A stretch of DNA of 34,634 bases from an uncultured Erysipelotrichaceae bacterium (GTDB lineage: Bacteria > Bacillota_I > Bacilli_A > RF39 > UBA660). This document shows, piece by piece, positions 1 through 34,634 of this stretch. The stretch spans positions 1-34,634 of the forward strand of contig CACWWC010000022.1 in assembly GCA_902764545.1 (NCBI GenBank), written 5' to 3'. The first letter of the stretch is position 1; every line of letters starts with the position of its first letter. The notes beneath the pieces are model-generated. The model searched no databases. It saw nothing but the letters and a program-made list of their open reading frames with translations, and was not told the origin of the DNA. The position numbers were made by a program, and so were the translations under genes.

Positions 1-1043
1 TCATTTTTATACTTCTTCACTTCTTTTTTATCATCACATAATCTTTGAAGTACTTTTGTTAAATCTTTAACATCTGATTTTTTAAATGTTACACCCTTAT
101 CTTCTAAAACTGTTGCGCATTCTGCTATATCTGATGTCAAACAGCAATTTCCATAACTCATTGCTTCAAGTAAGCTTAAAGGCATTCCTTCAAGATCACT
201 TGGTAAACAATATATATAGGCATTACTATATAATTCATCTAGTTCTTTTCCTTGAACAAATCCTGTAAATATTATATTTTTATTATCTTTTGCTCTTACT
301 TTTAACTGTGAGTAATACTCATCAGTATCACTAGCTCCACCAGCTATAACTAATTTTTTATCTGTTTTAATATTATTAAAAGCTTCAATTAAGTAATGTA
401 TTCCTTTTTCAGGGACCATTCTTCCTAAAAATAATATGTATGAATCTTTCTTCAAACCATATTTTTCATTTATAACATCAGCTTTAAATATCTCCGGTTT
501 ATTAACTCCATTTGGAATAAACATAGTTGTACGATTATATTCTTTTTTAAAATAGTCTTGAACATTCTTACTAAGTACAATTATTTCATCAGCATACTTA
601 GCTGCAATCTTTTCTCCATGTTTAATATATTTAGTTGCAAATCCGCCCCATTTTGCTCTTTGCCAATCTAGTCCATGAATTGTTGCTACTATTTTTTTCC
701 TTGAAAAAAATTTGATTATCCAAATCCACGCACAAGGCCCTTCTGCATGAAAATGCACAACTTCTGCCTTAGAAAAAAGTATTTTAAGTGTTGCAAAGAA
801 AGATGAAGTTATAGCAGCAAGCCCCTTTTTATCTATAGTTAAAACTTTTTTTAATTTAACGCCTTTATATTCAGCCAGACTTTTAACTTCCTGATTTTTA
901 TCAAGAACATGTTTCCCTCCACGATTATAACACGTAACTTCATTTCCTTTTTCTACCATTCTTGTTGATAATTCTTCAACAACAATCTCAACACCACCCT
1001 CTCTAGATGGAATTCTTTTATGTCCTAACATTGCTATTTTCAT
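1..1043 (-). CDS. Glycosyltransferase family 4 (GT-B), 3' part missing at left edge
   Basis: The reading frame is open from an ATG at 1043 to the window edge (about 347 codons visible), so the C-terminus is outside. The N-terminus MKIAMLGHKR followed by SREGGVE is the usual start of a GT-B glycosyltransferase. A glycine-rich loop, an HFHAEGPCAW segment, FIPNGV, LFLGRMVPEKG and the C-terminal donor-binding motif EGMPLSLLEA (EX7E type) follow in order. The family transfers a sugar from a nucleotide-sugar donor, here probably in the cytoplasm during capsule or exopolysaccharide assembly; donor and acceptor cannot be told. It has a good ribosome binding site (AAGGGGTGG). It lies downstream of a sugar transferase on the same strand, which fits a surface-glycan locus. 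Family assignment is firm, specificity unknown. Confidence 0.9.
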   Translation of the reverse strand, partial: MKIAMLGHKRIPSREGGVEIVVEELSTRMVEKGNEVTCYNRGGKHVLDKNQEVKSLAEYKGVKLKKVLTIDKKGLAAITSSFFATLKILFSKAEVVHFHAEGPCAWIWIIKFFSRKKIVATIHGLDWQRAKWGGFATKYIKHGEKIAAKYADEIIVLSKNVQDYFKKEYNRTTMFIPNGVNKPEIFKADVINEKYGLKKDSYILFLGRMVPEKGIHYLIEAFNNIKTDKKLVIAGGASDTDEYYSQLKVRAKDNKNIIFTGFVQGKELDELYSNAYIYCLPSDLEGMPLSLLEAMSYGNCCLTSDIAECATVLEDKGVTFKKSDVKDLTKVLQRLCDDKKEVKKYKN

Positions 1044-1253
1044 TCAAAGCCACCCCTTAACTATACAAAAAGCAAATACTTTTAAAAGTATTTACTTGTG
1101 TATATAAGTAATTTTAATTTATGCTATAATTTGTAATACTACTAAAAATAAATACCCTAATTATTCAAAATACTTCCCACTTCATAAAAGCATTCCTATT
1201 ATAACACATAAATTAAATAAAATAAAGAAAAAATTAATATATAATCAAAAAAA

Positions 1254-1281
1254 GTTACAAAAAAACTGTTTTTTTTGCAAC
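1254..1281. terminator. Possible hairpin/terminator, orientation unclear
   Basis: GTTACAAAAAAAC and GTTTTTTTTGCAAC form a long A/T hairpin with a very short loop and one mismatch. Runs of A and T lie in the stem itself, so it could act on either strand, or simply be an A/T-rich palindrome. Confidence 0.3.
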
Positions 1282-1423
1282 TTCTCCACATTTATCATTG
1301 ATTATTGTTATTATCAATTTTATTATTTTTGAAACTATCAATTATTTTCTTGTCAATCACTCCTTCACTTATTGACTGAAAAGTATTACTTATTTTTGGA
1401 ATCTTTAATCCTTCAGTTTTCAA

Positions 1424-1466
1424 TAAAAAAAGAATTATTATAATCCTTTTTTAAAGTATAATTCTT
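1424..1466 (-). terminator. Intrinsic terminator after the 192-aa gene
   Basis: On the minus strand AAGAATTAT, a loop of about 25 bases, then ATAATTCTT followed by TTTTTTATTG. It starts three bases after the stop codon of the upstream minus-strand gene. Confidence 0.6.
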
Positions 1467-1468
1467 TC

Positions 1469-2047
1469 TTACATATGAAATGATGAATTATTGTTATTTT
1501 CACTATCATCTTCATAGTCTTTATATAAATCTCCCTTTATATAAAAACCTATCTCTGTAGTTCCATTTCTTTTAATTTCTTTCATACATTCCTGAAAATT
1601 GTGAATTTTAGTTCCATTACTTGTAATAAAATAATCATCAAATCCCAATGATCTTAACCCTTTCATGAAATCATCAAACTTAACTATTCCGTCAACAGTA
1701 CGTTTTTCTTCAAACTCATCGATTACCTCTTCATCTATCAAATAATTATAAACAGCAGGATGAATACTCATAAAAACATAATCTGGTAATATCTGTTGTT
1801 CAAATTCAGTATTAAAAATATTCATCCAATCAGTTTCTGGGGCAATTTCCGAATTATCTTCTACATCAACCAATGCATCATAAAAAGCTTTTCTACAAAT
1901 AAATCCAATTCCCAATGCACCAAACCCTACGTTGTCAAAACCAACTCCATTTTCTGTTAAAAATCTAACCGCGTCCTCAGATAACGTCTCACAATTTCTC
2001 ACCATTACACTAGTACTATCCATTTGTTTTATCGCAGTAGCTGTCAT
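1469..2047 (-). CDS. Unknown protein, probably 5'-truncated
   Basis: I do not recognise the family. The 192-residue product is acidic, without signal peptide or membrane segment. It contains FGALGIGFICRKAFYDAL and PDYVFMSIHPAVYNYL segments and ends in an Asn-rich tail. The ATG at 2047 has only a weak GTGATGAG upstream. In the same frame, plausible coding sequence continues upstream for another 34 codons (reading YYELRRLKEELEKNAKY and on to LGLGNKASDE) until a TAG at 2150-2152, with no ATG, GTG or TTG in it. This suggests either that the true start was lost, making this a fragment, or that the charged upstream stretch is fortuitous. It lies within the polysaccharide gene run, but nothing links it to sugar chemistry. 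Real coding character is likely; intactness is doubtful. Confidence 0.55.
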   Translation of the reverse strand: MTATAIKQMDSTSVMVRNCETLSEDAVRFLTENGVGFDNVGFGALGIGFICRKAFYDALVDVEDNSEIAPETDWMNIFNTEFEQQILPDYVFMSIHPAVYNYLIDEEVIDEFEEKRTVDGIVKFDDFMKGLRSLGFDDYFITSNGTKIHNFQECMKEIKRNGTTEIGFYIKGDLYKDYEDDSENNNNSSFHM

Positions 2048-2164
2048 CTCATCACTAGCTTTATTACCTAAACCTAATGCTGCTGTTTTTACAATTACAT
2101 ACTTTGCATTTTTTTCTAATTCTTCTTTTAACCTTCTTAATTCATAATACTATAAAAGATCATT

Positions 2165-2338
2165 TTATTTCTTTATTATATCCTTAAACTGATAAAAAAT
2201 AACTCCAAGACAAGATATTATTCCAACATAAGCAACCGGACTATCCCAATTTGATATTTTAATTGTGATAACAATTAAACAAATTAAAACAAGCATTGAT
2301 AATAAAAGAATAATTATCTCTAACTTTTTATTTTTCAT
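2165..2338 (-). CDS. Small two-helix membrane protein (57 aa), unknown
   Basis: The start at 2338 (MKNKKLEIII) is chosen because GAGGGAGATT stands right before it. A longer frame to 2410 would begin inside the terminator hairpin of the upstream gene. The product has a short basic N-terminus, a hydrophobic helix at about residues 6-25 (IIILLLSMLVLICLIVITI) and a second at about 33-50, then a charged C-terminus (FKDIIKK). Such small membrane peptides in polysaccharide loci have no assigned role and I see no motif. It is followed closely by the 192-aa gene. Confidence 0.6.
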   Translation of the reverse strand: MKNKKLEIIILLLSMLVLICLIVITIKISNWDSPVAYVGIISCLGVIFYQFKDIIKK

Positions 2339-2391
2339 AATCTCCCTCAGTTCACAAGCTAAATTTAACATATTTTTAAAAAAAATACAAT

Positions 2392-2416
2392 AAAAAATAG
2401 AATATATCATATATTC
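2392..2416 (-). terminator. Intrinsic terminator of the sugar transferase gene
   Basis: On the minus strand GAATATA-TGA-TATATTC is followed by TATTTTTTATTG. It overlaps the stop codon region of the sugar transferase and separates it from the small membrane gene. Confidence 0.5.
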
Positions 2417-3096
2417 TACCTTGCACCCTTTTTAAATAAAACAACACTAAATGTTTTTAAAAATATTTTTAAATCTAAGATAATTCCTGCATGATTTGAA
2501 TAATATTGTTCAAGTGTTAATCTACCATCAAATGTTGTGTTACTTCTACCATTAACTTGCCAATATCCTGTAATACCTGGCTTAGTTTTAACAATATCAT
2601 CAAAGTATTCTCCCATATCTTCCTTTTCTCTAGGTAAATATGGTCTATTACCTATCATAGACATATTACCAATAAATACATTTATCAATTGAGGAAGTTC
2701 ATCGATAGACGTTTTTCTAATAAACTTACCAACCTTTGTAATTCTTGGATCATTTTTAAGTTTTTTATTCTTCTTATATTCTTCAGCAACAATAGCATCT
2801 AACTCCATTGTTCTAAACAATACTTCATCAGCATCAACTACCATACTTCTAAATTTAAAAAATTTAAAAGTTTTTCCATTTTTTCCAATTCTTTCCTGTA
2901 CAAAAAATATTCTATGAAAATCTCCTGTTACCATATATGCTATTTTTACTATTATCGCAATTGGTAATAAAAACAATAATCCAATAAAAGAAACAATAAT
3001 ATCAAATAATCTTTTGCTAGCTAAATAAAACTTTCTTTTTAAGCCCAATCCAAAACCTATTTTTTCATTGCTTAAAACTACTACACCATTTTCCAT
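2416..3096 (-). CDS. Polyprenyl-phosphate sugar-1-phosphate transferase (bacterial sugar transferase family)
   Basis: This membrane enzyme family moves a sugar-1-phosphate from a UDP-sugar to undecaprenyl phosphate, the first step in building a lipid-linked glycan. The 226-residue product has the core layout of PglC-like short members. A hydrophobic re-entrant or transmembrane segment lies at about residues 31-54 (LFDIIVSFIGLLFLLPIAII). Then come FKFRSM, DPRITKVGKFIRKTSIDELPQ, NVFIGNMSMIGNRP and the C-terminal KPGITGYWQVNGRS. NRPYLPRE replaces the commoner GPRP form. The gene has a GGGGTG ribosome binding site before ATG 3096 and leads the polysaccharide genes on this strand. Family certain; the sugar is not predictable. 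Confidence 0.93.
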   Translation of the reverse strand: MENGVVVLSNEKIGFGLGLKRKFYLASKRLFDIIVSFIGLLFLLPIAIIVKIAYMVTGDFHRIFFVQERIGKNGKTFKFFKFRSMVVDADEVLFRTMELDAIVAEEYKKNKKLKNDPRITKVGKFIRKTSIDELPQLINVFIGNMSMIGNRPYLPREKEDMGEYFDDIVKTKPGITGYWQVNGRSNTTFDGRLTLEQYYSNHAGIILDLKIFLKTFSVVLFKKGAR

Positions 3097-3174
3097 AAAA
3101 ACACCCCTAATATAAATCTACGTCTAATCATCGGACAGTGTCTATTTTAACATATTAATGGTAAATCTTCAAGC

Positions 3175-3204
3175 AAAAAAAAGTATTTTCAATAAATACT
3201 TTTT
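3175..3204 (-). terminator. Intrinsic terminator of the addBA operon
   Basis: On the minus strand AAAAAGTATTT-ATTG-AAAATACTTTTTTTT, a strong hairpin with a run of eight T, 19 bases after the HD-domain gene stop codon. Confidence 0.8.
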
Positions 3205-3223
3205 ATATATCTATAAATTAGAA

Positions 3224-5533
3224 TTATGCAATTTTCTGATAATCATTTACAAAAACATCACTATTTTTAACAGTCATTTTACTTAATTCATCTTCTCTAT
3301 TTATGTTATTTCTAATAATATCTAAATCATATTTACTAACACAATCGACATGATTTTTATGGCAATAATCAATAACACTATCTATAAATCTTTTTGCATA
3401 ATCTATATATTCTTTTAATATTTCATACTCAATATTTGCATCATTCTTTTTAAAACTTTCTAAAGCTCCATCTAATAGATTATTATCTTTAATAAACTCA
3501 AATGAATATAAATTCCTCATATTAACAAATATAAACTGATTTATCTGCCATAAGAATGCTGTTAAAGATGATGACACAATATGATTAGAATCATCTGTAT
3601 TCATAATCCATCCATTACCTATCTTATTATCAGACTCATATTTATACCTATTAGTAATTCCATCACTTAATACTATTCTTTTATAAAAATTAACTTTTTC
3701 TTCTTCTGTATAATGTATAATATTTTGATCAATTACTTCTGTAGGAACAGATATTAAAAATTTATATAAATTTTTTTTCTTAAAATCCCTAAAAGCTAAT
3801 TTAGTCTCACCTAACATACACTCATTACATAATAAATCCAAATAATCATGATTAAATAAATCATAAAAACAACTAGATTCATAATAAACGATATCCCCAT
3901 TATCATATCTAACTTCTATACTATTTTTATCATTAACCAAAATAGTAATATCATCTCTAAATCTATTATTAATATCACTACCATTACTATAACTATTAAA
4001 TATGTCGATATTATTAAATAAAGTATTTTTTAAAGCATTAATAACTTCCGGATTCAGTCTATTTAAAACATTAATTATATTTTTATCTAATACAATATTA
4101 TTATTTGATATATTAAAATTATAATAAGTATTTAATAATTCTCTTAAACTTTTTCCAAAATCAGGAAATATTTCATAAGACTCCATCTTATATGATACAT
4201 TATATATACCTAATGCTCTCTGATTAAATATATCTATCTTATCAGCATCAGTAGTAATAGATAAACTTTTTGATATAAATATTTTTATTAATTTATCTAT
4301 ATCTTTATTATTTTTTAATGATTCCCTAATAGCAGTCGCAACATCAAAGCTAAGCATACCATTTAAATATCCTATAATAATATCTTTTAAATATTCTTCA
4401 TTATACTCTGAAAAATTATGATGTGTATCTTTTAAACTTCTTTCATTAATAACACTAATTATTTCTTTATATATATTATCAAGTGTATTAGATTTAGCAC
4501 TATAAATAATATTATTAATCCTATCAATCATCTTATTATTTTCCAAATCAACACTCTCTATCTGATCAAAACCTGATGTAATATCACTATTTATTGTATT
4601 ATTTGAGAATAACTTTTTTATAAAGTTCTCTATAAACTCCTTGTGTTTTTGAAAAAAATCTACAGAGTATCCCATTACTTTAGCATTATTATATGAATCT
4701 TGTATAAAATCAAACATTTGAGCTATAAAATCATTATTCAAATCTGAAAGATTTAAAATACTTCCATTATATTCAAATTCTTCTAATTTAAAATTAGGTA
4801 ATTGATGATATCTAACTACTAAAGCAGCTACAGTCTCTTCAATAAACTTTTTTATTTCATTTAAACTACTATCATTTGATATTTTATGTAACTCAAAAGC
4901 AGCTGCTATTGAAAAGAAATATCCTGCAACTGCATGATCTACATCTAACTTTTCATAAATATCAACTTTCTCATTATTCCTCATTAAATTATCTTTTAAA
5001 CTATTATATTTTATTCCTTGATAAAATCTCCCTATATCATGTAAAAGAGCAGATAATATAACTGTATTAGATAATAACTCATAATTACTAGAATCCTTGT
5101 TTTCTAATAATTTATTTAATTCATATTCTGCAATATAAGTAATCCTAGCACTATGTCCTAATTTAAGTCTCATATTATAATATCTAACAATTTTTATAAT
5201 GATATCATTTATATTTTGACTCTCTTCAGAAGAATTTATAATACTAAGTAATTCATCTTCACTATAACCTAAAAATGCGCAACAATCATTAATAAAACTT
5301 TGATCCTTATTTTTTCCATTAAATTTACCTCTAACAAGTTTATAAACTTTATCACGAGACCCATCCCCACTATTATAAAAGGAAAGATTACTCATTTCTT
5401 TTAGTTTATCACAACAATCATCATAATATTTCTTTAAAATAAGCCATGCACTAGCTAAAGAACTATTGCTCTTAGAATGTTCATTTAGCCATTCAATCGC
5501 AACAGAATCACCATCTTTAATTACATTACTCAT
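3224..5533 (-). CDS. Large HD-domain phosphohydrolase-like protein (769 aa)
   Basis: HD-superfamily enzymes are metal-dependent phosphohydrolases acting on nucleotides or cyclic nucleotides; the substrate here is unknown. The visible ligand set is H127 (GHSARI), H165-D166 (ALLHDIGRF), H200 (DHAVAGYFF), H243 (RYHQLPN) and a late acidic cluster at about 429-434 (TTDADKIDIF). This matches an H...HD...H...H...D layout with a long insertion before the last Asp. The N-terminal 120 residues and the C-terminal 330 residues match nothing I know. No signal peptide or membrane helix is seen, so it is probably cytoplasmic. The start at 5533 has AAAGGAAAG before it, and the upstream gene ends one base before. 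As last gene of the addB-addA operon it may act on DNA ends or nucleotides, but that is inference. Confidence 0.75.
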   Translation of the reverse strand: MSNVIKDGDSVAIEWLNEHSKSNSSLASAWLILKKYYDDCCDKLKEMSNLSFYNSGDGSRDKVYKLVRGKFNGKNKDQSFINDCCAFLGYSEDELLSIINSSEESQNINDIIIKIVRYYNMRLKLGHSARITYIAEYELNKLLENKDSSNYELLSNTVILSALLHDIGRFYQGIKYNSLKDNLMRNNEKVDIYEKLDVDHAVAGYFFSIAAAFELHKISNDSSLNEIKKFIEETVAALVVRYHQLPNFKLEEFEYNGSILNLSDLNNDFIAQMFDFIQDSYNNAKVMGYSVDFFQKHKEFIENFIKKLFSNNTINSDITSGFDQIESVDLENNKMIDRINNIIYSAKSNTLDNIYKEIISVINERSLKDTHHNFSEYNEEYLKDIIIGYLNGMLSFDVATAIRESLKNNKDIDKLIKIFISKSLSITTDADKIDIFNQRALGIYNVSYKMESYEIFPDFGKSLRELLNTYYNFNISNNNIVLDKNIINVLNRLNPEVINALKNTLFNNIDIFNSYSNGSDINNRFRDDITILVNDKNSIEVRYDNGDIVYYESSCFYDLFNHDYLDLLCNECMLGETKLAFRDFKKKNLYKFLISVPTEVIDQNIIHYTEEEKVNFYKRIVLSDGITNRYKYESDNKIGNGWIMNTDDSNHIVSSSLTAFLWQINQFIFVNMRNLYSFEFIKDNNLLDGALESFKKNDANIEYEILKEYIDYAKRFIDSVIDYCHKNHVDCVSKYDLDIIRNNINREDELSKMTVKNSDVFVNDYQKIA

Positions 5534-5534
5534 A

Positions 5535-6092
5535 TTACTTTCCTTTCACTGTTTGACTAGAATCATCTAAATCATATCTCTTCATTTTATTCTTCTCAGT
5601 TTCTAAAAATTTATCTACATGAATTAAATAAGTTCGAAGCATACTAACAAACATAATATTTCTATGTAATGAATAGTCAAGATAACTATCACTATTTAAA
5701 TAACTATTAGGTAATTTATAACCACTATTAGATGATGTTGTTAAATATTCTTCACTAGATGTAGTTTTCAAATATTTTCTCTTCGCATCTTTTATAATTT
5801 TATCTACTCTTAAATTAATATCAGTAGGACGTATATCAGCAGATATATCTTTAACAATATCAAATAAATCAACAACCCCCTGATCATTTAATAACTTAAT
5901 AAACGAATCATATTTACTTTTAAATTCACTATATGAGTTAATATCTTTAAACCATGAATATAAAACAGAGTATTTTATATACATCATACGTGAGTTACCA
6001 TCCGTCTTTAACATATATTTAGTCATTTCTAAATATATATTATTCTTAATAGTCGCTACTAAATAATTAAGTCTTTCTTCAACTCTTTTCAT
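5535..6092 (-). CDS. Unknown protein between addA and the HD gene
   Basis: I do not recognise this protein of about 185 residues. It is charged and mostly helical, without membrane segment or signal peptide. N-terminal helices (RVEERLNYLVATIKNNI) are followed by YIKYSVLYSWFKDI, a serine/tyrosine-rich middle (TTSSEEYLTTSSNSGY) and a final helix (SMLRTYLIHVDKFLETEKNK). The ATG at 6092 is preferred because GAGTGATATT precedes it; an in-frame TTG at 6104 is the alternative. The gene starts shortly after addA and ends one base before the HD-domain gene, so the pair is very likely translationally coupled. The product may be a partner of the HD protein; that is inference from spacing alone. Confidence 0.65.
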   Translation of the reverse strand: MKRVEERLNYLVATIKNNIYLEMTKYMLKTDGNSRMMYIKYSVLYSWFKDINSYSEFKSKYDSFIKLLNDQGVVDLFDIVKDISADIRPTDINLRVDKIIKDAKRKYLKTTSSEEYLTTSSNSGYKLPNSYLNSDSYLDYSLHRNIMFVSMLRTYLIHVDKFLETEKNKMKRYDLDDSSQTVKGK

Positions 6093-6124
6093 AATATCAC
6101 TCAATACCCTTCTATAATCAATTA

Positions 6125-9100
6125 TTATTCATAATTAATCTCTCGATACTTCTCATCAATAATTGAATATAAATAACATAAACACTTCTTACCAGTCTTA
6201 TTAGTAATATATTCTCTATATCCATTAAGCTGTTTATCATATAAAGAATCACTTATATTTTTTAATTTATAATCAATTATTATATACTTATCATCATCCT
6301 CAATAAGTAAATCAATTATTCCATGATTAACTAAATTATCTATCTTATATAAAAACTCATACTCTTTATACATCTTCTTATCTAAGTAATTCTTCATTAA
6401 ATCACTATTTATAAATGATAGTATTTTATTCTTTATATATTTATCATTGATACTATTAAGTAAACTTAAATCATTAAAATCAACCTCTTCTAATATCTCA
6501 TGTACTTTAGTACCAAAATCCATTACTTCTTTCTCTTCCCTAGTAATTAGTTTTAATGATTCTTTAGAATAATGCATCTCAACTACTTCATTAGTATCAA
6601 TATCTAATTCACATACTTTAATTTTATCACAATTATTAATATTTAAATTACTATTCATACTATTTTCTAAGTATTTTTTAGAACCAATAATCTCACTTTT
6701 TTTAACATAAGGAATTAATACTGAATAAATACTTTTCATAATACTTAAGAAAGAAGAGTATTTTTCTCTCTCATAAAAAGGGACAACATCAAGTACTTCT
6801 TTTTCTTCTAAAACTTCCGGCATAACAATAATCATTTTCTCTTTTGCCCTAGTAACCGCAACATATAAAAGTCTAATTCTCTCACTTATTTCTTCTATCC
6901 TAGATCTATTCTTTAATAATAATTTCAATATAGTATCTTTATAATAATTATCTACTTTAGGAAGTATTATTCCATATTGATTATCAAATATAATTTTTTC
7001 TTTTAACTCACTCATATTAAATTTAGATGAGAAACCTGCAAAATAACATATAGGATACTCTAACCCTTTAGATTTATGAATAGTCATAATCATACAACTA
7101 TTATTACTCTCGCTATTAACATTAAATTTTAAATCATAATCTTCATCTATTATTTGATCTAAATAAGTAATAAAGTCTTCAATAGTTCCCCCAGTTTTTT
7201 CATAATCACTTATTAAATTATAAAAGTATTCAGCCCTAATTCTATTAGATTTAATATTATTAGTATTTAAAAGCTTTATATCATAATCAAACTTTTCAAG
7301 TATTAATCTAAAAAATCTAGATGGATTCATCGTATCTATATTTTCTATAAGATCTAAACATATTTTATATAGTTCTGAATCCGAATAATTATTATTAATA
7401 AAATAATTATAGATCTCACTATCACTTAATCTATATAAATAACTACGACATATACTAATAAAACTATATTTAAATGTATTATCAAAATTCTTATTTTTAA
7501 TAGAAATAAGTAATTTAAGTAAACTTCTAAATATATATAGATCATTATCTTTCTTTAATGATTCTTCTTTTAATATTGTAAGAGGAATATGCAAATATTC
7601 AAATATTTTTTTATATAAATCAAAATCTCTACTTTTATCAAGTAAAATAACAAAATCACTATATTGGCAATCTCTTAATATTTTTGTCTTTTTATCAAAT
7701 ATTTGATATTTATTTTTTATTTTATCTAAAATATCATATCCAATAATAAATGCTTCTTCTTCGGATACACTTAACTTATCTAATTCATCTTTATTATACG
7801 TAATAACATCTAAATTATAATTCTGATTGGTATTTCCTTCTTCTATATAACTTGTATTTCCAAATACCATTCTATGACTTTTTTGATAATCTGCTCCACC
7901 TATTTTATCATCCATCACAAAGTCAAATAATAAATTGATGTTTTTTAAAACTTCATCTCTAGATCTAAAGTTTTTAAGTAAATCAATCTTTTCTCCCACA
8001 TCTGTATCTCTATAAGTATCATATTTATTTTTAAATATATATGGATTAGCATTTCTAAATCTATAAATTGATTGCTTAATATCACCAACCATATAAACAT
8101 TATTTGAAGATATTAATGAAATAAACTTCTCTTGTGTATCAGAAGTATCTTGATACTCATCAACCATTATTTCTTTAAAAGAATTTTTAAGTTCATCTCT
8201 TATATCAGGATTATCTTCAACAACTTTTATCGCAAGTCTTGCGATATCATTAAAATTAAATACATCATTTTCTCTTTTATAATTATCAACTCTTTTGTCT
8301 AAATCTTTAAGAATCGAAATAATTACTTCTACATTACTTTTAGTAGAGACTATATCATCAAATATTTCATCTTCTGATGAGTAAATAAGTAAATTATCTT
8401 TTATTTCTTTAAGCATACTAAAAATTTGATTTTTTATCTCTTTACCCTCTTCACTACTACCTCTAGGTACTCTCACTGTACCATAATCCATAGAATCCAA
8501 AAAATCAGAATAAGTAGTAGCATTTAAAAACTTAGCCAAACTATCCTCAACTTGAGATACAAATTCATAATCAAAATAATCATTTAAAGAAACAACTAAA
8601 TCCCTAATAATACTTTGTTTATTTTTTATCAACTCAATATATTCTAAAACAAAAGAATTTATCTTATCATCATTAAATATACTAAAATAATCATTTATAA
8701 ATTCTGTTTTATTATATTTTAATTCTATCTTTTTATAAATATTTAAAATATAGTCTTTTAATTCCTTGTCATCTTTCAAGCAAAAATCATCTATTAGTTT
8801 TGTAAAATTACTATTAAGTAATAAATATCTCTCATCAAATATTTCATCAAGTAACTTCTTTTTAACCAAATCAATAACAACTTCATCTGATACTTTAATA
8901 TTATTAGTAATATTAAGTCTAGTATGATATTTCTTTAATATCGCTAATGAAAATGCATCAAATGTAGTTATATATGCTCCATCAATTATATTAAGTTCAT
9001 CTTTAAGAGAAGGAGTACTTTTAATCGCTTCTCTTATCCTGTCTTTCATCTCTGCAGCTGCTGCATTAGTAAAAGTTAATACAAGCAACTCATTAACATG

Positions 9101-9232
9101 AACTCCTTCTAAAACCTTTCTTTTTGCTCTTTCAGTAAGTACAGCAGTTTTCCCTGAACCCGCTCCTGCTGAAACAATAATATTAGTACCCTCTAAATCA
9201 ATTGCCAACTTCTGTTCCTTAGTCCAAGCCAC
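6125..9232 (-). CDS. addA: ATP-dependent helicase/nuclease subunit A (AddA/RexA)
   Basis: AddA is the UvrD-like motor and one nuclease of the AddAB complex, which resects DNA double-strand breaks for RecA loading. Visible motifs: Walker A GAGSGKT at residues 23-29, VLTFTNAAAAEMKDRI, Walker B DEYQD at 358-362, VGDIKQSIYRFR, IMTIHKSKGLE, YVAVTRAKEK, and a C-terminal PD-(D/E)XK nuclease with GIIDLL (D974) and IIIDYKLK (D987, K989). At 1035 residues it is shorter than the roughly 1230-residue Bacillus subtilis protein. The start is a GTG at 9232 (VAWTKEQ) that shares one base with the addB stop codon (TAGTG) and has AGGAGGTGAG before it, so translation is coupled. Identification is firm. Confidence 0.96.
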   Translation of the reverse strand: MAWTKEQKLAIDLEGTNIIVSAGAGSGKTAVLTERAKRKVLEGVHVNELLVLTFTNAAAAEMKDRIREAIKSTPSLKDELNIIDGAYITTFDAFSLAILKKYHTRLNITNNIKVSDEVVIDLVKKKLLDEIFDERYLLLNSNFTKLIDDFCLKDDKELKDYILNIYKKIELKYNKTEFINDYFSIFNDDKINSFVLEYIELIKNKQSIIRDLVVSLNDYFDYEFVSQVEDSLAKFLNATTYSDFLDSMDYGTVRVPRGSSEEGKEIKNQIFSMLKEIKDNLLIYSSEDEIFDDIVSTKSNVEVIISILKDLDKRVDNYKRENDVFNFNDIARLAIKVVEDNPDIRDELKNSFKEIMVDEYQDTSDTQEKFISLISSNNVYMVGDIKQSIYRFRNANPYIFKNKYDTYRDTDVGEKIDLLKNFRSRDEVLKNINLLFDFVMDDKIGGADYQKSHRMVFGNTSYIEEGNTNQNYNLDVITYNKDELDKLSVSEEEAFIIGYDILDKIKNKYQIFDKKTKILRDCQYSDFVILLDKSRDFDLYKKIFEYLHIPLTILKEESLKKDNDLYIFRSLLKLLISIKNKNFDNTFKYSFISICRSYLYRLSDSEIYNYFINNNYSDSELYKICLDLIENIDTMNPSRFFRLILEKFDYDIKLLNTNNIKSNRIRAEYFYNLISDYEKTGGTIEDFITYLDQIIDEDYDLKFNVNSESNNSCMIMTIHKSKGLEYPICYFAGFSSKFNMSELKEKIIFDNQYGIILPKVDNYYKDTILKLLLKNRSRIEEISERIRLLYVAVTRAKEKMIIVMPEVLEEKEVLDVVPFYEREKYSSFLSIMKSIYSVLIPYVKKSEIIGSKKYLENSMNSNLNINNCDKIKVCELDIDTNEVVEMHYSKESLKLITREEKEVMDFGTKVHEILEEVDFNDLSLLNSINDKYIKNKILSFINSDLMKNYLDKKMYKEYEFLYKIDNLVNHGIIDLLIEDDDKYIIIDYKLKNISDSLYDKQLNGYREYITNKTGKKCLCYLYSIIDEKYREINYE

Positions 9233-11508
9233 TACTCCTCACCTCCTAAAAAAGATAAATCAAAAACCTTATCTAAATATTCAAAATCATCACTAGATAC
9301 AAAACACAAATCTCTAAATTTACAAAACTTACAAGAAATATTTTTAGAATCATATATTTTTGGATTAATAGAAAAGTCACTATTAATAATATCATCAGTA
9401 TTTTTTGAAATAATATCTTTTGTATATTTAACTAAATCAATATATAAATCATCAGAAATTAACTTTGTATAAGTACCAAACCCTTTTTCGGGATTATATT
9501 TCATACTCTTAATATAAGAGCTATCCTCATAAGTAGAATCAAATCGAGATATAATATCAACATTATCAGAAGAATACCCCTTAAGTAAATATCTACTTTT
9601 AAGGTCTTTATCTAAAGATTTAGACCACGTAGGATAATTAAACAAAATATTCTGATAATAAATACCTGTAAATATGGGACTTTCAAATACTTTAGAATAA
9701 CTAATTAAATATAAATAAACTGGAAGTTGCATATGAAGACCATATCTCATTAAACTAATATTTGTATCAATACTACCAGTCTTATAATCAATAATAGAAA
9801 AGTATGTATCATCAATATTCTTATAATACATAATTTTATCAATATAACCAACAAACTCAACAGATACCTTTTTATCTATAGGAATTTTAATCTCTTTTTC
9901 ATAAAGTTCTGAATCATATCCAGTAATTAATTGTTGCTTTCTCAAAACATCAATTAATTCTTCAAGATCTCTCCTAACTTTTACAAGTAATAATTTTTCT
10001 TTTAAACTAAGATCTCTTTTTTCTAAATATTTACTAAACTCTAAATCTAAATCAAAATTGCTTTTCTTATATAAAGTTAAAATATAGTGATACATACTTC
10101 CTATAAAAGAAGCAAAAGTATCGGTATAATCTCCTAACTTTAATACATAATTAATATAATATTTAAACCTACACTCATTATAACTATTTATAGATGTATA
10201 AGATAACTTTAAAGGATATGGAATATTTTCTAAATATAAATTATTATCAATTCCAGTATATTTATTACTATAAGTATTATATTTTATATTATAACTATTA
10301 TATAGTTTTTCTAAATCATTATTAACTTCACCATATAAATAATATTTATCAAGCCCTTCGCCTAACTTCAGCATATTATATTTATTAGAATAGTTATAAC
10401 TAGTTATATTATTTTTAATGACGTTAAGCCCAAGATCACTTATTAAATTAGAAGGATAATATTTCTGAAAAGGACTAGATAACTTATAACTAATAGTAAG
10501 ATTTTTAATTCTACTAAGTAAATATTTCAAAACATCCTTACTTCTCTTATTTAAATAAACTGTATCATATAAATCAACTTCCTTCTTATCATTATCTGAA
10601 ATATAAGAAATATCCTTATATGTCTGAGGCAAACTATCTAAATTAAATCCCAAAACAAATACATATTGATCATCCATAAATTCACATTCATTAAGTGACT
10701 TAATATTAATAGCATTATCAAGTTTAGAATTACTTAAATAAGTATTTTTAAATTTATTAATTAATATTTTTCGATAATTAGGATCATTATCATCTAATAA
10801 AGATAAATCACTAAGTATATTTATAATCTTTTTATTAATAATATTTTTGTAAGGATCATCTAAATCAAGAACACCAGTCTTTAAATAGTCTTGCACAACA
10901 CTCATACCAAATATAGAATCTTTAAAATCAATATTAATAGGAATATTATAATAATTAAATAATTTACTTAAAATATAATTATATTCATCTGATACATTAC
11001 ATAAAAATATCTTATTAATATCAATACCACTATCTAATAATTCCCTAATTTTAATACAAACAAAATTAACTTCCTCTTCAATTGTATTAAATTCATATAT
11101 ATCACTATTAAAATCAACTATAGGAGTTGAAACAGTATAATTAAGAGCCTTTTCTAAATACAAATCTAAATCATAATAACCTTTAACCTCAATTACTTTA
11201 TCTTTAATATATTCCCTAAATATATTATTAATAATAAGTAAGTTATTATCAATTAATTCCTTTTTTAATTCTTTCAAAAAAGCCAGTTTACTATTTTTAT
11301 AATCTTTAGATAAATCTATAAAATACATATTAGATATATATACAGAGCAAACATCTAAATTATAATTATATTTGTTCATTAAATATAATAAAGCTCTATC
11401 ATCATCAGACATAGTCATAAACTTTATATTATGAAATTCTCGTTCAAAATGAGGACTACTTAATATATTCATTTTATATTCATTAGGACATATAATAATC
11501 TTTTGCAT
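9232..11508 (-). CDS. addB: ATP-dependent helicase/nuclease subunit B (AddB/RexB-like)
   Basis: AddB is the second nuclease subunit and the site-recognition half of AddAB. The C-terminal half carries the signature: YNECRFKYYINYVLKL (first Cys of the iron-sulfur cluster), GYIDKI and SIIDYKTG (PD-(D/E)XK nuclease), and CKFCKFRDLC with the C-x2-C-x5-C spacing of the other three cluster ligands, about 30 residues from the end. It has 758 residues against about 1166 in Bacillus subtilis. The N-terminus (MQKIIICPNEYKM) lacks the Walker A loop that B. subtilis AddB has, as in RexB-type subunits. The start at 11508 is chosen over ATG 11520 because GGTGATT lies between them and the -10 box at 11525-11530 puts the transcript start near 11518. 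First gene of the addB-addA-unknown-HD operon. Confidence 0.9.
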   Translation of the reverse strand: MQKIIICPNEYKMNILSSPHFEREFHNIKFMTMSDDDRALLYLMNKYNYNLDVCSVYISNMYFIDLSKDYKNSKLAFLKELKKELIDNNLLIINNIFREYIKDKVIEVKGYYDLDLYLEKALNYTVSTPIVDFNSDIYEFNTIEEEVNFVCIKIRELLDSGIDINKIFLCNVSDEYNYILSKLFNYYNIPINIDFKDSIFGMSVVQDYLKTGVLDLDDPYKNIINKKIINILSDLSLLDDNDPNYRKILINKFKNTYLSNSKLDNAINIKSLNECEFMDDQYVFVLGFNLDSLPQTYKDISYISDNDKKEVDLYDTVYLNKRSKDVLKYLLSRIKNLTISYKLSSPFQKYYPSNLISDLGLNVIKNNITSYNYSNKYNMLKLGEGLDKYYLYGEVNNDLEKLYNSYNIKYNTYSNKYTGIDNNLYLENIPYPLKLSYTSINSYNECRFKYYINYVLKLGDYTDTFASFIGSMYHYILTLYKKSNFDLDLEFSKYLEKRDLSLKEKLLLVKVRRDLEELIDVLRKQQLITGYDSELYEKEIKIPIDKKVSVEFVGYIDKIMYYKNIDDTYFSIIDYKTGSIDTNISLMRYGLHMQLPVYLYLISYSKVFESPIFTGIYYQNILFNYPTWSKSLDKDLKSRYLLKGYSSDNVDIISRFDSTYEDSSYIKSMKYNPEKGFGTYTKLISDDLYIDLVKYTKDIISKNTDDIINSDFSINPKIYDSKNISCKFCKFRDLCFVSSDDFEYLDKVFDLSFLGGEE

Positions 11509-11524
11509 TATAATCACCATATTA

Positions 11525-11550
11525 ATTATAACATAGTCAAAAAAAATTAG
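11525..11550 (-). promoter_or_regulatory. Promoter of the addBA operon (extended -10)
   Basis: ATGTTATAAT on the minus strand gives an extended -10 (TGTTATAAT) with T-rich sequence upstream. Transcription would start near 11518, leaving a leader of only about ten bases that holds just the GGTGATT ribosome binding site of addB. This fixes the addB start at 11508. Confidence 0.6.
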
Positions 11551-11573
11551 TTTAAATATTAAACTAATTTTTT
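11539..11573. terminator. Hairpin terminator between the pilin-like gene and addB
   Basis: AAAAAATTAGTTT-AAATATT-AAACTAATTTTTT is a symmetric hairpin with T runs on both strands. On the minus strand it terminates transcription arriving from the prepilin-like genes, just upstream of the addB promoter. Confidence 0.75.
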
Positions 11574-11596
11574 ATCCTACTTTAAACAAAAAACAT

Positions 11597-11656
11597 CTAA
11601 TAATTTGTACTACTTGTATCTAAATAAATATAGCCACTATTATAAACTGTGATACA
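11597..11656 (-). pseudogene. Relic of an Ig-like module of the upstream prepilin-like gene
   Basis: Read on the minus strand this piece gives CITVYNSGYIYLDTSSTNY and then a stop. It aligns with CKTAISNGYVYLDTSSTNY inside the upstream gene (12371-12430). At DNA level a 23-base block (11600-11622) is identical to 12372-12394 and similarity continues on both sides. It lies after that gene's stop codon, has no start of its own, and is therefore a leftover of a duplicated or recombined 3' module. Confidence 0.65.
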
Positions 11657-11720
11657 TTTTGAAAACTAATTAAAAACACATATTTTCAAAATAATCTATA
11701 AGTAACTACTACTCTATAAG

Positions 11721-14273
11721 CTAGCTTATAGTTATTGTTCCAATATGAATTTTGTAGTGAGGAGCAAATGAATTGCTTGAAGTATAAATACTATATACTC
11801 CTTTTCCAGCACTAAATGTTTTTGAACCAGAATTATAACTTCCTTGTCCCCATGATTCTGAATCTGACTTTAGAACATCATTTATAAAGTCATTACCATC
11901 CTTCTTAACAACAAGATTAATTGTATAACCTGTTCCAAGCCATGTCTCAGGTCCATTCTTAAATGCCCACTTAAATGTTATCTTACCATCAACATAAGAT
12001 ACATCATACATTCTTGCAATTACATTAGCCGAAGTACTATCAGGACAAACACCATCTATTTTAGCTTTCCAATAAGTACAGCTATTTCCTACATTATAGA
12101 CGTTTTGCCACTTATTCGTTGTTGCATCAACAGTAAAAATTGGAGTACAAGCTGAACTACTAGCTGCAGAACATTTCTTAACTAAACTAGTATTCCCTGC
12201 ATTATCTTCAACTGTGCTATAAGCATAGTACGTATTACCACATGAAGAAGAAAAATTAGTTTTATTATTGTAAGCTATAAAACCTGAATTATTACTAGGA
12301 GTTGTTCCAGTATTATTAACAGAATATTTAGCACTACCACTTTTTATACCACTCAAAGCATCACTATACTGATAATTTGTACTACTTGTATCTAGATATA
12401 CATATCCATTGCTAATTGCAGTTTTACATTTTGAGATAACAGGCAATGTATTATCAATGTTTACATAAACTTCTAATGTCGCAGTATTTCCAGCTTTATC
12501 ATGAACACTAAACTTTCCATACCTTGCGCCATTTCCAGAAAGTCCAACAATTTTATTATAACTTGTACCATTTATATCCATAGTACCGGCAGAATTAACC
12601 TTCTTTAATTCTGCATCTGTAGCATTAGTTTTTAAGCCTGAATTGTTGTAATCCCATTTATATGAAGCAAGATCAATATTATCAGTCATATTAATAAGAT
12701 ATACAACCCCATGAGGATAGTTAGTATAATTAAGCCAGTAATCAGAACCAACGCTATTTGAATAATCACTTCTATTAATTATTAAAATAGTACTTCCTGA
12801 AGTTGTCTTTTCAGAAACAGCAATTTTATTTCCTGGTGTATCATCTCCATCCAATCTATCTTTAACTGTAACTTTAATTACAGGTGAAGTTCTATCAATT
12901 TTAACATTTAACTTAACAATAGTAGTATTCCCAGCTTCGTCATATCCAGTAACCGTAATTAACCATATTCCATCATCAGTTATATTAATATTTGCAGTCT
13001 TATCGTTTGATTCAGTAGCACTGCCTTGATTAACCCAACTATCATTAACCTTCTTTTTCTTATTAACTACATATTTTAAATAATTTGGATCATCAAAAGA
13101 TAATTTATAGTAGACTCCACTACTGTATTTGCTTTTATTCAACCAACCACTTGCATTATCTTTATAATTAGAATAATTAACCGTTATTTCTTTACCATTA
13201 CTAGTATTAGTTTCATTCAGATTACCTTGTATTAAATTAGTAGTAGAAGTTGAACTGTTGTAAGCAGAAACAGTAACGGTAGGAGATATAATATCAACAT
13301 AGGCATTAACATCACAGAAATTTTCTTTTCCGGAATTATCTTTTATCTTAATAACTGAATTTTTAACTTCCTTTTCATCTTTTTTAGGCCACGTTGCAGT
13401 AAATGTACCCTTTACACAGCCAGATCCATTATTATCACGACATTCAACAGAAACAGTTCTTTTAACTTTATCACTTTCATACATACTTTTATTAATCCAA
13501 GAAGTACTTCCACTAACAGTATCAGGACATAAAGGAGCATCTCTATCAGCAATAGTTAAGCTACTACTTTTAGAAACCCTTAAACCATATTGATTAATCG
13601 CACTAACAGTAATAGTAACTTCATTAACATTAGAAACATTAATATAATCAAGTAGGTTTAAATTACTTTTACTTATTGTTGTTTTTCCCTTAGCAGATAA
13701 AGAACCGCTATTAAATATATTAGATTTAGTACCATTTTTTTCAATTGAAATACTATATGAATAAGACATTATTTTAACATTACTTTCAGTACTATTACCT
13801 TTAATTTTAAAACCAAAAGAATGATTCTTAATATCAAATTGTTCTCCAAGTAAAATTGTTATATAAGGATCATATTCATCTGCATCAGACCCAACATCAT
13901 CCCCACAAATCAAATAAGGTAAATATGAATAATTATTACTATCATATTTATAAACTCTGACATAAGACTTTTCATCACATAAATTACCATTTTTATCCTT
14001 TATTTCCTGATTTAAGTATTTCAACTCTCTCAAAGTAGATGCACTAACATTAACAACTTCACCTATAGACTTAGGTACCTTACTTTTATTAGCATGAATA
14101 TATGATTTAGCAGCAATTATTAAATTATTCCTATTTTGATTATTAATTTCATCTTTAGACTTATCAATATATCTTGAATAAGCAACAATAGAAATAGTTG
14201 ATAAAATACCAATAATTATAATCACCGCCAATAATTCAACAAGTGAAAAGCCTATTCTTAATCTTCTATTCAT
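11721..14273 (-). CDS. Giant prepilin-like surface protein with Ig-like repeats (850 aa)
   Basis: The N-terminus MNRRLRIG|FSLVELLAVI is a type IV prepilin signal: a short basic leader, peptidase cleavage after Gly8, methylated Phe, Glu at +5, then a hydrophobic helix (about 9-32). Ordinary pilins have 120-200 residues; here some 780 residues of ectodomain follow. A pilin-like head (NRNNLIIAAKSYI, YKYDSNNYSYLP) is followed by several Ig-like modules with recurring signatures (WLNYTNYPHGVVY, GARYGKFSVHDKAGNT, YVNIDNTLPVI) and a final domain with ETWLGTGYT. Start 14273 is preferred to ATG 14285 because GGTGATT lies between. It likely sits in the membrane or a pilus-like fibre and binds surfaces or host ligands; no pilus assembly genes are in the window. 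It follows a paralogue. Confidence 0.85.
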   Translation of the reverse strand: MNRRLRIGFSLVELLAVIIIIGILSTISIVAYSRYIDKSKDEINNQNRNNLIIAAKSYIHANKSKVPKSIGEVVNVSASTLRELKYLNQEIKDKNGNLCDEKSYVRVYKYDSNNYSYLPYLICGDDVGSDADEYDPYITILLGEQFDIKNHSFGFKIKGNSTESNVKIMSYSYSISIEKNGTKSNIFNSGSLSAKGKTTISKSNLNLLDYINVSNVNEVTITVSAINQYGLRVSKSSSLTIADRDAPLCPDTVSGSTSWINKSMYESDKVKRTVSVECRDNNGSGCVKGTFTATWPKKDEKEVKNSVIKIKDNSGKENFCDVNAYVDIISPTVTVSAYNSSTSTTNLIQGNLNETNTSNGKEITVNYSNYKDNASGWLNKSKYSSGVYYKLSFDDPNYLKYVVNKKKKVNDSWVNQGSATESNDKTANINITDDGIWLITVTGYDEAGNTTIVKLNVKIDRTSPVIKVTVKDRLDGDDTPGNKIAVSEKTTSGSTILIINRSDYSNSVGSDYWLNYTNYPHGVVYLINMTDNIDLASYKWDYNNSGLKTNATDAELKKVNSAGTMDINGTSYNKIVGLSGNGARYGKFSVHDKAGNTATLEVYVNIDNTLPVISKCKTAISNGYVYLDTSSTNYQYSDALSGIKSGSAKYSVNNTGTTPSNNSGFIAYNNKTNFSSSCGNTYYAYSTVEDNAGNTSLVKKCSAASSSACTPIFTVDATTNKWQNVYNVGNSCTYWKAKIDGVCPDSTSANVIARMYDVSYVDGKITFKWAFKNGPETWLGTGYTINLVVKKDGNDFINDVLKSDSESWGQGSYNSGSKTFSAGKGVYSIYTSSNSFAPHYKIHIGTITIS

Positions 14274-14336
14274 AATAATCACCATATCCTACTATATATT
14301 TTCACATAGAATCAAAAATAATTCAACATTAATAAT

Positions 14337-14371
14337 TAAAAAAGAGTTACTATAACAAAGTTAACTCTTTC
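14337..14371 (-). terminator. Terminator after the second prepilin-like gene
   Basis: On the minus strand AAAGAGTTAAC-TTTGTTATA-GTAACTCTTTTTT. The stem can be extended by AATAATTAA/TTAATTATT into the stop-codon region, giving a long hairpin (14331-14382) between the two paralogues. Confidence 0.65.
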
Positions 14372-14375
14372 TTAA

Positions 14376-16925
14376 TTATTGATAACATGTGCTACAATTG
14401 CATGAATAAGTAGGTGCATATGAAGCACAATAACCACCACATGTATCACAAGTCTGAACAAATGGTCCAGCAAATGCAACACAGCTTCCAGGACTATAAG
14501 ATTGTGTAATAAATGCAATTCCTCCATTAGCTTGGTAACAAGTCCAATGACAGTCGCAAGAATATTCAGATATCCAATTATTGCATTCTCCACCACAAGT
14601 GCTGCAATTACAATCATAAGAACTAACGCTAACATAACAGCTTCCACTATTTCCTGCTGCATCGGTAACTCCATAGCTTCTAGAGTAAGTCAATCCACCA
14701 TATGAATAACCTGAACATCCACTTAGCGAATCACTACAACTAACATATCCACTAACTCCATATATGCCCGTATTTGTTTTAGAAACACTACATGTCGGAC
14801 TAGTACGGTCTAACTTCACATGATTAACAACGTCACTATTACAATTTCCAACCTTATCACATGAGTGATACTTAATTATAACATCACCCTGAATATCAAT
14901 ACTTCTATGATCTTGTTTGCTATTTGTTATATCAGAGCTTTGACCTATAGATGTTGCATAATAGCCATCCAAGCCAGAAAGCTCATCAGTAGACCCATTC
15001 GCAGCAGTATAGACATAACCACTATGCCAGGTACCAAATGTATAATAATTATTTTTTATCTCATTCCATCTACCATAATAATCACCAGAAGTAGGTTTAG
15101 TTCGTCCATGTACAGTAGGTGCCGTCGGTGGAGTTCTATCCAACATAACATGATTGACAACATCACTATTACAATTACCAGCTTTATCACACGAATGATA
15201 TTTAATAATTACATCACCCTCAATGTCAATACTTCTATGATCTTGTTTGCTATTTGTTATATCAGAGCTTTGACCTATAGATGTTGCATAATAACCATCT
15301 AGTCCTGATATAGCGTCAGTTGATCCATTAGCAGCAGTATATACATAACCCTTATGCCAAGTACCAAATGTATAATGATTATTTTTTATCTCTTCCCATC
15401 TGCCATAATAATCACCTGATGTAGGTTTAGTTCGTCCATGTACGGTAGGTGCCGTTGGCGCTGCTCTATCTATATTAGCATAAACATTTACGACACTAAC
15501 ATTTCCAGCTTTATCTTCAACAGTTATTTTTCCATACCTCATACCCTGTCCAGATAAACTAACATACAAACTATCAGAGTTTACGCCAGTCAAATCAACA
15601 TCATCATGTCCTCTAATTTCTTTAACATCAGCTGGAGAAGAACCAATAGGTAATGATAAATTATTATACTCCCATTTTAAACTCTTTAATTCCAAATCAT
15701 CATTTACATTAATTTGATACACAACTCCATGTGGATAATTTGCATTATTCAGCCACGAATCACTTCCATTTGCATTAGCATAATCACCCACATTTATTGT
15801 TTTTGTTTGCCCATCAGTTGATGTAGTGGATGCAATTACAGAACCTTGCTTATTATCATCAGCATCGCGCTTATATGCCTTAACATTAATAATAGGTGGT
15901 ACAATATCAACTTTCACCGATACCTCACATTCGGTTCTATGCTCATTAGCGCTATCACCAGTATCTCCCTTTTTATAGAAGTTATCCATAATAAATATTG
16001 AGCCCATATCAACACTCTTTTTATCTTTTTTTGGCCATGTAGATTTATACTCACTCTTTTGACAACCAGATCCATTGTCTTCACATTTAACAGTGATTGT
16101 TCTTCTCTTACCTTCATCATAGTCCTTTTTCGTTAACCAATTATCTCCTGCCTGGCCAATTATTTCTCCACATCTTGGTCCTTCATTATCATTAATATTG
16201 AGTACACTTTCCTTATTTGTCTTTAACCCATATTCATTAACCGCAGTAATAGAGATTTTAATTTTATTTTGCTCAGTGATATTAATATATGGAGTTAAAT
16301 TCACGGTCTTAGAAGATAAAACCTTCTTATTTTTTACACTTATTGCACCACTACTAAAAATATTTCTATATTCGCCTGTACCACTATCTGCATAGATATT
16401 ATAATTATATGAAATAATTTTAGTAGATACCTCATCTTCACTTGATGCATTATTACCCCAAATTTCAAATTTTACATAAGCATTATTAAATTCATTATTT
16501 TCAGAAAAATTAATATCTTGAATAACTGGAGAAATGGTCTCTTCACTACTGCCTCCATCAGAACAAATATGTGGTAAATATGAATAGCTATTTGAATCAT
16601 ACTTATAAACAGTTACATAAGCATCATTACATACATCACCATTTTCAGACAACACATCACCAAAAAAATAATTATTACTCTGCAATGTACTTAACTTTAT
16701 AGTAACGCTATCTCCAACAGCCTTAGGAGCTTGTTTTTTATTAGCTTGAATATATGATTTAGCCGCAACAACTAAATTATTCCTATTTTGAATATAAGCT
16801 TCGTCACGAGACTTTGATATATACCTGTTATACGCAACAATTGACACAGTCGATAAAATACCAATAATTACGATAACTGCTAATAATTCAACTAGTGAGA
16901 AACCGCTATTAATTTTTTTTAACAT
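14376..16925 (-). CDS. Giant prepilin-like surface protein with tandem repeats and Cys-rich tail (849 aa)
   Basis: This is a paralogue of the next gene downstream, with the same leader length and prepilin motif (MLKKINSG|FSLVELLAVI, Glu at +5). A pilin-like head (NRNNLVVAAKSYI, YKYDSNSYSYLP) is followed by Ig-like modules sharing NYPHGVVY and RYGKITVEDKAGN with the paralogue. Two 110-residue repeats (TVHGRTKPTSGDYYGRW...SCDKAGNCNSDVVNHV) then precede a Cys-rich C-terminus with a doubled C-x-x-C-G-G-x-C...YSC-x-C...CYQ pattern. Cleavage by a prepilin peptidase and exposure outside the cell are expected; the many cysteines suggest disulfide-locked, protease-resistant tips. The start at 16925 has GTGGTGAT directly before it. 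Function beyond adhesion or fibre formation is not visible. Confidence 0.85.
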   Translation of the reverse strand: MLKKINSGFSLVELLAVIVIIGILSTVSIVAYNRYISKSRDEAYIQNRNNLVVAAKSYIQANKKQAPKAVGDSVTIKLSTLQSNNYFFGDVLSENGDVCNDAYVTVYKYDSNSYSYLPHICSDGGSSEETISPVIQDINFSENNEFNNAYVKFEIWGNNASSEDEVSTKIISYNYNIYADSGTGEYRNIFSSGAISVKNKKVLSSKTVNLTPYINITEQNKIKISITAVNEYGLKTNKESVLNINDNEGPRCGEIIGQAGDNWLTKKDYDEGKRRTITVKCEDNGSGCQKSEYKSTWPKKDKKSVDMGSIFIMDNFYKKGDTGDSANEHRTECEVSVKVDIVPPIINVKAYKRDADDNKQGSVIASTTSTDGQTKTINVGDYANANGSDSWLNNANYPHGVVYQINVNDDLELKSLKWEYNNLSLPIGSSPADVKEIRGHDDVDLTGVNSDSLYVSLSGQGMRYGKITVEDKAGNVSVVNVYANIDRAAPTAPTVHGRTKPTSGDYYGRWEEIKNNHYTFGTWHKGYVYTAANGSTDAISGLDGYYATSIGQSSDITNSKQDHRSIDIEGDVIIKYHSCDKAGNCNSDVVNHVMLDRTPPTAPTVHGRTKPTSGDYYGRWNEIKNNYYTFGTWHSGYVYTAANGSTDELSGLDGYYATSIGQSSDITNSKQDHRSIDIQGDVIIKYHSCDKVGNCNSDVVNHVKLDRTSPTCSVSKTNTGIYGVSGYVSCSDSLSGCSGYSYGGLTYSRSYGVTDAAGNSGSCYVSVSSYDCNCSTCGGECNNWISEYSCDCHWTCYQANGGIAFITQSYSPGSCVAFAGPFVQTCDTCGGYCASYAPTYSCNCSTCYQ
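14811..15140 (-). repeat. Tandem 330-bp repeat, copy 2
   Basis: Second copy of a 110-codon unit of the prepilin-like gene, bounded by DRTPPTAPTV and DRTSPTC. It is nearly identical to copy 1 at DNA level, including a stretch of more than 50 identical bases around 14911-14962. Confidence 0.9.
15141..15470 (-). repeat. Tandem 330-bp repeat, copy 1
   Basis: First copy of the 110-codon unit, beginning at DRAAPTAPTV. It is offset exactly 330 bases from copy 2. Differences are mostly silent or conservative (EGDV/QGDV, KAGNC/KVGNC, DAISG/DELSG), so the duplication is recent or kept alike by recombination. Confidence 0.9.
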
Positions 16926-16987
16926 ATCACCACATCCATAATATCTATCTTACATTTATTATTACATACAAATAAAAATAAATCAAA

Positions 16988-17012
16988 CAAAAAGCAGATA
17001 TTAATCTGCTTC
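16988..17012 (-). terminator. Terminator of rpmF, overlapping its stop codon
   Basis: On the minus strand GAAGCAGAT-TAA-TATCTGCTTTTTG. The last three sense codons and the stop codon of rpmF form the 5' arm and loop, so termination and the gene end are packed together. Confidence 0.75.
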
Positions 17013-17207
17013 CTTTACAACTTCAACTTTACCCTTATAGCTTCCGCATTTAGGACAAACTCTATGAGGTTTAATCATTTCCCCACAATTAGGACATTTA
17101 GCCATTCCTGGAACATCCATAGCATTATGACTTCTTCTTAATCTTTTTCTTGTCTTTGATACTTTACGGAAAGGTACAGCAAACATTTGAATATCTAAAT
17201 TCATCAT
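17001..17207 (-). CDS. rpmF: Large ribosomal subunit protein bL32 with N-terminal extension
   Basis: bL32 is a small zinc-ribbon protein of the 50S subunit. The body is typical: [18 protein letters not shown], then CPNC (C38, C41) and CPKC (C51, C54) binding zinc. Instead of starting at M-AVP, the frame begins MMNLDIQMF before AVPF. The ribosome binding site AGGAG lies nine bases before the first ATG (17207), so the extension should be translated. It resembles the N-terminal presequence of Firmicutes bL27 (LxLQFFA), which the Prp protease removes; cleavage after F9 would give the usual mature AVP start. The gene directly follows yceD, the classic pairing, and ends in a terminator. Confidence 0.95.
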
Positions 17208-17213
17208 ACTATC

Positions 17214-17681
17214 TCACTCCTTATCATAATCTTTTAATAAATCACTAAATGGATTGCTTGCATTTCTTAGCTCATCCTCGCTAATTAATTTCCATCCATC
17301 CCCATGAAACTTACTGAGATCTTCAACCTTAGTAAACTGTAAGGGGACCTCTAGTACAGTATTTTCCCATAAAAATTGAAAAATATCAAGTGAATTTTCA
17401 CTTTTTTTTGAAGTTTCACTAATAATATCATCATAATCTATTTGAAAAGGATAACTCACAGGCTCTAAAGAAATAGAATCAGGTATAATCATATTACCAT
17501 TAATACTACATTTTGCCACATCACAAGAAACATCATCTAATGTAACAACACCATCAACAATAATTTTATCAAGTTTGATAATATTAGAATTTTTATAGTA
17601 ATCATATGGAATATCATATGATCCACTTATATCAATTTCGGATACTGTATTACTATGTAGTAAACTCAAATCAATTTCCAT
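17214..17681 (-). CDS. yceD: YceD/DUF177 family protein
   Basis: YceD proteins are small cytoplasmic proteins needed for normal 23S rRNA accumulation and 50S assembly, and are nearly always encoded just before rpmF, as here (6-base gap). The 155-residue product begins MEIDLSLLHSN and has the central beta-rich part with a C-x4-C element (CDVAKC). The conserved C-terminal region reads VPLQFTKVEDLS and NPFSDLLKDYDKE, the typical DUF177 end. AGGTGATGTT precedes the start at 17681, overlapping the stop codon of the upstream gene. Identification rests on position plus the C-terminal NPF...L motif; sequence similarity elsewhere is modest. Confidence 0.82.
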   Translation of the reverse strand: MEIDLSLLHSNTVSEIDISGSYDIPYDYYKNSNIIKLDKIIVDGVVTLDDVSCDVAKCSINGNMIIPDSISLEPVSYPFQIDYDDIISETSKKSENSLDIFQFLWENTVLEVPLQFTKVEDLSKFHGDGWKLISEDELRNASNPFSDLLKDYDKE

Positions 17682-17689
17682 AACATCAC

Positions 17690-18250
17690 CTATCTAATTG
17701 CTATAGTATCATTTTCAAAAACCTGTATTTTACCATGATATTTCATATCACTACCAATAGGTAAATTACTATCTTTTTTTACCCAAGCTCTTATAGTAAT
17801 ATCTTCTTTTCCTAAAGCATCAATTATTTCATCAAGTAATAATCCATCTTCTAATTCACTAAAGTCATATATTTTAATATCATTTTTACTTTTAACAGAT
17901 ATTCTGATATCATCCTTAGAAATAACATTATCACCCTCTTCTAAATTTGAAACAACATCATCAATAACCTTAATCTTATAATTAACAGGTACAACTAAAT
18001 TATTTTTTATACTTAGACTATAAGCATTTGAAGAAAGACCAACAGAATCGGTCATTGGAGTGACCTTATTAATTGTTATATTATTACCAGAATCATGAAA
18101 AACAACTTCTAATGACTTCGAATTAAAGTCAACATCTCTCGTTGTTTGAAATTTATTATAAATAAAATATGTACAAATTGCAGCAAAGGCTAATATTATA
18201 CCAACATAAAACATATTTTTTATTACTTCTTTTCTCAAATAATTATTCAT
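17690..18250 (-). CDS. Single-pass exported protein of unknown function
   Basis: The 186-residue product has a short cytoplasmic N-terminus (MNNYLRKEVIKN), one membrane helix at about residues 13-30 (FYVGIILAFAAICTYFIY) and an extracytoplasmic domain predicted to be mostly beta strand. Phrases such as AYSLSIKNNLVVPVNYKIKV and ITIRAWVKKDSNLPIGSDMKYHGKIQV resemble secreted Ig-like/TasA-like domains, but I cannot name a family. The start at 18250 has GAGGTG seven bases upstream. It sits eight bases before yceD and so is cotranscribed with the ribosomal pair; no functional link is evident. Confidence 0.7.
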   Translation of the reverse strand: MNNYLRKEVIKNMFYVGIILAFAAICTYFIYNKFQTTRDVDFNSKSLEVVFHDSGNNITINKVTPMTDSVGLSSNAYSLSIKNNLVVPVNYKIKVIDDVVSNLEEGDNVISKDDIRISVKSKNDIKIYDFSELEDGLLLDEIIDALGKEDITIRAWVKKDSNLPIGSDMKYHGKIQVFENDTIAIR

Positions 18251-18323
18251 AATTAAACACCTCTAAAAATATAATATACTTCAAAATATATATTTTCAAT
18301 AAATATAAAAAATATATTTTAAC

Positions 18324-19235
18324 TTAACAGTCAACTAATATCTTATCAAATACTTCATATACAGTATCTAAATCTCTACAACTAATTATAAATCTTGCAG
18401 TATGGCAAAAATTAAGTCCCTTAATACCTGATACTTGTTGAAGTTCTTCACCTTCAAGTCCTCCCCACTCTTCAGGAAAACTCATCCTAGCTGTCCTATC
18501 TTCTAAACTTTTTGGTATGATTTTAACAGCATAACCACCTCTGTTAGACGGATAAGCAACATAAAGTAAATTATTATATTTCTCATCACCAAGAATAGTC
18601 TCTTCATATGGTAAATACTTGTCTAATACTACATATTTATCATTTTCATCTATACTCTCTAACTCTTCTCTTAGTTTTTTATCAGCAATAACTTTACCAT
18701 TTATATATAATATTTCTTCTTCAAATATAGCTTTCGCAACACTACATGCCTTTTCAAATTGACTACTCTCATCTTCAAAAGAATCATAACTAGGGTTAAA
18801 TATTTTAATTATTCCAGGTAATGTTTTCACTTTATATGAAGCATCAATCTTTGGGAAAATGCCATTATCATCTGCATCTATATATTCAACCATATCTTTA
18901 TCAATACCCAACCAAACTTCATCAACATAATCAATTCCATATTTTTTTAAGAAATCTTTTCCAAAGTCTCTCCAAAGAAGCCCGAAAGAACAATATGTTA
19001 TATCATTTTCACGTTTTGCAGCGTCCAACTGGTGATGATCATATTTTCCTCTTCCAACATCATAAACAATAAAATCATCACTTACTTTATCCATATCAAC
19101 ATTATTAGTTCTAAATACCAAAACATTCCCTAAATATAACTCCAAAAAAGCACTAGCAAACACCTCATCAGCATGCATAGTACCACTATGAGTGATGCAA
19201 TTGGCATCCTCTAATCTATTAACAACCTTTAGCAT
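18324..19235 (-). CDS. MYG1 family (UPF0160) metal-dependent hydrolase/exonuclease
   Basis: MYG1 proteins are DHH-related metal-dependent enzymes; the eukaryotic member is an RNA exonuclease, while bacterial roles are unclear. Diagnostic motifs are THSGTMHADEVFASAF (H16, H21, D23), the DHH-like YDVGRGKYDHHQ (D59, H67, H68) and YIDADDNGIFP. The C-terminal half has the family's EEWGGLEGEEL and GLNFCHTARFI. At 303 residues it has normal family length. The start at 19235 is two bases after the stop codon of yugP, so the two genes are coupled. Confidence 0.9.
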   Translation of the reverse strand: MLKVVNRLEDANCITHSGTMHADEVFASAFLELYLGNVLVFRTNNVDMDKVSDDFIVYDVGRGKYDHHQLDAAKRENDITYCSFGLLWRDFGKDFLKKYGIDYVDEVWLGIDKDMVEYIDADDNGIFPKIDASYKVKTLPGIIKIFNPSYDSFEDESSQFEKACSVAKAIFEEEILYINGKVIADKKLREELESIDENDKYVVLDKYLPYEETILGDEKYNNLLYVAYPSNRGGYAVKIIPKSLEDRTARMSFPEEWGGLEGEELQQVSGIKGLNFCHTARFIISCRDLDTVYEVFDKILVDC

Positions 19236-19237
19236 AA

Positions 19238-19924
19238 TTACCTCTCATCTCTACCTGCAATCAATATTAATCTTATAATTTCTAAAAGTGAAGTAGCAAC
19301 CGCCGCAACATAAGTTAAAGCAGCGGCTATTAACATCCCACGGCTTTTTGATAGTTCATCTTTATTTAATATTCCTAAATCTTCAAGCTGTGCCAAACCT
19401 CTTCTAGATGCGTTAAATTCTACTGGTAAAGTAATAATCTGAAAAAATAAAATAATAAGTTCAAAGAAAATACCAATTCTAATAAAATTTAAAGCACCTG
19501 CAAATAGACCAATAACAATTGCTATATAACCAGCTGAAGATGCAATATTAACAAATGGAATAATAGAACTTCTAAATCTAAGGAAAAAGTACCCATCCTT
19601 ATCTTGAATAGCATGACCACATTCATGAGCCGCAACAGAAACAGATGCAATGGAACTATTATTATAAATATCACTTGATAATCTAACAACTTTTCCCCTA
19701 GGGTCATAGTGATCACTTAACATTCCACTAACCTCAACAACCGAAACACTACCTAAACCATTCTTATCAAGAATCTTTCTCGCAACATCCCTACCACTAT
19801 ATCCTTTTTTTGTAAGAATTTTACGATTATGTGAATACTTACTATTTATATAAAATTGAGAACCTAAAGTTATAATAAAAGTAATAATAATTAAAAACCA
19901 ATCAAAACCATAACTATAATACAA
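19238..19924 (-). CDS. yugP: YugP-type membrane zinc metallopeptidase
   Basis: This is a small membrane metallopeptidase of the Zn_peptidase_2 family; the substrate is unknown. The zinc site is AAHECGHAIQD (H100, E101, H104). Membrane helices lie at about 8-24, 120-145, 148-170 and 200-222, and the conserved NASRRGLAQLE motif follows the third. The 228-residue length is typical. The start is a TTG at 19924, supported by AGGAGATGG before it and by the absence of another start nearby. An extended -10 box lies 31 bases upstream. Confidence 0.88.
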   Translation of the reverse strand: MYYSYGFDWFLIIITFIITLGSQFYINSKYSHNRKILTKKGYSGRDVARKILDKNGLGSVSVVEVSGMLSDHYDPRGKVVRLSSDIYNNSSIASVSVAAHECGHAIQDKDGYFFLRFRSSIIPFVNIASSAGYIAIVIGLFAGALNFIRIGIFFELIILFFQIITLPVEFNASRRGLAQLEDLGILNKDELSKSRGMLIAAALTYVAAVATSLLEIIRLILIAGRDER

Positions 19925-19954
19925 TTAAACCATCTCCTATAAATAAGTATTTAA

Positions 19955-19975
19955 ATTATAACACAAAAGTGCAAA
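19955..19975 (-). promoter_or_regulatory. Promoter of yugP (extended -10)
   Basis: TGTGTTATAAT on the minus strand (TATAAT at 19955-19960) with a T-rich -35 region. It is the same extended -10 sequence as at 26485 and 1198. Confidence 0.55.
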
Positions 19976-19978
19976 AAA

Positions 19979-21775
19979 TTAAATTATAGATTTATCTATT
20001 ACCTGATTGTCAATCATTCTCTGATACTGTTCAGGAAACCTTTCAGCAAATCCTCTCTTGAAAAAAGTAACAGAATTTGTATCATTATTATATACAATAC
20101 GTTCATCCTTTGATGAATATGTATCTCTTATAATCTCCCAACGTTCAGGGACTTTATCTCGTGCAATATAGTCATATAAATATATAGATACATACCCATC
20201 ATAGAAAGCATAAAAAATATCTATATACTTACCAGGTATACTTAAAAACTCAGAATCAGTATATTCAGTACTTAAAACAGGCCCATTATCAAATAAATAA
20301 AACATCTTTTTATTATTATCCCACTCACCATAAGAGAAAATATCATCTTTATAATTACTTTTTATTATAACATTCTTAGCTTCTTCTTCTGATAACTCAT
20401 CAAAAATACCTAGATTAATTCTCTTACGGCAATAACAAACTCCCGTTTTTTCTAGATATTTAGAATTTTCTAATAAAGTATCTACACCATCAACCTCAAA
20501 ACACCCAGTATTCTCCATTCCTCTATAATTTAGATAATTAAAATTAGTTTTACTTTTTCTAGGATAACCAGAAGAATACATTAAATCATACATAATATCA
20601 GGATCATCTTTTATATCCTTATGATACATGGACTTATACAGTCTACATAATAATTCTTTTATTTCATCATGTATTGAAGAATTATTATCAGAAGTAACTT
20701 TTGCTGAAGCACATAAAGCACTCAACAAAGCTTCACTATCATCGGAATCTAAATTGTTTCTTATAATATCACAAAAATCCTTAGAATCTCCCCCAAATAT
20801 CAATTTCCAGATAGGTTCAGGACCAACTATATCTATTAAAAGCTCTAAATTAGAAACTGCCTTAGAATAAGATACAACCTCAAAATCATAATACTCAGAA
20901 GCTACCAATTCAGCAGAAGCCTCCACTAAATAATTATATGGTAATCCTTCTGCTTGCAGTAAATGTACAAACTCATGAGCTATAACACGATAATATGTAT
21001 CATTTTTATTGGTATCCTTAACAAAAATACAGTTAGGATATAATGAACAATAGCACCCTGATAAATCGCTAGTATCAATAGGAAGAGGTTTAAACTTAAA
21101 CAAAGACTCATCAAATGAAATTATCTCCATATCCCTAAACTTTATATTACCAGTATATTCAAGTGCAGTACCTTTATAATATTTAAAAACATCTTTAAGT
21201 AAATTTTCATCTGATAAATATATCTTATCTTCGCTGTCTAATTTACTATCATTAATAAGATCAAAAGCAGCTTTATAATCCATAGAATCAAAATTATATA
21301 TTTGAAACATACTATGAAAATAATAAGGATTTTTATTAGCATCATATGTATCAGGAGTAGGTTCCGTCAAAGTATAAAGATTAAAACTATTAATAGAAGC
21401 AACTAAAACCAATATTGATCCAATAAAGAATCTTTTTACACTAAATTCATTTTTATTTATTTTTCTAAAATTATCATCATATAAAAATGCATCTTCTCCA
21501 TTAAATTCGAATAATAATTTTAAATCCTCCTTATCATCTTTTAAGAAATGTTTTATACAATTAATATCATCATAATATATTTTATAGTCCTTATAATAAC
21601 CAAGAAATCTACATGAATCATTGTAGAATAATTTTTTAAATACATTATATAAATAATTATTATCACTAGGTTGGATACCATCTGATGATATATTAATACC
21701 ATAAATACCATTAGAATCAGTCTTCACATAATCATAAGAATAATCATCATTCACAATAATTGCATCAAAAAGCAT
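19979..21775 (-). CDS. Membrane-anchored gluzincin-like metalloprotease, paralogue A (598 aa)
   Basis: No named family is recognised. Three parts are visible: an acidic N-terminal domain of about 110 residues; one membrane helix at about 116-136 preceded by KR, placing the N-domain inside; and a large outer domain. The outer domain contains AHEFVHLLQAEG (H267, E268, H271) followed by LVEASAEL (E285 or E289 as third zinc ligand), the layout of gluzincin metallopeptidases. A GPEPI element, IHDEIKELLCRLYKSMY and KDDPDIMYDLMY are shared with the adjacent paralogue. The two genes match from end to end. The start at 21775 has GGGAGG upstream. Possible roles are cell-wall protein processing or toxin-like activity; neither is shown. 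Confidence 0.75.
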   Translation of the reverse strand: MLFDAIIVNDDYSYDYVKTDSNGIYGINISSDGIQPSDNNYLYNVFKKLFYNDSCRFLGYYKDYKIYYDDINCIKHFLKDDKEDLKLLFEFNGEDAFLYDDNFRKINKNEFSVKRFFIGSILVLVASINSFNLYTLTEPTPDTYDANKNPYYFHSMFQIYNFDSMDYKAAFDLINDSKLDSEDKIYLSDENLLKDVFKYYKGTALEYTGNIKFRDMEIISFDESLFKFKPLPIDTSDLSGCYCSLYPNCIFVKDTNKNDTYYRVIAHEFVHLLQAEGLPYNYLVEASAELVASEYYDFEVVSYSKAVSNLELLIDIVGPEPIWKLIFGGDSKDFCDIIRNNLDSDDSEALLSALCASAKVTSDNNSSIHDEIKELLCRLYKSMYHKDIKDDPDIMYDLMYSSGYPRKSKTNFNYLNYRGMENTGCFEVDGVDTLLENSKYLEKTGVCYCRKRINLGIFDELSEEEAKNVIIKSNYKDDIFSYGEWDNNKKMFYLFDNGPVLSTEYTDSEFLSIPGKYIDIFYAFYDGYVSIYLYDYIARDKVPERWEIIRDTYSSKDERIVYNNDTNSVTFFKRGFAERFPEQYQRMIDNQVIDKSII

Positions 21776-21792
21776 AACTGCCTCCCTAAAAT

Positions 21793-23595
21793 TTAAATAC
21801 TCTTCTCCTTATAAAAGTTAATTAATCTTTCTACCTGATCAGGAAACCTAGTTTTTATACTCTTTCTAGTTACATTAATTCTTGTGGACGAATCATTTGT
21901 TTCCAAATCATTAACATTAAAATCAAACTTATTACTTAAAATTTTTGAATAAGTATCAAATACTTCCCATGAAGGATCAATAGTTGAAGAATCAAAACTT
22001 TTATATGCATCTATATAAATATAACCTCTTTCAAAAGCATCAATTAAACTAATATACTCCCCATCACCACTATCTTCCTTAATAATAGGAGTACCATCAT
22101 TCAAAACATATTCATCACTTGAAAGTGGTTTATCAAATAAGAAAAAATTATTATTTTTAGTATCAACAACTCCATACAAATAACCATCTTCATTAATTTT
22201 ACAATTGCAATTAAAACTTACATCTTTATCTTCTCTAAATAATAAATACTCTTCAACATTCTCAACCACTTTTTTGCCGATAACAAACTCTTTCTTAGTA
22301 ATAAGACCTTTATCTACTAAGCTTTCTGTATCACCAACAACTATAATATAATCTTCTTCATACATATTTCTAGGTCTTAAGTAAATACCATGGTCATTTT
22401 TTATACCATTAAAATTATTTTCATATAATAGTTCATACATAATATCAGGATCATCTTTTATATCAGAGTTATATAAAGATTTATAAAGTCTACACAAAAT
22501 TTCCTGAATATTTTTATGTATAGGATCATTAGGATTATTACATTTTTTAGGTTCAGCATCTAAATATAATAATAAGTTTTTCTTATCTTCATCATTTAAA
22601 TTAGACTTAATAATATCCAAAAAATCATCATCATCACCACTAAATAACATTTTAATTATCGGTTCAGGACCAATTATATCTATCATTAATTTTAAATTTT
22701 CAATTGCAGGTAAATAAGAATCAGGATAATAACTATAATATTCAGAACACATTAATTCAGCACTGGCTTCAACTATATAACTATATTGTAATCCTTCTGC
22801 TTGCAATAAATGTATAAATTCATGTACAAGAGTTCTATCGTATGAAGGAGTATCAAATACGTTCGAATTAATTGATAACACATTTGGAAAAAGAATATTA
22901 TACTTACCATTAGTGACATAACCATCCTCATCAGGAAGTTCATTATATTTATTAACCTTTATTCCACTTAATTTTAAATGAATAGTCTTCTCAAGCAAAG
23001 TATTATCATAATAATTAAATATATCAGTAAGTAATTCTTCATTAGATAATACTTCTTTAGCCCTATCATCTAAACCACTACTATTTATATAATTAAGTGC
23101 CGTATCTAAATCAATTTTCTGATTGAAATTAATGTTTTCATGATAGTAATTAACTGCATCCTCTAAACTATAATCATAATTTGAATTATATCTAGGATTA
23201 TTCTGTATTAGATATGGTAATTTAGAACCCAAGCCAATAATTACAGATACACCGCATACTATAACCATTGACGCAACTCTTATTTTAGTCTTATCACTAA
23301 TATACTTAACTGCATCAATACCATTATATTTAATAAAAAGATCTAGATCTTCAATACCATCTTTATAAAAATGTCTAAGATCATTATCAAGATCATAAAA
23401 AACCTTATATCGATTAGAATACCCAATTAATTGATAATTATCAGTACAAAAAATACTATTCATTAAAGATACTATATTATGAATATTACTTTTCTTTACA
23501 CCATATTTGGAATAATTAAAAGCCACAATATGAGAATCCATAACTCTTATATAGTCAACACTGCCATCCATATTTTTAATTATTCCATCAAACAT
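21793..23595 (-). CDS. Membrane-anchored gluzincin-like metalloprotease, paralogue B (600 aa)
   Basis: This gene is the tandem paralogue of the one at 19979. The start at 23595 (MFDGIIKNMDG) is chosen because GAGGTGG stands four bases before it, the start of paralogue A (MLFDAIIVNDD) aligns there, and a -10 box lies at about 23622; the longer frame to 23670 would encode a spurious hydrophobic leader. Layout: N-terminal domain (1-105), membrane helix at about 106-122, outer domain with VHEFIHLLQAEG (H258, E259, H262), then IVEASAELMCSEYY, GPEPIIKMLFSGDD and KDDPDIMYELLY. The C-terminus ends RFPDQVERLI, like RFPEQYQRMI in paralogue A. Zinc binding is well supported; substrate unknown. Confidence 0.75.
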   Translation of the reverse strand: MFDGIIKNMDGSVDYIRVMDSHIVAFNYSKYGVKKSNIHNIVSLMNSIFCTDNYQLIGYSNRYKVFYDLDNDLRHFYKDGIEDLDLFIKYNGIDAVKYISDKTKIRVASMVIVCGVSVIIGLGSKLPYLIQNNPRYNSNYDYSLEDAVNYYHENINFNQKIDLDTALNYINSSGLDDRAKEVLSNEELLTDIFNYYDNTLLEKTIHLKLSGIKVNKYNELPDEDGYVTNGKYNILFPNVLSINSNVFDTPSYDRTLVHEFIHLLQAEGLQYSYIVEASAELMCSEYYSYYPDSYLPAIENLKLMIDIIGPEPIIKMLFSGDDDDFLDIIKSNLNDEDKKNLLLYLDAEPKKCNNPNDPIHKNIQEILCRLYKSLYNSDIKDDPDIMYELLYENNFNGIKNDHGIYLRPRNMYEEDYIIVVGDTESLVDKGLITKKEFVIGKKVVENVEEYLLFREDKDVSFNCNCKINEDGYLYGVVDTKNNNFFLFDKPLSSDEYVLNDGTPIIKEDSGDGEYISLIDAFERGYIYIDAYKSFDSSTIDPSWEVFDTYSKILSNKFDFNVNDLETNDSSTRINVTRKSIKTRFPDQVERLINFYKEKSI

Positions 23596-23669
23596 ATATC
23601 CACCTCTATTTATAAACCTATTATAAAACAAAATAATAAAAAAAAGAAGAAGAACTCTTCCAAAAAACA

Positions 23670-25244
23670 TTATACCTTATATAAAGAAGCAATTGCCTCA
23701 CATATTTTTATTCCATCAATAGCAGCAGTAGTAATACCGCCAGCATATCCAGCACCCTCTCCACAAGGATACAAACCCTTTATAGAAGAAAGAAAAAAAT
23801 CATCACGAACAATAACTATTGGAGAGCTGGTTCTACTCTCAACCCCAAGTAATACTGCATCACCTCTGTCAAAACCATCAATCCTCTTTCCAAATGCTGG
23901 AATAGCCTCTTGTAATGCATCACAAATATATTTAGGAAAAATATTATTTAGATTAGCAAACGAATAACCGCCTTTAGTATTTGGAATAACCTCACCCAAC
24001 ATCTCAGTAGTCTTATTATTAACAAAATCATCATACAACTGAATTGGTATTAGTCCACATCCCTCTTGATACGCTTTTTTCTCTAACTCTCTTTGAAATT
24101 CCAATCCACCAAATAATTGATTATTAAAATCATCAGTTGTAACATTGACAACAAGCGCACTATTAGAATTAACCTCATCTCTTAAATAATTACTCATACC
24201 GTTAACACACAACATATTATTTTCACTAGATGCATTAACAACAAAGCCCCCAGGACACATACAAAAAGAATAAACTGATCTTCCACTTAAAGTTTTATAA
24301 GTTAATTTATAACTACTAGAACCCAACATTTTATAACTATCCCCATATTGACTTTCATCAATCATAACTCTAGGATGTTCTATACGAACCCCAACAGCAA
24401 AATTCTTAGGCCTCATCAAAACACCACGCTCATTAAGTTTATAAAAAGTATCTCTTGCAGAATGCCCAATTGCCAAGACAACAACATTTGATTTTAATTT
24501 ATAAGAATCATTAACAATAACACCAGATATTTTATTATCATTGATAATAAAATCTGTAACACAAGAATTATATCTAAACTCTCCACCCATAGAGATAATT
24601 TTATTACGAATATTAATAATAACCTTTCTTAAGATATCAGTACCAATATGTGGCTTATTCAAATACATAATCTCTTCTGGAGCACCATTTTCAACAAAGA
24701 TTTCAAATACTTTCTTTTGACGATTAAAACTATCTTTAGTAAGAGTATTAAGTTTACCATCACTAAAAGTTCCTGCACCACCTTCGCCAAACTGAATATT
24801 AGAATTTAAATTTAGCTTATTAGATGAAAAAAATTCAGAAACAGTATTTACTCTGTCTTCTATCTTTTCCCCTCTTTCCAAAACAATAGGCCTAAAACCT
24901 AAATAAGACAACATATATGCACAAAACAATCCAGCAGGTCCACTTCCAACAATAATAGGTCTATCTTTAAGTAGTATACTGCCCGTCACACTAATTTTAT
25001 AATCCTCAAACTCAGAAATAAAAATATCCCTTCTCTTATTCTTTTTAATTACCAGATTCTCATTATTTACGGAAACATCAAATTCATAAATATATAAAAT
25101 ATTATTTTTATCTCTCGCATCAATACTTTTTTTAATAATTCTATAATCAGTAATCTTACACTTTAACATTTTAGAAAGCTTTTTATAAATAAAATCATCA
25201 TTATCTAAAGTAATAGGAATCTTAACTTGTCTTACTCTAATCAC
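23670..25244 (-). CDS. FAD-dependent dehydrogenase (COG2509 type)
   Basis: This flavoprotein family is conserved in Firmicutes but has no assigned substrate. After an N-terminal domain of about 85 residues (RQVKIPITLDN...), the FAD-binding fold begins with PIIVGSGPAGLFCAYMLSYLG and LERGEKIEDR, followed by FGEGGAGTFSDGKLNT, KPHIGTDILRKV, VLAIGHSARDTF and the C-terminal LYPCGEGAGYAGGITTAAIDG. The start is taken as GTG 25244 because AGGTGA stands six bases before it; GTG 25253 is possible. It overlaps the end of the upstream flavoprotein gene, so the two are cotranslated. Confidence 0.88.
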   Translation of the reverse strand: MIRVRQVKIPITLDNDDFIYKKLSKMLKCKITDYRIIKKSIDARDKNNILYIYEFDVSVNNENLVIKKNKRRDIFISEFEDYKISVTGSILLKDRPIIVGSGPAGLFCAYMLSYLGFRPIVLERGEKIEDRVNTVSEFFSSNKLNLNSNIQFGEGGAGTFSDGKLNTLTKDSFNRQKKVFEIFVENGAPEEIMYLNKPHIGTDILRKVIINIRNKIISMGGEFRYNSCVTDFIINDNKISGVIVNDSYKLKSNVVVLAIGHSARDTFYKLNERGVLMRPKNFAVGVRIEHPRVMIDESQYGDSYKMLGSSSYKLTYKTLSGRSVYSFCMCPGGFVVNASSENNMLCVNGMSNYLRDEVNSNSALVVNVTTDDFNNQLFGGLEFQRELEKKAYQEGCGLIPIQLYDDFVNNKTTEMLGEVIPNTKGGYSFANLNNIFPKYICDALQEAIPAFGKRIDGFDRGDAVLLGVESRTSSPIVIVRDDFFLSSIKGLYPCGEGAGYAGGITTAAIDGIKICEAIASLYKV

Positions 25245-26457
25245 TATTATCACCTATACTCTTCCCAGAAAGAATTCCACTAATCCAACACTCAGTTAGA
25301 TTATAACCACCACAATTCCCAGTAATATCAAGCAACTCTCCAGTAATGTATAAACCACGAACTATTTTAGATTCCATTGTATCCAAATTAACTTCATCTA
25401 ACCTAGCTCCACCATTACAAACCTGAGAATTATTAAATCCTTTAGTACCTGTAATTTCAACCCTGAAACTCCTTAAATTCTTACACAAAAGAAGCTTTTC
25501 TTGATTGTTTAAATCACTATATTTTTTATTTTGATCTAATTTACAAACTTTTAAAATAATAGAAACAATTTTCTTATTTAAAAATCCCTCAAGCATTTCA
25601 TATAAATTTTTACTAGAATTTTTCTTATAATAATTATCTAACCAAGGAGTTATTAAAGTTTCAATAAAAGGGACAAAATTAATCTTAATCATATATTTTT
25701 TATTATCAAGTAATCCACGAGATACAAAATGACTTAAATTAAAAATACATATCCCACTTACTCCATATTTAGTAAGTTGAATCTCACCCTCTTCAGAAGA
25801 TATATACTTATCATCTTCAAACAGTTCCACATAAACATCACTTCTAACCCCATCCCATTCTTTTAAGTATCTAAAATTACTTTCTAATTGAACTAACGCA
25901 GGAACCGGTTTAACAATAGTATGTCCTAATCTTTCCAATATAGAATATCCAAACCCATCACTACCAGTCTTAGGATATGCCATACTACCAGTAGATAAAA
26001 TAACCTTATCACAAGTATATTTTTTATTATTAGTAGTAATACTAAAAAAAGATTCGTCCCTCTTTATATCTGAAACATAAGTATCATAGATAACTTTTAT
26101 GCCAAGCCTCTTCACCTCATACTCAAGTAATTCCTTGATATTAATAGCTTGATTAGAATATGGATAATAATAACCATTTTTAATTTTAGGAACAACACCC
26201 AATCTATCAAAAAAGTCTTTAGCTAAAGAAATATTTCTATCGCTAATAAAATTATCAATTAAATCACTATTCTCACTGTGATAAAACTCACTATTATATA
26301 ACTCGTTAAAATAATTACAACGTCCATTACCTGTCAAAAGTATCTTTTTAAGTAAAGTATTATTTCTTTCTAATATAATAACCTCATTGTTACTATTCTT
26401 AGCACTTATAGCCGCAACAACACCACTACATCCACCACCAACAACAATTATTTTCAT
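25237..26457 (-). CDS. NAD(P)/FAD-dependent oxidoreductase (HI0933/BaiN-like family)
   Basis: The HI0933-like flavoprotein family includes enzymes annotated as aminoacetone oxidases and BaiN-type reductases; the real substrate is mostly unknown. Motifs: MKIIVVGGGCSGVVAAISA (FAD Rossmann loop), LLTGNGRCNYFN, VILSTGSMAYPKTGSDG, VTGTKGFNNSQVCNGG and the C-terminal ITGELLDITGNCGGYNL, all diagnostic. The start at 26457 follows GGGATGTGATT; the upstream in-frame ATG lies closer to the promoter and has no ribosome binding site. 406 residues is normal. First gene of a run that continues with COG2509 and the two metalloprotease genes. Confidence 0.92.
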   Translation of the reverse strand: MKIIVVGGGCSGVVAAISAKNSNNEVIILERNNTLLKKILLTGNGRCNYFNELYNSEFYHSENSDLIDNFISDRNISLAKDFFDRLGVVPKIKNGYYYPYSNQAINIKELLEYEVKRLGIKVIYDTYVSDIKRDESFFSITTNNKKYTCDKVILSTGSMAYPKTGSDGFGYSILERLGHTIVKPVPALVQLESNFRYLKEWDGVRSDVYVELFEDDKYISSEEGEIQLTKYGVSGICIFNLSHFVSRGLLDNKKYMIKINFVPFIETLITPWLDNYYKKNSSKNLYEMLEGFLNKKIVSIILKVCKLDQNKKYSDLNNQEKLLLCKNLRSFRVEITGTKGFNNSQVCNGGARLDEVNLDTMESKIVRGLYITGELLDITGNCGGYNLTECWISGILSGKSIGDNSD

Positions 26458-26484
26458 AATAATCACATCCCTCACTACTTCCAT

Positions 26485-26513
26485 ATTATAACACAAAAAA
26501 AATATTGAGAAAA
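26485..26513 (-). promoter_or_regulatory. Promoter of the flavoprotein operon
   Basis: TTTTCT-N17-TATAAT on the minus strand with TGTG before the -10 (extended -10). It lies in the 115-base divergent region shared with the deacetylase gene. On the plus strand a weaker TATAAA at about 26544 may serve that gene. Confidence 0.55.
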
Positions 26514-26572
26514 ATTAATACAAGTAATATAATTAAATAAGTAGTATAAATCTTATAGAGGTGTGTGAAAGA

Positions 26573-28243
26573 ATGAAAAAGAATAAAAAAGAAAAGAAAA
26601 AAGTTAAATTAAAAAAGAAAAGTATTTTACTTATTTTATTATTAGTAATCATAATAGTTGGAATAATAATATATCTTATATATAATCAAGAAGAAAAAAA
26701 TGCACTAAAAAAATTAAATAATAATTACAATAAATATGTTATTACAACAAGAAAAACAAAATTATATGATAAAAATAAAAAAGTAATAGGAACAATATCA
26801 AAAAACTATGAATTAGAATTAAAAGAAATTAAAAAACTTACTTTAAAAAATAAACTTCTTAATATAAAAGATACAACTAACTATATAAGTTATAAAGATA
26901 TCAAAAAAACAAAAGAAATAACAAATACAAATAATAGTAAAAATTATATAATATTTAACAAAAATATAAAAACAGATAAAAAGATTATATTAAAGCAAAA
27001 TAAAAAAGAAATCATACTAGACAAAGGAATAAATACCCCAATTGAATATATGGATGAAGATTACTATTATATATCATTTTTAAACAGTATTTTTAAAGTT
27101 AAAAAAAATAAAAGCATCAAAGAAATTAAGAATAATAATACAAAAGAAAAAAGTGCTGAATATATAAGTGTATTACACTATGAATCAGTAAAGAATTCTT
27201 GTGAAGAAAGTAATTGTTTTGATAAAGACACAATTCAAATACACTCTAATTTATTAAAAGAGAATGGCTATTATTTTATAACAAAAGAAGAATATTTAAA
27301 GTATATTAATAATTATCTCTTATTAAAAGAAAAAGCCATCCTATTAACAACAAATGAATATAACGACGATGTAAAAAATATAAATGAGGAATTAAATATA
27401 AATATAACAACAATTGATGAAAACGATAAAATTAAATTTGAAAACACCAACAAAAAATCAACACCAAATGATGACCATAATAAAATTAATAGATACTTAA
27501 TAAAATCATATACAACAACAGAAAATATTCTAAAAATGGCAAATGGAGAAGATGTAGTTGAAACAGAACCACCTAAAAACCCAAATCAAGGAATTGCAGT
27601 TTTAAACTATCACTTTTTCTACGATCCAGCAACACAAACATGTGATGAAACAATATGCTTAAAAGTTGAAAAATTCAGAGAACATTTAGAATACTTAAAA
27701 AATAATGGATACAAAACCCTAACAATGAAAGAATTTGTAAACTGGATGTATGGAAAAATTGAGTTGCCAGAAAAATCTGTTTTAATAACAGTAGATGATG
27801 GAGCTATGGGTACAGGTAAACATAATGGTAATCATCTAATAACATTACTTGAAGAATATAAAATGCATGCAACTTTATTTTTAATTGCTGGTTGGTGGGA
27901 CATAAGTAACTATGAGTCTCCATATCTAGAAGTGCAGTCTCATACATTTGATATGCACAAGTATGGTGATTGTGGAAAAGGACAATTAGTATGCGCCAAT
28001 TATGATGAAGCAAAAGCCGATTTACAAAAATCACTCGATATAATTAAAGACAACACATCATTCTGCTATCCATTTTATCGCTATGATGATGAAGCAATAC
28101 AAGCCATAAAAGATTTAGGTTTTAAAGCAGCATTTGTAGGTGGAAATGTTAAAGCAAAAAGATCAAATAATAAATACTTAATTCCAAGATACCCAATCAC
28201 AAGTGATATAACTTTACAAGATTTTATTAATAAAATAAGCTAA
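26573..28243 (+). CDS. Membrane-anchored polysaccharide deacetylase with degenerate N-terminal copy
   Basis: NodB-fold deacetylases remove acetyl groups from cell-wall or surface glycans. The start at 26573 (MKKNKKEKKK) follows GAGGTG by nine bases; an upstream GTG at 26561 overlaps that site. Layout of 556 residues: a Lys-rich N-terminus, a membrane helix at about 18-37, a beta-rich part that may be SH3-like (55-180), a degenerate NodB-like half-domain (196-262), and the catalytic domain from 340. That domain carries YH at the start, TVDDG (D408, D409), SHTFDMH (H457, H462) and CYPFYRYDDEA. It is the only intact plus-strand gene before the mobile element and ends in a shared terminator. Deacetylase family firm; substrate not known. 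Confidence 0.88.
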   Translation: MKKNKKEKKKVKLKKKSILLILLLVIIIVGIIIYLIYNQEEKNALKKLNNNYNKYVITTRKTKLYDKNKKVIGTISKNYELELKEIKKLTLKNKLLNIKDTTNYISYKDIKKTKEITNTNNSKNYIIFNKNIKTDKKIILKQNKKEIILDKGINTPIEYMDEDYYYISFLNSIFKVKKNKSIKEIKNNNTKEKSAEYISVLHYESVKNSCEESNCFDKDTIQIHSNLLKENGYYFITKEEYLKYINNYLLLKEKAILLTTNEYNDDVKNINEELNINITTIDENDKIKFENTNKKSTPNDDHNKINRYLIKSYTTTENILKMANGEDVVETEPPKNPNQGIAVLNYHFFYDPATQTCDETICLKVEKFREHLEYLKNNGYKTLTMKEFVNWMYGKIELPEKSVLITVDDGAMGTGKHNGNHLITLLEEYKMHATLFLIAGWWDISNYESPYLEVQSHTFDMHKYGDCGKGQLVCANYDEAKADLQKSLDIIKDNTSFCYPFYRYDDEAIQAIKDLGFKAAFVGGNVKAKRSNNKYLIPRYPITSDITLQDFINKIS

Positions 28244-28272
28244 AAAATATATTCAAAAAGAATATATTTTTT
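28243..28272. terminator. Bidirectional terminator between convergent genes
   Basis: AAAAAATATATTC-AAAAA-GAATATATTTTTTT lies exactly between the plus-strand deacetylase and the minus-strand LOG-like gene, with T runs on both strands, so it can end both transcripts. Confidence 0.85.
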
Positions 28273-28868
28273 TACTTTATTAACTTTTTAAAATCAACTA
28301 TAATAGGCTCAAATCTATCTAAATAAGAACCATTACGAGTCAAAAAAGATGAATCCTTAGAATAAAGATTTTTCTCAATATAATTTAGATAATCAAATAC
28401 ATTATCACATACATAATAATATTCACTTATATTAAGAGATGCTAATAAATCAATCAATAAATCCCACTCATGATTAATATTAATTATCACGATAGGTTTG
28501 TCATGTTCAGCATTCTTTCTCTTATCAATAGCCCGCATAACTTCAGCAATAGTGCCGGAACCACCTTTCATAAAAATCATCGCATCACTAGTATTAATAA
28601 AGAAGTCACAAACATTACTTTGACAATCAAATTGTATAACGCAGCAAGAAACATCAGGTCGTCTATAAAGATCATTATAATATACTACAGAGCGTTCTAA
28701 ATCATCAATTTCATTATAAACTAAATAAGGATAGCCAAAACACCCATCAAATATAATATTATAATCTCTCTCATTTATAACCTCACCTAATTCTTTAGCA
28801 AAAAGAGCATATGATTTACTACTAACATTAGTAGAACCGCCAATAAATAATTTAATTTTTTCATACAT
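28272..28868 (-). CDS. LOG-like (TIGR00730-type) phosphoribohydrolase-fold protein
   Basis: LOG-family proteins are Rossmann-fold nucleoside-5'-monophosphate phosphoribohydrolases, often mislabelled lysine decarboxylases. The 198-residue product starts KLFIGGSTN and carries FMKGGSGTIAEV (residues 99-110), a variant of the PGGxGTxxE motif with Lys for Pro and the Glu kept. PIVIININHEWD and a C-terminal helical part follow as in the family. GGAGTGATTTT precedes the start at 28868. The missing Pro and a shorter central part make it a divergent member, so enzymatic activity is not assured. It follows leuA on the same strand, with 37 bases between. Confidence 0.7.
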   Translation of the reverse strand: MYEKIKLFIGGSTNVSSKSYALFAKELGEVINERDYNIIFDGCFGYPYLVYNEIDDLERSVVYYNDLYRRPDVSCCVIQFDCQSNVCDFFINTSDAMIFMKGGSGTIAEVMRAIDKRKNAEHDKPIVIININHEWDLLIDLLASLNISEYYYVCDNVFDYLNYIEKNLYSKDSSFLTRNGSYLDRFEPIIVDFKKLIK

Positions 28869-28905
28869 AAAATCACTCCAGTAGTTAGAGTATTATATCA
28901 TAATA

Positions 28906-30075
28906 TTAATTGTTTTTGTTATATATTTTACACTTATGTTCTAAAATGATACTCCTAAATATTTCATCAGATATTTCCTTGTTATATTGAAAATATTCTT
29001 TAATAGAAAAAACAATATCATCAATCAAATAACCATCAGGATTAAAACCCAATTTTCTCATCTTATCAATTATTGCATTTTTTCCAGAATGAATTCCCAG
29101 AACGATATTATCATGAAAAATACCATACTTTTTAGGATCTATAATTTCATACGTCAAAGAATTATTTAAGACCCCTGCTTGATGAATACCCGCTTCATGA
29201 AGAAATGCATTACGTCCAACAATTGCTTTATTATTTTGAATAACAGAACCCGTAGCATCGCAAACAGCCTGACTTAACTTGCTAATCATTGTAGTATCAA
29301 CAAAAGACCTAACTTGGAAAAGCTTTCTTCTAGTATCAAGAGTTGCAACAACCTCCTCAAGCGCAGTATTACCAGCTCTTTCACCTATTCCATTTATTGT
29401 ACATTCAACCTGTCTTGCTCCACACTTAATAGCAGAAATGGAATTTGCAGTCGCCATTCCTAAATCATTATGGCAATGAACAGAAATACAGACATCTCCA
29501 AGTCTACTATAATTTTTTAACTCCATAATAAACTCAGCGAACTCAAAAGGCATCATTACCCCAACTGTATCAGGAATATTAATTGTAGTTGCTCCAGCGT
29601 CAATAGCAGTATTGATAGCCCGACATGCAAATACAAAATCCGTCCTAGTCGCATCCTCCAAAGAAAATTCTATATCATCACACTTGCTTTTAGCATAACT
29701 AACCATCTCACGAATTTTAGAAATAACTTGGTCTCTGCTCATTTTAAGTTTATCTCTCAAATGAATATCACTAGTAGCTATAAAAACATGAATTCTTTTC
29801 TTTTTAGCATTTTTAATTGCTTCATAAGCTAAATCAATATCCCTTTTATTACATCTAGCAAGAGATGTAACCGTAGAATAAGTACACACCTTACTAATTT
29901 CCTTTATAGCCTTAAAATCCTTCTCATTAGATGCAGCAAATCCAGCCTCAATCACATCAACTTTTGCCTCATCTAACATTTTAGCTATTTTAATTTTATC
30001 CTCCAAACTCATTGAACATCCAGGGGACTGTTCACCATCCCTAAGTGTTGTATCAAAAATAATTACATCTTCCAT
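28906..30075 (-). CDS. leuA: 2-isopropylmalate synthase, catalytic part only
   Basis: LeuA condenses acetyl-CoA with 2-oxoisovalerate, the committed step of leucine synthesis. The TIM-barrel signatures are complete: DTTLRDGEQSPGCS (residues 8-21), HCHNDLGMATAN, NGIGERAGNTALEE and EAGIHQAGVLN. The protein stops at 389 residues, whereas leucine-regulated LeuA has about 500-520; the C-terminal dimer domain that binds leucine for feedback is absent. Homocitrate synthase (NifV-like) or a related condensing enzyme is the alternative, but the leucine-rich leader peptide and attenuator upstream argue for leucine control. AAGGAGGATTTAT precedes the start. No leuB, leuC or leuD is in the window. Confidence 0.88.
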   Translation of the reverse strand: MEDVIIFDTTLRDGEQSPGCSMSLEDKIKIAKMLDEAKVDVIEAGFAASNEKDFKAIKEISKVCTYSTVTSLARCNKRDIDLAYEAIKNAKKKRIHVFIATSDIHLRDKLKMSRDQVISKIREMVSYAKSKCDDIEFSLEDATRTDFVFACRAINTAIDAGATTINIPDTVGVMMPFEFAEFIMELKNYSRLGDVCISVHCHNDLGMATANSISAIKCGARQVECTINGIGERAGNTALEEVVATLDTRRKLFQVRSFVDTTMISKLSQAVCDATGSVIQNNKAIVGRNAFLHEAGIHQAGVLNNSLTYEIIDPKKYGIFHDNIVLGIHSGKNAIIDKMRKLGFNPDGYLIDDIVFSIKEYFQYNKEISDEIFRSIILEHKCKIYNKNN

Positions 30076-30088
30076 ATAAATCCTCCTT

Positions 30089-30123
30089 AAAACAAAAGAC
30101 CTACTACAGCAAGTAATAGGTCT
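30089..30123 (-). terminator. Attenuator terminator of leuA
   Basis: On the minus strand AGACCTATTAC-TTGC-GTAGTAGGTCT-type stem (arms 30113-30123 and 30098-30108) followed by TTTTGTTTT, ending 14 bases before the leuA start. Its 5' arm (ACCTATTAC, 30113-30121) is perfectly complementary to GTAATAGGT right after the leader stop codon, so termination is conditional. Confidence 0.85.
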
Positions 30124-30193
30124 ATAATTATTTATTAATATTTAATATAATAACACAACAAATAAACCTATTACCTAGAGTCGTAGTAATAAG
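30113..30193 (-). promoter_or_regulatory. Leucine attenuator: competing RNA arms 1-2-3
   Basis: Arm 1 CTTATTAC (30186-30193) lies in the leucine codons of the leader peptide. Arm 2 GTAATAGGT (30166-30174) begins right after its stop codon. Arm 3 ACCTATTAC (30113-30121) is the terminator's 5' half. Arm 1 pairs with arm 2 (eight pairs, one G-U) and arm 2 pairs with arm 3 (nine pairs). A ribosome stalled for leucyl-tRNA covers arm 1, letting 2-3 form and preventing the terminator. A ribosome reaching the stop codon covers arm 2, letting 3-4 terminate. This is the classical amino-acid attenuation design. Confidence 0.85.
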
Positions 30194-30231
30194 TTAAGTA
30201 AGAGATTAGTTGTATTACTAACTATAAACAT
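30175..30231 (-). CDS. leuL: Leucine leader peptide (18 aa)
   Basis: AGGAGG stands five bases before ATG 30231. The peptide is MFIVSNTTNLLLNLLLRL, with seven leucines in the last nine residues, read by varied codons (CTC TTA CTT, TTA TTA CTA, CTC), and it ends at TAG 30175-30177. It has no function as a protein: its translation senses charged leucyl-tRNA and chooses between antiterminator and terminator upstream of leuA. It is too short for ordinary gene finding. The leucine run, the ribosome binding site and the matching RNA arms together make it convincing. Confidence 0.88.
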   Translation of the reverse strand: MFIVSNTTNLLLNLLLRL

Positions 30232-30251
30232 AAATCCTCCTAAATATAAAA

Positions 30252-30347
30252 TACGAAATCACTAAAGTGACTCCGTATAAATACGTGTAAGATTAAAATC
30301 CCTGTGTAGCTCGCTATGCTTATACACACTCACTAAATAAAAATTAA
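30252..30347 (-). promoter_or_regulatory. leuA promoter and 5' leader hairpin
   Basis: A promoter candidate TTAATT-N17-TATAAG occupies 30342-30347 and 30319-30324, giving a start near 30312. Between it and the leader-peptide ribosome binding site lies a strong hairpin TACGGAGTCAC-TTTA-GTGATTTCGTA (30252-30277) followed by TTTTATATTT. The hairpin could be a terminator for the upstream gene or part of the leader. Another inverted repeat (TGTGTA...TACACA, about 30303-30328) overlaps the -10 region. No T-box consensus is present. Confidence 0.45.
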
Positions 30348-30374
30348 CATATATACACATTAAAGTCAATAAAA

Positions 30375-32048
30375 TTATTTTTTTCTTCTACCAAACTTAC
30401 TAAAATGATGTACACTATTTTGTGCATCAAGTAAAGTTAACCATTCTGTAAAAGTAGAACAATTACTAATATCATATAATTGATCATTAAGTTTATCATC
30501 CATCTCTAAACTCTTCCTTACAAAATCACTAGTATAAGGATTATTATCAGCATAAGAACTTAAATTACTTTTTTCTCTATTATTATTCAAATAATCCAAA
30601 TACTTCTTATCAACATCGGAACAAAAAGCCTTCCTTTCATCACCATAAACAGATAAAAAATCTCTAATTAGCCTTAAGGCATTATCATCACTGTCATTTC
30701 CATAATATACATTAGCAAACATCATTATCTCATCAAGATGATTATATAGTAAGGTAGCACATCTATCATTAGTCGTAACTGCTCGAGAAATAGCTCTATC
30801 TAAATCTTTATGATTTGCTCTATATGAATTATCTTTAACTTTCTGATAGTAAGTTTCATAACTCTTCTCACTAAATCCATATGATAAAAAGTATCTCATA
30901 TAACTATTTAATAAATCATTCATACAATCATTACCATACTTAATTTTAAACTTATTAGTCGCAATATCAATACTAGCTTGTACTCTCTCATCAATAACAT
31001 CAGAACCATATATAGCTCCATATATTAAACTACTTTCATTTGATTTAGTACTATTTATAAAATCTATATTATCTGCTAATAACTTTTTATCATCCTGGAT
31101 TTCTTGAATTTTTCTATCAAAATAATTAGATATTTCATATAAAATAATATTATTAGCTGTATTCTGAGACTTCAATTCATCAATTTTATAATTCATTTCA
31201 CTCTTTATGTCACGAAGCTTACTCTCACCATATCCCTCTTTTTGAAGTACTGATAGATAATCTTTAATACGTTGTTCTATATCAAAAGGTTTTCCAACTT
31301 TAAGATTATATGACTCGTAAGCATCAGAAATATCTTTTTTTGAAAAATCTGGATTACTTTTCATATACTCTATTTCTCTTTCAAGAGCATCTTTATATTT
31401 TTTTATTTCATCGCTTTTTCTTTCAATAAAATGATTAATCTTATATAAAATATCCACGTCAGGTAAAGAAGTGGTAACTTCTTTTTTTTCTCTTCCACTT
31501 TCAATTATTTTTAAGCATTGATCTCTAAACTCTTCAATCTTAGCATCATAATAACCTAAATCTCTTAAACTATTTAATCCCTTTTCAATTTCTAAATTAA
31601 AATCAACGGGCATTCCATTTTTATAATCAAATAATCTTAATAATTCATCTTTTCTTTCCTTTTTTTCATCATCAGATAAATCCAAAGAATCAATATATTT
31701 CATTTCATAACCAAGCATTCTTAAAGCATTATCCATAGAATCTTTGGCAGGAACAAAAATGAAAAATCTCACTTCTTTTATTATATAATCATCATCTTTA
31801 CCTTCTTTTTTATACTTTTCAATATACTCTAATCCTTTTTTTCTAAATTCTTCAATTTTAAGTTCATGAAAGCCAAGTTCAGCAATCTCCGCCAACATTT
31901 TTTCTAACGCTTTTTTACAAAAAGAATCATCACTAATCACTAACTTTTCTTCAGCTATTACTTCTCTTTTCTCAACAATAGCAGAATCAACCATGCTTTC
32001 TTCTTCACTCTTATTTTTTTTCTTTTTAAACCTGTCAAATAATCCCAT
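30375..32048 (-). CDS. Helical repeat protein of unknown function (557 aa)
   Basis: The family is not recognised. The N-terminus MGLFDRFKKKKNK is a short amphipathic, basic start like that of proteins that touch the membrane (FtsY begins similarly), but no SRP GTPase follows. Three degenerate repeats are visible at about residues 44-80, 152-188 and 257-295. Each has a helix, a G-[FY]-x-[ED/E]-x-K-[IL] turn and a helix (ELGFHELKIEEF, DLGYYDAKIEEF, KEGYGESKLRDI), joined by long charged helices. The C-terminal half is helical with several Tyr-rich segments. Cytoplasmic location is likely. AAGGAGGAATT precedes the start at 32048. Both neighbours are unrelated. Confidence 0.72.
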   Translation of the reverse strand: MGLFDRFKKKKNKSEEESMVDSAIVEKREVIAEEKLVISDDSFCKKALEKMLAEIAELGFHELKIEEFRKKGLEYIEKYKKEGKDDDYIIKEVRFFIFVPAKDSMDNALRMLGYEMKYIDSLDLSDDEKKERKDELLRLFDYKNGMPVDFNLEIEKGLNSLRDLGYYDAKIEEFRDQCLKIIESGREKKEVTTSLPDVDILYKINHFIERKSDEIKKYKDALEREIEYMKSNPDFSKKDISDAYESYNLKVGKPFDIEQRIKDYLSVLQKEGYGESKLRDIKSEMNYKIDELKSQNTANNIILYEISNYFDRKIQEIQDDKKLLADNIDFINSTKSNESSLIYGAIYGSDVIDERVQASIDIATNKFKIKYGNDCMNDLLNSYMRYFLSYGFSEKSYETYYQKVKDNSYRANHKDLDRAISRAVTTNDRCATLLYNHLDEIMMFANVYYGNDSDDNALRLIRDFLSVYGDERKAFCSDVDKKYLDYLNNNREKSNLSSYADNNPYTSDFVRKSLEMDDKLNDQLYDISNCSTFTEWLTLLDAQNSVHHFSKFGRRKK

Positions 32049-32078
32049 AATTCCTCCTTAAGTCACTATACTAACACA

Positions 32079-32110
32079 ATTGTACCAAATTTCTGACGAA
32101 AAGTCTTTAG
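32079..32110 (-). repeat. Left copy of an inverted repeat bracketing the mobile element
   Basis: ATTGTACCAAATTTCTGACG and the following AAAAGTC match the inverted sequence at 34386-34415 in about 26 of 31 positions. Read on the minus strand it also forms a promoter-like AAGACT-N17-TACAAT pointing into the 557-aa gene. Confidence 0.6.
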
Positions 32111-32140
32111 TTTATAATCAAAAATATTGCAAAATAAAAG

Positions 32141-32189
32141 GTGTTGGATTATTATAAATCTCGCTAAAGAAAGAAAATAATCTCAACAC
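32141..32189 (+). repeat. Imperfect hairpin upstream of the recombinase gene
   Basis: GTGTTGGATTATT and AATAATCTCAACAC pair over 13 bases with one bulge and a 22-base loop. It may be part of the element's left end or a terminator that insulates it; I cannot decide which. Confidence 0.45.
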
Positions 32190-32266
32190 ATTTAATATTA
32201 TACACCAATTTAGTTAAATTAAAATATTTATTTTTTCTCTTTAGTAAAATGAAGGGAGATTTTTTT

Positions 32267-33127
32267 ATGAAAAACACTGAAAAGAATAAAATAAAATGGG
32301 TTGAAAAAGTTAGATACACATTAGAATTAGGAGGTAAAAGTAACAGAACTTTTGATAATTACAAATCACATATTAATAGATTCTTAAATTATTATGAAGA
32401 ATCTATAGAAATTAATAAATTATCTGAAGATGATGTTGTTGATTATTTTAGAAAACAATATATTGATTTAAATAGCTGTTCTTCAAGTTTAAATGTTGGT
32501 ATATGATCTATAAGATTTTTATATTCTGTTTGTTTTAATCGTAAATTAAACAATGATTTATTACCATCTACTAAATTAAGTAAGAAAATGCCAACTATAA
32601 TACCTAAACAATTATTTTTAAAAATCTTTAATGAGGAAACTTGCCTAAAACATAAATGTTGGTTAATTTTAGCTTTTTGTTCAGGATTAAGAGTTGATGA
32701 AGTTGCTACTTTAAGAATAGAAAATATTTATCCGAATGAACATAAACTTAAAATTTTAGGAAAAAGAAATAAAGAAAGATATACTATTCTTCCTGACATT
32801 GTTACTAAGTTTTTAAGATTATACTGTAAAGAAAATCATATTACAGATAAACAAGGATATCTTTTTATATCACAATATGATAATCAAGAACATATTAATT
32901 CTAAAAGTATCATTAATTATTTTACTACCTTGAAAGTTGCTTATAATTTAGATAAAAATATTTCATTTCATTCTTTACGTCACTCATTCGCAACTTATTA
33001 TTTGATGAATGGTGGCAATATTATTACTTTAAAATCTATGTTAGGTCATTCTCATTTAGATACAACTAATAGATATCTACATATTGCTCAGAATTTCAAT
33101 AATTTAGAAGGTATTAAATATGTCTAG
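32267..33127 (+). pseudogene. Tyrosine recombinase, interrupted by TGA
   Basis: Tyrosine recombinases cut and rejoin DNA through a covalent Tyr link. Both halves are in one frame: an N-terminal SAM-like core-binding domain (NRTFDNYKSHINRFLNYYEE), then TGA at 32504-32506, then the catalytic domain. The catalytic residues remain: R in FCSGLRVDE, K in GKRNKERY, HSLRHSF, LGHSHL and the nucleophile in TNRYLHI. The stop falls between NVGI and SIRFLY, where family members read through; a CGA to TGA change would explain it. TGG encodes Trp elsewhere, so recoding is unlikely. The start at 32267 follows GGGAG. The gene's stop codon overlaps the transposase start (ATGTCTAG). Probably inactive, unless the stop codon is read through. 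Confidence 0.85.
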
Positions 33128-34235
33128 TTATACCATTCAAGATATATTTAAAACTTATGCTCCAGACTACATTAAAAAACATAAATTATCTAAAGAACAA
33201 TGGAAAGTTTATAATGCCATCAGGAATTGTGGCACTAAAGAATTAGGCTTTCACATTTGTACATGTGAAGAATGTGGTGAAGAATACTTCGGATATAATT
33301 CATGCCGTAATAGACATTGTCTTATGTGTCAGAACTATGCTAGAGAAAAATGGATACAAAAAGAATCTAGTTATTTACTAGATTCTAGATATTTTCACAT
33401 AATTACTACTGTTCCTTATGAATTAAATGAAATATTTATGTACAACCAAAAAATATGTTACAACATTTTATTTAAATCTACAAGTGAAACAATATTATAA
33501 TTATGCGAAGATCCTAAATGGTTAGGTGCTAAAGTTGGAATCACTTCTATACTTCACACTTGGGGTCAAACTTTGGAATTCCATCCTCATATTCATTCTA
33601 TCGTTACTGGTGGTGGACTTAAAAATAATCATTGGGTACCATGTAATAAAGATTATCTTTTTAAAATTCAAGTTCTTGGTTCTTTATTTAGAGGAAAGTT
33701 TCTATCATATTTAAAACATGAATTTAATAATTTAAATGTTGATTTTAAAGACATTAAATCATTTAATAAATTCTTAGAACCTCTATATAATAAGACTTGG
33801 ATTACTTATATTGAACCACCTAAAGGTAAAACAGAAAATGTTATTGAATATGTTGGTAGATACTCTTTTAGAGTTGCTATTTCTAATGAAAGAATCAAAA
33901 ATGTTGAAGATGGTAAAGTAACTTTTGAATATAAAGATTATAAAGATAATTCTAAAATAAAACTTATGACTATAACAGCCGAAGAGTTTATTAGAAGATT
34001 TCTTCTTCATGTGCTTCCAGATAATTTTACTAAAATTAAACATTATGGATTACTTTCTAATAGAAATAAAAAGAACAATATTAGATTTTGTAGATTACTT
34101 ATTTCTAGAATATTAACCAATGAATTTGTATCTACAATATCTAGAAAATTTCATGAGTTCAAATGTGAGAAATGTGGTTCAACTAATTTAACTTATTCAT
34201 TTAATTATGATATTAATCGACTCTGCTTAGATTAA
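33120..34235 (+). pseudogene. IS91-family HUH (Y2) transposase, interrupted by TAA
   Basis: IS91-type transposases move DNA by rolling-circle transposition. The N-terminal part has the zinc-binding region CTCEECGEEYFGYNSCRNRHC..C and runs to LFKSTSETIL, where TAA (33498-33500) breaks the frame. The same frame then resumes with LCEDPKWLGAK and ITSILHTWGQTLEFHPHIHS. The HUH motif is HPHIHS and the twin tyrosines are in EYVGRYSFR. A C-terminal C-x2-C element (CEKCGS) and the end at 34235 complete about 371 codons, normal for the family. The stop most likely replaced a Glu codon (GAA to TAA). With the recombinase gene in front it formed a two-gene mobile element that is now decaying. Confidence 0.88.
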
Positions 34236-34385
34236 TTTATACAATTATTTAAGGGTTCCAAACTATAGGGGTAAGGGGTAAGTCTATCAAAAAAAAGATA
34301 AATTATTAATTTCATTCATTATATTTAAATCAATTAATTAAAATATCTATAAAATTTAAGAAAAGAGAAATATTACTTTCCCCTT

Positions 34386-34415
34386 ATGACTTTATCATCA
34401 GAAATTAGGTACAAT
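34386..34415 (+). repeat. Right copy of the inverted repeat, promoter-like
   Basis: This is the inverted counterpart of 32079-32110. On the plus strand it reads TGACTT-N17-TACAAT with the same inner sequence CAGAAATTAGG. Both copies thus carry an outward-facing promoter-like sequence. Confidence 0.55.
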
Positions 34416-34425
34416 AATTTTATAA

Positions 34426-34449
34426 CACATTTCGCGTGACCGAAATGTG
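34426..34449. repeat. Strong hairpin beside the element end
   Basis: CACATTTCG-CGTGAC-CGAAATGTG is a perfect nine-base stem, and TTTTAT/ATAAAA extends it beyond a two-base internal loop. It lies right after the putative start of the plus-strand promoter. It could be an element terminus structure or a terminator; T runs are short. Confidence 0.5.
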
Positions 34450-34503
34450 CCATAAAATACTAAACATTATAACACGTATAATATTTAATAAATAACAAAA
34501 TAG

Positions 34504-34534
34504 AACAAAAGAATAATTTTCAAATAAATTATTC
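34504..34534 (-). terminator. Intrinsic terminator of a minus-strand gene at the right edge
   Basis: On the minus strand GAATAATTT-ATTTGA-AAATTATTC followed by TTTTGTTCTATTTT. Its position right after a short reading frame indicates that a minus-strand gene enters from the right. Confidence 0.7.
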
Positions 34535-34634
34535 ACTTTGGTCGTCACCGCCCAAAATTCCTACTTCATTGAGAAAGTTCTCTTTCTTCTCCATAGGCTT
34601 AAATTCCGATAGTCGCTACCGTACATTCTATCTT
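34529..34634 (-). other. 3' end of an unrecognised minus-strand gene
   Basis: Two frames are possible. One (stop 34529-34531) reads MEKKENFLNEVGILGGDDQ and ends just before the terminator, but has an in-frame TAG at 34616-34618. The other is open to the window edge and ends at 34561-34563 (RMYGSDYRNLSLWRRKRTFS). The codons look richer in G and C than those of the neighbouring genes, which hints at foreign DNA. I cannot name the product. Confidence 0.3.

What the first reader, a model, noticed from the sequence alone, without database searches (positions are those of the whole stretch)
30089..30231. Leader-peptide attenuation of leuA in a low-GC Gram-positive-type genome
Seen: an 18-codon peptide with seven leucines, preceded by AGGAGG, followed by four RNA arms that pair in the mutually exclusive way of the enterobacterial leu and trp attenuators, and a U-rich terminator just before leuA. 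Known: Bacillota mostly use T-box leaders for branched-chain amino acid genes; ribosome-mediated attenuators are rarer there. Inference: leucine supply in this lineage is sensed by ribosome stalling. The geometry (arm 1 in the Leu codons, arm 2 abutting the stop codon) is unusually clean.
Basis: partly seen in the sequence, partly recalled or inferred. Interest (0 to 1): 0.82.

Follow-up and report, generated by a model that had tools for sequence, protein, structure and literature searches.

The report
Tandem RNA switches before orphan leuA
In a small bacterial genome with no recognisable genes for the later steps of leucine synthesis, the lone first-step gene leuA is preceded by two RNA elements in a row: a leucine-rich mini-gene predicted to sense leucine shortage by ribosome stalling, and a conserved folded RNA, without a match in the Rfam library, that likely acts as a second on/off switch.

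Summary
An 18-codon ORF with 7 Leu codons (30231-30175), preceded by AGGAGG, is followed by arms that can pair 1:2, 2:3 or 3:4 and by a terminator just upstream of leuA. A Leu-rich leader with such arms precedes leuA in 15 of 15 orthologues with a readable start, from 12 genera of one family, without a constant neighbouring gene. Rare CTC is 0.6% of Leu codons in window genes but 2 of 7 in the leader. The 14 leuA genomes tested also carry 7-13 T-boxes each, so leuA is an exception in a T-box lineage. Leucine-dependent stalling is the likely mechanism (untested).

First, leuA is an orphan: aconitase-family (leuC) genes 0 of 145 family genomes, leuB-type 0 of 9, ilvD 0 of 14. Second, a four-way-junction RNA (30333-30267) with its own overlapping terminator precedes the attenuator here and in three other leuA loci. 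It occurs in 43 of 291 family genomes, often before transporter or acetyltransferase genes, covaries strongly, and matches no Rfam family. The attenuator is a known kind; its tandem partner and orphan target are the new part.

The parts
30341..30369 (-). possible promoter: TTGACT, 17-nt spacer, TAATTT (weak -10)
   Evidence: read by eye; not listed by the consensus scan of that region; a loose TTGAC-type promoter pattern was matched upstream of this copy and of 44 of 65 copies of the element in all, one copy not evaluated
30267..30333 (-). conserved four-way-junction RNA ('R1 element'): GUGAG-P2-GGG-P3-UACACG-P4-CGGAGUCAC
   Evidence: CM hit 80.8 bits, this copy being one of three in the model; 64 copies, 95.6% of cells paired, 246 both-side changes against 82 in shuffles; structure recovered from alignments not fitted to the model; no Rfam match
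30251..30278 (-). intrinsic terminator of the R1 element; its 5' strand contains CGGAGUCAC, so it excludes P1 and P4
   Evidence: the same overlap in 63 of 65 copies
30236..30241 (-). Shine-Dalgarno AGGAGG of the leader peptide
30175..30231 (-). leader peptide ORF MFIVSNTTNLLLNLLLRL, stop TAG
   Evidence: homologous leaders in 15 of 15 assessable leuA orthologues
30186..30195 (-). arm 1 (AACUUAUUAC, inside the Leu codons)
30163..30174 (-). arm 2 (GUAAUAGGUUUA, directly after the stop codon)
30113..30123 (-). arm 3 (AGACCUAUUAC)
30097..30107 (-). arm 4 (GUAGUAGGUCU)
30089..30096 (-). U-rich tract of the terminator (UUUGUUUU)
28906..30075 (-). leuA: 2-isopropylmalate synthase-like, 389 aa, HMGL-like plus HCS_D2 domains, no C-terminal regulatory domain

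Best explanation
The 5' leader of leuA (minus strand, 30333-30076) carries two conserved terminator-bearing RNA elements in series, a four-way-junction RNA and then a leucine-codon leader peptide with mutually exclusive arms, and it is predicted to let RNA polymerase reach leuA only when both terminators are avoided, the second one through ribosome stalling at the leucine codons. Shown by sequence and comparison: the ORF, its Leu codons, the three alternative helices, both terminator hairpins, and their conservation with compensatory change. Inferred: with little charged tRNA-Leu a ribosome would stall over arm 1, so 2:3 forms and transcription continues; with enough it would reach the stop codon and cover arm 2, so the 3:4 terminator forms. 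Inferred with less certainty: an unknown ligand or factor stabilises P1/P4 of the upstream element, which would hold the CGGAGUCAC strand out of its terminator (an ON switch). LeuA would then be made under leucine shortage plus that second signal. Since the later pathway genes are not found, its product would be used in some other way, or by unrecognised enzymes.
For: Leader: SD, 7 Leu of 18 codons, 9 of 20,000 shuffles, CTC enrichment. Leader present in 15 of 15 assessable orthologues, including G518, found after the models were built. Arms: 93-100% of cells paired for the three helices in subtype I (5 of its 6 sequences aligned), 91-94% in subtype II (9 sequences); both-side changes in 3:4 exceed shuffles (1/500 and 0/500 as high). 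At one position G062 has A, U, A, U in arms 1, 2, 3, 4 where the other four subtype I sequences have C, G, C, G, so all three alternative helices keep their pair through one coordinated change. No neighbour of leuA is shared by more than 3 of 16 genomes (17 stretches), so leader and gene stay together while their surroundings change. Model R2 found only leuA leaders plus one false positive among 291 genomes. R1 element: 64 copies, covariation 0.492 against 0.189 shuffled and at most 0.113 slid; terminator overlap in 63 of 65; next to the attenuator in G000, G014, G412 and G518.
Against: No expression data. Two of the six helix tests are not clearly above shuffles: 2:3 of subtype II (194/500) and 1:2 of subtype I (37/500). 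In 4 of 15 orthologues the leader frame runs through the core of arm 2, so release at the stop codon cannot mask arm 2 there in the simple way. The R1 element was not found in 11 of 15 leuA leaders (E<=1), so it is an added input, not a core part. Its ligand and the direction of its response are unknown. Without leuB, leuC and ilvD homologues the benefit of making LeuA under leucine shortage is unexplained.
Confidence: 0.8

Rival explanations
1. The leucine attenuator is real and acts alone; the upstream R1 hairpin is only the 3' terminator of the preceding 557-aa gene (30375-32048).
For: The hairpin at 30278-30251 lies about 100 nt after that gene's stop codon on the same strand. 11 of 15 leuA leaders have no R1 match.
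Against: The element is a 97-position RNA with strong covariation, not a bare hairpin; 64 copies in 50 loci, 14 loci with more than one copy, an ORF downstream on the same strand in 49 of 50; G000, G014 and G412 have it before the Leu leader although their upstream genes differ (not examined for G518); a loose promoter pattern precedes 44 of 65 copies.
Confidence: 0.15
2. leuA and its leader are decaying relics of a lost leucine pathway, with no present function.
For: leuC, leuB and ilvD homologues not found; leuA sporadic (15 of 386 family genomes at E<=1e-40); broken or degenerate copies in G454 and G362.
Against: 14 intact copies of 385-395 aa, 12 of 14 with all five catalytic or substrate motifs tested, the other 13 at 55-66% identity to the window copy; the leader peptide is kept in all of them and arm changes are compensated. 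No dN/dS was computed.
Confidence: 0.07
3. The cells do make leucine from LeuA's product, with a non-homologous isomerase and dehydrogenase; the attenuator then is ordinary end-product control.
For: Leucine-specific control fits end-product control best; LeuA keeps the IPMS motifs and lacks the C-terminal domain that usually gives leucine feedback, so the attenuator could be the only leucine brake.
Against: No aconitase-family protein in 145 family genomes and no Iso_dh in 9; ilvD is also missing in 14 of 14, so 2-ketoisovalerate would have to come from valine or from outside; leuA is not next to any constant partner gene.
Confidence: 0.3
4. The region is a T-box or another known riboswitch, and the Leu-rich ORF is incidental.
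For: Such genomes hold 7-13 T-boxes each and BCAA synthesis in Clostridia was reported to be T-box regulated (PMC2494555, passages read).
Against: No T-box or other cis-regulatory Rfam match even at E<=10 in 30040-30420; Leu leader conserved in 15 of 15; rare Leu codons enriched.
Confidence: 0.02

Closest known systems
Enterobacterial leu and trp leader-peptide attenuators (recalled from general knowledge)
   Same: SD plus short ORF with a run of cognate codons, arms 1:2 / 2:3 / 3:4, intrinsic terminator before the first biosynthetic gene, rare Leu codons
   Different: no Rfam match here; the target is a lone leuA, not leuABCD; a second RNA element stands in front in 4 of 15 leaders
Staphylococcus aureus ilv-leu attenuator (PMC5794164, section 9 and passages read)
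   Same: leucine-responsive leader peptide in Bacillota, proposed after a T-box had been considered and not supported there
   Different: 26-aa peptide with Ile and Leu codons before ilvD of a full operon; its proposed antiterminator pairs with the U tract, not the classical 2:3 arrangement
LEU element of Actinobacteria (PMC1262725, passages read)
   Same: Leu-run ORF upstream of leuA
   Different: pseudoknot with a base stem that pairs the Leu codons with the leuA SD; other attenuator parts missing, and classical attenuation was judged unlikely there
T-box leaders of BCAA genes in Bacillales and Clostridia (PMC2494555, passages read)
   Same: same job, sensing amino-acid charging
   Different: senses tRNA directly without a peptide; no match here
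Guanidine-IV (mepA) riboswitch (PMC11611296 and PMC12186494, passages read), compared with the R1 element only
   Same: ON-type transcriptional switch with an overlapping terminator, upstream of exporters among other genes
   Different: guanidine-IV joins two loops, one within the terminator stem; in R1 the terminator loop is not conserved and the architecture is a four-way junction. No sequence comparison was made because no sequence was found in the text

Membership tests
Leader-peptide (ribosome-mediated) transcription attenuator | translatable short ORF with a Shine-Dalgarno | tested here: met
   AGGAGG, 4-nt spacer, ATG; Shine-Dalgarno matches also before most orthologous leaders, weak in G062, G220 and G518
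Leader-peptide (ribosome-mediated) transcription attenuator | over-representation of codons for the cognate amino acid, often rare ones | tested here: met
   7 Leu of 18; CTC 2 of 7 against 0.6% in 16 larger window ORFs; Leu run in 15 of 15
Leader-peptide (ribosome-mediated) transcription attenuator | mutually exclusive 1:2, 2:3 and 3:4 helices | tested here: met
   kept across orthologues
Leader-peptide (ribosome-mediated) transcription attenuator | compensatory change in the antiterminator (2:3) | tested here: inconclusive
   subtype I above shuffles (score 3/500); subtype II not (194/500)
Leader-peptide (ribosome-mediated) transcription attenuator | intrinsic terminator upstream of the regulated gene | tested here: met
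   11 pairs, 4 GC, U-rich tail
Leader-peptide (ribosome-mediated) transcription attenuator | read-through rises on starvation for the cognate amino acid | not testable with these tools
   needs an experiment
T-box riboswitch (RF00230) | match to the covariance model | tested here: not met
   (no T-box match up to E 10), although 11 T-box matches are found elsewhere in the same genome
Any Rfam 15 family, for the R1 element | match at the gathering score | tested here: not met
   0 in the window and 0 in 20 R1 loci (20 of the 51 R1 loci held); E<=10 scan of the window copy gave no cis-regulatory family, and of the G014 copy only freshwater-2 at 20 bits against a gathering score of 49.9
Riboswitch (general), for the R1 element | conserved covarying aptamer-like domain overlapping an expression platform | tested here: met
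Riboswitch (general), for the R1 element | direct ligand binding | not testable with these tools
   ligand unknown
Guanidine-IV riboswitch, for the R1 element | kissing loop between two loops, one in the terminator hairpin | tested here: inconclusive
   terminator loops vary in length and sequence; no guanidine-IV sequence available to align
2-isopropylmalate synthase (LeuA) | catalytic motifs and best family score | tested here: met
   best NCBIfam score NF002086 at 525 bits, just under its cut-off of 532; nifV 322, cimA 204; motifs
2-isopropylmalate synthase (LeuA) | C-terminal leucine-feedback domain | tested here: not met
   389 aa, profile match ends at 381-387 of 494-516 for the four best models; no such Pfam domain; 385-395 aa in 14 of 14

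The most novel reading that the evidence does not exclude
The R1 element is a new riboswitch class. In four leuA leaders it is wired in series with a leucine attenuator to make a two-input gate on an orphan 2-isopropylmalate synthase, whose product serves not leucine synthesis but another purpose, such as a secreted, exchanged or signalling metabolite made when leucine runs short.
Probability: 0.35. Interest if true: 0.85.

Novelty: new variant of a known kind. Interest (0 to 1): 0.66.

Why it matters
It gives a clean, family-wide case of classical leucine attenuation inside a T-box lineage. It poses a testable puzzle: why would a cell without the rest of the pathway induce LeuA when leucine is short? 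And it exposes a frequent structured RNA (43 of 291 family genomes, more than one copy in 14 of 50 loci, upstream of ABC transporters, GNAT acetyltransferases, a nucleotidyltransferase and leuA) that matches no Rfam family and could be a new riboswitch class. The tandem arrangement makes the two signals separable in one reporter.

Tried and rejected
Plus-strand reading: the plus-strand fold is unremarkable (z -1.2); the leader is on the minus strand. T-box or known riboswitch: no Rfam hit at gathering scores; weak hits were snoRNA, miRNA or similar families, plus RefA9 and freshwater-2, all far below their gathering scores. Guanidine-IV for the R1 element: considered from memory, compared through two papers, not supported by architecture but not excluded. 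Mobile repeat for R1: disfavoured because an ORF follows on the same strand in 49 of 50 loci. Conserved operon partner of leuA: none shared by more than 3 of 16 genomes (G518 not included). Other genes under the same leader: model R2 in 291 genomes gave 7 leuA leaders and one hit in G198 that has no Leu run and precedes another gene; R2 was built from subtype II and, under the strict filters used there, did not report the window's own genome at E<=0.01, so it would miss subtype I-like leaders. Named-organism comparison: the best genome-contig hits (capped at 80) are 59% identical or less; a scan of 23 of those 80 loci for Leu-rich SD ORFs was mixed and was not pursued. Viral-contig pattern scan: one hit, not confirmed by the model. 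Phages and plasmids: no match to one R1 copy.

Rows dropped before counts: weak HMGL-family hits (best E 2.6e-9 to 0.001) were taken as other enzymes; G362 (46% identity, DGEQ motif lost, no leader seen by eye), G397 (fragment at a contig end) and G454 (decayed, leader not assessed) are outside the 15 of 15. In one search G220 failed in the script (its leader was then located), the terminator chosen for G381 was wrong and the arm assignment for G324, G381 and G279 is unreliable; the alignments replace it. G518 was found after the alignments and is not in them. In one search one copy (L115) was not evaluated because it reads GAAGTC, and L171 had no terminator. In a draft I had described the G062 change as a shortening; one search shows it is a substitution, and this report says so.

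Full report
What is there. The feature is on the minus strand upstream of leuA (28906-30075). Reading 5' to 3': a possible promoter (TTGACT at 30369-30364), a structured element (30333-30267) with a terminator (30278-30251), then AGGAGG (30241-30236), the leader ORF MFIVSNTTNLLLNLLLRL (30231-30175), arm 2 directly after the stop, arms 3 and 4 (30123-30113, 30107-30097), a U-rich tail, and the leuA ribosome site. The fold of the attenuator stretch is better than all 200 shuffles (z -3.7).

Chance. An ATG ORF with a Shine-Dalgarno match, at most 25 codons and at least 7 Leu arose in 9 of 20,000 dinucleotide shuffles of the region; of 10 such-preceded ORFs of 10-40 codons in the whole window only this one and one 10-aa ORF with 3 Leu are at least 30% Leu. 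CTC makes up 0.6% of Leu codons in 16 of the window's larger ORFs but 2 of 7 here.

Orthologues. Protein searches over the genus (39 genomes), the family (243 and 386 genomes) and the order (385 genomes) found leuA only sporadically (for example 15 of 386 at E<=1e-40). Of the copies found, 15 have an intact start and readable upstream DNA: G000, G014, G412, G062, G220, G518 (subtype I) and G143, G234, G324, G146, G381, G067, G279, G346, G206 (subtype II), from 12 genera. All 15 have a Leu-rich leader ORF followed by a terminator-like hairpin (hairpin by script in 13, of which G381's was misplaced, and by eye in G220, G381 and G518). The leaders share LLxLLLRL in subtype I and LLLAL followed by L or F in subtype II. 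G362 (46% identity, catalytic DGEQ lost) has no leader; G397 is a fragment; G454 is decayed.

Arms. In subtype I (5 of 6 sequences, A4) the helices 1:2, 2:3 and 3:4 are paired in 96%, 93% and 100% of cells; in subtype II (9 sequences, A5) in 94%, 91% and 93%; partners slid by 1-3 columns give 24-64%. The covariation score was reached by 37, 3 and 1 of 500 shuffles in subtype I and by 4, 194 and 0 of 500 in subtype II. So four of six tests are clearly above shuffles, 1:2 of subtype I is borderline, and 2:3 of subtype II is not above: five of its 14 pairs never vary, four vary on one side only, three depart only by losing the pair, two change on both sides. The two subtypes have different arm sequences and the same layout. 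At one position G062 has A, U, A, U in arms 1-4 where the other four have C, G, C, G, so the three alternative helices all keep the pair. Against a strict textbook geometry: in G220, G324, G279 and G518 the leader frame runs through the core of arm 2 (by eye), so masking of arm 2 there would have to happen in passing rather than at a stop codon that abuts it.

Specificity. A model of the subtype II attenuator searched in 291 family genomes found 7 leuA leaders and one false positive; it did not report the window's own subtype I leader at E<=0.01, so this says little about subtype I. No neighbour of leuA is shared by more than 3 of 16 genomes (17 stretches), so leader and gene form a stand-alone cassette. 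The same genomes use T-boxes freely: 14 of 14 tested have 7-13 matches at E<=0.001, 11 in the window's genome.

An orphan gene. Aconitase-family proteins (which include LeuC) are not found in 9 of 9 leuA-bearing genomes or in 145 of 145 family genomes, Iso_dh (which includes LeuB) not in 9 of 9 and ILVD_EDD not in 14 of 14; each of these searches rang in 14 of 14 control genomes. The genomes are draft assemblies (the window's is 93.5% complete), but loss by chance in all of them is not plausible. LeuA itself looks functional: closest to 2-isopropylmalate synthases by NCBIfam and by sequence of solved structures (3rmj), 385-395 aa in 14 of 14, all five motifs in 12 of 14 (G412 lacks exact HCHND, G346 exact NIPDT). 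It lacks the C-terminal regulatory domain, so the attenuator may be the main leucine control (inference). What the product is for is not known.

The second RNA. Upstream of the leader in G000, G014 and G412 lies the same element, and G518, found later, has it too; the other 11 leuA leaders gave no match at E<=1. A model from three copies found it in 43 of 291 family genomes; 64 copies in 50 loci were collected, 14 loci with more than one copy. Consensus: GUGAG, P2 with an inner hairpin, GGG-P3-CCU, ACACG, P4, CGGAGUCAC, where GUGA pairs with UCAC (P1). Covariation is strong (95.6% of cells paired; 246 both-side changes against a shuffled mean of 82; score 0.492 against 0.189 shuffled and at most 0.113 slid). 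That alignment was fitted to the model; two MAFFT alignments not fitted to it give the same four-way junction (energies -31.1 and -26.7 against means of -5.1 and -3.2 for 20 column shuffles each). In 63 of 65 copies a terminator-like hairpin uses the GGAGUCAC strand, so it excludes P1 and P4; of the other two, G412's copy was not evaluated by the script because it reads GAAGTC, and L171 has none. No shuffle control was run for this overlap. Among the first two ORFs downstream in the 50 loci are an ABC ATPase in 18, an ABC-2 permease in 15, a GNAT cluster of 8 proteins and a second one of 5, and leuA in 3; 31 of 50 loci have a transporter or acetyltransferase gene there (the clusters are named after scanned representatives). 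Pfam on 10 chosen proteins gave ABC_tran, ABC2_membrane_6, GNAT (three proteins), NTP_transf_2, Ham1 plus NUDIX, a methyltransferase and PNP_UDP_1; one had no match. No Rfam family matches. Literature searches: one search listed no paper; one search listed two, of which PMC11109978 was read in passages and one section without meeting this motif, but its motif alignments are in supplements that I could not see. Only the held open-licence library was searched. The element behaves like an ON-type riboswitch or a related transcription switch (inference from anatomy); its ligand is unknown.

Mechanism. Best reading: two terminators in series. The second is set by leucine through ribosome stalling; the first by an unknown signal. 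What is shown is anatomy and conservation; the responses are inferred. Known relatives: enterobacterial leu and trp attenuators (recalled), the S. aureus ilv-leu attenuator (PMC5794164, section 9 and passages read), the actinobacterial LEU element (PMC1262725, passages read) and the Corynebacterium ilvB uORF motif (PMC11109978, section 13 read). Tandem attenuators as such are known (Salmonella mgtCBR, PMC3641672, seen only in the listing).

Verdict. The attenuator alone is a new member of a known kind; the tandem with an uncatalogued RNA and the orphan target make it a new variant of real interest.

Noticed in passing
window 30242-30337 (-), and loci L125-L172, L198: Uncatalogued four-way-junction RNA with overlapping terminator in 43 of 291 family genomes, more than one copy in 14 of 50 loci, upstream of ABC transporters, GNATs and a nucleotidyltransferase as well as leuA.
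   Followed up: yes
L156 (G000:C4:58000-61700): The window's own genome has two more copies of this element, 34 nt apart, upstream of an ABC ATPase and an ABC-2 permease.
   Followed up: partly
L121:819-1129 (-) and L120:6026-6342 (-): In G206 and G346 a second Leu-rich ORF (ending LLLLLSPLGGEI / LLLFLSPSGESK, with a CCCC..GGGG hairpin inside it and no U tract) lies between the first attenuator and leuA: two Leu leaders in tandem, the second perhaps acting on translation.
   Followed up: no
L199 (G454) and L123 (G362): A decayed leuA in G454, and a LeuA-like protein in G362 with the DGEQ catalytic motif lost and no leader.
   Followed up: partly
window 32588-34235 (+): A XerC/XerD-like tyrosine recombinase of 179 aa followed by two ORFs that match successive parts of an IS91-family transposase profile (33120-33500 and 33573-34235), about 2.5 kb from leuA near the contig end; leuA may sit next to mobile DNA.
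   Followed up: no
window 30375-32048 (-): 557-aa ORF directly upstream of the leader with no Pfam or NCBIfam match at E<=0.001.
   Followed up: no
L006 about 171 nt and L016 about 217 nt upstream of the leuA match: leuA of two Synergistaceae MAGs also has an SD-preceded Leu-rich short ORF with a GTG start (MYTTNFTSTLALLLGTADSPGVL, MKRFYNNNLALALLDADSDLRDE), so Leu leaders before leuA may be wider than this family.
   Followed up: no
window 28272-28868 (-): LOG-family-like Rossmann protein (weak TIGR00730 and Lysine_decarbox match) directly downstream of leuA in the window; no homologue in the other leuA neighbourhoods compared.
   Followed up: partly
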